From positions 63,097,447-63,161,446 of the forward strand of contig CM057477.1 of the NCBI GenBank assembly GCA_030035585.1: DNA of 64,000 bases, given 5' to 3'. Under the pieces are notes generated by a model that was not told the DNA's origin, ran no database searches, and saw nothing but the letters and a program-made list of their open reading frames with translations. The DNA comes from Dugong dugon. Its lineage: Eukaryota; Chordata; Mammalia; Sirenia; Dugongidae. Numbering within the stretch: position 1 is the first letter of the stretch; every line of letters starts with the position of its first letter. A program made the position numbers and the translations under genes. Shown here in pieces: positions 1 through 64,000 of the stretch.

Positions 1-115
1 TTGATGGTGAAATTAGGTCATTTCCAGATAAACAGAAATTAAGGGAATATGTAGAAGTAAAACCAAACCTATAACAATTATTAAAGCGAGTTCTTCGATC
101 TGAGGACAAACAGCA
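1..115 (+). pseudogene. L1 ORF1 C-terminal remnant
   Basis: The frame beginning near base 3 reads DGEIRSFPDKQKLREYVEV, which matches the C-terminal domain of L1 ORF1p, the RNA-binding chaperone of the L1 particle. A stop follows a few codons later, and only this end lies in the window. Its position about 400 bases before ORF2 is as expected for L1. Confidence 0.7.
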
Positions 116-520
116 TCAGCTCACAGGCAGAACCTAGGATGTAGGATCGTACCAGCCAGATACCAATCTATGAAAAGAACTCTTCAGGACTATCCAAAAC
201 CAAAAGAAATACAACAGGGAATCAGAGAAGTTAATCAGTAAATGACAATAATATCAGAACAATAAAAGAGGGAATAAACGGCATAGGTATAGAACCTTCT
301 AATGGAGAGGAAGGCAAGGCTATACCAAGTAATGGTAGACTGTTTCAAACTTAGAAAGATAAGGGTAAAATTTATGGTAACCACAAAGAAAGTTAACAAA
401 CATACTCATTAAAAAAAAAAGAGGAAAAACATAAAGTCTCAGCAAAAGCAAAACCTACAAAAACAAAAGAATTAAAAAAAAATCCACAAACAAAAGTAAC
501 TCAGCACAAGAGAGTAAGAA

Positions 521-3500
521 GAACAAATAAAACATCAGCACTACAAACTGACAGCAACAAACCCACATCTATCAATAATTACACTGAATGTAAATAGACT
601 CAATGCACCCATAAAGAGACAGAGAGTGATGGAATGGATAAGAAAACAGGATCCATCAATATGCTGTCTACAGGAGACACACCTTAGAAACAAAGATGTG
701 AATTTATTAAAAGTCAAAGGTTGGAAAAAAATATATCAAGCTAACAACTACAAAAAAAGAGCAGGAGTGGCAATTCTAATCTCAGATAAATTAGATTTTA
801 AAACCAAATCTACCATAAAAGACAAAGAAGGACACTACATAATGATTAAGGGGATGATCCATCATGAAGACATAACCGTAATAAACATCTACACACCCAA
901 TGACAGGGCTCCAAAATACATAAAACAAACTCTAACAACGCTGAAAAGAGAAATTGACAGTTCCACAATAGTAGTAGGAGACTTCAACACACCACTCTCA
1001 GTAAAGGACAGAACAACTAAGAAGAAACTCAGCAAAGATACAGAAGACCTAAAGGGCACAATCAGCCAACTTGACCTCATAGACATATATAGAACACTCC
1101 ATTCAACAGCTGCAAAGTACACATTCTTTTCCAATGCACATGGAATGTTCTCCAGAAAAGACCACATCTTAGCCACAGAACAATCCTCAACAAGATCCAA
1201 AACGTTGAGATAATTCAAAGTATCTTCTCTGACCACAATGCCATCAAGGTAGAAAATAACAATAGAAAGAGCAAGGAAAAAAAATCAACTACATGGAAAC
1301 TGAATAATACCCAGCTTACACATCACTGGGTAATAGAAGAAATCAGAGATGGAATCAAAAAATTCCTAGAATCAAATGAGAATGAAAACTCATCATACCA
1401 AAACCTTTGTGACACAGCAAAGGTGGTCCTCAGAGGACAATTGATAGCAATAGATGCACATATCAAAAAAGAAGAAAGTGACAAAATCAAAACATTAACT
1501 ACACAACTTGAACAAATAGAAAGAGAACAGCAAAAAAAGCCCACAACCACCGGAAGAAAGGAAATAGTAAAGATCAGAGCAGAAATAAATGAAATAGAGA
1601 ACAGAAAAACAGTAGAAAGAATCAACAAAACCAAAAGTCGGTTCTTTGAAAGAATCAACAAAATCAACAAACCACTGGCCAGACTGACAAAAGAAAAACA
1701 GGAGAGGACACAAATAACCCAAATAAGAAATGAAATGGGGGGCATTACAATGGACCCAACTGAAATAAAAAGGATTATAACAGAATATTATTAAAAACTA
1801 TACTCCAACAAATTTGAAAACCTAGAGGAAATGGATAAATTTCTAGAAACACACGGCCTACCCAAACTACAATAAAGTGATGTTGAAAATCTGAATGACC
1901 CATAACAAGAGAAGAGATTGAGAAGGTAATAAAAAAACTCCCAACCAAAAAAGCCCTGGCCCAGATGGCTTCACTGGAGAATTCTACAAAACATTTACAG
2001 AAGAGCTTGTACCAGTACTACTCAAGCTATTTCAGAGCATAGAAGAGGAAGCAACACTTCCATATTCATTCTATGAAGCCAGCATAATGCTGATACCAAA
2101 ACCAGGAAAAGATGTCACAAAAAAAAATTACAGACCAATATCTCTCATGAATATAGATGCAAAAATTCTTAACAAAATTCTAGCCAATAGAGTTCAGCAT
2201 CATATCAAAAAAATAATACACCACGACCAAGTAGGAATCATACCAGGTATGCAAGGATGCCTCAACACTAGAAAATCAATCAACGTAATCCACCACATAA
2301 ATAAAAGGAATGAAAAGAATCACATAATCATCTCAACTGACACAGAAAAGGCATTTGACAAAGTCCAACACCCATTCTTGATAAAAACTCTCAATCAAAT
2401 AGGTATAGAAGGGAAATTTCTCAACATAATAAAGGGCATCTATGCAAAACCAATGGCCAACATCATTCTTAATGGAGAGAGGCTGAAAACATTCCCCTTG
2501 AAAACAGGAACAAGACAAAGATGCCCTTTATCACCACTCCTATTTAACATTGTGCTGGAAGTTCTAGCTAGAGCAATAAGGCAAGAAAAAGAAATAAAGG
2601 GCGTCCAAATTGGTAATGAAGAAGTTAAACTGTCCCTGTTTGCAGATGATGTGATACTATACACAGAAAATCCTAAAAACCACTGAGAAATCTACTGGAA
2701 CTAATAGAAAGATTCAGCAGAGTAGCGGGATACAAGATAAACATTCAAAAATCAGTTGGATTCCTATACACCAGTAAGGAGAACGATGCAAAGGAAATCA
2801 GGAAAACAGTACCATTTTCAATAGCCCCTAGAAAGATAAAATACTTAGGAATAAATCTGATGATTTAAAAGACATATACAAAGAAAACTACAAAACACTA
2901 CTGCAAGAAACCCAAAGTGATCTACATAAATGGAGAAATATACCATGCTCATGGATAGGCAGACTCAACATTGTGAAAATGACAATTCTACCCAAAGCAA
3001 TTTACAAATACAATGCAATCCCGATCCAAATACCAACAACATTCTTCAAAGAGATGGAAAAACTAATCATTAACTTTATATGGAAAGAGAAGAAGTCCTG
3101 AATAAGTAAAGCACTACTGAAGAAGGATAAAGCTGGAGGACTCACACTACCTGACCTCAGAACCTACTATACAGCTACAGTAGTCAAAACAGCCTGATAC
3201 TGGTACAACGACAGATACATTGACCAATGGAACAGAACTGAGAACCCAGATGTAAATCCATCCATCAACGGTCACATGATCTTCGACAAGGGCCCGAAGT
3301 CTATCAAATGGGGAAAGACAGTCTTTTTAACAGATGGTGCTGGCAAAACTGGATATCCATCTGCAGAAAAATGAGACAGGACCCATACCTCACGCCGTAT
3401 GCAAAAACTACTTCAAAATGGATCAAAGACCTGAATATAAAGCCTAAAACTATAAAGTTCATAGAAGAAAAAATAGGACCAACACTTCAGGCCTTAATAC

Positions 3501-4359
3501 ACGGCATTAACAGGACACAAACCATAATCATCGATGCACAAAACCCCAATAGATAAGCTAGATAACTGGGATCTTCTAAAAATCAAACACCTATGCTCTT
3601 CAAGAGACTTCACCAAAAGAGTAAAAAAAAGAACCTACAGACCAGGAAAAAATTTTTGGACAGTACAAGTCAGACAAAGGTCTAATCGCCATAATCTACA
3701 AGAAAATCCAACACCTCTACGACAAAAAGACAAATAATCCTATTAAAAAATGGGCAAAGGAAATGAACAGACACTTCACCAAAGAAGACATTCAAATGGC
3801 TGACAGACACATGAGGAAATGCTCGCGATCACTAGCCATTAGAGAAATGCAAATTAAAACCACAATGAGATACCATCTCACCCCAGCATTACTGGCACGA
3901 ATCAAAAACACTGGAAATAACAAATGTTGGAGGGGCTGCGGGGAGATCGGAACTCTTACGCACTGCTGGTGGGAATGCAAAATGATACAACCATTTTGGA
4001 AAGTGATATGGCACTTCCTCAGAAAGCTAGAAATAGACATACCATTCGATCCAGCAATCCCACTCCTACGAATATGTCCTAGAGAAATAAGAGTCGTCAC
4101 TCGAATAGACATATGCACACCAATGCTCATGGCAGCATTGTTCACAATAGCAAAACAATGGAAACAACCTAGATGCCCATCAACAGATGAATGGATAAAC
4201 AAACTATGGTACATACACACAATGGAGTACTATGCAAGGAGAAAGAACAACAGTGAATCTGTGAAGCATCTCATAACATGGATGAAACTGGAGGACATTA
4301 TTCAGAGTGAAATAAGTCAATCACAAAAGGACAAATATTGTAGGAGACCTCTCTTGTAA
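521..4359 (+). pseudogene. L1 ORF2 (endonuclease-reverse transcriptase), frameshifted
   Basis: ORF2p nicks target DNA and reverse-transcribes L1 RNA at the nick. The start region is open without an ATG (SIITLNVNRLNAPIKRQR at about 572). The endonuclease domain runs to 1213 with QETHLR, NIYTPND and VGDFNTP. A segment at 1423-1794 is the lysine-rich linker. Reverse transcriptase lies at 2087-2686, with [12 protein letters not shown] (motif A) and [13 protein letters not shown] (catalytic FADD, intact). The C-terminal part at 3763-4359 keeps the cysteine motif CX3CX7HX4C ([18 protein letters not shown], near 3935-3990). At least five breaks separate these blocks. It is a decayed copy, not a host gene. 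Confidence 0.93.
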
Positions 4360-5530
4360 AAACCCATGAAAAAGTTCACACACAAAATGTAACAATCTTT
4401 GTTGGTTACTAGGGATGGAAAGGGTGGGTGGGGGAATATTAAATAGACAATAGATAAGTGGTATCTTGGGTGAAGGGTGAGACAGTACCCAATACAGGAG
4501 AAACTAGCACAACTTGTACAAGGAAAGGTCATGGAAGCCCCATAGACACATCTAAACTCCCTGAGGGATTGAATTGCTGGGCGGAGGGCTCTGGGGACCA
4601 TGGTCTCAGAGAACATCTAGCTCAATTGGTATGACACAGCTTAGGAAGACAATGCTCTACATTCTACCTTGGTGAGTAGTGTCTGGGGTCTTAAAAGCCT
4701 GTGAGCGGCCATCTAAGATACTCCACTGGTCTCATCCCTTCGGGAGCAAGGGAGAATGAAGAGAAACAGGATACAAGGAAAAGATCAGTCCGAAGGACTA
4801 ATGGACCACAGCTACCAAGGCCTCCACTGGAGTGAGTCCACTACAGCTAGATGGTGCCCGGCGACCACCACTGACTGCTCTGACCAGGATCACAACAGAG
4901 GGTTCTGGACAGAGCTGGAGAAGGATGTAGAGCATAATTCTAACCCATAAAAAAAAAGACCAGATTACTGGCCTAAAGGAGACTGGAGAAACCCTGAGAG
5001 TATGGCCCCCAGACACCCTTTTAGCTCAGTGGTGAAGTTACCTCCGAGGTTCACTGTTCAGCCTGGGAGGGGACAACCCCGTAAAACCAAATGAGACTAA
5101 CAAGGTACAGGAGTCCAGTGACAAGGGCCAGAAAGCAGAAGGGGACAAGGAAGCTGGTGATAGGGAACCCAAGATTGAGTAAGGATATTGTTGATGTGTT
5201 GTGAGATTGTTAACCATTGTCATAGGAAAACATGTGTAGTAACTGTTAAATGAGAAACTATTTTGTTCTGTAAGCCTTCATCTTAAGTGAGAATAACAGC
5301 ACAATTCGAAGAGCGTAGTCAATGTCACTGAACTGTATATGTAGAAATTTTTGAAATGGTGTATCTTTGGCTATGTGTATTTTCACCAAAAGAAAAAAAG
5401 ATTGAGAATTTAGAGGGTTGATATGTTGTGGGGTTGTTAACCAACGTCATAAAACAATATGTGTACTACTGTTTCATGAGAAACTATTTGTTCCGTAAGC
5501 CTTCACCTGAAGTACAATAAAAAAAAAAAA
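4360..5530 (+). repeat. L1 3' UTR with two successive 3' tails
   Basis: Lineage-specific L1 3' UTR, recognised by GTCTGGGGTCTTAAAAGCC, GCCATCTAAGATACTCCACT and CTAGATGGTGCCCGG, which recur at 20300, 20975, 24010 (antisense) and 38760 (antisense). The terminal block (TTGTTAACC, ATGTGT, TTCTGTAAGCCTTCA) occurs twice, at about 5170-5275 and 5405-5515. A different L1-type end with CAATGTCACTGAACTGTA lies between them. This suggests either a second short L1 insertion or a 3' end duplication. Confidence 0.85.
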
Positions 5531-5574
5531 TTGATTAAAAAAAAAAAGTATGACTTAATGAGATTTTAGAGTTT

Positions 5575-5668
5575 TTTGCATTGTTAACAATGGGAAAAAT
5601 TAGAAACAACGTACATGGAACAATGGGAAATTAGTTTAAAAATACTACGGTTCATTCATATACTATAA
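5575..5668 (+). mobile_element. Old L1M fragment (left part)
   Basis: The stretch with AATTAGAAACAACGTACATG and AATTAG-TTCATTCATATACTATA resembles the end of ORF2 of old mammalian L1M elements. The matching continuation (7089-7400) lies beyond the RTE piece, so this is one old L1M split by a younger RTE insertion. Confidence 0.55.
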
Positions 5669-5670
5669 TC

Positions 5671-7088
5671 CTGTTGTTGTTAGGTGCTGTCAAGTCGGTC
5701 CAACTCATAGTGAACAACAGAACAAAACACGACTCGGTCCTGCACCATGTTTGAGTCCATTGTTGCAGTCACTGTGTCACTCCATCTTGTCAGGGGTCTT
5801 CCTCTCTTTGGCTGATCCTCTACCTTACCAAACATGATGTCCTTCTCCAGGGACGTGTCCCTCCTGATAACATGTCCAAAGTACGTGAGACGAAGTCTTG
5901 TCATCTTTGCTTCCAAGGAGCAAGCACTCTGGCTGTACTTCTTCCAAGACAGATTTGTTCATTCTTCTAGCAGTCCATGGTATACTGAATATTCTTTGCC
6001 AACACCATAATTCAAAGGCATCAATTCTTCTTCAGTCTTCCTTATTCATTGTCCAGCTTTCACATGCATATGAGGCCATTGAAAATATCACGGCTTGGGT
6101 CAGGTGCACTTTAGTCCTCAAAGAGACATCTTTGCTTTTCAACACTTTAAAGGGGTCTTCTGCAGCAGATTTGCCAATGCAATATGTTGTTTGGTTTCTT
6201 GACTGCTGTTGCCATGGACATTGATTATGGATCCAAGTAAAATGAAATCCTTGACAACTTCAGTCTTTTCTCCGTTTATCGTAATGTTGCTTATTGGTCC
6301 ATTGTGAGGATTTTTGTTTTCTTTATGTTGAGGTGCAATCCATACTGAAGGCTGTGGTCTTTGATCTTTATCAGCAAGTGCTTCAAGTCCTTTTCGCTTT
6401 CAGCAAGCAAGATTCTGTCATCTGCATATCACAGGTTGTTAATGAGTCTTCCTCCAATCCTGATGCCCTGTTCTTCTTCGTATAGTCAGCTTCTTGGATT
6501 ATTTGCTCAGCATACAGATTGAATAGGTATGGTGAAAGGACACAACCCTGATGCAGACCTTTCCTGACTTTAAACCATGCAGTATCCCCTTGTTCTATTC
6601 CAACTTCTGCCTGTTGATCTATGTACAGGTTCCTCATGAGCACAATTAAGTGTTCTGGAATTCCCATTCTTTGCAATGTTATCCATAATTTGTTATGATC
6701 CACACAGTCAAATGCCTTTGCATAGTCAACAAAACACAGGTAAACATCTTTCTAATATTCTCTACTTTCAGCCAGAATCCATCTGACATCAGCAATGATA
6801 TCCCTTGTTCCACATCCCCTTCTGAATCTGGCTTGAATTTCTGGCAGATCCCTGTGCATGTACTGCTGTAACCGTTTTGGAATGATCTTCAGCAAAATTT
6901 TACTTGTGTGTGATATTAATGATATTGTTCAATAATTTCCACATTCTATTGGATCACCTTTCTTTGGAATAGGCACAAATATGGATCTCTTCTAGTCTGT
7001 TGGCCAGGTAGCTGTCTTCCAGATTTCTTGGCATAAACAAGTGAGCACCTTATTGCTATATCAGTTTGTCGAAACATCTCAAGTTGGT
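5671..7088 (-). mobile_element. RTE/BovB-type LINE, 3' 1.4 kb
   Basis: Antisense RTE piece. The tail end is at the low coordinate (GTTGTTGTTAGGTGCTGTCAA at 5672) and reverse transcriptase sequence runs to about 7088. Minus-strand frames at 6703-6383 (MDHNKLWITLQRMGIPEHL, KGLHQGCVLSPYLFNLYAEQII) and 5916-5680 (RLTYFGHVIRRD) are RTE reverse-transcriptase palm and C-terminal sequence. Frames are broken by indels. Such RTE elements use a target-primed mechanism like L1 and supply the 3' tail copied by the SINEs here. Confidence 0.9.
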
Positions 7089-7400
7089 ATCTTAGGAACC
7101 TATACAAATCATGTAAAAGAATATTTAGTTACATAAGGAATCGTTCACAACTTATATATCAAATGAAAACAAAACAAAACAGTATGTACACTATTATCAC
7201 CCCTTTTTTATAAAAGTAAATAAAAGGCATTTATTTATACAGAAAAAACCAGAAAGGATATACAGTATACCAAAATGTCAATAGCATCAATTAACTCTGA
7301 ATGGTGTTGAAATTACAAGTGATTTTACCTTTCTTCCTTTTCTTCGTATGTATTTTACAAATTCTCTACAGTAAACTTGCATTACTTTTGTACTAAGGAA
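7089..7400 (+). mobile_element. Old L1M 3' UTR (right part)
   Basis: Sense old L1M 3' region: AATATTTAGTTACATAAGG, TAAATAAAAGGCATTTATTT, GAAAGGATATACAGTATACC, then a run with TTTTACAAATTCTCTACAGT. It continues the fragment at 5575-5668 across the RTE insertion. Confidence 0.55.
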
Positions 7401-7544
7401 ACAAAGTAATAGAGGCACTTCTTGCTTTGCACAGCATCATGTTAACTGAAACTCGTGCATATTGGAACAGTGTCCTCGCTGGAATTGAACAATACAGAAT
7501 ATGAAAAGAAATAGTAGTGCTTGGAATAGAAATTGAGTTAGCGT
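7401..7544. other. Unclassified sequence
   Basis: No recognisable repeat, coding frame or motif was found in this short stretch between the L1M end and an L2 end. Confidence 0.5.
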
Positions 7545-7640
7545 ATTCATTGATTCACTGAACAAATATTTTCTGAGCATTTACTAAGGGCCAGGCATAT
7601 AGCAGTATACTGACACAAGGATATTCATTAATGAATTATT
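7545..7640 (-). repeat. L2 LINE 3' end
   Basis: The text TTCATTGATTCACTGAACAAATATTTTCTGAGCATTTACTAAGGGCC is the reverse of the mammalian L2 terminus (…AATATTTGTTGAATGAATGAA). Confidence 0.6.
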
Positions 7641-7920
7641 TACAATGATGAAACATTGGAAACAACCGAAATGTCAAAAACCACTTAAGAAAATTATGTA
7701 TAGTCATAAGATAGAATGGTCTATAGCCATTAAAAATTATGTTCTAGATCTTATTTATTGATAGTGCAATGTTTAAAATATATTTCTAATTGAAAAAGAG
7801 CAGGCCACAAAATAACATGTATATCACAATGCCATTTTTACCAACAATATATCTATGTTTAAATTTGTGTGTAAGTATTTTTATACCCATATCTGTAGCC
7901 TATCTATATCTAATAAAACC
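7641..7920 (+). mobile_element. Old L1M ORF2 end / 3' UTR fragment
   Basis: GAAACATTGGAAACAACCGA, TAGCCATTAAAAATTATGTT and TTGAAAAAGAGCAGG follow the order of the C-terminal end of L1M ORF2 and the start of its UTR. The sequence is too diverged for an open frame. Confidence 0.65.
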
Positions 7921-8436
7921 ACCCATCTCCCCAAGTAGAGACAAGGAAAAAAGATGGCCCTTGTCTAAGAAGACTTGTTCATCTTTGGCTCCCAATGCCT
8001 GGCCCCAAGATGATGCTTGGGGAATCTGTTGAATGGATTATCTCACCTGAGCCCTACAACCTCCAGGAGGTTCCAGGGAAAGTATGATGTCTGTGTCATG
8101 TGGCAAAATGAGCCAAGATAAAACAAACACAAAACAAATCCCCTGGAGTCGCCAAGATAGGCCAAACAGAGGTGGGATTTTAACTCTCTCTTGAAGGATA
8201 AAGAAGATGCTTGTGGGTATAATAGGTGTCCCAGCTGAGCCAGAAGGAGACTGAGTATGGACTTGGCAGAAAGTTTAGGTACCAACAAGGAAAATGCAGT
8301 CCTCCCTGGAGCCAAATGTGGAAGGAGAGGTAGGGTATTGCTCAAATTCTAGCAGAAAAAAACAGATGGCTTCATAGATAACTTAATAATGTGTTAAGCC
8401 CATGCCCTCCTCAGGGTCTTTGCCGTTGTCAGTACT
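7921..8436. other. Unique sequence, nothing recognised
   Basis: Moderately GC-rich unique DNA. A 100-codon minus-strand frame (8345-8043) shows no family features or splice context and is probably chance. Confidence 0.5.
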
Positions 8437-8870
8437 TGTCTTATGGATTGAATTGTGTCCCTTAAAAGATACGTAGAAGTCTTACCCCAGCATCTGTGAA
8501 AGTGACCTTATTTAGAAATGGGGTCCTTAGGGACATAATTAGTTAAGATCAGGTCATTGGGGTGGGCTCTAATCTCTTTACTATTGGTGTTTTTATAAGA
8601 ACTAAAGGCAAATGCAGAGGGAAGATGCCCATGTGACGATGGAGGCAGAGATCAGAGGGATGTTGCCACAAACCAAGGACACCTGGGGCTAACAGAAGCT
8701 GGAAGGGACAAGAAGGGATCTTACCCTAGAGACTCTGGAGAGAGCATGGTCTTCTTAAAGACCCTGAATTTGGGCTTCTAACATCCAGACTTGTGAGTGA
8801 ATAAATTTCTGTTGTTTTAAGCCACTTAGTTTGTGGTACTTTGTTACAGCAGCCCTAAGAAACTAATACA
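8437..8870 (+). mobile_element. MLT1-type solo LTR (ERVL-MaLR)
   Basis: Full LTR starting TGTCTTATGGATTGAATTGT and ending AAACTAATACA. Internal landmarks are TTATTTAGAAATGGGGTCC, GGTCATTGGGGTGGGCTCTA, the polyA region AATAAATTTCTGTTG and TTGTTACAGCAGCCCTAAGA. These are diagnostic of the old MLT1 group. No internal retroviral sequence adjoins it, so it is a solo LTR. Five-base flanks no longer match, which fits its age. Confidence 0.85.
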
Positions 8871-8874
8871 CTGC

Positions 8875-9218
8875 TGCATGAATGCTCTTCATGTTTCAAC
8901 ACTCACATCACGTCCTCCGAGAGGCATTCGCTGATCGTGTTTATTTAAAGTAGTGTTCATTACATCATTACCCCCGATTGTAGTTCCTTCATAGTTTCTG
9001 TCTCTATCCGAAATTACCTGTTTACTTGTTTATTGTCTCTTTCCTCCTATGAGAAGGTAAGTTCCATGAGAACAGGAATCTTCATTGTCTTGTTCATTTC
9101 ATAGTTGTTAAAACAAATGAATTAACAAAGGAAGTGATTCTTCTAGCTTGAGGCTAGGTAAATAACATGTTTTAAAATGTCCAGCAGCACCTTATCTGGC
9201 ACATAGCAGAGCCTCAAT
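8875..9218 (+). repeat. L2 LINE 3' region
   Basis: Sense L2 with TTTACTTGTTTATTGTCTC, GTAAGTTCCATGAGAACAGG and GGCACATAGCAGAGCCTCAAT in the order of the L2 3' UTR. The tRNA-Gly SINE starts exactly in its terminal CTCAATAA motif. Confidence 0.75.
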
Positions 9219-9553
9219 AATGGTTCAGGGGTAGAATTCTCGTCTTCCATGCGGGATACTTGGGTTTGATTCCAGGCCAATGCACCTCATACACAGCCAT
9301 CCTCTGTCTGTCAGTGGCAGCTTGTGTGCTGCTATGGTGCTGAATAGATTTCAGCAGAGCTTCCAGACTAAGACGGACTAAGAAGAAAGGTCTGGCAAGC
9401 TACTTCCGAATATCAGCCTAGGAACCCTATGGATCACAGCAGTCTAACCCTCAACTAATCATGGGGATGGTGCAGGACCGAGAAGTGTTTTATTCCATTT
9501 TGCATGGGGTCACCATGAGTCGGAGGCCAGCTCTATGGCAGCTAACAACATGT
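9219..9553 (+). mobile_element. Composite SINE: tRNA-Gly head + RTE 5' part + RTE 3' tail
   Basis: The head at 9222-9290 (ATGGTTCAGGGGTAGAATTC…GGGTTTGATTCCAGG…CAATGCA) matches tRNA-Gly. The A box is GGTTCAGGGG, the anticodon loop reads CTTCCAT, and the B box is GGGTTTGATTCC. The body (GTGTGCTGCTATGGTGCTGA, AGCAGAGCTTCCAGACTAAG) is like the 5' region seen at 14670-14830. The tail from about 9450 (GGATGGTGCAGGACCG…GGTCACCATGAGTCGG…GCAGCTAACAACA) is the RTE 3' end. The head would give internal RNA polymerase III promoter boxes. It is unlike the AfroSINE head used by nearly all other SINEs here. Confidence 0.8.
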
Positions 9554-10249
9554 TGTTACTACTATTTACAGACGCCATGAAATATCAGAAGCCCTGAGCA
9601 TCGGTGCTTCTATCCTTAAAGTTTGAGCCCAGAGCCTGGGACAGTAGAGGCTGAGAGGGCAAGACAGGTGGAGGAAAGCAGGAAATGCCTAGGGTAGCAG
9701 ATGCCAATTACCTAAGACCAGAGCCCAGGAGGAAGCGGAGCTGGATGGCTCAGGAAGCTGCAGAGGAAGTGGGCCATGAGGGCTGGGGGCTCCGAGGACT
9801 TCCACCAAAAGCTGAGAATTGGGTTGTAGGAGCTGAAACCAGGAAGCAAAAAAATCCTAATCCAAATCTTATTGTAATTATAAATTGATGATGGCAAGGT
9901 CTGGTTTCGTTCAACTTCAGCAGTCAAGGCAACAAACATCTACTGAGCCCCTCCTGTGTCTGAGGCACAGGTTGGCCCCAGTGAAGGGTGTGGGGGAATT
10001 GAGTCAGATATGGCTTGTGCCCTTAGCAAACAAACTTGCATTCTCTTGGGGACATCAGAGAGGGAGGTCACAGCTAACTAAAAAGATATGATAACATGGG
10101 CAATAGTGGTACCCAGTGGAGGCTGGAGGGGTCAGATCCGACAGAGGAAGCCATGGTGAAAGAGCAGGACTGGCAACAAGATGAAGGGGGATGAAGACCA
10201 CGTTGTAATCACTGACCAACACAAACACACAAAATTCAGGGAAAATATC
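9554..10249. other. Mostly unique; diverged L2-like part at 9920-10060
   Basis: From 9925 the text CAACAAACATCTACTGAGCCCC resembles an antisense L2 end. The rest shows no repeat I can name. Frames at 9685-9888 and 9885-10091 have no family features. Confidence 0.45.
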
Positions 10250-10761
10250 TGTCTTAGTCATCTAGTGCTGTTGTAACAGAAATACCACAAGTGGATGGCT
10301 TTAACAAAGAGAAGTTTATTCTCTCACAGTCCAGTAGGCTAGAAGTCCAAACTCAGGGTGTCAGCTCCAGGAGAAGTCTTTCTCTCTGTCAGCTCTGGAG
10401 GAAGGTCCTTGTGATGCATCAGTCTTCCCCTGGACTAGGAGCTTCTCAGCGCAGGAACCTCAGGTCCAAAGGATGCGCTCTGCTCCCAGCACCGCTTTCA
10501 TGGTGATATGAGGTCCCCATGGCTCTCTGCTTGCTTCTGTCTTTTATATCTCAGAAGAGTTGGCTTAAGAAACTGTCTAATTTTATAGACCTCATCAATA
10601 TAACTGCTGCTAATCCATCTTATTATATCATAGTGATAGCATTTACAACACATAGGGAAATCACATCAGATGATAAAATGGTAGACAATCATACAATACT
10701 GGGAATCATGATCCAGCCAAGTCAACAGATATTTTGGGGGGACACAGTTCAATCCATGACA
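10250..10761 (-). mobile_element. Solo LTR, ERVL-MaLR-like, intact ends and 5-bp TSD
   Basis: The 512-bp element reads TGTCTTAG…CATGACA and is flanked by perfect 5-bp repeats ATATC at 10245-10249 and 10762-10766; ERVL/MaLR integration makes 5-bp duplications. In its own orientation it starts TGTCATGGATTGAACTGTG and ends near AAATAAACTTCTC…CTAAGACA, the polyA-side arrangement of MaLR LTRs. Related copies lie at 50813-51415 and 46798-46895. No internal retroviral region is attached. Confidence 0.85.
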
Positions 10762-10766
10762 ATATC

Positions 10767-10921
10767 TATTTCTTTGGTTTTTGTTCTTCACTGCAATTAT
10801 GTCATCAAGTTCAGGGTCACCTTTAACTGGCAATAATATGTTTGGAAAAGATCATTGAACTAAGATAAACTGCATATCTGAGGTCAGCATAGCTATCAAT
10901 AATTGGCTTTTGTCTTTTCAG
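10767..10921. other. Unique intron-like sequence before candidate exon
   Basis: Unique DNA ending in a pyrimidine-rich tract (TTGGCTTTTGTCTTTTCAG) that makes a good splice acceptor at 10920-10921. Branch-point-like sequence such as CTATCAA lies about 25-30 bases upstream. Confidence 0.4.
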
Positions 10922-11001
10922 AAAGAAAATATGCTGAAATTCAAGCACTGATTATGAATGACTGTCTGCGTGATCTGCGGGAATGGAGTCACCTCCCCAT
11001 G
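10922..11001 (+). CDS. Candidate internal coding exon of an unidentified gene
   Basis: An 80-base open segment sits between a strong acceptor (TTTTGTCTTTTCAG) and a strong donor (CCCATG|GTGAGC). In the open frame it gives a split first codon, then RKYAEIQALIMNDCLRDLRE and WSHLPM, ending exactly on a codon boundary. Codon choice is varied and the peptide is charged and helix-like, unlike the low-complexity frames of the transposons. It lies outside any repeat I recognise. I do not recognise the protein family. It could be an exon of a gene extending beyond the window, an exon of a decayed gene, or chance. Confidence 0.4.
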
Positions 11002-13430
11002 GTGAGCTGGGCAGATCCATCTGGTGCCTTCAGCCTTGGGGGCAGGAGACTTCCTTTCACCAGGAAAACGCAAGAAGAACACACCACCTCTCAGGTCCCC
11101 TGTCTGCCCTTGGAGTTTTTCAAACTCTGAAAAACACAATCAAATAAAAGCATTCTGTTCCCATAATCAGAAAATGTTCTCCATTTGGTCTTTTTCCAGG
11201 ACCTTAAATTCAAACTGTTGTAATTCTTTATTACATCCTGCCCTTGCCTTCCACCTTTTTTGAAACGGAAAATTTACCTTTAAGGAAAAGCTGCATTTTA
11301 CTACATGAATAGTAAAAAGTGAATTCTGTGGGTGACTCTCAAGGGAAACAAATGTATTCTAAGGCAAAAAAGGCTTGAGACCAGGTTACATATGGACATG
11401 CACCTTGAAAGATACCTCTGCTATTGGGATTCTGGGTTTCATATACTGAAGTTAATTGAAAATGCATTACAAAAAAAGAAAATGAAAGACAAAAACACGA
11501 GGAGATTTTTGTATGATAACAAACCCATCAAGTGTGAAGTAGTCATCTAGCACTTACCATATGTTCAAAACCATTCTGAGTTTACAGAAGTACAGTACAG
11601 CTCGTCTCCAGCTTTGCACAGGTGTGTTCTGAAGTTTATTTGGAGATTGGTTTTTTTGTTTTTGTTGTTGTTTGTTCATTTCTAGCTCAGAACAAATTCC
11701 TTGTAGGCATACATCATTTCCTACGTTATGTATTAGATTTTGTTGGCTAGCCTAGGGCATAACCACCATTTATTGTGTATATGGAAAGTGTTACCCATGT
11801 TACAGTTTGTAACTCAGTCATCACGACTCATCACCTAACTCCCTGCCCCCCAGCCACTGAAAAAATGCCAGGACTGAGGTAGGAGGTGCAGGATCATCAC
11901 CACTTTCTTTGGGATATCTTTCATTACCCCGAACTCTGCTCCTTGGGTCCTCAGCCACTTGGTCAGTTCTCAAGGAAGCCCACATGGGACTTCTGGTTTG
12001 GGAATCAACCTCTCCTGAGGTAGGCTGCCTTGGAAGGACTCTGGACTCCACTCTTGGATCCGTTTTCTCTCCATTGGTCCTCAGAGGTGCAAGAGCTTCT
12101 CAGGCTGGTCATGTTCAGAACAGGAGACCATCACAGGACATCAGGAGAGAAAACAGTCTTGGCTGCTTCAGTGGTCAGGACTAGGCGGTTTTCCCGGGTA
12201 TCTTGAGGGAAAGATGGATAGGTTTAGTAGCTCTGTCTTCAGCTCCCCACATCTAAGCAGAGAACTCAGCACTCATCAGACAACAATGAGGCTCTGTACC
12301 CAATGGGAGGAGGAGAGGAGTGGTCTGGATACCAAATGGCCTCATGTGCACCCAGCTTCACCAACAATCATCAAAGCACACAGCTGACCATTTCAGGAGC
12401 AGTTCCAAGGATGGAGCTTCAAGTCATGCCTGTCTTCAGTGAGCAGTCACCATTTACCCCACTTTCTCAGGCCAGGCTGAAGGATGTGCTGAATGACTCC
12501 TGGACAAGCCTTGCTTGGATCCTATGTTCTCTAACTGCCCTACCACGAGGGGGACCAGGGCAACCCATTGCAGAGACTGTCTTTGGCTGGTTTCCAAAGT
12601 AGAGTCTGGGTGAGCCCTGATTTCAGAGTTGGGGTGAAGGATAGGCACTGGATACATGGAAAGTTGAGAATCCCACTTGGTTTCACAAAGTGTTGGCACC
12701 AGCCCAACGGACTCGTGATCTCTAGGCCCAGACACTCATCATTCAAGATCCTTATATAGACTCAGGATACTTGTGTTTAAGTGTAGGGGTATACAAATGA
12801 AGTTGCTTTAACCACTCCCAAAGAATGATAGAAAGGCGAGCAAGAATTGCCTAAGTGGGAACCAAGGAAAACTAACTGAGAAAGAAAGGCTAGTCCTGTT
12901 CAGGTATAGAAGAATAATGGTAAAGAGTCCAAATTCCATGTAATATTCAGGAGTAATTTGGAGCATGGCAAGCTCAAATCCAGTCCAGGCAGGCACCAAA
13001 GTCCCAGGGAGTCAACAGGGGCAGGTCTGAGCAACATTTAGGCTTCTGCAGATGGTAATAAATCTGGATCTTGAATAGGGCAGGTAGGAACTGAGATATC
13101 AGGAATGATTCTAGGAAGAGTTATTAGGAGCTTATCCCAACCCTTAGGGTTAAAAGCTGGTATCACTCTGACAGGAGGGCAGACTCACCTGTTGGCTGAA
13201 GTCTAGGTAGGCTGCAGTGCTGACCGAGAACCTGGACTGTGAAGGTCCAGGCTCAAGGGTCTGTCAGGCAAGCTAAACTCACACAGGAGGATGGGATAGA
13301 AGGCCACCACTCAACACTGTTAGTGGCATTTAGGACTCTTTTTATCCAATGATGCAAACATGAGTCATAGCCTGGCCATGGACTCTTTATACAGAACATC
13401 TCCTTCATTATAAGAAGTAAGTGTTACTAG
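11002..13430. other. Long mostly unique stretch
   Basis: No AfroSINE, RTE or L1 was seen in these 2.4 kb, which is unusual for this window. Overlapping frames at 11909-12184, 12303-12602 and 12735-12454 (minus) are open but show no domain, signal peptide or convincing splice sites. GTGGTTTTTTTGTTTTTG at 11650 is T-rich low complexity. If the exon at 10922 is real, this is probably its downstream intron. Confidence 0.5.
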
Positions 13431-13889
13431 TCAGGGCTCTTTTCAATGTAAATGACAGAAACTCAACTCCAAATCTGAAGTGAAAACAGAAATAAACTAC
13501 ATCACTGAAATATGCAGGAGGATATCTGACTTCAGAGATGGATGGATCCAAAGACTCAAAAGACGTAATCCAGGATAAATCCTTCTCTATCTCTTGCTTT
13601 CCCCTGTGTTGGTTTCAATAAGGTAGATTCAGCCCGCATGGTGATGAGATGACCAATAGCACCTCCAGGCTTACTTCCTAGAAACTCCAGTGGAACTAAT
13701 TCAAAAAATTACTCATCAAACCCAGTTTTATTTGCCTGACTTGATCTTATCATCATTCATGAACCAAACACTGTGTCCAGAGGAATGTGGTACTCTGACT
13801 GGCCAGGCTTAGATCTCACTGGGCAGCCTCCCTTAATCATCTGGATTGAGAAGTAGGAAAGAGATTGTTCTCCTTGAAAAACTGGTGTG
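13431..13889. repeat. Possible old dispersed repeat, not classified
   Basis: Text such as AGGGCTCTTTTCAATGTAAA, CAGAAACTCAACTCCAAAT and GGATGGATCCAAAGACTCA resembles an old mammalian interspersed repeat, but I cannot name it. It runs up to the RTE piece that starts at about 13890. Confidence 0.35.
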
Positions 13890-14645
13890 CTATTATCCGA
13901 AAGTGAAGAGGACTTGACACACTTACTGATGAAGATCAAAGACTACAGCCTTCAGTGTGGATTACAACTCAACCTAAAGAAAACAAAAATCCTCATAAGT
14001 GGACCAATAAGCAACATCATGATAAACAGAGAAAAGACTAAATTTGTCAAGGGTTTACTTTTACTTGGATCTACAATTGACACCCATAGAAACAGCAGTC
14101 AAGAAATCAAACGATGTATTACATTGAGCAAATCTGCTGCAAAAACCTCTTTAAAGTGTGAAAAAGCAAAGATGTCGCCTTGAGGGCTAAGGTGAGCCTC
14201 ACTCAAGTCATGGTGTTTTCAACAGCTTCGTATGTGTTCAAAAGCTGGGCAATGAATAAGGAAGACCAGAGAAGAACTGATGCTTTTGAATTGTGTTGGC
14301 AAAGAATATTGAACATACCATGGACTGCCAGAAGAACAAACAAATCTGTCTTGGAAAAAGTACAGCCTGAATGCTCCTTAGAAGTGAGGATGATGAGACT
14401 TTGTCTCATGTACTTTAGACATGTTATCAGAAGGGACCAGTCCCTGGTGAAGGACTTCATGCTTGGTAAAACAGAGATCAGCAAAAAAGAAGAAGAGCCC
14501 CAATGAGACAGACTGACACAGTGGCTGCAACAATGGGTTCAACCAGCAATGATTGTGAGGATGGTGCAGGACCAGGCAGTGTTTCTTTCTGTTGTACGTA
14601 GGGTCACTATGAATCGGAACCAACTTTACACACCTAATAGCATCG
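13890..14645 (+). mobile_element. RTE/BovB-type LINE, 3' 0.75 kb
   Basis: Sense RTE with the reverse-transcriptase end ESEEDLTHLLMKIKDYSLQC and GLQLNLKKTKILISGPISN (frame from 13887), then QRRTDAFELCWQRIL and RLCLMYFRHVIRRD (frame from 14180), finishing at GAATCGGAACCAACTTTACAC. A frameshift near 14180 separates the two frames. The 3' end lacks a clean (AAC)n tail. Confidence 0.88.
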
Positions 14646-14649
14646 TCAG

Positions 14650-15105
14650 AAGCCACCACCTGTCTGTCATTTTTTCATACTGTGGGGGCTTACATATTGC
14701 TATGATGCTGGAAACTATGCCACCAGTTTTTCAAATAACAGCAGGTCACCATGGTGGACAGGTTTCAGTGAGGTTCCAAAGGAAGATAAACTATGAAGAA
14801 AGGCCTGGTGATCTACTTCCAAAAATTAGCCAATGAAAACCTTGTGGATCACAACAGAACATTGTCCGATTTTCTTGCTTTAGACATGTCATCTGGGAGA
14901 TCAGTCGAAGGAGGAAGACATCATGTTTGGTGACGCAGAAGGCCAGCAAGGGGGACGGAGATCCTCGGTGAGAAGGACTAGCACAATAGCCACAATGGAC
15001 TCGAAACTGCCAGTGATTGTGAGGATGATTCAGGACTGGGCAACATTCCATTCTATTGTACATAAAGTTGCCATGGGTTGGAGTTGACTTGATGGCAGCT
15101 ATTAT
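14650..15105 (+). mobile_element. Headless RTE derivative: 5' end joined to 3' end
   Basis: The first part (GTGGGGGCTTACATATTGCT, ATGCTGGAAACTATGCCACC, GACAGGTTTCAGTGAGGTTC) aligns to the body of the tRNA-Gly SINE and to what I recall of the 5' end of afrotherian RTE. From about 14870 it becomes the RTE 3' end (TTTAGACATGTCATC, GACATCATGTTTGGTGACGC, TGGGTTGGAGTTGACTTGA). No tRNA head precedes it. It is either an internally deleted RTE or a Bov-A-like non-autonomous element. Confidence 0.65.
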
Positions 15106-15114
15106 GATCATCAA

Positions 15115-15313
15115 GGAGCCCTGGTGGTGCAATGGTTAAGCACTCAGCTGCTAACCAAATGGTTGGTGGCTAGAACTCACCAATCAGCTCTGAGAGAAAG
15201 ACCTGGTGATCTGCTCCCATAAAGATCGCAGCCTAGAAAACACTATGGGGCAGTTCTACTCTGTCACATGAGGTCACTATGAGTTGAAATCAACTCGACA
15301 GCACCTAACAACT
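15115..15313 (+). mobile_element. AfroSINE
   Basis: tRNA-like head GGAGCCCTGGTGGTGCAATG…GCTGCTAACC, middle AAAGATCGCAGCCTAGAAAA, and RTE-derived tail GGTCACTATGAGTTG…AGCACCTAACAACT. It lies only about 10 bases beyond the headless RTE derivative. Confidence 0.93.
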
Positions 15314-15958
15314 GTTTGCACTATCCAGGAACTCTTCTAATCTTTATGTACTGATCCCATTCCAGGGATGGCAAAATGAAGGCTATGAAAGATTAAGCAA
15401 AAGGCCCTCTTAGTGACTGGTAGTCCCAGTCTACTGGCAGAGTTGAGGCATAAACTCATTGTTCATTTTACTCCCTCACCATCACATCTGGGGGAAATAT
15501 GTTTCTGAATGCTGCAGAAGGTTTTGGCTCTTTCTACATGAGATGACAGGGAGAGTTACCTAATGCGACAATGTCCTTGAAGAAACAGTTCAGAGGATAA
15601 CCTTGCTGGTCAAGATAACCACCAGATGCCTATACATATCATGTTGAGCCTGTTTCTAAAATCTAGTAAAAATGATGGGAATGTTTTCCGAGCTTTTAAT
15701 ACACATACTTTTTACTTCTGTGTACACAGAAGTCATATAGAAGAGTATTTATTTGGTGAAAACACCCTCAAAAAATTATTGAGAGAAAAAACCGAGCACT
15801 TGTAAAAATGTAGGTTTGAGGAAAATGAGAGTTTTAAAGAATCATTTAGTTAATTATTAATGGCAGTGTCTAAAAGGATTAGTAGTTGATGTTCTTATAC
15901 AGGCAAAAATAGGCCTTTATGAATATTTAAAACACACTGACCTCTATGGACTTTTAAG
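15314..15958. other. Unique sequence
   Basis: AT-rich unique DNA with no repeat or gene recognised. Confidence 0.5.
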
Positions 15959-15960
15959 GT

Positions 15961-16120
15961 GGGAGCTGTGGTGGCGCAGTGGTTAAGTGCTATAGCTGCT
16001 AACCAAAAGGTCGGCAGTTTGAATCCTCCAGCTGCTCATTGGAAACACTATGGGGCAGTTCTGCTCTGTCTTACAGGGTCGCTGAAGTGGAATCGACTCG
16101 ACAGCAATTTTTTTTTTTTT
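15961..16120 (+). mobile_element. AfroSINE, short form with T-run tail
   Basis: Head GTGGTGGCGCAGTGGTTAAG, tail AGTGGAATCGACTCGACAGC followed by 13 T. The middle segment (GAAAGATGTGGCAGTCTGC) found in longer copies is missing; several other copies share this short form (30332, 46383, 46631). Confidence 0.93.
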
Positions 16121-16650
16121 AATGTCATGAAACTCACACACCCGTACACAAAAGGCACAAATTGTTCCAGAACTGGAGAGATGTTTCAGAGATTCACAGT
16201 TAGCACATCAAGAAGAGAGCTTCTTGAAGGAGACAAGCATGTGCCACATTGGTGCCTCTGCCAAGGACAGAGATGGCATCATAGACACTTCTCTCTCCTG
16301 ACACACTCCTCGGTCCTACTAGGAAAGGGCAGAGAATACACCTGTTAAACAAGAAGGTGTTTACACTTCTACTGTCAACTCCAATAATGCGAGGATTTGA
16401 ACTAAGCTCCCTTGCTTTTATTACTGTCGTGAGTGAATCATGTTGTCTTTGAAGTTCTACAAATACATTGAAATTTTTACAATCTAGCATAACCCAACAG
16501 AGACCCAGACATAATGAATATTTTCACCTTCAGATTCTGTTAAAGCATAGAATATTATTTGTGTTAACACATTTTCTTTTTTACAGCACAATGGCAAGCT
16601 GAATGGTCAGTAATGAATATGATCGTTTTTCATCTTTGGATGTTTTCCCA
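16121..16650. other. Unique sequence
   Basis: No recognised repeat. The 96-codon minus-strand frame at 16490-16200 is without family features. Confidence 0.45.
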
Positions 16651-16849
16651 GTTGCCGTTGAGTGGACGCCAACTCATGGCAACCCCGTGTGTATTAGAAT
16701 AGAGCTGTGCTCCATAGGGTTTTCAATGGCTGATTTTTCATAAGTAGATTGCCAGGCCTTTCTTCTGAGGTCCTTCTGGGTGAACTCGAACCACCAACTT
16801 TTCAGTTAGCAGCCGAGCACATTAATCATTTGCACCACCCAGGGACCCT
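16651..16849 (-). mobile_element. AfroSINE, GAGTCCCTGGGTGGTGCAAA subtype
   Basis: Antisense copy: GTTGCCGTTGAGTGGACGCC…TCCATAGGGTTTTCAATGGC…TTTGCACCACCCAGGGACCC. The GGGTGGTGCAAA head and the AAAATCAGCCATTGAAAACC-type middle mark a second subtype, also seen at 27771, 32237, 34139, 51496, 55431, 56664 and 61488. Confidence 0.92.
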
Positions 16850-17061
16850 TGGACCTTTGCCCATTCAAACAAGAGGCTTCAAATGGTAGAATAGAGCTCC
16901 TCAATAGGGTTGCTGTAAAATATTCAAATTAGATTCTTCTTAAGACAGAATCTGTTCATTTGGACACCTTAAAACATCTTCTGGGACTTCTATACCCATA
17001 ATCCTTCTGTTCTGAATTCTCTACTTAATATGGACATTGGAAGTGGTTACACCTTTATAAA

Positions 17062-17260
17062 GGAGCCCTGGTGGTGCAGTGGTTGAACACTCGGCTGCTA
17101 ACCAAAAGGTCTGTGGCTCGAACCCCCCAGCTGCTCTGTGCAAGAAAGATGTGGCAGTCTGCTTCTCTAAAGATTTACAGCCTAGGAACTCTTATGGGGT
17201 AGTTCTACTCTGTCCTATAGGGTTGCTATGAGTCGGAATCGACTTTATGGCATGGGTTTA
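17062..17260 (+). mobile_element. AfroSINE, long form
   Basis: Head AGGAGCCCTGGTGGTGCAGT, middle AAGAAAGATGTGGCAGTCTG, tail GCTATGAGTCGGAATCGACT. Flanks ACCTTTATA and ACCTTTACG suggest a short target duplication. Confidence 0.93.
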
Positions 17261-17598
17261 TACCTTTACGATGATGTAAATGCCACACTCCTCACTTGCT
17301 ACAGTGCAAGGTTTTCAACATAGTGATGATCATCTCTGGGATTGTTTTTGGTAGAGAATATTTCCACATGATAATTGTCCCCTTTGGGTTATGATTTTTG
17401 TTAAGTTGAAAACTTATATATAATAAGTGTAGGCTCTTATCTGTATGATCTAATTTCGGGGGCTCTGGAAAATATCTGTGAAACCTCCATAAGCACCCCC
17501 CATCCAAGAAAAAAAAAAACTTGTTGTTTGCCATCTGATCCCTGAAATTCCAGCCTGGGCTTTAATCATGGTAAATAGTTTTCAACATACCAAATAAT

Positions 17599-17780
17599 AC
17601 CTACTGCTGTCGAGCCAATTCCAACTCATAGAGACACTATAGGACAGAGTAGAACAGTCCTACGGGGTTCCCAAGGCTGTAAATCTTTACAAAATCATAC
17701 TGTCACACCTGGTGAGTTCAGACCTCCAACCTTTTGGTTAGCAGCCAAGTGCTTTAACCACTGTGCCACCAGGGCTCCCA
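17599..17780 (-). mobile_element. AfroSINE
   Basis: Antisense: CTGCTGTCGAGCCAATTCCA…AGCCAAGTGCTTTAACCACT…CACCAGGGCTCCC. Bounded by the ACCAAAYAAT target repeats. Confidence 0.92.
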
Positions 17781-17791
17781 CGCCAAACAAT

Positions 17792-18122
17792 GTTGTTGTT
17801 GTTAGGTGCTGCCAGTCGGCTCTGACTCACAGCGAACCCATGCACAACGGAACGAAACATTGCCTGGTCCGGCACCATCCTCACAATTGTTCCTATGCTT
17901 GAGCCCAGTGTTGCAGCCACTGTGTCAATCCATCTCATTGAGTGTCTTCCTCTCTTCCACTGACCCTCTACTTTACCAAGTATGATGTCCTTCTCCAGGG
18001 ACTGGTCCCTCCTGATAACATGTCCAAAGTACGTGAGATGAAGTCTCGCCATCCTCGCTTCCAGCAAACGTTCTGGCTGTGCTTCTTCCAAGACAGTTTG
18101 TTCTCATGGCAGTCCATAGTAT
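17792..18122 (-). mobile_element. RTE/BovB-type LINE, 3' 0.33 kb
   Basis: Antisense 3' end: GTTGTTGTTGTTAGGTGCTG…CCAAAGTACGTGAGATGAAG…GACAGTTTGTTCTCATGGCA. The minus-strand frame at 18091 reads ARMARLHLTYFGHVIRRDQS. It is flanked by GCCAAACAAT and ACCAAACAAT. Confidence 0.9.
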
Positions 18123-18432
18123 ACCAAACAATAGTTTAGCTTAGTTAGTAAAGGATGTCTGCCTTGAGCCTTGTGCTCTTTTAAAGAGCTGTCTATATAG
18201 AAGCAAATTGACAATAGCAACTCCAAGAGTTAGATGAGAAGCTTGGGGACCAGTGAGTTTGTGCTGATGGGGGAGGAACAATTCAGAAAAGGAGGGTGAG
18301 AATGTTTGCACAACTTGAAGAATATCGTCAATGTCACTGAGTTGTACATGTAGAAATTGTTGAATTGATGTATGTTCTGTTGTGCATATTTTCAACAACA
18401 AAAAGTGAAATAAATTATTTAAAAAAATTATT
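18123..18432 (+). mobile_element. L1 3' end, AGTTTAGCTTA variant
   Basis: AGTTTAGCTTAGTTAGTAAA, GAACAATTCAGAAAAGGAGG, GTCAATGTCACTGAGTTGTA and an A-rich end. The copy at 28725-29033 is collinear and more complete. Part of it (CAATGTCACTGAACTGTA) also appears at 5325 within the first L1. Confidence 0.75.
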
Positions 18433-18904
18433 GCCAACTTTAATTGGTAAGGACAGCTGGGTTCTAAGACCCAAAACCAGGTTTAGCAGGAAGAAGACCT
18501 TTCAGGGGGGACCCTGAACCCTGTTATAAAGCAAATATCTAAGGAAGAAAAATACTCTAAACTGTTGACAGTCACTTGCACCTTCGTGAGAAAGAAGTTC
18601 TGAAAATAGATGGACCCTGGGAGGAGAGAGAATCAATAGAAGAGGCAGAAACTCTGTGAGGAAGAGTTGTGGGGGCGAAGTAGGGGAAGGCCAAAGACCT
18701 TAACAATTGTGTCTAGATAAAACAAAATGAAACAACATGCTTATCAGAATGGAATTGCTAAAAAGTATTCCAAGCTTGAATTTGAGATTATTAAGGGGCA
18801 ATGACTGTTTAATTCATCCTTGCTAGCCCCCTCACTTACCACAGTGCTTGGAATATGGTGACAGCTCAGTATGTGTTTTTAATGAATTTTTAAAATGTTT
18901 TTAT
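18433..18904. other. Mostly unique, L2-like end near 18790-18885
   Basis: Unique DNA. At 18800-18885 the text TTTAATTCATCCTTGC, CACAGTGCTTGGAATATGG and CTCAGTATGTGTTTTTAATG resembles a sense L2 end. Confidence 0.4.
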
Positions 18905-18929
18905 ATGAGTAAGAAAGACTTCTTTTTTC

Positions 18930-19187
18930 ACCCTTCAGCCAAAGATTAGACAGCCCCATAAAACAAAACAAGACTAATGAGGCACAACAGTCCAGGGACA
19001 AGAACTAGAAGGCAGGAGAGGACAGGAAAGTTGGTAATAGGGAACCCAAGGTCGAGAAGGGACAGTGTTGACATGTCACGGGGTTGTTAACCACTGTCAT
19101 AAAACAATATGTGTACTAACTGTTTAATGAGAAACTGTTTGTTCTGTATACCTTCATCTAAAGTACCTTAAAAAAAAAAAAAAAAAG
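18930..19187 (+). mobile_element. 5'-truncated L1 (3' UTR end)
   Basis: CACCCTTCAGCCAAAGATTA, GGCACAACAGTCCAGGGACA, GGAACCCAAGGTCGAGAAGG, GTTAACCACTGTCATAAAAC, ending in a run of 18 A at 19170. It is short because reverse transcription stopped early. Confidence 0.88.
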
Positions 19188-19366
19188 ACCTTTTTCCACA
19201 AGCAAGAGATAATTCCCCTTGCCAATAATTTTAGGCATGAACACCTTTGAATCAAAGCTGTGGAGAAGTGAGCCCTGGTTTCATGCTTTCCCCTTGATGA
19301 GAGCCCAGATTCTGGAGCAACTTGTCCTTGGCTGAACAATCTGAATCGATTCCAGATGCCTCAAAG

Positions 19367-19688
19367 GGTTGTTACTGTTAGCTGCCATGGAGTCAGTCCC
19401 CAACTCATGGGAACCCCAGGCACAGTCCTATGCCATCAATGATTGGTTGGGGATCTGACCGTTGTAATCCATAGGGTTTTCATTGGCTGAAGTAGATTGC
19501 CAGGCCTTTCTTCCTAGCTCATCTTAGTCTGTAAGTTCTGCTGAAACCCATTCAGCACAACAGCAACACTCTAGCCTCCACTGACACATGAGTGGTGGCT
19601 GCGCATGAGGTACATTGGCCTGGAATCAAACCTGGGTCACCCAGATAGAAGGGAAGAATTCTACCACTGAACCACCCATGCCTCAGAC
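19367..19688 (-). mobile_element. Composite SINE: tRNA-Gly head + RTE tail, second copy
   Basis: Antisense. The head lies at 19620-19685: its reverse strand reads GCATGGGTGGTTCAGTGGTA, GAATTCT, then AGGTTTGATTCCAGGCCAAT, again tRNA-Gly-like with a B box. The body (reverse of CTGCTGAAACCCATTCAGCA) and the tail at 19367 (TGTTACTGTTAGCTGCCATG) match the copy at 9219. Two independent loci with the same join show that it is a real SINE family and not a chance juxtaposition. Confidence 0.8.
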
Positions 19689-19689
19689 C

Positions 19690-20224
19690 CAAGGGGTAGT
19701 AGGTGAAAAGAGTAGCAACTGGATCCATTTTAAAATATTTTCTCACTGCATTTAACATCATTCAAAAGAAAGCTCACAACCATTGCTCTTACAGAATGTC
19801 TCCACCACACAGAAAGATACATATGCGTACACCAGTCTTTGGTTGTCTTCATTTAATAACATTTTACAAAAGGTAGCATCGAATGTGAGTGAAGTGCACA
19901 CAGCCTGACCAAGGTAAATAACGTCACTAATGATGGCACAAGAGAAAAGGACATTTTTGGTAAAGATATGACAAACATAATTTTACAACAACCAAAAATT
20001 ATGTATGTTGTTATACAAATATGTATATAGGCATATACACATATGTGTGTGAATATGTGGGTACATATGTGTACACAGAAGTATCTATAGGCATATGTAC
20101 AGACATATATGTGCATGCACGCATGTATACCCATATATATAATAAACCCCATAGGGGACACAGTTATGAATACTTCTTAGACATAAACACATCGCAGGAT
20201 TGGTTTTCTGGGTTCGAAGACTTA
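19690..20224. other. Unique sequence with alternating purine-pyrimidine tract
   Basis: Positions 20000-20150 are rich in TATATG, ACATATGTGTG and CATGCACGCATG, forming imperfect palindromes. The overlapping frames here have M/Y/I/C/H-rich low-complexity proteins and are not genes. Confidence 0.6.
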
Positions 20225-20960
20225 GGGTCATAGTGTCATGGGACAACTCAATCAGCATAATGTAGTTCATAAATTATACAGTCTACATCCCAATGTGATA
20301 AGTAGTGACTAGGGTCTTAAAAGCTTAAGAGCCGCCATCTAAGATACAACTATTGGTCTCTGCTTGTTCAGAACAAAAGAGAAAGGAAGGAAATCAAAGA
20401 CTCAGAGAAGAAAGTAGTCTACAGAGCTAATAACCTGTACAAACCATGGCCTCATTTACACTGAGACCAGAAGAACTAGATGGTGTCTGGCTACCACCAC
20501 TGACTGTTCTGATAAGTGCCGTAATAGATGGATTCTCATAGAATGAAAGAAAATGTAGAACAGAACCTCAAATTCTTGAAAAGTCCAGACTTACTGGACC
20601 AATTGAGACTAGAGGACTCCTTGAGATGCTCACCCTGAAGTACACTTTAACCTTAAGCTGGAATTATCCCTCGAGGCCACATTTTAGCTAAATAACAGAT
20701 TGGCTTATAAAATAAAGACTATCACCATGAGTAATGAGCTTCTTTAAAAAAATCATCTATAGGAGACCAAATGGTCAAAAATTACTCTAAAGCAAAGATG
20801 AGGAGGTAAGGGGGCTGGGATACTAGAGTACTGGAAATGGTACAACTGGGACAGAATGAATGTGAATGATGACACATTGTGAAAAGTATAACCAATATCA
20901 CTGAATAATTTGTGTAGAAATTGTTAAATGGGAACCTAATTTGCTGTGCAAACTTTCACC
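20225..20960 (+). mobile_element. L1 3' UTR, older copy interrupted by a younger L1
   Basis: TAGGGTCTTAAAAGCTTAAG, CTAGATGGTGTCTGGC, AGTCCAGACTTACTGGACC, then CAATATCACTGAATAATTTG and AAACTTTCACC. After the next insertion it resumes at 21601 with CTAAACACAATAAAATATT. Confidence 0.85.
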
Positions 20961-21589
20961 TCAATGAGTAGCGTCTGGGGTCTTAAGCCTGTGAGGGGCC
21001 ATCTAAGATATTCCACTGGTCTCACCACGTCGGTAGCAAGGGAGAATGAAGAAAACCAAAGACACAAGGGAAAGATTAGTCCGAAGGACTAATGGACCAT
21101 AACCACCACAGCCTCCACCAGACTGAGTCCAGCACAACTAGATGGTGCCTGGCTACCACCACTGACTGCTGTGGCAGGGATCACAACAGAGGGTCCCAGA
21201 CAGAGCTGGAGAAAAATGTAGAACAAAATTCTAACTTACAAAAAAAGACCAGACTTACTGGTCTGACAGAGACTGGAGAAACCCTGAGAGTATGGCCCCT
21301 GGACACTCTTTTTAGCTTAGTAATGAAGTCACTCCTGAGGTTCACCGTTCAGCCAGAGATTAGCCAGGGCCATAAAACGAAATGAGACTAAAGGGGCACA
21401 CCAGCCCAGGGGCAAGGACTAGAAGCCAGGAGGGGATAGGAAAGCTGGTAATAGGGAACTGAAGGTTGAGAAGGGACAGTGGTGGCATGTTGTGGGGTTG
21501 GCAACCAATGTCATAAAACAGTATGTGTACTGTTTAATGAGAAGCTAGTTTGTTCTGTAAACCTTCATCTAAAGTACAATTAAAAACAA
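20961..21589 (+). mobile_element. 5'-truncated L1 inserted into older L1
   Basis: Starts at TAGCGTCTGGGGTCTTAAGC and has the complete downstream UTR through TTCATCTAAAGTACAATTAA. It is flanked by the perfect 11-bp duplication AAACTTTCACC (20950-20960 and 21590-21600), which lies inside the older L1's 3' end. Confidence 0.88.
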
Positions 21590-21600
21590 AAACTTTCACC

Positions 21601-22395
21601 CTAAACACAATAAAATATTATTTAAAAAAATAAATAACCCCTTACATTAACAGAGAGATTGCCTATGCCAGGAGACTGCTGTCAGAGAGGTGAGGAAATG
21701 CCACTACACTCACATCTAGATCATGACAATGTTTTCTGAACACAAGTCTAGTGTTCTTCCCACTTTGCAAATAATGAAACTATAGATAGAAATGTTGTCT
21801 GGATGCATGTTTTCAATCTACCTAGGTTTATGTACATCTCATAACAGCAAAAATGCTGGAAATGCTTGAAAAGAAAGATACTGAAATGGAATTGGAGTGG
21901 ACTCTACCAGAGTCAGTGAGAATCTCCAGCCGTCCACCATGGTTTGCCTTCTTTCCCACGTTGCTGCTTTCCTCTGCTCAGTGACTGCTCATGGTTGTTT
22001 CACCATCTGGTAGCATATTATTAAATTCCCTTTCATTTTAGAGTATTTTGCAGTTTCTATTTGAGATTGTAGCATAAAATAACCACAGCCAGAATTTGTT
22101 ACCGGTCTTCCCCATATTTGCTACGTGATCCTTATTATTAACCTTAAACTCCTTGAGGATCCATATGAGGACTTCTCCAGGGCTAAGGCGTGCTTACTAT
22201 TTATCATAAAATGCCAAGAACTATCAGAAAGGAGATAAAGTCACGGCTAGCTTAGTATAAATGTAATCTAGCAGATTTTTTCTTTTTATCTCAGTGGATC
22301 AAGGTTGAGCAAACTTTTTCTGTGAAGGGTCGGACAGTAAATATTTTAGGCTTTGCTAGTCATGTGGTTTCTGCTGCAACTCCTTAATTCAGCAT
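21601..22395. other. Remainder of older L1 tail, then unique sequence
   Basis: 21601-21640 is the A-rich end of the older L1. The rest shows no repeat or gene that I recognise; GTGAAGGGTCGGACAGTAAATATT near 22325 is unassigned. Confidence 0.5.
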
Positions 22396-22405
22396 AAAAA
22401 CTACA

Positions 22406-22575
22406 AAAAAAAAAAAAAAGACCAAACGCTTTTCCATTGAGTCGATTCTGGCTCAGCTACCCTATAAGACAGAGTAGAACTGCCCTATAGGATTTCCAGG
22501 GAGCGGATGGTGGATTCGAGCTGCCAGTCTTTTGGTTAGCAGCCCAGGTCTTAACCACTGCACCACCAGGGCTCC
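22406..22575 (-). mobile_element. AfroSINE with perfect 10-bp TSD
   Basis: Antisense: AAAGACCAAACGCTTTTCC…AACCACTGCACCACCAGGGC. Flanks AAAAACTACA at 22396-22405 and 22576-22585 are identical. Confidence 0.93.
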
Positions 22576-22674
22576 AAAAACTACATAGACAATACGTAAA
22601 CGAACAAATGTGGCGGATCTGGCCCGCAAGCAGTCGTTTGTAGATCCCTGGTCAAGATGATAATCATCACAGGA

Positions 22675-22865
22675 AGTATTTGAGCCCTAAGTACCAGGCA
22701 CATTATTTTACTCAACCTTCCCAGCAACTCTATGAAGTGGGTACTGTTATTATCATTCCCATCTTATAGACGCAAACTTTAAGTCTTACATAGATTAAAG
22801 GAAGTTGTTTTACATCGTATAACTAGAAATCAGAATAGCCAAGATTTGAACCTGGATTAGCTGAT
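22675..22865 (-). repeat. MIR
   Basis: AGTACCAGGCACATTATTTT, TGAAGTGGGTACTGTTATTATC, CATCTTATAGACG and GATTTGAACCTGG follow antisense MIR order (core-SINE, tRNA-derived, ancient). Confidence 0.7.
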
Positions 22866-22885
22866 TCGGAGCCTACGTTGATGCT

Positions 22886-23230
22886 TGTTGTTATACGTGT
22901 TGTTGGGTGCCATAGAGTCGATTCCAGCTCATAGTGACCCATGTGACAGAGTCGAACTGCCCCCTAGGGTTTGGTGGTGCAGTGGTTAAGAGCTATGGTG
23001 AGCTACAGCTGCTAACCTAAAGGATGGCAGTTCAAATCCACCAGCTGTTCCTTGGAAACTCTATGGGTCAGTTCTACCCTGTCCTATAAGGTTGCTATGA
23101 GTCGGAATCGACTCGACAGCAACAGGTTTGGTTTGGGTTTTTTTTTTAATCTTTACAAGAGCAGACCGCCAGGTCTTTCTCCCATGGAGCTGCTGGATGG
23201 GCTCAACCGTTGCGTGACTAGGGCTCCTTC
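22886..23230 (-). mobile_element. AfroSINE (outer) split by a second AfroSINE
   Basis: Left part 22886-22972 (GTTGGGTGCCATAGAGTCGA…AACTGCCCCCTAGGG) and right part 23148-23225 (AATCTTTACAAGAGCAGACC…GACTAGGGCTCC). Its own target duplication is TGATGCTT at 22879-22886 and 23231-23238. Confidence 0.88.
22973..23147 (+). mobile_element. AfroSINE (inner), T-run tail
   Basis: Opposite orientation to its host SINE: GGTGGTGCAGTGGTTAAGAG…GAGTCGGAATCGACTCGACA, then CAGGTTTGGTTTGGG and nine T. It carries a local duplication of the GAGCTA-type sequence in the head (GAGCTATGGTGAGCTACAGC). Confidence 0.9.
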
Positions 23231-23280
23231 TGATGCTTATAAGGGGATAAGAATTGATGGGGTGATGGACTCCAAAAAAC

Positions 23281-24276
23281 TAAACCCGTTGGTGTTGAGT
23301 TGATTTTGACCCATAGAGACCCTATACGACAGAGTAGAACTGCCCCATAGGATTTCCAAGGCTGAAATCTTTAAAAAAAACTTTTTTTTTTTTTATCGTG
23401 CTTTAGATGAAGGTTTACAGAGCGAATTAATTTCTCATTAAACATTTAATACACATATTTTTTTGTAACCTGTGAACACTCTCCCCTTCTCGACATTTCT
23501 GTTCATCCAGCTTTTCTGTCTCCTCCTACCTTCTCATCCTTGCCTCTGGGCTAGCGTACTCATTTAGGCTCATATACATGGTTGAGCTACGTGTATTATT
23601 GTTTGTTTTAGGGGCCTGTCTAATCTTTGGCTGAAGGGTGAACCTCAGAAGTGAGTTCACTACTGAGTTAAAAGGGTGTCCAGGGGCCATACTCTCACAA
23701 TTTCTCCAGTTTCTGTCAGACCAGTAAGTCTGGTCTTTTTTTGTGAGTGAGAATTTTGTTCTACGTTTTCCTCTAGCTCTGTCCAGGACCCTTTATTGTG
23801 ATCCCTGTCACAGCAGTCAGTGGTGGTAGCTGGGCACCATCTAGATGTGCTGGACTCAGTCTGGTAGAGCTGTGGTACTTGTGGTCTATTGGTCCTTTGG
23901 ACTAATCTTTCCTTTGTGTCTTTGGTTTTCTTCCTTCTCCCTTGCTCCAGAGAGGGTGGGACCAGTGAAGTATCTTAGAGGGCCACTCACAAGATTTTAA
24001 GACCCCAGACGCTACTCAGCAAAGTACGATGCAGAACATTTTCTTTACAAACCATATTATGCCAATTGAGCTAGATATCCCCTGAAAGCATGGTCCCCAG
24101 CCTTCAGCCCAGTAATTCAGTCCCTCATGGAATTTGAGGCTTCTATGACTTTGCCAAGGCTGTAATCTTTATGGAAGCAGACTGCCATATCTTTCTCCCC
24201 ATTGAGCGGCTCGTGGGTTAGAACCACTGACCTTTTGGTTAGCAGCTGAGCGCTTTACCACGGGAACACCAGGGCT
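23281..24276 (-). mobile_element. AfroSINE split by an L1 3' end
   Basis: Left part 23281-23372 (GTTGGTGTTGAGTTGATTTT…TTTCCAAGGCTGAAATCTTT) and right part 24154-24276 (CCAAGGCTGTAATCTTTATG…CACCAGGGCTT). The host SINE has its own TSD GGTGATGGACT/GGTGATAGACT at 23261-23271 and 24280-24290. Confidence 0.92.
23374..24153 (-). mobile_element. 5'-truncated L1 (3' UTR) inside an AfroSINE
   Basis: Antisense: poly-T 23381-23394, TCGTGCTTTAGATGAAGGTT, CCTCAGAAGTGAGTTCACTA, TGGTAGCTGGGCACCATCTA, up to CAGTAATTCAGTCCCTCATG. Flanked by CCAAGGCTGAAATCTTTA (23356-23373) and CCAAGGCTGTAATCTTTA (24154-24171), an 18-bp TSD with one mismatch. Confidence 0.93.
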
Positions 24277-24290
24277 TCTGGTGATAGACT

Positions 24291-24556
24291 GGGAGGAGCT
24301 AAACTGAGAAAGAATTGGGAAAGATCTTACAAGATGGAAAGTAAGTTTAATTATTAAACTTTGGTCAATGTTTACTCCTTTGCACTGGGCTTGGGATGTA
24401 ACCACCTCCTTTGAGACTGGGGGATATCATGAAGTCAATCTCGCCTAATCCCAAATTCTGTAAACTGGTAAGTTGGCTTTATCTCTGAATTGTCATGTTG
24501 TCTTATTACCTATAGAGGCCATGGCTACTGGAATAGATGAGTAGTGGTCCCAGTAG
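24291..24556. other. Unique sequence
   Basis: No repeat or coding signal recognised. Confidence 0.5.
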
Positions 24557-25706
24557 AGGTTGTTGTTTTTAGGTGCCCTCAAGTTGGTTCCGACTCATAG
24601 CAACCCTACGTACAACAGAATGAAACACTGCCCTGTCCTGGGCCATCCTCACAATTGTTGCTGTGTTTGAACCCATTGTTGCAGCCACTGTGTCAATCCA
24701 TCTCACTGAAGGTCTTCCTCTTTTTCACTGACCCTCTACTTTACCTAGCACGATGTCCTTCTCCAGGGACTGGTCTCTCCTAATAACATGTCCAAAGCTA
24801 CATGAGTTGAAGTCTTCGCCATTCTCACTTCAAATGAACATTCTTGCTGTATTTCTTCCAAGACAGATTTGTTTGTTCTCCTGGCAGTCCATAATACATT
24901 TGATATTCTTCACCAACACCACTGATTCAAAGGTGTCAATTCTTCTTTGGTCTTCCTTATTCATTGTCCAGCTTTTGTATGCATATGAGGTGATTGAAAA
25001 TCCCATGGCTTGGGTGAGGCGCACCTTAGTCCTCAAAGTGACTTCTTTGTTTTTTGTTTTTTAACACTTTAAAGAGGTCTTTTCCAGCAGATTTCCCCAA
25101 TGCAATATGTTGTTTGATTTCTTGGCTGCTGGTTCCATGGCTGTTGATTGTGGAGCCAAGTAAACTGAAATCCCTGACAACTTCAGTCTTTTCTCCATTT
25201 ATCATGATGTTGCTTATTGGTCCAATTGTGAGGATTTTTATTTTCCTTATGTTGAGGTGTAATCCATACTGAAGGCTGTGGTCTTTGATCTTCATCAGTA
25301 AGTGCTTCAAGTCCTCTTCACTTTCAGCAAGCAAGGTTTTGTCATCTGCATAATGCAGGTTGTTAATGAGTCTTCCTCCAATCCTGATGCTGTGTACTTC
25401 TTCATACAGTCCAGCTTCTCAGATTATTTGCTCAGCATACAGACTGAATAAGTGTGGTGAAAGGATACAATCCTGATGCACACCTTTCTGATTTTAAAGC
25501 ACACAGTATCCCCTTGTTCTGTTCAGGCAACTGCCTCTTGGTCTATGTACAGGTTCCTCATGAAGACAATTAAATATTCTGGAATTTCCACTCTTTGCAA
25601 CGATATCCATAATTTGTTATGATCCACACAGTTGAATGCTTTTCATAGTCAATAAAACACAGGTAAACATCTTACTGGTATTCTGTGCTTTCAGCCAAGA
25701 TCCATG
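24557..25706 (-). mobile_element. RTE/BovB-type LINE, 3' 1.15 kb
   Basis: Antisense from GTTGTTGTTTTTAGGTGCCC. The minus-strand frame 25334-25026 reads AESEEDLKHLLMKIKDHSLQ, GLHLNIRKIKILTIGPISNI and EVVRDFSLLGSTIN, the end of the RTE reverse transcriptase. The frame 25036-24830 (YAYKSWTMNKEDQRRIDTFE) is the C-terminal domain. Indels break it. It stops at TTTCAGCCAAGATCCA, a common 5' truncation-like edge. Confidence 0.92.
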
Positions 25707-26040
25707 TAAATACATAACTTCTTGTAAATCTAAATTTGTGTATCTGTGTGAGAAAGCATATGGTATATTTGAGACAGAGAAAGGAACCGGGACAGGCACA
25801 AAGCACAGAGATAGACCCAGAAAATCAGCATAAAGCCAGACATGAAAAGAGCCCAGACTTTTTCACCAGTTCAGACACAGTAAGTAGTCAAAGGAATAGC
25901 AAACTAAATGCCAAACCACCTAAACAGATTTCTTAGAAAAAAAGGTTAAGGATTGTCAGGGTGACTCAGGGACGTGTAGGCAGAAAGGAAAAGCTGAACT
26001 TGCTGAGATCAAAAGGAAATTCCTTTCTTTGACAACCCCA
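25707..26040. other. Unique sequence before AC repeat
   Basis: Overlapping 60-66 codon frames on both strands at 25617-25936 are short and featureless. Confidence 0.45.

Positions 26041-26079
<39 letters not shown>
26041..26079. repeat. (AC)n microsatellite
   Basis: CACACACATACACACACACA continuing to 26079, with one interruption. Confidence 0.97.
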
Positions 26080-26080
<1 letters not shown>

Positions 26081-26290
26081 GATAAAACCATTTTTATGGA
26101 GGAAAAAGCGAACTATTGACAGCTACCTTCCTAACAATAATCAGTCACCAGGAAAGGATGTCAAATGGCCTCAGGAGTAAGTTTTATGTCCCAGAAGCTG
26201 AAATAATTTCTACACAAACGGATTAAGGGTGAGTGGTAAGAAGATGCCCACCAAGGCTGAATTCCTCCTCTAACCTATGAGGAACAAAAA

Positions 26291-26495
26291 CCAAACTGGC
26301 TGATTGCCCTCTAGTTGATTCTGACTCACAGCAATCCCATGTGTTACAAAGTAGAACTGCTCCATCGGGTTTTCTTGGCCGTAATCTTCATGAAAGCAGA
26401 TTGCCAGCCCTTTCTTCTTTGGCACCCCTGGGTGGATTTGAACCACCCTTCTTTAGGCTAGTGGTGAAGAGCAAACTATTTGTACTACCCGGGAC
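26291..26495 (-). mobile_element. AfroSINE, diverged
   Basis: ACCAAACTGGCTGATTGCCC…CCATCGGGTTTTCTTGGCCG…TTGTACTACCCGGGACT. The tRNA-like head is eroded (AGTGGTGAAGAGCAAAC), which suggests an older copy. Confidence 0.88.
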
Positions 26496-26561
26496 TTTGT
26501 AACTCATGGGTAGAGGTGTTTTTGTTTCTTTTTTTATTTACTCCAGTCTCTTAGTTTTTAA

Positions 26562-26582
26562 ACACACACACACACACACACA
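26562..26582. repeat. (AC)n microsatellite
   Basis: Ten AC units after TTTTTAAA. Confidence 0.95.
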
Positions 26583-26649
26583 AAACCAGCTTTTGCATTT
26601 TTAATTCAAACAAACAAGTCAAAAGAGAGTTAATCAGGTTCCTGTATTC

Positions 26650-26692
26650 CATATAGCTATGAGTCAGAATCGACTCAATGGCAGTGGGTTAG
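26650..26692 (+). mobile_element. AfroSINE tail fragment
   Basis: Only the RTE-derived tail is present: ATAGCTATGAGTCAGAATCG, ACTCAATGGCAGTGGGTT. The head and middle are missing, so this is a 5'-truncated insertion or deletion remnant. Confidence 0.75.
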
Positions 26693-27030
26693 TAACCAGA
26701 CTATGATACTAAGACGTCACTTGTAAAGAATATTCTAAGAACGCTGACTGCAGATTATATCATAGGATCTAAAAGTGTTTTATGGCTCAGGACTTCCTTG
26801 CAAGCTCTCTGGGTTGGCACAAGTCTGCCTCTAACCAGGATAGCTTGCATACCACTTGCTCGATGATCCCTGTTTTGTAAAATCAGTGGTATCTAGAAAG
26901 GCAGTTCTGAATTGGATTGCTTTTCTGAGGACTTTAAACAGAATGTCATTTAACCAAACAAAAGCTATAAGTCAAATTGGTGCACTTTCTCCAAAGCTGT
27001 TTTCATTTTGCAGATACACCTGCTGGGCAC
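26693..27030. other. Unique sequence
   Basis: No repeat recognised. The frame at 26856-27044 is short and lacks splice context. Confidence 0.45.
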
Positions 27031-27186
27031 AGGCTCTGGAGTAAGATAGCCTGGGTTTGAATCCTGATTCTACCATTTCACTGGCTGTGTGAACTTGGGT
27101 AAATTTCTTAATCTCTCTGTGCCAGAGTTTGTTTATCTGCAAATTAGGGGGAAAAAATGCATATTTCTTAAGGATATTGTGAGGAT
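27031..27186 (+). repeat. MIR
   Basis: GGTTTGAATCCTGATTCTACC, CACTGGCTGTGTGAACTTGG, AATCTCTCTGTGCC, GGATATTGTGAGGATTAAAT are in sense MIR order. Confidence 0.75.
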
Positions 27187-27650
27187 TAAATGAATAATAT
27201 TCATTCATTCATTTAACAAATATATATTTCTTTTTTAAAAATTGTGCTTTACATGAAGGTTTGCAGAGCAAGTTTGTTTCTCATTAAACAACTAATACAT
27301 ATATTGTTTTGTGACATTGGTTGTCAACCCTGCAATGTGCCAACATTCTCCCCTTCTCAACTTTGAGTTCCCCATTTCCATTCATCCAGCTTTCCTGTCC
27401 CCTCCTGCCATCTCGTCCTTGCCCCTGACAAATATACATTTCTTGACCACCAAGTATGTGCCAGGCTGTGTTTTAAGTTCTGAGGAATACAGCAGTGAAC
27501 AAAACAGGCAAAACCCCCGTCCTCATGGAGGTTATATTCTAATCACAGATACAGACAATAAACAAGTAAATGAGAAAATATAAAACATCAGATGGTGATA
27601 AGTACCGCGGAGAACAGCAAAGCAAAGGAGACAGCAGGTGGAGGGGCTGC
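27187..27650 (-). repeat. L2 LINE 3' end split by an L1
   Basis: Left TTCATTCATTCATTTAACAA (27201-27232) and right ACCACCAAGTATGTGCCAGG, ATACAGCAGTGAACAAAACA, GTCCTCATGGAGGTTATATT, ATGGTGATAAGTACCGCGG are one antisense L2 terminus. It is interrupted by 27233-27427. Confidence 0.8.
27233..27427 (-). mobile_element. 5'-truncated L1 end inside L2
   Basis: TTGTGCTTTACATGAAGGTTT, ATTGGTTGTCAACCCTGCAA, TTCCATTCATCCAGC. TSD ACAAATATATATTTCTT (27216-27232) and ACAAATATACATTTCTT (27428-27444): 17 bp with one mismatch. Confidence 0.92.
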
Positions 27651-27770
27651 TATTAAGGTGCTTTAGGTGCTGAAGTGACATTTGACTCTGAGAATAATGC
27701 CTGATACGCAAGCAAGCATGTCATGTTGGTGTTGTCATTTTGACTGTTATTAATTGGACCCATTAAAAAA

Positions 27771-27969
27771 AACGTCGCCATCAAGTAGACTCTGACTCAT
27801 GGCTACCCTGTGTGTGTCAGAGTAGAACTGTCCTCCATAGGGTTTTCAATGGTTGACTTTTCAGGAGATCACCAGGCCTTTCTTTCAAGGCACCTCTGGG
27901 TGGACTCCAGCCTCCAACCTTTTGATTAGCAGCCAAATGCATTAACCGTTTGCACCACCCAGGGACTCC
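27771..27969 (-). mobile_element. AfroSINE, GAGTCCCTGGG subtype
   Basis: GTCGCCATCAAGTAGACTCT…CATAGGGTTTTCAATGGTTG…TTTGCACCACCCAGGGACTC. Confidence 0.92.
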
Positions 27970-28221
27970 AAAATTAGATGCATACTTACCAAATTTTTTT
28001 ATGGAAGACTCCCAAGAGGAACCGAAGAATGTTAAATTTCTGCCAGGTTGATTATAATCTCTATAAAATACACCCCCAACTGAAACTATTTTCTTTTGCA
28101 ACCTATAGACTGTGCTTTCTCCTACCCACCCCATTCCCACTATTTCCCGACATCCTTTATATCTATGCTTAGGTATCATCTTCTCTAATGTTCCAGGCCT
28201 AGGATGTGTTATATATTATCT

Positions 28222-28418
28222 CCTAAAAAAAAAAAAAACCTAAGCCCACTGCCATCGAGTGGATTTCAACTCATAGCAACCCCATAGTGTTTCCAAGGCT
28301 GTAAATCTCTACGGAAGCAGACTGAGACATCTTTTTCCCACGGAGCCACTGGTGGTTTCGAACTGCCAACCTTTCAGTTAGCAGTTGATCACTTTAACCA
28401 CTGTGCCACCAGGGCTCC
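28222..28418 (-). mobile_element. AfroSINE with perfect 12-bp TSD
   Basis: Antisense: CTGCCATCGAGTGGATTTCA…GTGCCACCAGGGCTCC. TTATATATTATC flanks it at 28209-28220 and 28419-28430. The TATGGGGCAGTTC block of the body is deleted. Confidence 0.95.
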
Positions 28419-28439
28419 TTATATATTATCCCAGTACCT

Positions 28440-28587
28440 TTTATTTCGTCTTCCTAGCATTTATCTCTCATGCAGTTACAGTATTACACTATTGCATTAT
28501 CATTGATTTAAATTTGCTTCCCCACTATGCTGCACATTCCATGAAGGTAGAGACCGTGTCTGCTTTGCTTATTTCTAAAACACTGCC
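28440..28587 (+). repeat. L2-like 3' UTR fragment
   Basis: GCACATTCCATGAAGGTAGA and GACCGTGTCTGCTTTGC fit the sense L2 3' UTR (…CCATGAGGGCAGGGA…). Confidence 0.5.
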
Positions 28588-29033
28588 CCCGAAAAATGCA
28601 GAACAGAATTTCACATTCTCATGGAATCCAGACTTTTTGGAGCCGTTGAGGCTGGATGAACCCTCAAAACTATTGACCTGAGATAATCTTTAAACTTTAA
28701 AATTTAAACCTCCCCCCGAAGTCTTCTTTAAACCAAACAATAGTTTAGCTTAATAATAAAGAATGTCTGCCTTGAGCTTTGTGCTCTTTTAAAGAACTAT
28801 CGATATGGAATCAAATTGACAACATCAACTCAAAAGATTAGATAGGAAGCTTAACTCATAACAGTGAGTTTATGTTAATGGAGGAGGAACAATTTGGAAA
28901 AGGAGGGTGAGAATGGTTGCACAACTTGAAGAATGTAATCAATGTCACTGAACTGTACACGTAGAAATTGTTGAATTGATGTATATTCTGCTGTGTGTAT
29001 TTTCAACAACAACAAAAATAAATAAATAAACAT
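28588..29033 (+). mobile_element. L1 3' UTR, AGTTTAGCTTA variant
   Basis: AATGCAGAACAGAATTTCAC, GACTTTTTGGAGCCGTTGAG, ACCAAACAATAGTTTAGCTT, CAATGTCACTGAACTGTACA and the A-rich end ACAACAACAAAAATAAATAA. It gives the uninterrupted form of the site split at 17589-18132. Confidence 0.82.
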
Positions 29034-29877
29034 TGCTCTCCGCCCCCCTGCCCCCCACCAAAGTCTGGCACAGGAAATAAATGAATGCATGGTTAGAGGT
29101 CTCCATTCAGCAGAACCTATAGTTAGGTAAGTGAAGTTGCCAGGCCATCTGCACCTTGGCGTCTGTACCATGATTACTTAACATTTTCTCCTACTTGCAT
29201 TCAACATATCTTGAACTTCCAATCATTTGAACTGTAGACCAAGAGCAAAACTAATCTCCAAGACAAACAGTCTTTGAAGAAACAGACCATAACTGGCCAG
29301 AGTAAAGAACCAAACTTGCTGTTCTAGGGAACAGAAAAAGAAAAACCCAAAGGGGTAATGGTAGTCTTTTTTTGTATAGCCTGGTATTGAGATTTTTTGG
29401 GCAAAATCTTATCAGTGGTCAATATTCTGAACCAACCATGAGCATCTTGACAAGAAAGGTCATCACAAACTCTTGAGTCAAAACACGGAGAAAAGCGATC
29501 ATAACGTTCAGATTTCAAGTTATTAACTATAAGCTACAACAGACTTAAGTCGATGCATACAGTGTGTGAGTGTGTGTATGCAGACACGTAGGAAGGGCTC
29601 AAGGCAGATTCAAGCTGATCTGAATAGTTCAGATTAAGGAGCAAAATTGTGTGTTTTGATTTTTCTCTACAAAGTGGGGTTGCTAGGGACTGATGATAAC
29701 TGTATCATTACCTAAGAGAGTATCACAACACATACATTAGAAAATGATATGAAGAGAGGAGTCAAAGCTGAGCAGAACAGAGGTAGGGACCAATTTTCAG
29801 AATATGAGCTGGCTAATCCTGAGTGGCAGTGGAATGACCCAACAGGACCAGGAAATGAGCGACACACAGTACAGTTA
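29034..29877. other. Unique sequence
   Basis: No repeat or gene recognised in about 840 bases, apart from a short G/T-rich run near 29570. Confidence 0.5.
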
Positions 29878-30030
29878 AGGGCTGTCTATTTGGTTTATAA
29901 CAGCTACAACAATGGACTCAAACATACTCATGACCATGAAGACGGCGCAGGTCCAGGCAACGTTTTGTTCTGTTGCACATGGGGTCGCCCTGAGTCATAG
30001 GGGAACTGACAGCAACTAACAACGTTTGGT
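29878..30030 (+). mobile_element. RTE/BovB-type LINE, 3' 150 bp
   Basis: TACAACAATGGACTCAAACA, CGCAGGTCCAGGCAACGTTT, GTTGCACATGGGGTCGCCC and GACAGCAACTAACAAC are the RTE 3' end in sense orientation. Confidence 0.85.
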
Positions 30031-30322
30031 TTATGGATTATCAACCCTATTTGCCTTTTGTTCTTTCCTTCTGCCTGTATTTTCTTAGTACAAGCCTTGC
30101 TCATTCGCCATTCGTGGACAAACAGCTAGAACTGTAACTTTTCACTGCCAACTATTACTCCAAGTAAAAAAGAGAATGTCGTTAGTTTAGCTGATTTCTT
30201 CTCTGATGGATATAGGTTACACATTTTCAAGCTATTTTTGCTTTACTCCTTATGTCATCTTGTAATACTATAGATTAACAAGAATAAACTGTCAAAAGTT
30301 TTCTGTTTTTTCACTTCTACTC
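30031..30322. other. Unique AT-rich sequence
   Basis: No repeat or gene recognised. Confidence 0.5.
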
Positions 30323-30331
30323 TAAGGCTCT

Positions 30332-30492
30332 GGAGCCCTGGTGGTGTAGTAGTTAAGAGCTCAGCTGCTAACCAAAAGGTTGGCAGTTTTTGGAACTACC
30401 ACTCCTTGGGAACCCTATTAGGCAGTTCTGCTCTGTCCTATAGAGTCACTATGAGTCGGAATCGACTTGACAGCAATGGGTAATAGTAACTG
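30332..30492 (+). mobile_element. AfroSINE, short form
   Basis: GGAGCCCTGGTGGTGTAGTA…ACTATGAGTCGGAATCGACT. TSD TAAGGCTCT at 30323-30331 and 30493-30501. Confidence 0.95.
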
Positions 30493-30501
30493 TAAGGCTC
30501 T

Positions 30502-31710
30502 AAAGGGGAGAAGGAGAGTGTTGCTTGGGGGAATGCCAGCGTGGGTCTGAATGAAGCCTGGGCCATTGGATGGGAGAAGACTGCATTTCAAGGATGGAAG
30601 GGTGAAGGGGAGGGTGCACGAAACAGCCAGGGATCAGGAACTGACTCACACTGAGACATTAGCTGGAGTGAATGTCACTCCCACTATCGGAGGCAGAGGA
30701 CAAGGCCAAGGTACAGATGGACCCCAGGGAAGGGAATGTACTGTTAACTGTTTAGTCATGATTCTGTATACAGAGCAAACGGGGATCACAGAGCCAGTTG
30801 CCAAATCCAAAGTGGAAACCCACTGGAGAAGGGCCAACTGGGCAGTTGCAGGGCAAACAGTTGGGAGCAAGAGCTGAAGGGAAAGGGAGGATGAGGGAAT
30901 CAACTCATTGGCTGCATTTCTGGAGTAAAATGACATGTCTGCCTCCCCTGTGTCATAGGAGCCTCAGCCACAACAGGACTGATTTCACACCCTGCATTGA
31001 AAAAGAAGCCTGGCTAGTTTTGAAATATGGGGCCGTAGTGTGGCTGACTGTACATCTTTGGCTGTTTCTTTCTTTCTTTTTTTTTTTTCTGTGAGTCAAT
31101 TACATTAAGTGCTGAACATCAATCCAGAAAGGAAAAATGAGGGCACCATGATGTTGGTGGGAGGGCTTGTGGGGAGGAGGGGACTAAAGTACCTCCCAGC
31201 CATACACAGACACAGCACATACAGAAAATGCACCTTATAAGTCCTGACCTCTGACTACCACAAGGGAACAAGACCATGAGGTAATATTCGTTAACAACCG
31301 CGTGTTACAAATGCTGAAGGTGAATGACTCTTGCCAAGTGTTAATGGAACTGCTGCCAATAAAGACAACGGGACACCTGCCTGCCTGCAAGCCTCCCACC
31401 TGACCTTGACGGCCCCAACTGAGCTGGGCCCCAAGCGACCTCTTTCTTTTCTTTTTTCCTGTTAGGTCAAAAACCAAGGTGATCCCTAAATGTTTTTTAG
31501 AACTGGCCTGACTCCAGAGCAATCAACCAGTGTCTGAAGGTCTGCTGGCATCAGATGTCAGGGAAGAAATGTCACTCACAGGTGCAAAAGCCCCAGGAGC
31601 TTCCTGGGTGCTCACTCCAATCATTCCTCACAATGGTATCGTCACACCCCAGAGGGGTCAAAGTAGAGAAGTCAGCAGAGCAACCATAGAAACGAGAGTC
31701 TCCAGAACAG
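30502..31710. other. Unique, moderately GC-rich stretch
   Basis: 1.2 kb without recognised repeats except a T-rich run at 31075-31090. Open frames at 30551-30877 and 30936-30646 (minus) overlap each other and show no domain. 31370-31440 is CCTGCC-rich. Confidence 0.5.
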
Positions 31711-31717
31711 TTAAGAG

Positions 31718-31918
31718 TTGTTCTTGTTGTTGTGTGCTGTCAAGTCAATTCCGGCTCATAGTGACCTTGTATGACAGAGTGGAACTGCCCCATAGGGGTT
31801 CCTAGGCTTTACAGGAGCAGATTGCCAGCTCTTTTCTCCTGCGGAGCTGCTGGTGGGTCCCAACTGCCTACCTTTTGGTTAGCAGCCAAGCACTTAAGCG
31901 TTGCACCACCAGGGCTCC
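31718..31918 (-). mobile_element. AfroSINE
   Basis: TTGTTGTGTGCTGTCAAGTC…TTTACAGGAGCAGATTGCCA…TTGCACCACCAGGGCTCC. TTAAGAG / TTAGAG flanks hint at a decayed duplication. Confidence 0.93.
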
Positions 31919-31998
31919 TTAGAGCCCTGAGCAAAGGGCTAATTGTGAAGGAAATACACAGGCAAGTGCATAAAAATGCCAGGGCTATTAACTTACCT

Positions 31999-32195
31999 GC
32001 GGAGTAGTAGTTAAGCACTCAGCTGCTAACCAAAAAGTCGACAGTTCGAATCCACCAGTCACTCTGCAGGAGAAAGATGTAACGATCTGCTTCTGTAAAG
32101 ATTACAGCCTTGAAAACCCTATAAGGCAGTTCCACCCTGTCCTTTAGGATCGCTATGAGGTAGAATCGACTCCATGGCAATAGGTCTGGTTTTTG
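31999..32195 (+). mobile_element. AfroSINE
   Basis: GCGGAGTAGTAGTTAAGCAC…GAAAGATGTAACGATCTGCT…GGTAGAATCGACTCCATGG. The first bases of the head are lost. Confidence 0.92.
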
Positions 32196-32236
32196 ATTAG
32201 CTCACCTGGAAGCAATAAACATTGCCTAACCCGTAG

Positions 32237-32441
32237 AAGGAGTCTCTGGGTGGTGCAAACGGTTAACATGCACAGCTGTTAACCAAAAAGTTGGAGGTTC
32301 TAATTCACCCATAAGTGCCCCAGTGCCTAGTAAGCTACTTCTGAAAAATCAGGCATTGAAAACCTATGGAGCACAGTTCTACTCTGACACTCATGGAGTT
32401 GCCATGAGTCAGAATTGACTGAATGGCAATTGGTTTACCGG
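32237..32441 (+). mobile_element. AfroSINE, GAGTCYCTGGG subtype
   Basis: GAGTCTCTGGGTGGTGCAAA…GGAGCACAGTTCTACTCTGA…TGAGTCAGAATTGACT. TSD TAACCCGTAG / TAACCCATAG at 32227-32236 and 32442-32451. Confidence 0.95.
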
Positions 32442-32639
32442 TAACCCATAGGAGGCCCTCAATACATATGTGTAAAATTGATGAAATAGTTCTGGCTTTC
32501 AAGAAATGTCCAATAATGGAGGTGACAAGGCAAGCAGTAAATCACCAAAAAAAGATCTGCACTGAAAAATGCATTCGTTTAAAAAGGGCCAGAGGAAGGA
32601 GCATACTTAAACAGAACAATCCCTTTGTAAGTTTCTAAT

Positions 32640-32880
32640 TTTTTAGTACAGACATTTTCAGAAAAATTCTGAAAAGCAGAGAGAAATGAATCTCCACGTA
32701 CCCTTACCCAGCTTCAACAAACATCAACATTAATCATTCTTATTTTGCCAAGTCCCACCCCTTCTTTTCCTAGAATATTTTAAAGAAAATTCTGGACATC
32801 ATACCATTTTACCCATAAATATTTCAGAACGTACCTGTAAAAGGTTATTTCATTTGCATTTTTGGCAGAATGTTTTTCCT
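32640..32880 (-). mobile_element. Old L1M 3' UTR fragment
   Basis: ACCCAGCTTCAACAAACATC, CTGGACATCATACCATTTTA and CATAAATATTTCAGAACGTA follow the antisense L1M 3' UTR, as at 55840-56100. Confidence 0.78.
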
Positions 32881-32889
32881 GAAAGATAG

Positions 32890-33373
32890 AATTTAAAGAG
32901 AAAAATAAAAAGAAGAAATTTTGTTGGTGTTTATTCCTATCTACTTGCTTTACTCTGAGATGTCATCCAAAGTCTTGGGTAGGCCTATTGTACTAAACAC
33001 TTTTTCATGTGGCTTCCCAGCACCCACCGATTTCTCTTCCCTGGAATCTGCTCCCAGCACCCACTAACGCACCCCAAGTTGTGATGGCTGCTCTCTGTGA
33101 TCCCGCCCTGCTGCCTGGAATGGGTTGTTCCACAGGTAGAGACTTGGGGCCAAGGGGGACCAATGAGATTCTCTCTGCTGGGGATTTGAACTCAGAAGCA
33201 GACAGGCATTGTCAAGGCAAAACTCTAGACTGACAGAGAAGTTCTCCTCACTTCTGCTGCTGAAAGCCTAGAAGTTGCCTTTGTTCTTGGCCCCCCCAAA
33301 ACTTGGAGTGGGACGTTTGCTTAGATTCCATGAGACTTTCCATAATCTTCCCAATAAATTCTCCTCTTGTGCA
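32890..33373. other. Unique or unclassified; LTR-like polyA end near 33350
   Basis: The segment 33010-33360 ends with CATGAGACTTTCC, CAATAAATTCTCC. It might be a diverged LTR, but I cannot match it to a family. The frame at 33009-33233 has no features. Confidence 0.35.
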
Positions 33374-33830
33374 TTGTTCTTGTTGTTAGGTGCCATCCAG
33401 TAGGTTTCAACTCATAGTGGCCCCAAGCACAGTAGAACGAAACACGGCCTGGTCCTGCACCATCCTCACAATTGTTGCTGTGTTTGAGCTCACTGGGGCA
33501 GCCACTGTGTCAATCCGTCTCGTTGAGGGTCTTCCTCTTTTTTGCGGACCCTCTACCAAGCATGATGTCCTTCTCCAGAAACTGGTCCCTCTTGATAACA
33601 TGTCCAAAGTAAGCAAGACGGAGTCTCACTGTCCTTGCTTCTAAGGAACATTCTGGCTGTATTTCTTCCAAGACAGATTTGTTCCTTCTTCTGGCAGTCC
33701 ATGGTATATTCAATATTCTTCGCCAACACCATAATTCAAATGCATCAATTCTTCTTTGGTCTTCCTTACTCATTGTCCAGCTTTCACATGCACATGAGGC
33801 AATTGAAAATACCATGGCTTGGGTAAGGTG
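33374..33830 (-). mobile_element. RTE/BovB-type LINE, 3' 0.46 kb
   Basis: Antisense from TTCTTGTTGTTAGGTGCCAT. The minus-strand frame 33815-33510 reads SWTMSKEDQRRIDAFELWCW and RLRLAYFGHVIKRDQ. It has the least disrupted C-terminal frame of the RTE copies here. Confidence 0.92.
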
Positions 33831-34138
33831 AGTTAGCTAGTCAGAGTTGCAACAAAAAGATCTTTAACTACTACAGCTCTCTCTAGAAGGATCTCCCAGC
33901 CTAGAAATGGAAACAGGCACAAAACTAATTTAGTGATGAAAATACAACCAAACAAACTTTGTATGTCATGCTCACTGCTGTCTCTCCAACACTTAGAACA
34001 GTGTCCAGCATATGGGTATTCATTACATATTTGTTGAATAAATTAAATACTTAATCTTCCCAGTAGACAGAAGATTGTGGAATCTGCCCATTGTGGAACA
34101 AGTCTTATTGTGTCACTAGAAATGCAGGTTTAGCTCTG
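33831..34138 (+). repeat. Unique sequence with an L2 end at 33955-34050
   Basis: CTCCAACACTTAGAACAGTG, TCCAGCATATGGGTATTCAT and TTTGTTGAATAAATT form a sense L2 terminus. The flanks are unassigned. Confidence 0.65.
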
Positions 34139-34343
34139 GAGTCCCTGGGTGGTGCAAATGGTTAACACGCTTGGTTGCTAACCAAAAGATTGGAGGTTCA
34201 AGTCTACCCAGAGGTGTCTAGGAAGAAAGGGCTGGCAATCTACTGCTGAAAAATCAGCCATTGAAAACCCTATGGAGCACAGTTTTACTCTGACACAGGT
34301 GGGGTTGCCATGAGTCAGAATCCACTACAGAACAACTGGGTGG
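34139..34343 (+). mobile_element. AfroSINE, GAGTCCCTGGG subtype
   Basis: GAGTCCCTGGGTGGTGCAAA…AAATCAGCCATTGAAAACCC…CATGAGTCAGAATCCACTAC. It directly abuts a MIR, so it may have inserted within it. Confidence 0.94.
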
Positions 34344-34500
34344 GCCATTTTCTAGCTGTGTGAGTGAGTTACTTAGCCTCTTTGGGCCTCAGTTTCCTCA
34401 TCTGTAAATTGGGGATAATAAACTCGACCAATCTTACAGAAATATTGTGAGCCACAAAGGAGATCATGCTATACAAAGGCATCCTGTAAACTGTGAATTG
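34344..34500 (+). repeat. MIR
   Basis: TCTAGCTGTGTGAGTGAGTT, CCTCTTTGGGCCTCAGTTTC, CTCATCTGTAAATTGGGGAT: sense MIR core. Confidence 0.85.
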
Positions 34501-37022
34501 TTTGTGAATGAAAGGCAATGCTGTCTTTTCTAGCTGGAGAGCTCCATTCTGCCTGTCTCAGCCTTTAGGCCTGAGAAGCTTCTAGGGCAAAAGTGGATGA
34601 TGAACTGTCTTCTCCGTGTATTTTCTTCCTGTTCCCATTCTAACCACTTCTCTTAAGCTTGGTGTCTGCTTTGGGGACCCTGTCTTATAGACTAAACTAT
34701 GAGAAACGTGAGAACAACAGATTCAATCTTTTTTCTAAAACCCACTGTTTCCCCATTCATTCCATTATAGATATATTCAACACAACTCTTGACTTATATT
34801 AATCAGGGTCTAGACCTCCCTCTGATGATCAGTGGTATAGAGGCAGCAGCCTAATCTGTTACTATCACAGGCCTTGGGGAACAGGAGTCTGTGGAAAGAC
34901 AGAGAGGCAGAGGAGCAGGAGAGAATAGCAACACGAACCTCCATGGACCCACGGGAGTCCCAGTAGGCTTCCAGCTTAGCAGTCCTGCCTGGGAGGCCAC
35001 AAGGGTGGGAAGAAGCAAGTGGGAGTTCTAGTGTCTGAATCATGAAATAGTTTGAACTCTCCCATTACCTGAATAGCCCAACACTTGGAGAACATAGCTG
35101 TATTGTTCTGTGCCCTCAGGTTTCCCGTTGGCAGGCCAGCCCTAGGCCGTGCCAGCAAGCCCAGAGCTGTGATGATGCCTCTGCACCTATAGTCATTCTT
35201 CTAGTCGAGCACACTGGGCATCACCTCACAACCTTACGACCCGAGGAAACAAGAGCAAGGCTGTGGGGAAGGGGATTACATCACCGTTATTATTGTTATT
35301 CACTTATCAGATGATTATTAATTATACTTCAATTAAAGGCTTGCACTCTTTACAAGCATGAGCTCATCAGCCCTCACAATGCCCAAACGAGGTCAAGAAC
35401 CAGGAGACTGCCGATTTGCTCATGAATGCAGCTGGCTTGAGTTTCAGAAATCCTGTGATCTGGTTGTTTCCTCCATGTCTGGCCGCTGGCCACTTCCCTT
35501 CTGGGGACCCAGTTTCTCCCGTTACCCACACGGCTGCTGGGAGTCTGCAAAGGTGGCAAGATCATGTTTTCCTTTCTCAGCCTTTCATTGGTTTAAAAAA
35601 AAAAATAGGCAAAAGAAGAAACAGTTAATAAGCAGGCGCGCCAATGCAGCAAGCTCTCTCTCAAGATAAATACACCCAAGGAGGTAATTTATTTGGTCAT
35701 GAATTTTCATGCAGCCCTGCTCCAAGTTGGCTGCCTGGGAGGAGGGTGGGGCCCGGCCTGGGTAATCAGGAAGTCATGTTGGTTCCTGGAGGTCAAAGAA
35801 CAGGGCGGCAGCCCAGAGGGTCAATAAAAGCTGAGTGGGGGCCAGAACCTTTCAGAGAGGGGCTGCGCCACAAAGAGAGGCGATAGGCAGCCAGAGGTGA
35901 GTTATGTGGACCCACCTCCTCTCCTCAGGAACCCAATATCCTTGGAAGTGTCAACACCCAGGCAAACCACGAGCCAGAGGAAAAGTACCCCCTTAAAAGA
36001 AGGATCATACAGAGCAACCGTAGAGTCCCCAGAGGTGTTTTTTCTTTCCCTTTTTAAAGAAGGGGACTGAGTGGGTGACGGAGTGACAGGGGAAGGTATC
36101 AAATTCCTTAGTGGGCCATGTGCCTATCCCACAGCTGCCACCCCCAGCCTGGCCATAAAGTTAATAAAACCTGGAGGAAATGGAAAACAAGAGAAGCAGA
36201 AATCCGAAGCAAACAGTGCTTTATCTTGAAAGAGATCAGCCTTTCAGTTAAGAGAAAGGTTTGGCAATTAAAAGGCCCTTGAAAGAGGTAAATAAATAAA
36301 TCCCTAGTTAGTCATCCTGTGCTAGGCTTGGGGGAAAAGTCCTGGAGCTTTGTTCTATAATTGGCTTTGCAGAAGCATTTTGAGTAAAGGGAGTAAGGCC
36401 TTTATCCTCCTGGCCCTTCCTATCCTACCCAGTGAGGTTTGTAGTGATCTAATCTACAAGAGATAAAGCCCAATTTGCTCAGCTCTGCAGCTGATAACCA
36501 CCGCACCAAGCCAAAGACCAGCTCTGTACACAGGGCCGTAATTAACACCCTTAGGGATCCAACCAGTATGGTGGTCAAAAGGACAAGGACAAACTCTTAT
36601 TTCTCAATGCCTTCCTGGGCAGCTGGAAGCACCTCTCCTCGTGTTGAAATGTAGCCCAGTGGAATTAGCGTTATCATCACGCATGCCTTTATGGGTTCAG
36701 CTAGACCACATCAGCACGTGATCAGCTTAACTCGCATATAGCTCTGCGGACCACAAGCTCCAAACATGCCATTGATTTAGGAGTCTGTAGGGAGACAAGA
36801 TTCAGCAAAAGATAAATACTAGCATGTTTTCTTACTGGTCAAAGAGAAGTCAAAAATTCCAGAAATTACATAACCCACATTGAGGTATGGGGCCTTCTTT
36901 ATTTAAAACACACACACCAGAGCATTGTTTGACATTTTTGCAATTTATTAGTTCTGCAGAGCAAATTCTGTTCTTTGGAATATTTGGAATGAGTACAATA
37001 ATGTGTGCCCATTATGTGGTGA
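34501..37022. other. 2.5-kb repeat-poor island, candidate regulatory region
   Basis: The longest stretch without AfroSINE, RTE or L1. It is more GC-rich at 34860-36150 and includes the promoter-like segment described separately. WGATAR (GATA-factor) sites occur at 35664, 36221 (reverse), 36461, 36492 and 36810, and a CACGTG E-box at 36715-36720. No long open frame with recognisable domains lies here. Absence of insertions can reflect constraint, but it is only suggestive. Confidence 0.45.
35790..35902 (+). promoter_or_regulatory. Candidate TATA promoter, noncoding first exon and splice donor
   Basis: AGGTCAAAGAACA (35790-35802) resembles a DR1 site for HNF4/PPAR-RXR-type receptors. A TATA-like AATAAAAG is at 35823-35830. 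A start site about 30 bases on would fall near 35853-35860. CCAGAG|GTGAGT at 35891-35902 is a near-consensus splice donor. Spacing and order suit a promoter with a short first exon. No start codon in good context is seen before the donor. The gene is unknown. Confidence 0.3.
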
Positions 37023-37190
37023 TGGAGTCCCTGGGTGGTGCAAATGGTTAAAGACTGGAAGCTTTAATCCATCCAGAGTCACCTCAGAAGAAAGGCCTGT
37101 TGACAAAAAAAAAATCAGCCATTGAAAATCCTATGCAGCACAGTCCGTGGGGTCATTATGCGTCAAGGCTGACTCAGTGACAACTGGTGC
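37023..37190 (+). mobile_element. AfroSINE, GAGTCCCTGGG subtype, deleted
   Basis: GGAGTCCCTGGGTGGTGCAA…ATCAGCCATTGAAAATCC…GTCATTATGCGTCAAGG. Part of the tRNA-like head (GCTGCTAACCAAAAGG) is deleted. Confidence 0.9.
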
Positions 37191-37531
37191 TGACTTATTA
37201 TTGGATGTGGGAGCAAAGAGTGTACAGCAAAAGGAAAGAATATGTATGGCAGTGCTCTCGACATCCAGATGTTTCTCAAAGGCGTAATTCAGTGAGGGAA
37301 GAGGAAAGAACGGGGCAGAGAACATGGGGACATCCATCTGGGGAGTCAGCCATTTTAGCTCCTCTGAGAACAAATGCCAGTTGGAAAGGGACATTTCTCC
37401 ACTTGAATCAGAGATGACCCTGGCTGGAACAGACAAATGTGGCTGCGAACGTACCATGTTTCTTTTCTCCTCTGCATAAGGATGACGTATTGTGAACATC
37501 TTACAGGGATCAAAAGGATAAAGTCCATGTT
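37191..37531. other. Unique sequence
   Basis: No repeat recognised. Opposed frames at 37187-37417 and 37499-37131 (minus) overlap and are likely chance. Confidence 0.45.
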
Positions 37532-37542
37532 AAGACATCAGT

Positions 37543-37700
37543 AAACCCCTATTGCCATTAAGTAGATTCCAACTCATAGGGACCCTAAAGGACAGAGTGG
37601 AACTGCCCTATAGGGTTTCTGAGGGGCGCCTAGTGGATTCGAACTGCCGACCTTTTTGTTAGCAGCCGTAGCTCTTAACCAGTACGCCACCAGGTTTTCC
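37543..37700 (-). mobile_element. AfroSINE with perfect 11-bp TSD
   Basis: Antisense short form: ATTGCCATTAAGTAGATTCC…AGTACGCCACCAGGTTTTCC. AAGACATCAGT flanks it at 37532-37542 and 37701-37711. Confidence 0.95.
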
Positions 37701-37724
37701 AAGACATCAGTGGTCCTCACTTTT

Positions 37725-38135
37725 TTCTTTCTTTTTTTTGAGTATTTTGTTGTATTTTAGGTGAAAGTTTACACAGCAAATTAGATTCCTATTCAACAAT
37801 TCATACACAGATTGTTCCGTGACATTGGTTACAGTCCCCGTAACATGTCAGCACACTCACCATTTCCACCCCGCCTGCCCCATCCATTCAGTTTCCCTGT
37901 CCTTCTTGCCTTCTCTCTTTGATTTTGGGTAAATAGTGACCATTTGGTCTCATATAGTCGATTGTTTAAAAGAGCACCTTCCTCTTGGGTGTTATTGTTT
38001 ATTTTATAAGCCAATCTATTATTTGGCTGATCTCCCTTTTTTCTCAAAGCATTGGAAACTGTGGGGTTTTTTGTTTTTTTTTTTTGTCTTCACATCCATG
38101 TTCCTCCATTTATTCTGGTCTTGCTTTACATTCTT
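37725..38135 (-). mobile_element. 5'-truncated L1 end
   Basis: GTTGTATTTTAGGTGAAAGT, TCCGTGACATTGGTTACAGT, CCATCCATTCAGTTTCCCTG, TTCCTCTTGGGTGTTATTG. A second L1 3' end begins at 38143, so this is a separate older insertion. Confidence 0.8.
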
Positions 38136-38142
38136 ATATTAT

Positions 38143-39116
38143 TATTATTATTATTTTTTTAATTTTTTCCCATACAAAAATTTATACATACATTGTTATG
38201 TGACCCTAATTGCTCTCCCCATACCGCGACAGCACTCTCCTCCTTTCGACCCAATTCCCCATGTCCATTCAACCAGCTCCTAACCCTCTCTGCCTTCCCA
38301 TCTCAACTCCGGACAGAAGCTGCCTGTTCAGTCTCTTGTATCTACTTGAGCTAAGAGGCACCCTCCTCATGAGTATCAATTTATGTCCCCCAGTCCAGTC
38401 CAATCCATGTCTGAAGAGTTAGCCTCAGAAATTGTTTTAGTTCTGGGCTGATAGAGAATCCGGGAGCCATGCTTTCCAGGGTTCCTCCAGTCTCAGTCAG
38501 ACCAGTAAGTCTGGTCTTCTTATTAGAATTTGAGTTCTGCACCCTACCTTTCTCCTGCTCTATCAGGGTCTCTCTGTTGTGTTCCCTGTCAGGGCAGTCA
38601 TTGGTGATAGCCAGGCACCATCTAGTTCTTCTGGTCTCAGGCTGATGAAGTCTCTGGTTTATGTGGCCCTTTCTGTCTCTTGGGCCTAATACTTTCCTTA
38701 TGTCTTTGGCGTTCTTCATTCTCCTTTACTCCAGGTGATTGGGACCATTTGATGCATCTTAGATGGCCGCTTGCAAGCTTTTAAGACCCCAGCTGCCACT
38801 CACCAAAGTAGGATGCAGAACATTTTCTTCATAAGCTTTGTTATGTCAATTGACCTAGATGTCCCCTGAAAGCATGGTCCCCAGATCCCTACCACTGCTA
38901 CTCTGTCCCTCAAAGTGTTTGATTTGTATTCAGGAAACTTCTTAGCTTTGGTTTAGTTTAGTTGTGCTGACTTCCCCTTTAGTGTGTGCTGTCCTTCCCT
39001 TCACCTAAGGTAATTCTTGTCTACTATCTAGTTAGTAAATAACGCTCACCCTCCCTTGCCACCCTCGTAACCATCAAAGAAGGTTTTCTTCAGTGTTTAA
39101 ACTTTTTCTTGACTTC
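38143..39116 (-). repeat. L1 3' UTR of the full-length element
   Basis: Antisense blocks CCAGTCTCAGTCAGACCAGT, CAGGCACCATCTAGTTCTTC, GTTCTTCATTCTCCTTTACT and TTTTAAGACCCCAGCTGCCA match the 3' UTR at 4660-5050. The minus-strand 112-codon frame (38719-38381) is UTR sequence, not a gene. Confidence 0.9.
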
Positions 39117-42100
39117 TTATAGTAGTGGTCATATACAACATTTGTCCTTCTGTGACTGACTACATTCACTTATCATAATGACCTCCAACTTTCTCCATGT
39201 TATGTTTCACGGCTTCATCGTTATTATCATTGCATAGTATTCCATTGTGTGGATGTACCATAATTTGTTTATCCATTCATCTGTTGATGGGCACTTAGGT
39301 TGTTTCCATCTTTTTACTATTGTGAACAGTGCTGCAGTGAACATGAGTGTACATATTTATATCTATTCGTATGATGGCTCTTATTTCTCTAGGATATATT
39401 CCAAGGAGTGGGATAGCTGGATCGTATGGTACTTTTATTTCTACCTTTTTAAGGAAGTGCCAAATAGATTTCCAAAGTGGTTGTACCATTTTACATTCCC
39501 ACTAACAGTGTGTAAGTGTTCCAGTCTCTCCACAACCTCTCCAGCATTTGTTATTTTGTGTTTTTTGGATAAATGCTAGCCTTGTTGGGGTGAGATGATA
39601 TCTCATTGTAGTTTTGATCTACATTTCTCTAATGGCTAATGATCATGAGCATTTCTCATGGGTCTGTTAGCTGCCTGAATATCTTCTTTGGCGAACTGCC
39701 TGTTCATATCCTTTGCCCATTTTTTAATTGGGTTGTTTGTCTTTTGATTGTTGAGGTTTTGCAGTATCTTGTAGATTTTAGAGATTCGATGCTGATCAGA
39801 TTTGTCGTAGCCAAAATTTTTTTCCCAGTCTGTAGGTTGTCCTTTGACTCTTTTGGTGAAGTCTTCTGATGAGCATATGTGTTTGATTTTTAGGAGCTCC
39901 CAGTTATTTAGTCCTGTTCTGGTGTTTGTGCATTGTTACTTCCGGTTTCCATTGTGTTTATGCCATGTATTAGGGCTCCTAGCATTGTCCCTATTTTTAA
40001 TTCCATGATCTTTATCATTTTTGATTTTATATTTAAGTCTTTGATCCATTTTGAGTTAGTTTTTATGCATGGTGTGAGGTATGGGTGTTGTTTCAGTTTT
40101 TTGCAGATGGATATCCAGTTATGCCAGCACCATTTGTTAAGAGACTGTCTTTTCCCCAGTTAATGGACTTTGGGCCTTTGTCAAATATCAGCTGCTCACA
40201 GATGGATGAATTTATGTCTGGATTCTCAATTCTGTTCCATTGGTCTATGTATCTGTTGTAGTACCAGTACCAGGATGTTTTGACTACCATGATAGGTTCT
40301 AAAATCAGGTAGTGTGAGGCCTCCCACTTTGTTCTTCTTCTTGAATAACACTTTACTTATTTGGGGCCTCTTCCCTTTCCATATGAAGTTGGTGATTTGT
40401 TTCTCCATCTCATTAAAAAATGCCGTTGGGGTTTGGATCAGGATTGCATTGTATCTATAGATTGCTTTGGGTAGAATTGACATTTTCACAATATTGAGTC
40501 TACCTATTCAAGGTATGTTTTTCCACTTATGTAGGTCTCTTTTGGTTTCTTGCAGTAGTGTCTTATAGTTTTCACTGTGTATGTCTTTTATGTCTCTGGT
40601 TAGATTTATTCCTAAGTATTTTATCTTCTTGGGGGCTGTTGTAAATGGTATCGATTTGGTGATTTCCTCTTCGAGGTTCTCTTTGTTGGTGTAAAGGCAT
40701 CCAACTGACTTTTGTGTGTTTATCTTGTATCCTGATACTTTGCTGAAATCTTCTATTAGTTCCAGTAGTTTTCTTGTGGATTCTTTGGGGTTTTCTGTGT
40801 ATAGGATCATCTCATCTGCAAATAGAGATACTTCGACTTCTTCCCCACCAATTTGGATGCCCTTTATTTCTTTTCCTAGCCTAATTGCTCTGGCTAGGAC
40901 CTCCAGCACAATGTTGAATAAGAGTGGTGATAAAGGGCATTCTTGTCTGGTTCCTGTTCTCAAGGGGAATGCTTTCAAAGTCTCTCCATGTAGGATGATG
41001 TTGGCTGTTGGCTTTGTATAAATGCCCTCAATTACACTGAGGATTTTCCCTTCTATTCCTCTGTTTTTATCATGAATGGGTGTTGGACTTTGTCAAATGC
41101 CTTTTCTGCATTGATTGATAAGATCATGTGGTTCTCATCTTTTGTTTTATTTATGTGATGGATTGCATTGATTGTTTTTCTAATGCTTAACCATCCAGGG
41201 ATTCATACCATACCTGGTATAAATCCCACGTGATCATGTTGAATTATTTTTTTGATATGTTGCTGAATTCTATTGGCTAGAATTTTGTTGAGGATTTTTG
41301 TTTGCATCAATGTTCATGAGGGATATTGGTCTCTAATTTTCTTTTTTTGTGGTGTCATCACCTGATTTCGGTATCAGGGTTATGCTGGCTTCCTAGAATT
41401 CATTTAGGAGTATTCCACCCTTTTCTATGCTCTGAAATACCTTTATGAGTAGTGGTGTTAACTCTTCTCTGAAAGTTTGGTTGAATTCTCCAGTGAAACA
41501 GTCCAGGCCAGGGCTTTTTTTTGTTGTTGTTGGGAGTTTTTAAATTACCTTTTCAGTCTCTTCTTTTGTTATGGGTTTGTTTAGTTGTTCTACCTCTGTT
41601 TATGTTAGTTTAGGTAGGTAGTGAGTTTCTAGAAATTTGTCCATTTCCTCTAGGTTTTCAAATTTGTTAGAGTACAATTTTTCATAGTAATCTGTTACGA
41701 TTCTTTTAGTTTCAGTTGGGTCTATTGTGACATCACTCATCTCATTTCTTATACGGGTTATCTGCTTCCTCTCCTGCTTTTCTTTTGTCAGTTTGGCCAA
41801 TGGTTTCTCAATTTTTGTTGATCTTTTCAAAGAACCAGGTTTGGTCTTGTTACTCTTTCAATTGCTTTTCTTATTCTCTATTTCATTTAATTCTGCTCTA
41901 ATTTTTAGTATTTCCTTTCTTCGGCACCTGAGGGCTTCTTTTGCTGCTCTCTTTCTACTTGTTCCAGTTGTAGGGTTAACATTTTGATTATGGCCCATTC
42001 TTCTTTTTGGATGTGTACATTTATTGCTGTAAACTGACCTCTGAGCACAGCTTTTGCTGTGTCCCAAAGGTTCTGGTAGGATGTGTTTTCATTCTTGTTT

Positions 42101-42957
42101 GATTCTATGTATTTCTTTATCCCATCATTAATTTCTTCTGTAAGCCAGTAGTTTTTGAGCAAGGAGTTATTCAGTTTCCATGTGTTTGATTTTTTTTCTG
42201 TTGTTGATTTCTACTTTTATGGCTTTATGGTCAGAAAAGATGCTTTGTAATATTTCGATACTTTGGATTTTGTTAAGGCTTGCTTTATGGCCTAATATGT
42301 GGTCTGTTCTGGATAATGTTCCATGTGTTTTGGAAAAGAAAGTATACTTGGCTGCTGTTGAGTGGAGTGTTCGGTATATGTCTATGAGATCTGGTTGATT
42401 GTAGCATTTAGCTCTTCTATGTCTTTGTTGAGCTTCTATCTGGATGTTCTGTCCTTCACCAAAAGCGGTGTGTTGAAGTCTCCTACTACTACTGTGGAGC
42501 TGTCTATCTCTCTTTTCAGTGCTGTTAGAGTTTGTTTTATGTATTTTGGATCCCTGTCGTTGGTTGTGTAAATATTTATTATAGTTATGTCCTCCTGGTG
42601 TATTGACCCTTTAATCATTATGTAGTGTCCTTCCTTATCCTTTGTGGCAGATTTTACTTTAAAGTCTATTTTGTCAGAGATTAATATTGCCACTCCTGCT
42701 CTTTTTTGAGTGTTGTTTGCTTGATATATGTTTTTCCATCCTTTGAATTTTAGTTTGTTTGTGTCTTTAAGTCTAAGGCATGTCTCTTTTAGGCAGCATA
42801 TAGACAGTTCGTGTTTTTTTATCCAATCTGCCACTCTCTGTCTCTTTATTGGTGCATTTAGTCCATTTACATTCAGCGTAATTACTGATAGGTATGAGTT
42901 TAGTGCTGTAGTTTTGATGTCTTTTTTTGTGTGTTGTTCACAGTTTCTTTGTTCCAC
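39117..42957 (-). pseudogene. L1 ORF2 (endonuclease-reverse transcriptase), broken
   Basis: Starts at 42957 with MEQRNCEQHTKKDIK, then SVITLNVNGLNAPIKRQRVA. The endonuclease runs to 42436 (KETCLR, VVVGDFNTPLLVKD), where the first break occurs. Reverse transcriptase lies at 40978-40508 with [20 protein letters not shown], and motif C reads [10 protein letters not shown]: the second catalytic aspartate is replaced by glutamate. Later blocks at 40489-40226 and 39489-39295 are connection and C-terminal domains. A QETHL-type glutamate context is kept as KETC. Stops and frameshifts exclude function. Confidence 0.93.
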
Positions 42958-43628
42958 TTAATTTTCTGTGTTGAGTCATTTTTCTTTATGTATTTTCTTT
43001 TCTTCTTTTTCATTGTCATTCATTTTGTGTTTGCTGAGTCTTTACATTTTTCTAGTTTTTTGTTTTGACTTGTAGGATTGTTAGTTTCCTTTGTGGTTAC
43101 CTTAATATTTACCCCTATTTTTCTAAGTTTATACCAGTCTTTTATTTCCTTATATCGCCTTGACTTCCTCTCCATATGAAAAATCTATGTCTACATTTTT
43201 TAAGTCCCTCTTTTTTGTTTTAATGTTGTCATCTTTTACATATTGGCATCTGTTTCCCTATTTTCAGTGTTTTAGCTTTGATTTACTTTTGTGACTTCCC
43301 TATCTGGGTTGATATCTGGTTGCTCTGTCCTGTGTTCTCGTCTTGGGTTGTTATCTGATGTTACTGATTTTCTAACCAGAGGACTCCTTTTAGTATTTCT
43401 TGTAATTTTGGTTTGGTTTTTGCAAATTCCCTAAACTTCTGTTTATCTGGAAATGCTCTGATTTCACCATCATGTTTCAGAGACAGTTTTGCTGGATATA
43501 TAATTCTTGGCTGGCAGTTTCTTTCCCTTCAAGGCTTTATATATGTCACCCCTTTGTCTTCTTGCCTGCATGGTTTCTGCTGAGTAGTCAGAGCTTATTC
43601 TTATTGACTCTCCTTTGTAGATGACTTT

Positions 43629-44345
43629 TCATTTATCCCTAGCCACTTTTAAAATTCTCTCTTTATGTTTGGTTTTGGTAAGTTTGATTATAATATGTCT
43701 TGGTGACTTTCTTTTGGGATCTACTTTATGTGGGGTTCGATGAGCATCTTGGATAGATTTCTTGTCATCTTTCACGATATCGGGGAAGTTTTCTGCCAAC
43801 AAATCTTCAACAATTCTCTCTGCAGTCTTTGTTATCCACCCGTCTTCTGGTACTCCAATCACTCGTATGTTATTCCTCTTGATAGAGTGCCACATAATTC
43901 TCAGGGTTTCTTCATTTTTTTTAATCCTTTTATCTGATTTTTCCTCAAATAAGTTGGTGTCAAGTGCTTTACCTTCAGTCTCACTAATTCTGACTTCCAT
44001 TGCTCTATGACTTTCTGTTGAGTTGTCTAATTCTGAAATTTTATTGTTAATCTTCTGGATTTATGATTGCTGTCTCTCTATGGATTCTTGCAGCCTGTTA
44101 AATTCATCATTATGCTCTTCTCTAATCTTTTTAATTTCCTCTATTACATGTTCTGCGTTTTGCTTAGTTTCCTTCCTAATTTCTTGAAGAGTTCTGTATA
44201 TTAATCTTTTGTATTCTGCCTCCAGTAATTCCAAGAAATTTTCCTCCTCTGGAAAATTTCTAGATTCTTTATTTTGGGAGCTTGTTGAAACCATCATGGA
44301 TTGCCTCTTTATGTGATTTGATATTGACTGTTGTCTCCAAGCCAT
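43629..44345 (-). pseudogene. L1 ORF1 (RNA-binding protein), in-frame stop
   Basis: Starts at 44345 (MAWRQQSISNHIKRQS). A coiled-coil-like segment (EAEYKRLIYRTLQEIRKETK) runs to a TAA at 44061-44063. The same frame reopens and carries the RRM-like domain (RIMWHSIKRNNIRVIGVPED) and the conserved C-terminal block (RTPHKVDPKRKSPRHIIIKL), ending at TGA 43629-43631. ORF1p forms trimers that coat L1 RNA. The two stops are the only damage seen along these 239 codons, so this half of the element decayed little. Confidence 0.92.
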
Positions 44346-45719
44346 CTATAAGTTACTGTATTTATTTATTTCATGTTTGCTTACTGTGTCCTAGCTTCTT
44401 GTTTTGTTTTGATATGCCCAAATGGGCTGCTCCTATGAGCTGGTTTGATTATTGGCAATCTTTGAAGCTCTAATGTCCTGTCACCATGTGGTTAGATCTG
44501 TTAATACGTATGTGAGCTCATTAGTCTGCCCACTCCTCCTGTATGGATTCAGCTCAAGTGTCCAGGTAGACAGCCACCAAGTGTGTGGTGTAAGCTCTCA
44601 CTTATAGTCCTAGACAGGCATGGGTGATTGGGGTGGGCACAGGGATCTGGCTGCAGCAGGGGGAATCACTCTGAGCAAGGCAGGGGGCTGACGGTACCCC
44701 TGAGTGTCCAGGAGGAAGGTGTGTCCCTGTTCCCTACAGCGTGTAGGTGGGTGGGTTTTGCAGCCAGACTATGAGCATCTAATGCTGTTGGCTGTAGGGA
44801 CTTGGGGGCACCTCTTATTCATGTGCCCCTATTGCAGGTTGCTAGGTGGCATGGGTGAAGCCACCTGTCCTCAGGCCCTGATGTGGGTAGGTGAAGACCC
44901 TGCTTAATGGGCAGAGCAGTGTCAAATGTCAAGAACCTGCCACTTCATAGCTGAAACAGTTGAAATTAGACTTCTGGTATATACCCTGTTGTACTGGGGT
45001 AATGAGGGCCTATGCTGTTGAGATGTGCCCAGACAAGTCTATGCAGGGGGAAAGACACTCAAAGTCCGTGATCCCTTATGCCTGTGCATAGGCAAAGGAG
45101 ATATGCCTACCCTGAGTTCCTGCCTTAGGGGAGCCAGCCGTTTAGTTTTTCCTCTGTTTGTTAATTTATTCAGTCTCCAAGGCAGGGAGAATGGCTCTGG
45201 GCGTGTGACAGATCCTACTTCCAGCCCAGGGGACTCAGCAATTGCTGAAGCTGATCCAGGACCCAGTGCAGAGCAGGGGGGTGGGGAGGTAAATGTGAGA
45301 GAGGTTTTTCCCTAAGAGGAGTGTTTTTGATCAACACAGTAGGCCGTACGCAATTACTTATCTTTTGCTGATCCAGGGTTGCTTCTCACTGTTTCTGGGT
45401 GGCCATGTAGACTCTCTACTGGGTCTCTCCCAGTGTGGAAAATGCGCCTCCTGAGCACCGCCGCTTGCCTGAGTCACCGCTCACCCCTGAGCTGATCAGG
45501 CCTGAAGGGCTCAGGCTCTCGCCAGGTCAGGTCTGGCAACTCCTTGCTGCTTCTGAACCATCTCTCCCACCCTCTGCCACTCAGTCAGGTTCTTCAACTC
45601 TGCCTTTTATGTTCATGGCTCCCAGATTGCCATATATAATCAATTCACTTGTTTTTTTCGGGTCTTTGTCGTAAGAGGGACCACTGGAAATGCCTGACTA
45701 CTCTGCCATCTTGGCCCCA
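44346..45719 (-). promoter_or_regulatory. L1 5' UTR with YY1-type site
   Basis: About 1.37 kb, GC-richer than the ORFs. CCATCTTGGCC (45706-45716) is the reverse of the GGCCAAGATGG motif found at the very start of the L1 5' UTR in other mammals, where YY1 sets the transcription start. Forward frames here (44704-44907, 45025-45315, 45435-45674) are antisense chance frames. Confidence 0.8.
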
Positions 45720-45721
45720 TT

Positions 45722-45905
45722 TCTATTATTATTATTTTTAATGATATTTTGTTGTGTTTTTGGTGAAGGTTTACACAGCAGTTTAGGTTTGCCTTCAACA
45801 GTTTCTACACAAATTATTCAATGACATTGGTTACATTCTTTACAATGTATAAACATTCTCATTATTCCCATTCTGGTTGTTCTGTTTTGGAACCTGTCTT
45901 TTTAA
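45722..45905 (-). mobile_element. 5'-truncated L1 end flanking the full-length L1
   Basis: ATTTTGTTGTGTTTTTGGTGA, AGGTTTACACAGCAGTTTAG, AATGACATTGGTTACATTC. Together with 37725-38135 it places the full-length L1 among other L1 ends. Confidence 0.75.
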
Positions 45906-46382
45906 ATGAAATTTTTCTCAGAGTCAAAATAGATAAAACAGATAAATATGGTATTTCATTAGTATACATTGATTTGAACTTTTTTTTAAATATTTACTTA
46001 TTATGAAATCAATAAGAACAACAAGACAACTTTGATGAACATAAATATCTGATGTTAGGTGTTATGCTTTGCTTCATATTAATCTTTGCATCCAGCTTAT
46101 TTATTTCAGTTTCGCCTTTTGTTTGTGTTTTGGCATTTTTTATTTGTCTATTTGTTTCAAAGTAATTAGAAAATTCTAATTCACGCAGAGAAGTAGATGA
46201 AAATGGAAAGCATTATTTTTTGAACAGTTCTTCTTTTAATCATAGCACACCCTCTAAAAAGCTTGGGAAAGAAGATGAAGAGATTTGTTTCAAAATTTAA
46301 TCACAACAATATGTAATGGTGGCTTGTATTTCTCATTATGATATAAAAGGCAACAACAAACACACCAACTTCATTCATAAAC
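45906..46382. other. Unique AT-rich sequence
   Basis: No repeat or gene recognised. Confidence 0.5.
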
Positions 46383-46538
46383 CAAACTTCATTGCTGTGA
46401 GTTGATTCCAACTCATAGTGACCCTACAGTGCAGAGTAGAACTGCCTTGTAGGGTTTCCAAGGAGTGCCTGGTGGATTCCAACTGCCGACATTTTGGTTA
46501 GCAGCCGTAGCACTTAACCACTATGCCACCAGGGTTTT
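46383..46538 (-). mobile_element. AfroSINE, short form
   Basis: CAAACTTCATTGCTGTGAGT…AACCACTATGCCACCAGGGT. Confidence 0.93.
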
Positions 46539-46604
46539 CCCTAACCTTATAGTAGGGCTAAAATGACTCAGAAGCGATTAAATTTAGATCCCACCATACT
46601 TGAG

Positions 46605-46895
46605 TATGCTCTAATTAACATAATAAAAAACCAAAACGAAACCAAACCCTTTGCTGTCCAGTCAATTCCTACTCATAGCAACCCTATGGGACAGAGTAGG
46701 ACTGCCCTATAGGGTTTCCAAGAAGTGGCTGGTGGATTCAAACTGCTGACATTTTGGTTAGCAGACAAGCTCTTAACCACTTTGCCACCAGGGCTCCAAA
46801 GAAATCCCTACTTCCAACCAAGGTTACATTTATAGGTATAGGGGTTAGGATTCCAGTACATATTTTGAGGGAATGCAATTCAGTCCATAGCATAG
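46605..46895 (-). mobile_element. MaLR-like LTR fragment split by an AfroSINE
   Basis: CTCTAATTAACATAATAAA (46609-46627) and, after the SINE, GGTTACATTTATAGGTATAG, GGGTTAGGATTCC, GAATGCAATTCAGTCCATAG match the end of the LTR at 51330-51415 (TTAACATAACAAAGAAAACT…GGTATAGGGGTTAGGATTTA). Only this end of the LTR is kept. Confidence 0.75.
46631..46797 (-). mobile_element. AfroSINE, short form, inside an LTR
   Basis: CCAAAACGAAACCAAACCCT…CACTTTGCCACCAGGGCTCC. It sits in the ATAATAAA/AAAGAAA junction of the LTR fragment. Confidence 0.93.
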
Positions 46896-47267
46896 CTTAG
46901 AACAAATATAAACAAAAATCCAATTATAAGGCAGAGGTGGTAAATGCTGAAAGAGAGGTACATATCTTTGGAACAATAAGAGATTTCTCCCAGTCGAGAG
47001 TGTCTGAGCAAAGTTCATAGGCCTTAAAGGATGAATATGATTTGGGTTTTTGGAGCTGAGAGAGGAGAAAGACAATCCAGGCAGGGACAGCAACATGAGT
47101 GGGATATGAAGGCAAAAAAAAAAGGGATATGGCATTTGTGAGGAACTAGAATAATTCTGTTTGTTTAGGATAAAGAATAGTGAAAGGTAAGGCTGGAGAG
47201 GCAGACTAGGGCAGATTGGGGAAAGCCTTGACTGTCATGGTTTTTGCGGAATGTATTCCATTTGTGT
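46896..47267. other. Unique sequence
   Basis: No repeat recognised; minus-strand frames of 63-96 codons here are featureless. Confidence 0.45.
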
Positions 47268-47470
47268 AGGTCCCAGGGTGGTGCCAACAATTTACAATTG
47301 GCTACTAACCTACAAGGTGGGAGGCTGAACCCACCCAGCAGTACCATGGAAGAAAAGCCTGGCAATCTACTTTTGTAAAAATTACAGCCAAGAAAGCCCT
47401 ATGGACCTCAATTCTACACTGTAACACAAGGGGTCACCATGAGTTGGAATCTACTTGACAGCAATGGGTA
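47268..47470 (+). mobile_element. AfroSINE, diverged
   Basis: GGTCCCAGGGTGGTGCCAAC…ATTACAGCCAAGAAAGCCCT…GGTCACCATGAGTTGGAATC. Confidence 0.88.
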
Positions 47471-47582
47471 TGAGTTTCCCATATATGTGGGAAGCCAGTG
47501 AGAGGGTTTGATAGAGACAAGCATGAGGTCATGGGTTCCAATCCCCTGAAGCATGGTGTGCTTCCTTCAAGTTCGTTTGTTT

Positions 47583-47835
47583 GTTTGTTTTTATTGTGCT
47601 TTTGCTGAAAGTTTACAGCTCAAGTTTATTTCTCATTCAAAAATTTGCACACGTATTGTTTTGTGATATTGGGTGCAATCCCCACAATGTGACAGCGCAC
47701 TCCCCCTTTCCACCCCAGGTTCCCTGTGTCCATTCATCCAGTTCCTGTCCTTTCCTGCCTTCTCTTCTTGCTTTTGGACAGGAGTTGCCCATTTGGTCTC
47801 AAATATTTGGCTTCCTTTATGTTTAAGGCCAAGGA
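47583..47835 (-). mobile_element. 5'-truncated L1 end
   Basis: TTATTGTGCTTTTGCTGAAA, TATTGTTTTGTGATATTGGG, CCATTCATCCAGTTCCTGTC. The open frames crossing it are UTR sequence. Confidence 0.88.
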
Positions 47836-48669
47836 CTCTGGCTGCAGGGGTTGTTGGAAAAGTAACATCATCTCTTCCCCACCAGCCTCCCCAGGTAGAT
47901 GTCACTGTTACTACAAGGGAAAATACCAGTGGCGACTGCAAATCACTGCAGCAGGGCCATGTGGGTGAAGTCATTCTATCTGAGTCACTAATGCTGCTCT
48001 TTAATTTATTTTGGAGTATTTGCTTTGTGGTCTGGGGGTGGATTAACTGGCAGAAATTACAGAAGTAGCTATTAGGCCATCTTGACTTGGGGAGCTTGCA
48101 CACACATGTAAGAAATACTTATTTTGAGGTTTGTGCCTCATTCATGTACACTTTTAAAATCATTGTGATGAAATGAGGTAAATTCCACATCCTATTAGTG
48201 GTCCCAAGGATGCCAGTGATTAGGTTCTGTCACTGGAATATAAAAAGTGAACCTCCCCCCAGTATAAAGCAGGCTGTGGTTTGATAGCATAAACACTGTG
48301 AATGCGGAGCATGGGAAAAAAAAACAACGGAGAAATCAGTGCCATCTCAATTCCACCCACAGCCAGTGGGAAATGGGTCCACAAAGGTCAAGATTTTCCA
48401 AATCAAGAAAGTTTCTCCAGGCTTCTCCTTTTTTTATTTTCTGTCTGGTTACCTCAAGCCTTGACATACCTGGTATGTATTATCTGTGGTTAGTTGTACG
48501 CACACGTACACAGACAAACACTGCATGTCAGGAAGGTAACAAAGCCACAGGTAGAGTTCTGTTTGGGAACTGTTCACTTGAAGTTCCTTAAATTAAAAGC
48601 TTTTCTCCCCTTTGAGATCTCCCTAAAATATGTGGAAGTTTGCACGGATTACTAAACTTTCCTGAATTA
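47836..48669. other. Unique sequence
   Basis: No repeat I can name. The 156-codon minus-strand frame (48103-47633) runs through the neighbouring L1 UTR, so it is not a gene. Confidence 0.5.
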
Positions 48670-50183
48670 GTGTTGCTGTGGTTAGGTGCTGTCCAGTCAG
48701 TTCCGACTCATAGCGACCCTATTTACAACAGAACAGAGCACTGCCTGGCCCTGCACCATGCTCACAATCGTTGTTATGCTTGCGTGCATTGTTACAGCCA
48801 CTGTGTCGATCCATCTTGTTGGGGGTCTGCCTCTTTTTCACTGACCCTCTATTTCACCACACATGATGTCCTTTTCCAAGGGCTGGTCCCTCCTGATAAC
48901 CTGTCCGAAGTACACGAGAGAAATCTCTCTCTCTCGCTTCTAAGGAGCATTCTGGCTGTACTTCTTCCAAGACAAATTTGTTCACTCTTTTGGCAATCCA
49001 TGGTATATTCCATATCTTTTGCCAACACCATAATTCAAAGGCATTAATTCTTCTTCCATCTTCCTTATTCATTTTCCAGTTTTCACATGCCTATGAGGTG
49101 ACTGAAAATCCCATGGCTTGAGTCAGGGGCACCTTAGTCCTCAAAGTGACGTCTTTGCTGTTTAACATTTTAAAGAGGTCTTTTGCAGCACATTTGCCCA
49201 ATGCAATAAGTCTTTTGATTTCTTGACTGCTGTTTCCATGGGCGTTGAATGTGGATCCAAGCAAAGTGAAATCCTTGACCACTTCAGTCTTTTCTCTATC
49301 ATGATGTTGCTTATTGGTTCAGTTGTGAGGATTTTGGTTTTCTTCACATAGAGCTGTAATCCATACTGAATGCTGTGTTCTTTGACCTTTCTCAGTAAGT
49401 GCTTCAAGTCCTCTTCACTTTCCGCTTTAAGGTTGTGTCATCCGCATACTGCAGCTTGTTAACGAGTCTTCCTCCAGTCCTAACGCTGTGTTCTTCACAT
49501 AGTCCAGTTTCTCAGATTATTTGCTCAGCAGACAGATTGAATAAGTATGGTGAAAGGGTACAACCTTGACATACACCTTTCCTGATCTTAAACTATGCAG
49601 TATCCCCTTATTCTGCTCAAACAACTACCTCTTGGTCTAAGTACAGGTTCCTCATGAACACAATTAAATGTTCTGGAATTCTCATTCTTCACAATGTTAT
49701 CCATGATTTGTTATGATCCGCATAGTCAAATGCCTTTGCATTGTCAATAAAACACAGGTAAACATCTTTCTGGTAGTCTCTGCTTTCAGCCAAGATCCAT
49801 CTGACATCACTGATAATATCCTTCATTCCGTGTCCTCTTCTGAATCGGCTTGAATTTCTGGCAGTTCTCTGTCAATGTACTGCTGCAACCGTTTTTGAAT
49901 GATCTTCAGCATAATTTTAGTTGCATGTGCTATTAATGATATTGCTCAATAATTTCCACATTCCATTGGGTCACCTTTCTTTGGAATAGGTACGTGTATG
50001 GATCTCTTCCAGTTGGTTGGCCAGGTAACTTTCTTCCAAATTTTTTGGCATAGATGACTGTGCGCTTCCAGCATTGCATCCCTTTGTTGAAACATCTCAG
50101 CTGGTATTTCATCAATTCTTGGTGCCTTATTTTTCACCAATGCCTTCAGTGCAACTTGGACCTCTTCCTTCAGTACCACTGGT
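48670..50183 (-). mobile_element. RTE/BovB-type LINE, 3' 1.5 kb
   Basis: The longest RTE piece. It runs from the tail (TTGCTGTGGTTAGGTGCTGT) to upstream reverse transcriptase. Minus-strand frames at 50194 (LKALVKNKAPRIDEIPAEMF, NWKRSIHVPIPKKGDPMECG) are the finger region, and 49407-49162 and 49072-48854 are palm end and C-terminal domain. Frame changes separate them. An AfroSINE abuts its 5' edge. Confidence 0.93.
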
Positions 50184-50341
50184 CCAAAACTCATTACTAT
50201 CTAGTCGATTCTGACTCATAGCGACTCTATACAACAGAGTAGAACTGCCCTGTGGGGTTTCCAAGGAGCGGCTGGTGGATTCAAACTGAAGACCTTTTGG
50301 TTAGCAGCTGAGCTCTTAACCACTACGCCACCAGGGCTCCT
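50184..50341 (-). mobile_element. AfroSINE inserted at RTE edge
   Basis: CCAAAACTCATTACTATCTA…CACTACGCCACCAGGGCTCC. TSD GTACCACTGGT / GTACCATTGGT at 50173-50183 and 50342-50352, the left copy being RTE sequence. Confidence 0.93.
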
Positions 50342-50410
50342 GTACCATTGGTAGTCTTAGCCAAATGTATATACATTGGAGAAGGATACGGAGTTTTTCC
50401 TATATGAAGT

Positions 50411-50622
50411 TGCTGTTGTTGTTGTTAGTTGCTGTTGAGTTGATTCTGACTCATGGCACCCACATGTGTGCAGTGCAGAACTGCTCCAAAGGGTTTTCAA
50501 GGCTGTGACCTTTCGGAAGCAGATCGCCAGGCTTGTCTGCTGAAGCACTTTTGGTCGAGTTCTAACCACCAACCTTTCAGTTAGTAGTCGAGCACTTAAC
50601 CGTTGGTGCCATCCAGCTGCCC
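50411..50622 (-). mobile_element. AfroSINE
   Basis: TTGCTGTTGTTGTTGTTAGT…CAGATCGCCAGGCTTGTCTG…GCCATCCAGCTGCCCC. It has an (AAC)n tail (on its own strand) rather than a T-run. ATGAAGTTG / ATGAAGAAGTTG flank it. Confidence 0.92.
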
Positions 50623-50812
50623 CATGAAGAAGTTGAAGGAGGAGTAAATATGAACGCCCCAAAAGTAATTACAAATGTTCAAAAGATAAATAAATCTATT
50701 TTTTCCAACAGGTTACAAATCATGGATCTAAGTTTTTAACTTATTATGGAGGAATCAAAAACCAGTTGTTCCTGAGTTCAAAGTGCTAGAGACAGAGATC
50801 AATGTTCAATTC

Positions 50813-51415
50813 TTTCTTAGTTTCCTAGTGTTGCTATAACAGAAATACCACAAGTGGGTGGCTTTAACAAACAAATTTATTTTCTCACAATTTAACCAAA
50901 ACCAAACCAAACCTCTGCTGTTAAGTTGATTCTGACTCATAGTGACTTTACAGGACAGGATAAAACTGCCCTATAGGGTTTCCAAGGCTGTAATCTTTAC
51001 CGAAGCAGACTGTCACATCTTTCTCTGGCAGAGGGGCTGGTGGATTTGAGCTGTCAGCTTTTGGTTAGCGGCCAGGCTCTTGAACACTGCACCACCGGGG
51101 CTCCTGTGTCACAGTTTAGGAGGCTAGAAGTCCGAATTCAGGGTGCCAGCTCTAGAGGAAGGCTCTTTATCTTTCTGTCTGCTCTGGGGGAAAGTCCTTG
51201 GCGATCATGTGGCAGGTATCTTCCACTCCTTTTGTGCTTGCTTGCTTAATCTGCTCTTTCATATCTCAAAAGAGATTGATTTAAGACATGCCCTACACTA
51301 ATACAGCCTCATTAACATAACAAAGAAAACTAATTCCAAGTGGGATTATAACCACAGGTATAGGGGTTAGGATTTACAACACATATTTTTGGGGAACACA
51401 GTGCAGTCCATAACA
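50813..51415 (-). mobile_element. MaLR-like solo LTR split by an AfroSINE
   Basis: TTTCTTAGTTTCCTAGTGTT, CAGAAATACCACAAGTGGGT, TTTATTTTCTCACA, then after the SINE AGGAGGCTAGAAGTCCGAAT, AGGGTGCCAGCTCTAG, TCATTAACATAACAAAG and GCAGTCCATAACA. The order and text match 10250-10761 and 46605-46895. Without the SINE it is about 390 bases long. Confidence 0.85.
50895..51108 (-). mobile_element. AfroSINE, long form, inside the LTR
   Basis: ACCAAAACCAAACCAAACCT…TGCACCACCGGGGCTCCTG. TSD TCACAATTTA / TCACAGTTTA (50885-50894 and 51109-51118) is LTR sequence. Confidence 0.95.
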
Positions 51416-51495
51416 ACGTTCAAAGACTTTTGACTCAAATAAAACATGTAAGCAAGTTGGTTACTCAGCTCTCCGAGAGTGCCAAAATAGGATCA

Positions 51496-51701
51496 AACCA
51501 GTTGCCGTCGAGTCAATTCCAATTCCTGGTGACCCCATGTGTGTCAGAGTAGAACTGTGCTCCCTAGGGTTTTCAGTGGTTGATTTTTTTCTGAAGTAGA
51601 TCTCCCAGGCTTTCTTCCGAGACGTCTCTGGTTGGACTCAAACCTCCAACCTTTCTGTTAGCAGCTGAGCACGTTACCTGTTTGTGCCACCCAGGGACTC
51701 C
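51496..51701 (-). mobile_element. AfroSINE, GAGTCCCTGGG subtype
   Basis: AAACCAGTTGCCGTCGAGTC…GTGCTCCCTAGGGTTTTCAG…TGTGCCACCCAGGGACTCC. Confidence 0.94.
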
Positions 51702-51724
51702 AAAGTTAGATTAAGCAACGGTAA

Positions 51725-52838
51725 TTAACTATTGGAAGCAATCACTCTTCTATGCAAAGAAATTTGGAAGAAGTTACCTGGTCAACCGACTGGAAAAGAT
51801 CCGTATTTGTGCCCATTTCAAAGAAAGGAGATACAACAGAATGCAGAAATTATTGAGCGATGTCATTAATATCACATGCAAGTAAAATTTTGCTTCAGAT
51901 TATTCAAAAACGGGTGGAGGAGTACACTTACAAAGAACTGCCAGAAATTTCAAGCCAGATTCAGAAGAGGATGTGGATTGAGGGATATCATTGCTAAGTC
52001 AGATGGATGTTGGCTGAAAAGCAGAAAATACCAGAAAGATACTTACCTGTGTTTTACTGGCTATGCAAAGGCGTTCAACTGTGTGGATCATAACAAACTA
52101 TAGGTAATGTTGAAAAGAATGGGAATTCCAGAACACTTAATTGTGCTCATAAGGAACCTGTACATAGATCAAGAAGCAGTCATTTGAACAGAACAAGGGG
52201 ATACAACATGGTTTAAAATCAGGAAAGGGTGCTTCAGGGTTGTATCCTTTCACTGTGCTTATTTAATCTGTGTGCTGAGCAAATAATCCAAAAAGCTGGA
52301 CTATTTGAAGAAGAACGTGGCATTCGGATTAGAGGAAGACTCATTAACAAACTGCAATATGCTGAAAGTGAAGAGGACTTGAAGGACTTACTGATGAGTA
52401 TCAAAAACTACAGCCTTCACTGTGGAATACCCCTCAACATAAAGAAAACAAAAATCCTCACAACTGGACCAGTAAACAACATCATGATAGACGGAGAAAA
52501 GACTGAAGTTGTCAAGGATTTCATTTTACTTGGCTCTACAATAAACACCCACAGAAACAGCAGTTAGGAAATCCAATAATGTATTGCACTGGGCAAATCA
52601 GCTGCAAAAGTTAATGTGTTCCAAAGCAAAGATGTCACTTTGAGGACTAAGGTGTGCCTGACCCAAGCCGTGGTGTTTTCAATGCCTCATATGCATGCGA
52701 AGGCTGGACATTGAATAAGGAAGACCAAAGAACTGATGCCTTTGAATTATGGTGTTTGTGAAGAATATTGAAAATACCATGGACTGCCAGAAGAACAAAC
52801 AAACCTGTCTTGGAAGAAGTACAACCAGAATGTTGTAC
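51725..52838 (+). mobile_element. RTE/BovB-type LINE, internal 1.1 kb
   Basis: Sense RTE lacking its 3' end. The frame at 51876-52103 ends in YLCFTGYAKAFNCVDHNKL (motif A region; the canonical aspartate before YAKAF has been changed). The frame at 52229-52567 gives LQGCILSLCLFNLCAEQIIQ, LQYAESEEDLKDLLMSIKNY and KKTKILTTGPVNNIMI. The YADD motif itself is deleted (LQYAESEED), so this copy is dead. It stops abruptly at CCAGAATGTTGTACTT next to an AfroSINE. Confidence 0.92.
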
Positions 52839-52842
52839 TTGG

Positions 52843-52999
52843 TCCAAAACTTGTTACTACCCAGTCAATTCTGACTCATAGCGACCCTATAGGACAGAGT
52901 AGAACTGCCCTATAGATTTCCAAGGAGCAGCTGGTGCATTAGAAGTGCTGACCTTTGGGTTAGCAGCCAAGTTCTTAACCACTGAGCCACCAGGGCTCC
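52843..52999 (-). mobile_element. AfroSINE, short form
   Basis: TCCAAAACTTGTTACTACCC…ACTGAGCCACCAGGGCTCC. Confidence 0.93.
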
Positions 53000-53059
53000 A
53001 ATTTATGCCCCAAGACTCAGGAATTCCTCTCTATTCTACTCATTAAGCACTTAACCATA

Positions 53060-53230
53060 GGCTGGCTTTTATTATTATCTATTTACTCATGTTTACATGT
53101 TTTATCATCATAAGAAAACTGCAATCTGCATAAGAACAGGGATCATGTTATCTACATTTTTTTTCCTTGAACACTTAGCTCAGTTCCTTTCCATAGTAAC
53201 ATTTCAATAAAAACATTTTTTAAATAACAC
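53060..53230 (+). repeat. L2-like 3' UTR
   Basis: ATTTACTCATGTTTACATG, CATAAGAACAGGGATCATG and CTTAGCTCAGTTCCTTTCC followed by CAATAAAAAC fit a diverged sense L2 end. Confidence 0.5.
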
Positions 53231-53233
53231 TAG

Positions 53234-53427
53234 TTTTGTTAGTTGCCATTGAGTTGATTCCGACTCGTGGCAACCCAATGTGCTGCAGAGTAGAACTGCT
53301 CTGTAGGGTTTTCTTGGTTGTGATCTTTATGGAAGCAGATCGCCAGGGCTCTTCATCTGCAGTACTACTGGGTGGGTTCAAACTGCCAACCTTTGGGTTG
53401 ACAGTCGAGTGCAAACCGCTTTCGCCA
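53234..53427 (-). mobile_element. AfroSINE, first of a head-to-tail pair
   Basis: TTTGTTAGTTGCCATTGAGT…CTTTATGGAAGCAGATCGCC…CCGCTTTCGCCACC. Confidence 0.92.
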
Positions 53428-53429
53428 CC

Positions 53430-53626
53430 TGTTGCCGTTGTGTGCCATCAAGTCAATTTGAGTCATAGCGACACTGTGTGACAGAGTAGAGCTGCCGTAC
53501 AGGGTTTTCTTGGCTGTAATCTTTATGGAAACAGATAACCAGGTCTTTCTCCCACAGAGCCACTGGGTGGGTTCAAACTGCTAGCCTTTTACTTAGCAGC
53601 CAAGCACTTAACTATTGTGCCACTGA
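53430..53626 (-). mobile_element. AfroSINE, second of a head-to-tail pair
   Basis: GTTGCCGTTGTGTGCCATCA…CTTTATGGAAACAGATAACC…TTAACTATTGTGCCA. Same orientation as its neighbour with about 2 bases between them. Confidence 0.92.
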
Positions 53627-53860
53627 GCACTCACTGTATACGTGGCACTGTACTAAATGTTTTGTTGCATGTCTCATTTAATCCTCACAATAACCAAATG
53701 AGACAGGCACTGTTATTAGACTGATTTGTTGTTAGATGAGGAAACTGAAGTTTAGAAAGGTTTTGAAGCTTGCCCAAGATCACACGGCTAGTAAAAGCTG
53801 AGGTTGAAATCCTGGTCTATCAGATCCCAAAGACGTTGCTTTCTACCATGTTTGGATATT
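53627..53860 (-). repeat. MIR, well preserved
   Basis: GTGGCACTGTACTAAATG, CTCATTTAATCCTCACAATA, GATGAGGAAACTGAAGTTTA, TTGCCCAAGATCACACGGCT: a nearly complete antisense MIR. Confidence 0.9.
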
Positions 53861-54189
53861 GTCTCCTAAATAAATAAGCCAACACACATTTCTTGATTAG
53901 ATGCTAAATAGCTGGAGGTAAATGACTTTATTCAAGCTCACTTGTAATTTCTAGGACGCTTGACAGTAACTAAATATTTATAGACTTGGATGTTGGAATT
54001 TGAGTTTTATTCATTCAGCAGGAAAGTTTTGCCAGGCAAATGCCCTGAGGATATATGAATGAGGCAGTGTCATGGAACAAATAATTATAGAACAATATAA
54101 TGAGAGCTTTAAGTACCATTTGAAAAAATGTGGAAATGTAGAAGACAAGCTTACTTTAAAATAGTTAACCTTATACTCTCGGCATTTCT
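53861..54189. other. Unique AT-rich sequence
   Basis: No repeat or gene recognised. Confidence 0.5.
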
Positions 54190-54600
54190 GGAATTCCTGC
54201 TATGTGCCCAGCACTGTGCTAAGTAATTTTAAAATGTTTATTTGTTCTACCAAGGAGCCCTGGTGGCGTAAAGGTTTAGCCCATGGCTGCTAACTGAAAG
54301 GTTGGCGTTTTGAACTCACCCAGCGGCTCCACTGGAGAAAGACCTGGCAACCTGCTCTCATAAAGAGTGCAGCCTAGAAAACCCTATGGGTAGCTCTACT
54401 CTGTCGCATGGAGTCGCTGTGAGTCGAAAATCAACTCCACGGCACCTAACAGCAACAACAACATTTGCTCTACCCTCGAAAGTATTCCACGAAGTGGACT
54501 TCGATATCCGTATTAACTAATAAGTAAACTGAGGCCTGAAGTTAGTAAGCACTCTGGCCTAGGTCACACACTAATAAGTGCGGGAGCAGGGATTTTACCT
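54190..54600 (-). repeat. MIR split by an AfroSINE
   Basis: Left CTGCTATGTGCCCAGCACTG, TGCTAAGTAATTTTAAA, and right TAAGTAAACTGAGGCCTGAA, GGTCACACACTAATAAGTGC form one antisense MIR. Confidence 0.85.
54252..54462 (+). mobile_element. AfroSINE inside a MIR, (AAC)n tail
   Basis: AAGGAGCCCTGGTGGCGTAA…GAGTCGCTGTGAGTCGAAAA…GGCACCTAACAGCAACAACA. TSD ATTTGTTCTACC / ATTTGCTCTACC at 54240-54251 and 54463-54474. Confidence 0.95.
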
Positions 54601-55339
54601 CAGGTCTGTGAGACACCAAAGATCATGGTTGTTCCAGCTCATCACGCTGTTATAAGCTATGTTTTCTTCTGGTCCTTTGCACTAACCAGTGAAAGCAGGG
54701 TGTATAAACAAAGCCTCTGATCTGTCTCTTTAAGATACCTCCAACCAACTTTATGAACGAGCAGGGTCACGTGGCTGAGTCATTGTCTAACTTAGGGAAC
54801 AGATTATTTAGATATTGTGCTTCTCACTTTTTTTTTCCTCAGCTATGATTTGTAATCTCCATTGTTCTTATAAACTGACACCAGTTAGTCCCTGTTTTTA
54901 TGCTTAATGATCTTGTTGCCTAATGGTTTCATGTTTACTCACCTTATACCTTTTTTTAAAATGTCAATTTCTTGCAAGCATGGTCTTTTGGGTTTCTGCA
55001 TTTTCCCCTATCCTATTACCACATCCAACAAGAGAATCTTGTCAGATGGTTGTTGGATTTGCCATTCTCATGATGAAGCTTCTAGATCTGAGCCAAAGCA
55101 TGATCAATGACATTTATAGTATATTTTAGGAAAAGAGAAAAACCAAGCAAATGTGGAACATTCTCAGTGGAAACTGGGAGAAACTTTGGGATTGCCCTCC
55201 AGCAGGATGAAGTCTGGAGCCTGGCTTTTAAGTCCTCCATATCTAACCGGGGAAACGCAGGAGAGGGCCCAAGATTGTAGTATCAGTGGAGAGAGAAAGG
55301 GGGCTGTTACTGAGGGGGCGCATTTTGGCAACATGGGAT
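54601..55339. other. Unique sequence
   Basis: About 740 bases without recognised repeats. The CACGTGGCTGAGTCAT segment (54769-54784) joins an E-box and an AP-1-like TGAGTCA, possibly regulatory. Frames at 54907-55110 and 55153-55389 lack features. Confidence 0.45.
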
Positions 55340-55795
55340 CAAAGTCTTTAATACATGCCTACCTTTGGGCCCAGCGGTTTCATTTCTAGGAATCTTATAC
55401 ACACTTAGAGTTGTGTATAATGATTTACAGGATCCCCTGGGTAGTGCAAACATTTAACGTGCTTAGCTGCTAACCAAAAGGTTGGTGGTTCAAATCCACC
55501 CAAAGGAGCCTCAGAAGAAAGGCCTGGTGATCTGTTTCCAAAAAATCAGCCACTAAAAACCCTATGGAGCACATTTCTACTCTGACACACATGGGGTCGC
55601 CAGGAGTTGGAGTCGACTTGCCAGCAACTGGTGGTAATGTGGTAGAACAACAACAACAAAAATCACTTAATAGTTTGACAATGGAAAATTGTCTTAATAA
55701 ATTATGATACAGCTACACAATGAAATGTTACATTAAAAACTTCATGTTGTAGAAAAATATTTAATGACATGGAAAAATGTTCTCCTTGTGTTTTA
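55340..55795 (+). mobile_element. Old L1M ORF2 end, split by an AfroSINE
   Basis: Before the SINE: CATTTCTAGGAATCTTATAC. After it: AATAAATTATGATACAGCTA, CACAATGAAATGTTACATTA and TATTTAATGACATGGAAAAA. These follow the L1M ORF2 C-terminal sequence. Confidence 0.72.
55431..55640 (+). mobile_element. AfroSINE, GATCCCCTGGG subtype
   Basis: GGATCCCCTGGGTAGTGCAA…AAATCAGCCACTAAAAACCC…GGTCGCCAGGAGTTGGAGTC. Confidence 0.94.
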
Positions 55796-56440
55796 ATCTT
55801 TTTATAATAGAATGTTTCACGGTAGAAAGATTATTATAACAAACCCATCACCTAGCTTCAACAATTATCTATTCGTGGCCAATCTAACTTCGTCTACAAT
55901 CCCATTTCTTTCCCTCCTCCTCCTCCTTCCCCCACCACACTGAAGGAAATCCCAGAGCTCTTATCTTCTTATGCATAAATATTTCAACAGGTGAGTCTAA
56001 AAGTTAAGGATCTTTTAACAGACGAAACCACACCATCATTAGCATACCTAAAGAATTCACAGTAATATCTTAATAGCATTAACCGTTTAGTCAGGGTTTG
56101 AATTTCTTCTATTGTCTCATAATGTTTTGCTTTTCTTTTAAAATTTATTTAGAAGTTGTTTGTTCAAATTAAGATCCAGACTCTGTCCATAATTTGCATT
56201 CAGGTCTCTTAAGTTTCTTACAGCCTTTAGGTTCTACCTTCTCCATCCCCTTTCTTTTTCTCTTTCTATTTCCATTATTTGTTGACGAACCCAGGTTATT
56301 TGTCCTGTAGAGTCTCTCACTTCCTGGATTTTCCTAATTACTTCCTTCTGATACTTTAAACGCTTTCCTGGAGGCCATGTATTTCCTTGACTTGATATAT
56401 GACTTTTGGCAAAAATACTTTATAGGTAGCATTGTCCTCT
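55796..56440 (-). mobile_element. Old L1M 3' UTR
   Basis: CACCTAGCTTCAACAATTAT, GCATAAATATTTCAACAGG, GTCTCATAATGTTTTGC, AACCCAGGTTATTTGTCCTG, GGCCATGTATTTCC and CAAAAATACTTTATAGGTAG are in antisense L1M 3' UTR order. It faces the preceding L1M fragment, so two old insertions or an inversion are needed. Confidence 0.82.
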
Positions 56441-56653
56441 TTCATCAGAAAAGACAGAATCCAGTTACAGGAAAACCGGTGAAAGCTGGAGCCTGTGTAT
56501 GGCGGAAACCTATCGGAGGAGGAAAACTCAAAATATTTTCCACAAAAATGAGCCATAGAAAAGTGTTAAGACTGCACCCTGTCAAAGGTGGAAAACTGGA
56601 GACCCAAAACAACATAGTTCCATCGAGTTTCAGCTCTGACAGGTTTCACTGTA
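56441..56653. repeat. Unclassified segment, possibly an old repeat
   Basis: AAACCGGTGAAAGCTGGAGC, GCGGAAACCTATCGGAGGAG and CACCCTGTCAAAGGTGG, then CAGGTTTCACTGTATATATT. It looks like a dispersed element, but I cannot assign a family. Confidence 0.3.
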
Positions 56654-56663
56654 TATATTCTTA

Positions 56664-56867
56664 CCAGTTGCCATTGAGTTGACTCTGACTCCTGGGAACC
56701 CCATGTGTGTCAAAGTAGAACTGTGTTCCATAGGGTTTTCAGTGGCTGATTTTTTGGAAACAGATCACCAGGCCTTTCTTCTGAGGCTCCTTTGGGTGGA
56801 CTCAAACCACCAGCCTTTCAGTTAGCAGCAGAGTATGTTAACCATTTCCACCACTCAGGGGTTCCTA
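56664..56867 (-). mobile_element. AfroSINE, GAGTCCCTGGG subtype, 10-bp TSD
   Basis: AGTTGCCATTGAGTTGACTC…TCCATAGGGTTTTCAGTGGC…CCACTCAGGGGTTCC. TATATTCTTA at 56654-56663 and 56870-56879. Confidence 0.94.
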
Positions 56868-56949
56868 TGTATATTCTTAAATGGGGAGAAAAACCGCATT
56901 ACAAGCAGTAATTTTTAAAACTATATAATGAGAACGGCTACCGTTTTGA

Positions 56950-57165
56950 AATACATTCTGTACCAGGCACTGTGCTAAGCACGTCACATTACTTGATCCT
57001 TCTTATAGCCTTATAACTTCAATATTACTGTTGTCATTTATAGATGAGGAGATGAATTCAGAAAGATTCAGACATCAACCCCAGGACACACAGCGAGTAA
57101 GTTGAAGAATTCAGACTCAAAGGCAGCCGTCTAACTCGGGCCATCTGCCTGCAAACCCTGGGCAT
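56950..57165 (-). repeat. MIR
   Basis: TACCAGGCACTGTGCTAAGC, TCATTTATAGATGAGGAGAT and GGACACACAGCGAGTAAG in antisense order. Confidence 0.85.
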
Positions 57166-57364
57166 AGTGTTTCCTGTTTGATCCACAGGGAAAACCACTA
57201 TGGCCTTGTCTTTCACAGGCCTCCTACATCTCCCCTCCCTCCCTGGGCCCACTAACAACACTTCCCTTCGTGTTCACATTCATAGCTGTTTCATTCTATT
57301 TTATTTACTTTGGATCAGATTTCTTTTTCATTTCAGAATTAAGAAGCAATGAGTGGGAGGTAAC

Positions 57365-57595
57365 ACAGTTAGAGGTTAAAAGTACAGGCTTTGGGATAAG
57401 ACAGACTGGGGGTGGAGTCCCTGCTCTTCCCACTTTAACTGGGTGACTTTGGGTAAGGGTCTTATTTCCTCTAGGCCTCAGTTTCCTGGTCTTTAAAATG
57501 GGACTAATGATAGTGCCTACCTCAAAGAGTGGATGTAAAGACTAAATGAGGTAATACATGTAAAGCACACCTCACAGGTCCTAGAATTTAATTAG
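57365..57595 (+). repeat. MIR
   Basis: GTACAGGCTTTGGGATAAGA, GGGTGACTTTGGGTAAGGGT, CTCTAGGCCTCAGTTTCCTG, ATGGGACTAATGATAGTGCC: sense MIR. Confidence 0.87.
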
Positions 57596-57656
57596 GTAGC
57601 TTTGAAATGTTCACTTGAAAGAAAAAACAAGGGCAGCTAATGACAACAACAGGAAG

Positions 57657-58125
57657 AACCTGTAGATGTCACTTTGATGACTAAGGTGCACCTGACCAAA
57701 GCCATGGTCTTTTCAATGGCCTCATATGCTGGAAAGCTGGACAATGAAAAAGGAAGACAGAAGAAGAATTGATGCAGTCAAATCATGGCATTAGTAAAGA
57801 ATATTGAATATACAGTGGACTGCCAGAAGAACGAACGAATCAGTCTTAGAAGTAATGCAACCAGAATGCTCCTTAGAAGCAAGGATGGTGAGACTTTGAC
57901 TCACTTACTTTGGACACTTCATCAGAAAAGACCAATCACTAAAAAAGGACATCATGTTCAGTAAAGCAGAAGGTCAGTGAAAACGAGGGAAATCCTCAAT
58001 GAGGTGGATTGACAAAAAGCTCAAACATGTCAATGATCATGAAGATGGCACAGAACCAAGCAGTGTTTTGTTCTGGTGTACATGAAGTCGCCATGAGTCA
58101 GAGCTGACTTGACAGCAGCTACCAA
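57657..58125 (+). mobile_element. RTE/BovB-type LINE, 3' 0.47 kb
   Basis: ATGTCACTTTGATGACTAAG, TGGACTGCCAGAAGAACGAA, GAATGCTCCTTAGAAGCAAG, GGACATCATGTTCAG and AGTCAGAGCTGACTTGACAG. No long frame survives. Confidence 0.9.
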
Positions 58126-58533
58126 CACAACAGGGAGAAGCTGTGAGAAGCTGCGGATGTCAATACTCTGGGGGCGGAACCTACCATGGAGAAGCAGGTC
58201 AGACGATTGTGAGCGACTTTGTCACAAGCAGTACTTGACCAGAAAGTCTCAGGCACTCTTGCCTTCCCCACGGTGGCCCCCAGTTCACATTTACTGCTTT
58301 TTCCTGTAATTGCTTAACTCCCTTATCACTCAATCAGCTCTGGATGAATGGAGCTGACTTTGGAAGTTATAATCTGGGTGCGCTTAACTAAATAGCAGTG
58401 GATCTACAAAAGAAAGCCTTAAGCCAGTTTCCTCCTGAAATTTCCAGCTATTAGATTTGACCAGCAATGGGAAGTTTCAGGTGTGGCAAGTATGTTAAGC
58501 TTTATCTTATTATGTCAATCTATGTTGCGATTA
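58126..58533. other. Unique sequence
   Basis: No repeat or gene recognised. Confidence 0.5.
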
Positions 58534-58733
58534 AGGAGCTCCAGCGGCACAGTGGTTAAGTGCTTGGCTGCTAACTGAAAAGTCTGCGGCTCTAACCCAC
58601 TAGCTGCTCTGTGGGAGAAAGATGTGGCAGTCTGCTTCCATAAAGATTTAGAGCCTTGGAAACCCTATGGGGCAGTTTACGCTGTCTTACAGGGTCTCTA
58701 TGACTTCGAATTGACTCGACAGGAATAGATTTA
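58534..58733 (+). mobile_element. AfroSINE, long form
   Basis: AAGGAGCTCCAGCGGCACAG…AAAGATGTGGCAGTCTGCTT…CTATGACTTCGAATTGACTC. Confidence 0.93.
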
Positions 58734-58769
58734 TGCTGGGGTTATCTCGTCCAGTCCCCAGTGGAAAAA

Positions 58770-59440
58770 AATGCATTATATTTAGGACAAGCCAGCTGTA
58801 TTGATAATAACTTTGTTGATGACATCCAGAGTGGTATAGTCAGGGTGAATCTAACATGGATCTTCTCTCCATTACCTAGACCGTTATGCAGACTCACATC
58901 AGTGCCAACCAGTTTCTTCAAACTCAGCTTGCTCTTCTACTTGTTGACCTGGTCACCCTGGATCAGTGCCAGCATGATTTTGTCTTCAGTTTTCTTCATG
59001 GTGGACTCCATAGTTGGAGAAGCATGAGGCTGACCAGGTAATCAAACAGGGATGCTCCTCCAGGTGTGATGTAATGGGCTCTCGGGCTGTGGGGTGGCCT
59101 CTAGATCATCTTTCTGTGGGCATAGACATTTTCAGTATGGCCTTCTTGGTTTGCAAAGCCCTGGTGGCACAGTGGTTAAGAGCTCGGCTGCTAACCAAAA
59201 GGTCAGCAGTTCAAATCCACCAGCCTTTCCTCGGAAATCCTGTGGGGCCATTCTACTCTGTCCTATAGGGTCGCTGTAAGTCGGAATTAACTTGATGGCA
59301 ATGAGTTTGGTTTGTTTTTTTTTCTTGGCTTGCAAGGCCTTCACTGTGGTAGTGTAGGGTGGGAGGTGGAGGCTGGTGTGATGGAGAAGCTACAGCTTTC
59401 TTCTCCAGTTTCTCTGCTTTTTGGTGAGAAAGGTCTAAAG
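58770..59440 (-). pseudogene. RPL23A: Processed RPL23A pseudogene, interrupted by an AfroSINE
   Basis: On the minus strand the DNA follows the RPL23A mRNA (60S ribosomal protein uL23). GTGAAGGCCTTGCAAGCCAA lies near 59350. After the SINE come AAGAAGGCCATACTGAAAAT and, further on, GTCCACCATGAAGAAAACTG, AGTTTGAAGAAACTG, CACTGATGTGAG and GGATGTCATCAACAAAGTTA. Then comes the 3' UTR (CAGCTGGCTTGTCCTAAATA). No introns are present. Premature stops (CAACAAGTAGAAG) and deletions in the central basic region rule out function. The functional parent gene should lie elsewhere. Confidence 0.85.
59161..59321 (+). mobile_element. AfroSINE inside the RPL23A pseudogene
   Basis: CTGGTGGCACAGTGGTTAAG…GTCGCTGTAAGTCGGAATTA…GAGTTTGGTTTG with a T-run. 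TSD TTCTTGGTTTGCAAAGCC (59143-59160) and TTCTTGGCTTGCAAGGCC (59322-59339), both RPL23A sequence. Confidence 0.95.
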
Positions 59441-60374
59441 TTATGTTTGAAGTAACCAACTCCAGAAACAGAACCATGCTATTTTAAAGTACTCATCGGA
59501 TGTCCCAGAGTGCCACCAAAACCGAGCATGCCTGGTATACTTGGCTGTCCATAGCTTGGGGCGTCCAAGTAAGACTTGGGAGGGCGGTAGGTGGTTTTCC
59601 TCCCTGGGTCATGTTCTGCCTTTATTTCTGCTTCTATTTTCTACCTACCCAAAGAGAGCAATTGATTTATTTATTTTGGGGTAGGTAGGTTTGAGGGTTG
59701 TCTTCCAAGTAAAATGCTAAAATGAGAGTAGGAGTCACAATGAAATCATATTTTATCCTATGAAAATAACTTGCAGGACATTTGCGTGAAAGGTAAGTGT
59801 TCTATTCCAGCAGAAACACCCTACACAGCCTTTTTGGTGGAGTGATGAGTAGAGCATTGGAGGGTTATGACATTTGATTTACTTCTGTCAACAACAATAT
59901 TTCAGATGTACCCAGTATTCCACCCAAGAATCCCAAAGCCCATGGCACTTACTGCCCAGCAAAATAAAATAAATCCTTCATTGCCCCATTAGGGAAGATA
60001 AATTAAGAAAAGTGAAGAAAATTTTCCCGGTTGCTTGCTCTCAGTTCAGTGAGACCTAGAGTAGAGAAACTAAAAAATATGTAGCTTCCAACTTATAGTC
60101 TCTGTGTGAAAAGTTATCATTTTTTTTCATTTTTATAAACTTCTGAGATTTCTGGATATATGAATTGTGATCCAAATTTTACCCTTTTGCGATCAATACA
60201 AGTTAATGTTGCTATGATTAATCCTTTATTTGAGAGGTATAGATTCATACATTGGTTATGGGTCCAAATCTCTTACCTATTTCTATCCATAGACCCACAG
60301 ACCAAAAGCCAAGACTGTCCATGATGAAAACAGGCAGGTGTTGTTTGAAAACTCTTCACACAGGAAAGGGGAAG
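59441..60374. other. Unique sequence
   Basis: No repeat, exon or RNA gene recognised. 59660-59690 is a TTTATTTATTTTGGGGTAGG low-complexity patch. Confidence 0.5.
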
Positions 60375-60600
60375 AGAGCCAACAGGCATTATGTACCAAT
60401 ATGTGCCAGAAGATCCACCAGGCATTTATAGATACAACCTTGTTTGATCCTCCTTACCAGCCTATAAAGATTTTATAATTATAAAATCAGGGCTCAGAGA
60501 AATTTTTAAAAACTCTGCCTAAGAAAACACTACCACTAAAGAGGTGGGGATTGGGTTTCGACTCCAGGATTCTCTGACTCAAGGCCCATGCTCTTTTCAC
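60375..60600 (-). repeat. MIR
   Basis: ATGTGCCAGAAGATCCACCA, TTGTTTGATCCTCCTTACCA, GGGGATTGGGTTTCGACTCC, AGGCCCATGCTCTTTTCACC: antisense MIR, diverged. Confidence 0.72.
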
Positions 60601-61487
60601 CAAATCAGGCGGACTTTTTCCTTTTTTAAAATTTTATACTGGAGCCCAAATCCCTCCCTTGCATATTCTTCCAGAGAATGGAACCCTTGGACACAATGAA
60701 CCTCCTATAGCTAAAGGTCAAGTAAATGTGGGGTCCTGTGAGGAGTTGGTCCTCTTCCATAAAGGATCGAAAAACAGTCTCAAACCTTTGCAGAAACCAG
60801 CTGGAATTCTTTGTCACATTCCAGGTAAGGCCTAGGTTTCTCTAACTCTCCATAAACATTGATAGACAATTACAGTATTAGGTTTAGGTATTTTTACTTC
60901 TCAAGCATATCATATGTGATATCATTTCCAAGTTTCTATGTATTATCTCACCTCCGATAAAAGTAAAACGGCATTATTGCTCCCATTTTTCTTTCTGTTT
61001 TGTTTTTTTACTTTATATAGTTTCTTCCAGTAGGGATGTAAAAGTTTAGGGCTTTAGGCCAGAGAATGAGATCTGGATGCAACACAGAGAAAACAGTGCT
61101 TGAGCAGCCTTAGCTAAAGGTTAAGACGCGCAGGACATGCCCAGAGCACCTTCACAGGCAGCCAGCCTCCTCAGGGAACAGTGCCCCAGGGATCATATTA
61201 CTCAGCAATGAAATGGCTAGACTGCACCATCTCAACAAAGGAGCAAGCAAAGGAAGTAAAACAAAACTAAACAGGTGTAGAACATGCAGTTGGAACGGGG
61301 TGAATCAGAAAATCGACATGGGAAGTCACGCTGCTAAGAATCTAATAAGTCATAAGGGTAACAAAAGAAGGTTTGGATCATTTTTACTATTTTTCTCACC
61401 ATCTTGCAAGTATTTTCAATATTAAAAAAAATCTAGGAGAAGATAAGAGAAAAATACTCATTTTGATTGACTACCAAGTGAAGTGAA
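60601..61487. other. Unique sequence
   Basis: No repeat or gene recognised in nearly 0.9 kb. Confidence 0.5.
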
Positions 61488-61696
61488 CCAAACCAAACCT
61501 GTTGCCGTCAAGTCAACTCTGACTCATGACGACCCCATGTGTGTCGGAGTAAAACTGTGCTCAATGGTTTCCAGTGGCTGATCTTTCAGAAGCAGATCAT
61601 CAGGCCTTCCTTCCAAGGAGCCTCTAGGTGGACTCTTACTTTCAACCTTCCAGTTAGCAGCTGAGCACTAACCATTTGCACTACACAGGGACTCCA
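61488..61696 (-). mobile_element. AfroSINE, GAGTCCCTGGG subtype
   Basis: ACCAAACCAAACCTGTTGCC…TCCAGTGGCTGATCTTTCAG…TTGCACTACACAGGGACTCC. Confidence 0.94.
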
Positions 61697-61807
61697 ACTC
61701 CCTGGTAGGGGCATCTAATTGGTCCAAGAGGGTCATGTGCCTCATTCTGACACCAGAGGGATGGGAGAAGAAACATGTCTCAATTCTGGCTTCCTTAGTG
61801 GGAGGTG

Positions 61808-62128
61808 CCAAAAGAATGAACAAATCTGTCTTGGAAGAAGTACAGCCAGAATGCTCCTTAGAAGCGAGGATGGCAAGACTTTGTTTCACATACTTTGGAC
61901 ATGTTATCAGGAGGGATCAGACCCTGGAGAAGGACAACATGCTTAGTAAAGTAGAGTCAGTAAAAAAGAGGAAGACCCTTAATGAGATGGATTGACACAG
62001 TGGCTGCAACAATGGGCTCAAGCATGACAATGATTTTGGGGATGGACTGGACAGCGTTTTGTTCTGTTGTACATACGTTCGCTATGTGTCAGAAACCTCT
62101 TGATGGTACCTAATAACAACAACAACAG
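61808..62128 (+). mobile_element. RTE/BovB-type LINE, 3' 0.32 kb
   Basis: Frame 61735-61995 contains SVLEEVQPECSLEARMARLC and YFGHVIRRDQTLEKDNMLSK, the RTE C-terminal end. The DNA continues to GATGGTACCTAATAACAACA, an (AAC)n tail. Confidence 0.92.
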
Positions 62129-62298
62129 TGGGAGGTGGGAGCCTGCCTCCCAACAATACTCCACGATGTGGGATTTCCCCACAGCTAGAAAGTGGATTCA
62201 GATGCTGGGAAGACAAGAAGTAGCAATTGTGCACTGCACTTATGTTAGAGCAGATCTGCTTGCCACGTGAGTGGTCAGTGCTTAGTATAAAGGGGTCC

Positions 62299-62499
62299 AT
62301 ACCCACCCACTGCCATCTAGTCGATTCTGACTCACAATGATCATAAAGGACAGAGTAGAACCATCCCCATAGGGTTTCCAAGGCTGTAAATCTTTACAGA
62401 AGACTGCCACATCTTTTTCCTGAGGAGCAGCTGGTGGGTTTGAACCACTGACCTTTCTGTTAGCATCCGAGCACCTAACCACTGCACCACCAGGGCTCC
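62299..62499 (-). mobile_element. AfroSINE, long form, 8-bp TSD
   Basis: ACCCACTGCCATCTAGTCGA…CAGAAGACTGCCACATCTTT…ACTGCACCACCAGGGCTCC. GTATAAAG at 62285-62292 and 62502-62509. Confidence 0.94.
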
Positions 62500-62509
62500 T
62501 TGTATAAAG

Positions 62510-62809
62510 TGAAGGCAAGGCAAACAAGCCAGTTAGTAAGCCTGGCATGGGGAATTATAATGGGAAGCAGAAGCAACATCTGAGAAAGGGCAGCCTCTCT
62601 AGTTTGCTTGCTTTTTGATGACTTTAGTGTTTGAGACCCAAGAAGAAATTTTGGAAAGAATGCCTTCACCAATTAGCCTCCGAAAGAGTACTTAGTGTGC
62701 ATTGATTATGCACTTGGTGTGGTGGGTAAAAAAGAAAAATCCTTGCAAAATAAATGGGACTTCCGTCCCTTCAAGTGGAGGAAATATTTGAATACTATTT
62801 TCTCTTTCC
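62510..62809. other. Unique sequence
   Basis: No repeat or gene recognised. Confidence 0.5.
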
Positions 62810-62998
62810 TGTTGTCGTCCAGTCAACTCCAATTAGCGACCCTATAGGACAGAGTAGAACTGCCTCACAGGGTTTCCAAGGGCATACTCTTTACGGAAGC
62901 ACACTGCCACATCTTTCTCCAATGGAGCGACTGGAGCAGCTGCTGTGCTCAAATCGACAACCTAACCAAGCACCTAACCACTGCACCATCAGGGCTCC
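62810..62998 (-). mobile_element. AfroSINE, diverged
   Basis: TGTTGTCGTCCAGTCAACTC…ACGGAAGCACACTGCCACAT…CTGCACCATCAGGGCTCC. The GCTAACCAAAAGG block is eroded. Confidence 0.9.
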
Positions 62999-63779
62999 TG
63001 CACTTTAACTTGGCAGGAGGGCATAGAAGGAAACTATCAGAAGCTGGAGCATTGCGCTGTCCAGAGTTTGTTTCCCATTACCTCTTGTACTATCTGGGCT
63101 TTCCCCATGCCCACCGGTCCCAGGCCCTGGATTAAAATTTGGACATAGAATGAAGTTGAGTGTGGATTGAACTGGTATCCAATTTAGTGGTTTCTTTCTG
63201 TGGTAAAGATTCTTCACCTGTTTGCAAACCAGCTCCGTTTGAAAATCTGGTGAAAGCTATAGTCCCTCCCTCCAGAAAAATGCACTTCTTCACAAACACC
63301 AGAAATTTTGCAAGGAATTTAAGAAATTTTCCAACTCCTTGAGCCTCAAAGGAATCTGAAAAACCAGACTAAGGATTTATATTCTAAGGTTAAGAAAAAA
63401 CACTGCTTTCCATGACTATTAATTCCTCCCTTTACATGGAGGGTTAGAATATAAAACTTGTTGGAAAGGTCATATTTCTGCAAGGGACCTCTGGACTCAA
63501 TCCCCTTCTAGCAGAACTTGGTTTTCCTAGGCAACCAAGTTCACCAACAACTCACTCAATTGAATTTCTTCCTCCAGTATCAATACTTCAAAATGGTCAT
63601 TCACTTCTTTGCTGTCCTGCAGTTTTACAACATACTCAGGTTAAGCTGCTAAAGCATTCCAAACTTTTAAAATTCTCTGAATATTGTAATGTATTTCAAT
63701 AGAATGCAATGGCTGTTCTAGAAGAATAGAATAGCTTTTAAGCACGTAGTTTCCTTTCAGAGACCACAATTTTCCCTAG
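62999..63779. other. Unique sequence
   Basis: No repeat or gene that I can support. The frames at 63160-63342 and 63217-63005 (minus) are short. Confidence 0.45.
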
Positions 63780-64000
63780 TTACCAGGGCTCCATACCTCA
63801 GAAGCATTCTTGATTCTCTCTTGCCCTCACCAATTCAGCTGCTTAGCAAGTTCTAGTAATTCTCCCTTTAGAAGTTTCTAGAATCTGGCAATTCATTTCC
63901 ATTTTTTCTCTGCTGCTCCCATTCAGACCTCTATAGTCTCATACCTGGACTATTGCAATAAACTACACTATCTCTATTTTAATTTTCCTCCAATCCATGC
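63780..64000 (+). repeat. L2 LINE internal 3' region, cut by window end
   Basis: TCTCTCTTGCCCTCACCAAT and CATACCTGGACTATTGCAATAAAC resemble the L2 block that reads CTGGACTATTGCAATAGCCTC in the consensus. It continues past the window. Confidence 0.6.

Follow-up and report, generated by a model that had tools for sequence, protein, structure and literature searches.

This locus raises two questions: whether nucleotides 14650-15105 of the analysed 64-kb stretch of DNA (the window) hold a headless deletion derivative of an RTE element, and whether that derivative was the ancestor of the tRNA-headed SINEs found in the same window. A sequence-only reading had proposed both. We find that positions 14653-15101 are an old copy belonging to a non-autonomous family of headless RTE derivatives, here called headless-1, in which the first ~220 nt of RTE are fused to its last ~236 nt and a tRNA head is absent. 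For the parent LINE we keep the name RTE from that earlier reading, as a putative assignment to the RTE clade. A young RTE copy of the window carries an RVT_1 domain (E = 5.5e-14), representing the parent reverse transcriptase.

Within the window, the stretch 14650-15105 resolves into two RTE-like blocks lying end to end. For the 3′ block, from about 14870, the window holds eight matching RTE 3′ ends. The 5′ part aligns with the bodies of the two tRNA-headed SINEs in the window at scores of 110 and 106 (maxima of 200 shuffles each, 46.5 and 47), while the match of its upstream portion alone (14640-14790) is weak, since 2 and 32 shuffles out of 500, respectively, score as high. The inner 5′ part (about 14795-14853) also matches AfroSINE-like copies at 76-87%, depending on the copy, and agrees with one AfroSINE-like group consensus in 53 of 60 columns; allowing at most three mismatches, the window has 18 occurrences of a 24-nt core, the headless-1 element counted, against 0 in 100 shuffles. 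No RTE 5′ end was found within the 64-kb window, so that the identity of the 5′ part is unprovable from the window alone. Our RTE sample comprised 30 loci from the window's own genome (3.16 Gb), and the 11 most 5′-complete of them were extended upstream. All 11 match the 5′ part of the headless consensus, nine covering most of positions 1-220 at 80-87% and two (L068 and L063) partially. In the RTE 5′ consensus, built from nine extended copies with the two partial ones excluded, the onset of conservation coincides with the start of the headless consensus. The assignment of the 5′ part to RTE is thereby confirmed, as it matches the 5′ ends of full-length or near-full-length copies in the own genome. 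The RTE and headless-1 consensus sequences diverge at ..CATTGTCYGA, where RTE continues with TATAGTGCC.. (the match stops where RTE runs into ..GATATAGTGCC), and the headless-1 3′ block enters RTE at ..CTCACATACTTTGG..; the word TTGTC is present on both sides. Separately, the first ~670 nt of one RTE copy (L069) hold a 204-codon stop-free stretch, which begins at RTE nt ~54, crosses the 5′ module and reaches a stretch with ISELKWNG, which we take to be part of the endonuclease; the RTE 5′ module may thus be partly coding.

The junction between the two blocks is seen once in the window, and this copy has no clear target-site duplication, both of which would suit a single full-length RTE copy whose middle was lost by genomic deletion at the locus. 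In the own genome, a search with 14650-15105 gave 9,745 first-look candidates, of which the best 40 were scored; all 40, that is the window copy and 39 other places at 79-82%, span the same junction. Being the best matches to the query, these 40 places are a lower bound and are biased to full-length copies. The window copy and 27 fetched from the 39 other places (L001-L028) yield a 28-copy consensus of 456 nt, from CCACCACC to GGCAGCTA, with copies 85-92% identical (401/449 for the window copy). Flanking direct repeats scoring 7 or more are found in 10 of these 28 copies, the window copy lying outside the ten, against a mean of 0.41 and a maximum of 2 over 200 flank re-pairings; these target-site duplications indicate that headless-1 moved as a unit. 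The 39 further places refute a one-off deletion, against which the duplications also speak and which we regard as having virtually no probability. An RTE 5′ end joined to an RTE 3′ end without a tRNA head, with a breakpoint shared by other copies, is therefore borne out in the own genome by both checks for which the earlier reading had called. Scans of genome contig and viral contig collections for further copies had no yield.

A second alternative sees headless-1 as a degraded tRNA-headed SINE that lost its head or had it overwritten, an idea that draws on the alignability of its 5′ module to SINE bodies. The flanks refute it: 27 of the 28 copies begin sharply at the RTE 5′ start, at most 2 nt from the consensus start. 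This sharp start needs care, since full-length copies score best, a bias of which the target-site duplications are free. Headless-1 also has 12-nt and ~46-nt pieces and a longer 3′ module, all absent from the SINE, and we consider a degraded SINE extremely improbable. Neither ARAGORN nor Rfam found a tRNA within 14653-15101, and Rfam returned 0 matches on the element as a whole; across six RTE and headless loci it gave no match above gathering score and three below it, which we took as chance. Thus the family starts at the RTE 5′ start, without the tRNA-related head that marks a tRNA-derived SINE, and it has the features of a headless (5′-end-of-RTE) non-autonomous RTE family: an RTE-derived 5′ part, a 3′ end in common with the partner RTE, and many copies with one junction and target-site duplications.

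The 28-copy consensus places the element on the forward strand, starting with CCACCACC at 14653 and closing with GGCAGCTA, whose last base is 15101, before a short degenerate tail; the span 14650-15105 given earlier was accurate within a few bases. An element start at 14638-14641, also considered, was dropped in favour of this consensus start. The 5′ module (14653-14869, +) corresponds to the RTE 5′ end, RTE nt 1 to about 223, begins with CCACCACC, ends ..CATTGTCCGA and matches RTE 5′ ends of the own genome. RNA folding of this module in the window copy gave no structure signal (z = 0.64; 143 of 200 shuffles were at least as stable). The 3′ module (14870-15101, +) is the last ~236 nt of RTE, as judged from the eight RTE 3′ ends in the window and from an RTE 3′ consensus of 20 of the 30 loci (incomplete 3′ ends and L039 excluded); it would comprise the end of the reverse-transcriptase reading frame and the 3′ end of RTE.

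The window copy ends in a degenerate tail (15102-15112, +), whereas other copies carry TCTA-type or AAC-type tails. A simple script rule filed 14 of the 28 tails as TCTA-type, 11 as AAC-type and 3, the window copy among them, as other, and errs for at least one copy (L008, filed as AAC but TCTA-type by eye). The RTE and SINE consensus sequences, in contrast, end AAC, which makes this a tail switch inside one family.

Having established headless-1 as a mobile family, we turn to its relation to the tRNA-headed SINEs, of which the window holds two copies, at 9221-9552 (+) and 19370-19681 (−). The head of the latter (19611-19681) is barely above the Rfam tRNA cut-off (29.2 vs 29 bits); like the earlier reading, we presume the head of the SINE at 9221-9552 to be of tRNA-Gly type. 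A consensus of 18 copies (these two and 16 fetched from 39 other scored places) shows, in order, the tRNA, ~10 nt, the same CCACCACC start, a 5′ module without the 12-nt and ~46-nt pieces, and an RTE 3′ end. A linear path, from RTE to headless-1 and then, by a second internal deletion and tRNA capture, to the tRNA-headed SINE, would account for this common start after the ~10-nt spacer. It would also suit the 3′ terminus, GGCAGCTA in SINE and headless-1, and the states in which these two agree against the young RTE consensus (5′ module, 14; 3′ overlap, 10). The corresponding counts are 6 + 10 sites for SINE and RTE against headless-1, 12 + 16 for headless-1 and RTE against SINE, and 120 + 60 at which all three agree. 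However, the RTE 3′ end of the SINE begins about 125-145 nt downstream of the start of the headless-1 3′ block, and the headless-1 junction is therefore absent from the SINE. By paired matches, the 3′ boundary lies at profile position 1 in headless-1, at 126 in one tRNA-headed SINE copy and at 161-167 in four AfroSINE-like copies. A common 5′ breakpoint of SINE and headless-1 was also considered; the SINE's GTCTGAT fits, but an extra gap of ~7 nt is needed and other alignments are possible, and we do not claim it.

A second headless family bears directly on this question. At L031:880-1280, RTE nt 1 to ~270 are joined to the last ~124 nt, an arrangement we call headless-2. A 141-nt junction query gave 3,219 candidates, and each of the best 40 scored, L031 included, spans this junction. 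The consensus of 15 copies (L031 and 14 fetched from the 39 other places) ends GGCAACTAACAACAAC, also given as GGCAACTA, which differs from the terminus common to SINE and headless-1. Over aligned letters, the SINE is not nearer to headless-1 (228/262) than to headless-2 (213/249). At strongly conserved sites, counted with the SINE junction zone left out, the SINE sides with headless-2 against headless-1 three times and with headless-1 against headless-2 once, and at less conserved sites four times with each. One of the three headless-2-side sites (CCCTATGG) is also supported by both AfroSINE-like consensus sequences of the window, made from 12 and 7 hand-chosen copies. By these comparisons, headless-2 is no more distant from the tRNA-headed SINE than headless-1 is.

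The states common to SINE and headless-1 can be followed further. From the 24 shared against the young RTE, we chose 17 sites near-fixed in headless-1; 13 of these 17 states are also present in L031, and the RTE fragments at 57900 (R57) and 29890 (R29) each have 4 of the 5 that they cover. Because they are mostly present in L031 and in these two older fragments, the 17 states are best read as those of an older RTE, which tells against linear descent. Conversely, six headless-1 states occur in 22-26 of the 28 copies where the SINE consensus has the RTE state. Among them, positions 382 and 419 (25/28 copies each) retain the RTE state in both the SINE consensus and headless-2, again contrary to descent from headless-1. 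Position 160 is likely in CpG context, and L031 has the headless-1 state there; the headless-1 state is found at 363 and 419 in R57 and at 397 in L031 and R29; and position 363 adjoins the SINE's own junction. The sites that separate SINE from headless-1 are few and their evidence mixed. An older-looking RTE lineage is represented by a 3′ fragment at 57664-58134 (+), which has GCCATG and GCAGCTA in common with headless-1. An origin of the headless-1 3′ part in an old RTE lineage is weakly indicated by 10 RTE 3′ ends and better supported by the states of L031 and the older fragments. We obtained no autonomous copy of this older RTE, and each of our family samples consists of the best matches to one query.

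Phylogenetic analysis is permissive in this respect. A tree of 55 rows, with eight of the nine RTE copies in and the short RTE fragments R57 and R29 omitted, recovers the SINE copies as a clade (support 100/99) and likewise the young RTE copies (95/92), and the SINE clade attaches, weakly, among headless-1 copies, as linear descent would have it. In the same tree headless-1 does not appear as a group: it takes three changes, a single branch sets its copies apart in 0% of 200 bootstrap trees, and the element of L031 lies inside it. Constraining headless-1 to form one group has a cost of 17.3 log units without being rejected (p-AU 0.247), and the same holds for grouping SINE with headless (cost 10.3; p-AU 0.304). 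A tree of 10 RTE 3′ ends has no supported branch. Non-CpG divergence is alike across the sampled families (headless-1, 0.076 in 28 copies; headless-2, 0.084 in 15; SINE, 0.074 in 18; young RTE 5′ ends, 0.070 in 9), and age consequently cannot tell parent from sibling.

The proposal that headless-1 is the SINE's ancestor is thus not upheld, in that its junction is in none of the examined SINE copies or consensus sequences, and the tree neither shows nor excludes descent. We consider the linear path unlikely. The junctions and headless-2, though not the tree, favour several separate derivations from an older RTE over a headless parent with a SINE child. Most likely, headless-1, headless-2 and the tRNA-headed SINEs had separate origins from the older RTE and are siblings, with the SINEs not descended from headless-1. 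Taken as a whole, we find it probable that headless-1 is an RTE deletion derivative that spread, and a sibling of headless-2 and of the tRNA-headed SINEs.

The kind of element represented by headless-1, a headless RTE derivative, is already known, as is the ruminant parallel, although this applies to the kind and not necessarily to headless-1 itself. One table lists, for the elephant, RTE1-N1_LA with the "5′-end of RTE" in its promoter column, an RTE1_LA tail and no tRNA, and, for ruminants, Bov-A2 with the "5′-end of BovB" and a Bov-B tail (Ohshima 2013; PMC3747384). The parallel with ruminant Bov-A that had been drawn earlier is borne out by this one table, where both elements have the 5′ end of their BovB or RTE partner as promoter. 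RTE1-N1_LA resembles headless-1 in its RTE 5′ end, RTE tail and want of a tRNA, and exact identity of headless-1 with this Repbase family would be compatible with our preferred explanation. We hold it to be an evenly balanced possibility: composition and partner are as the table lists them, but the comparison is with a one-line description and not with breakpoints, and headless-2 fits that description equally well. In a full-text literature search for the name RTE1-N1_LA, only PMC3747384 was found, and of the results for PSINE1, it alone concerns the family, judged by listing. The same table names AfroSINE / PSINE1, and gives MAR4 (opossum, wallaby) and RTESINE1 (opossum) the "5′-end of RTE" and no tRNA; these are likened to headless-1 by table description and have other RTE partners.

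Other systems differ from headless-1 in their make-up. Bov-A2 is described as a linker-joined pair of Bov-A monomers, each of 116-117 bp, whereas headless-1 is a single 5′ + 3′ unit in its 456-nt, 28-copy consensus and thus not a dimer of this type. On Bov-A2, PMC4324840 cites a search by Onami and colleagues in which pol III promoter sequences were not found. The AviRTE SINEs, as presented in Suh et al. 2016 (PMC4844689), have bipartite tails from both UTRs and lineage-specific births and are there compared with BovB SINEs. They are like headless-1 in a body made from parts of the RTE 5′ and 3′ UTR and in births repeated across lineages, and unlike it in their separate promoter-bearing heads, of which headless-1 has none (PMC4844689). 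The AfroSINE-like SINEs of the window combine an RTE 5′ core with an RTE 3′ end, as headless-1 does, and differ in their tRNA-like head and different junctions. Gogolevsky et al. 2008 reportedly described the SINEs of BovB as bipartite.

The surroundings of headless-1 are themselves rich in repeats. A young, 5′-truncated RTE copy lies directly upstream (13898-14638, +), and an AfroSINE-like SINE with a GAGCCCTGG head (15113-15310, +) abuts the 3′ end; the family name AfroSINE is provisional, and the assignment to Afrotheria would follow from the AfroSINE-like motifs. The 8-mer GCTATTAT has only two sites in the 64 kb, 13889-13896 and 15098-15105, flanking the RTE copy together with headless-1; chance sharing of an 8-mer occurred in 36 of 5,000 random 25-mer pairs. 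We dropped the idea of a target-site duplication of RTE and headless-1 jointly, as the 3′ copy falls, by the family consensus, in the end and tail of the element. The pair is at best suggestive, and may reflect a single composite insertion by template jumping or chance identity with the tail. Positions 34141-34216 (+) are called a tRNA by ARAGORN (tRNA-Ser, GCT) and by Rfam and head an AfroSINE-like repeat with the RTE 5′ core in its body; they are probably a SINE head and not a gene. Positions 2-5029 and 38443-43472 form a 5-kb inverted pair (77% identity), which is probably a long repeat in two copies. Outside the window, at L044:1220-1419, an inverted RTE 5′ segment stands just before a forward RTE piece, like a 5′ inversion; its outer boundary, GTCTGA, is the RTE position of the headless-1 break, a single case that may be chance.

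As to how headless-1 arose, an RTE RNA or copy would have lost about 2.7 kb, from RTE nt ~223 up to the last ~236 nt, either by deletion or by a template jump, presumably across the short common word TTGTC. Transcription may then have come from RTE's own 5′ region, given the missing tRNA head. The RTE 3′ end and the target-site duplications point to copying in trans by the RTE reverse transcriptase, which would recognise that 3′ end, and headless-1 spread to many copies. The derivatives examined retain the 5′ core, and this suggests a role in mobilisation, but folding of the window copy gave no structure signal and Rfam no family above its cut-off. More broadly, and tentatively, one RTE lineage may repeatedly have given rise to short elements, each with its own 3′ junction, keeping either the RTE 5′ start (headless-1, headless-2 and, after a ~10-nt spacer, the tRNA-headed SINE) or the inner 5′ core (AfroSINE-like repeats).

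In this genome an autonomous LINE stands side by side with headless derivatives and with SINEs, but the examined SINEs lack the headless-1 junction. Several different junctions from one LINE in one genome amount to a natural experiment on the parts of RTE RNA required for mobilisation. If the recurrent-birth reading is true, the RTE machinery would need RNA signals from both ends, and SINEs would be born by repeated internal deletion or template jumping in RTE RNA, with a tRNA added at the RNA 5′ end. The birth of SINEs would on this view branch and be repeatable, instead of following a single lineage from RTE through a headless element to a SINE.
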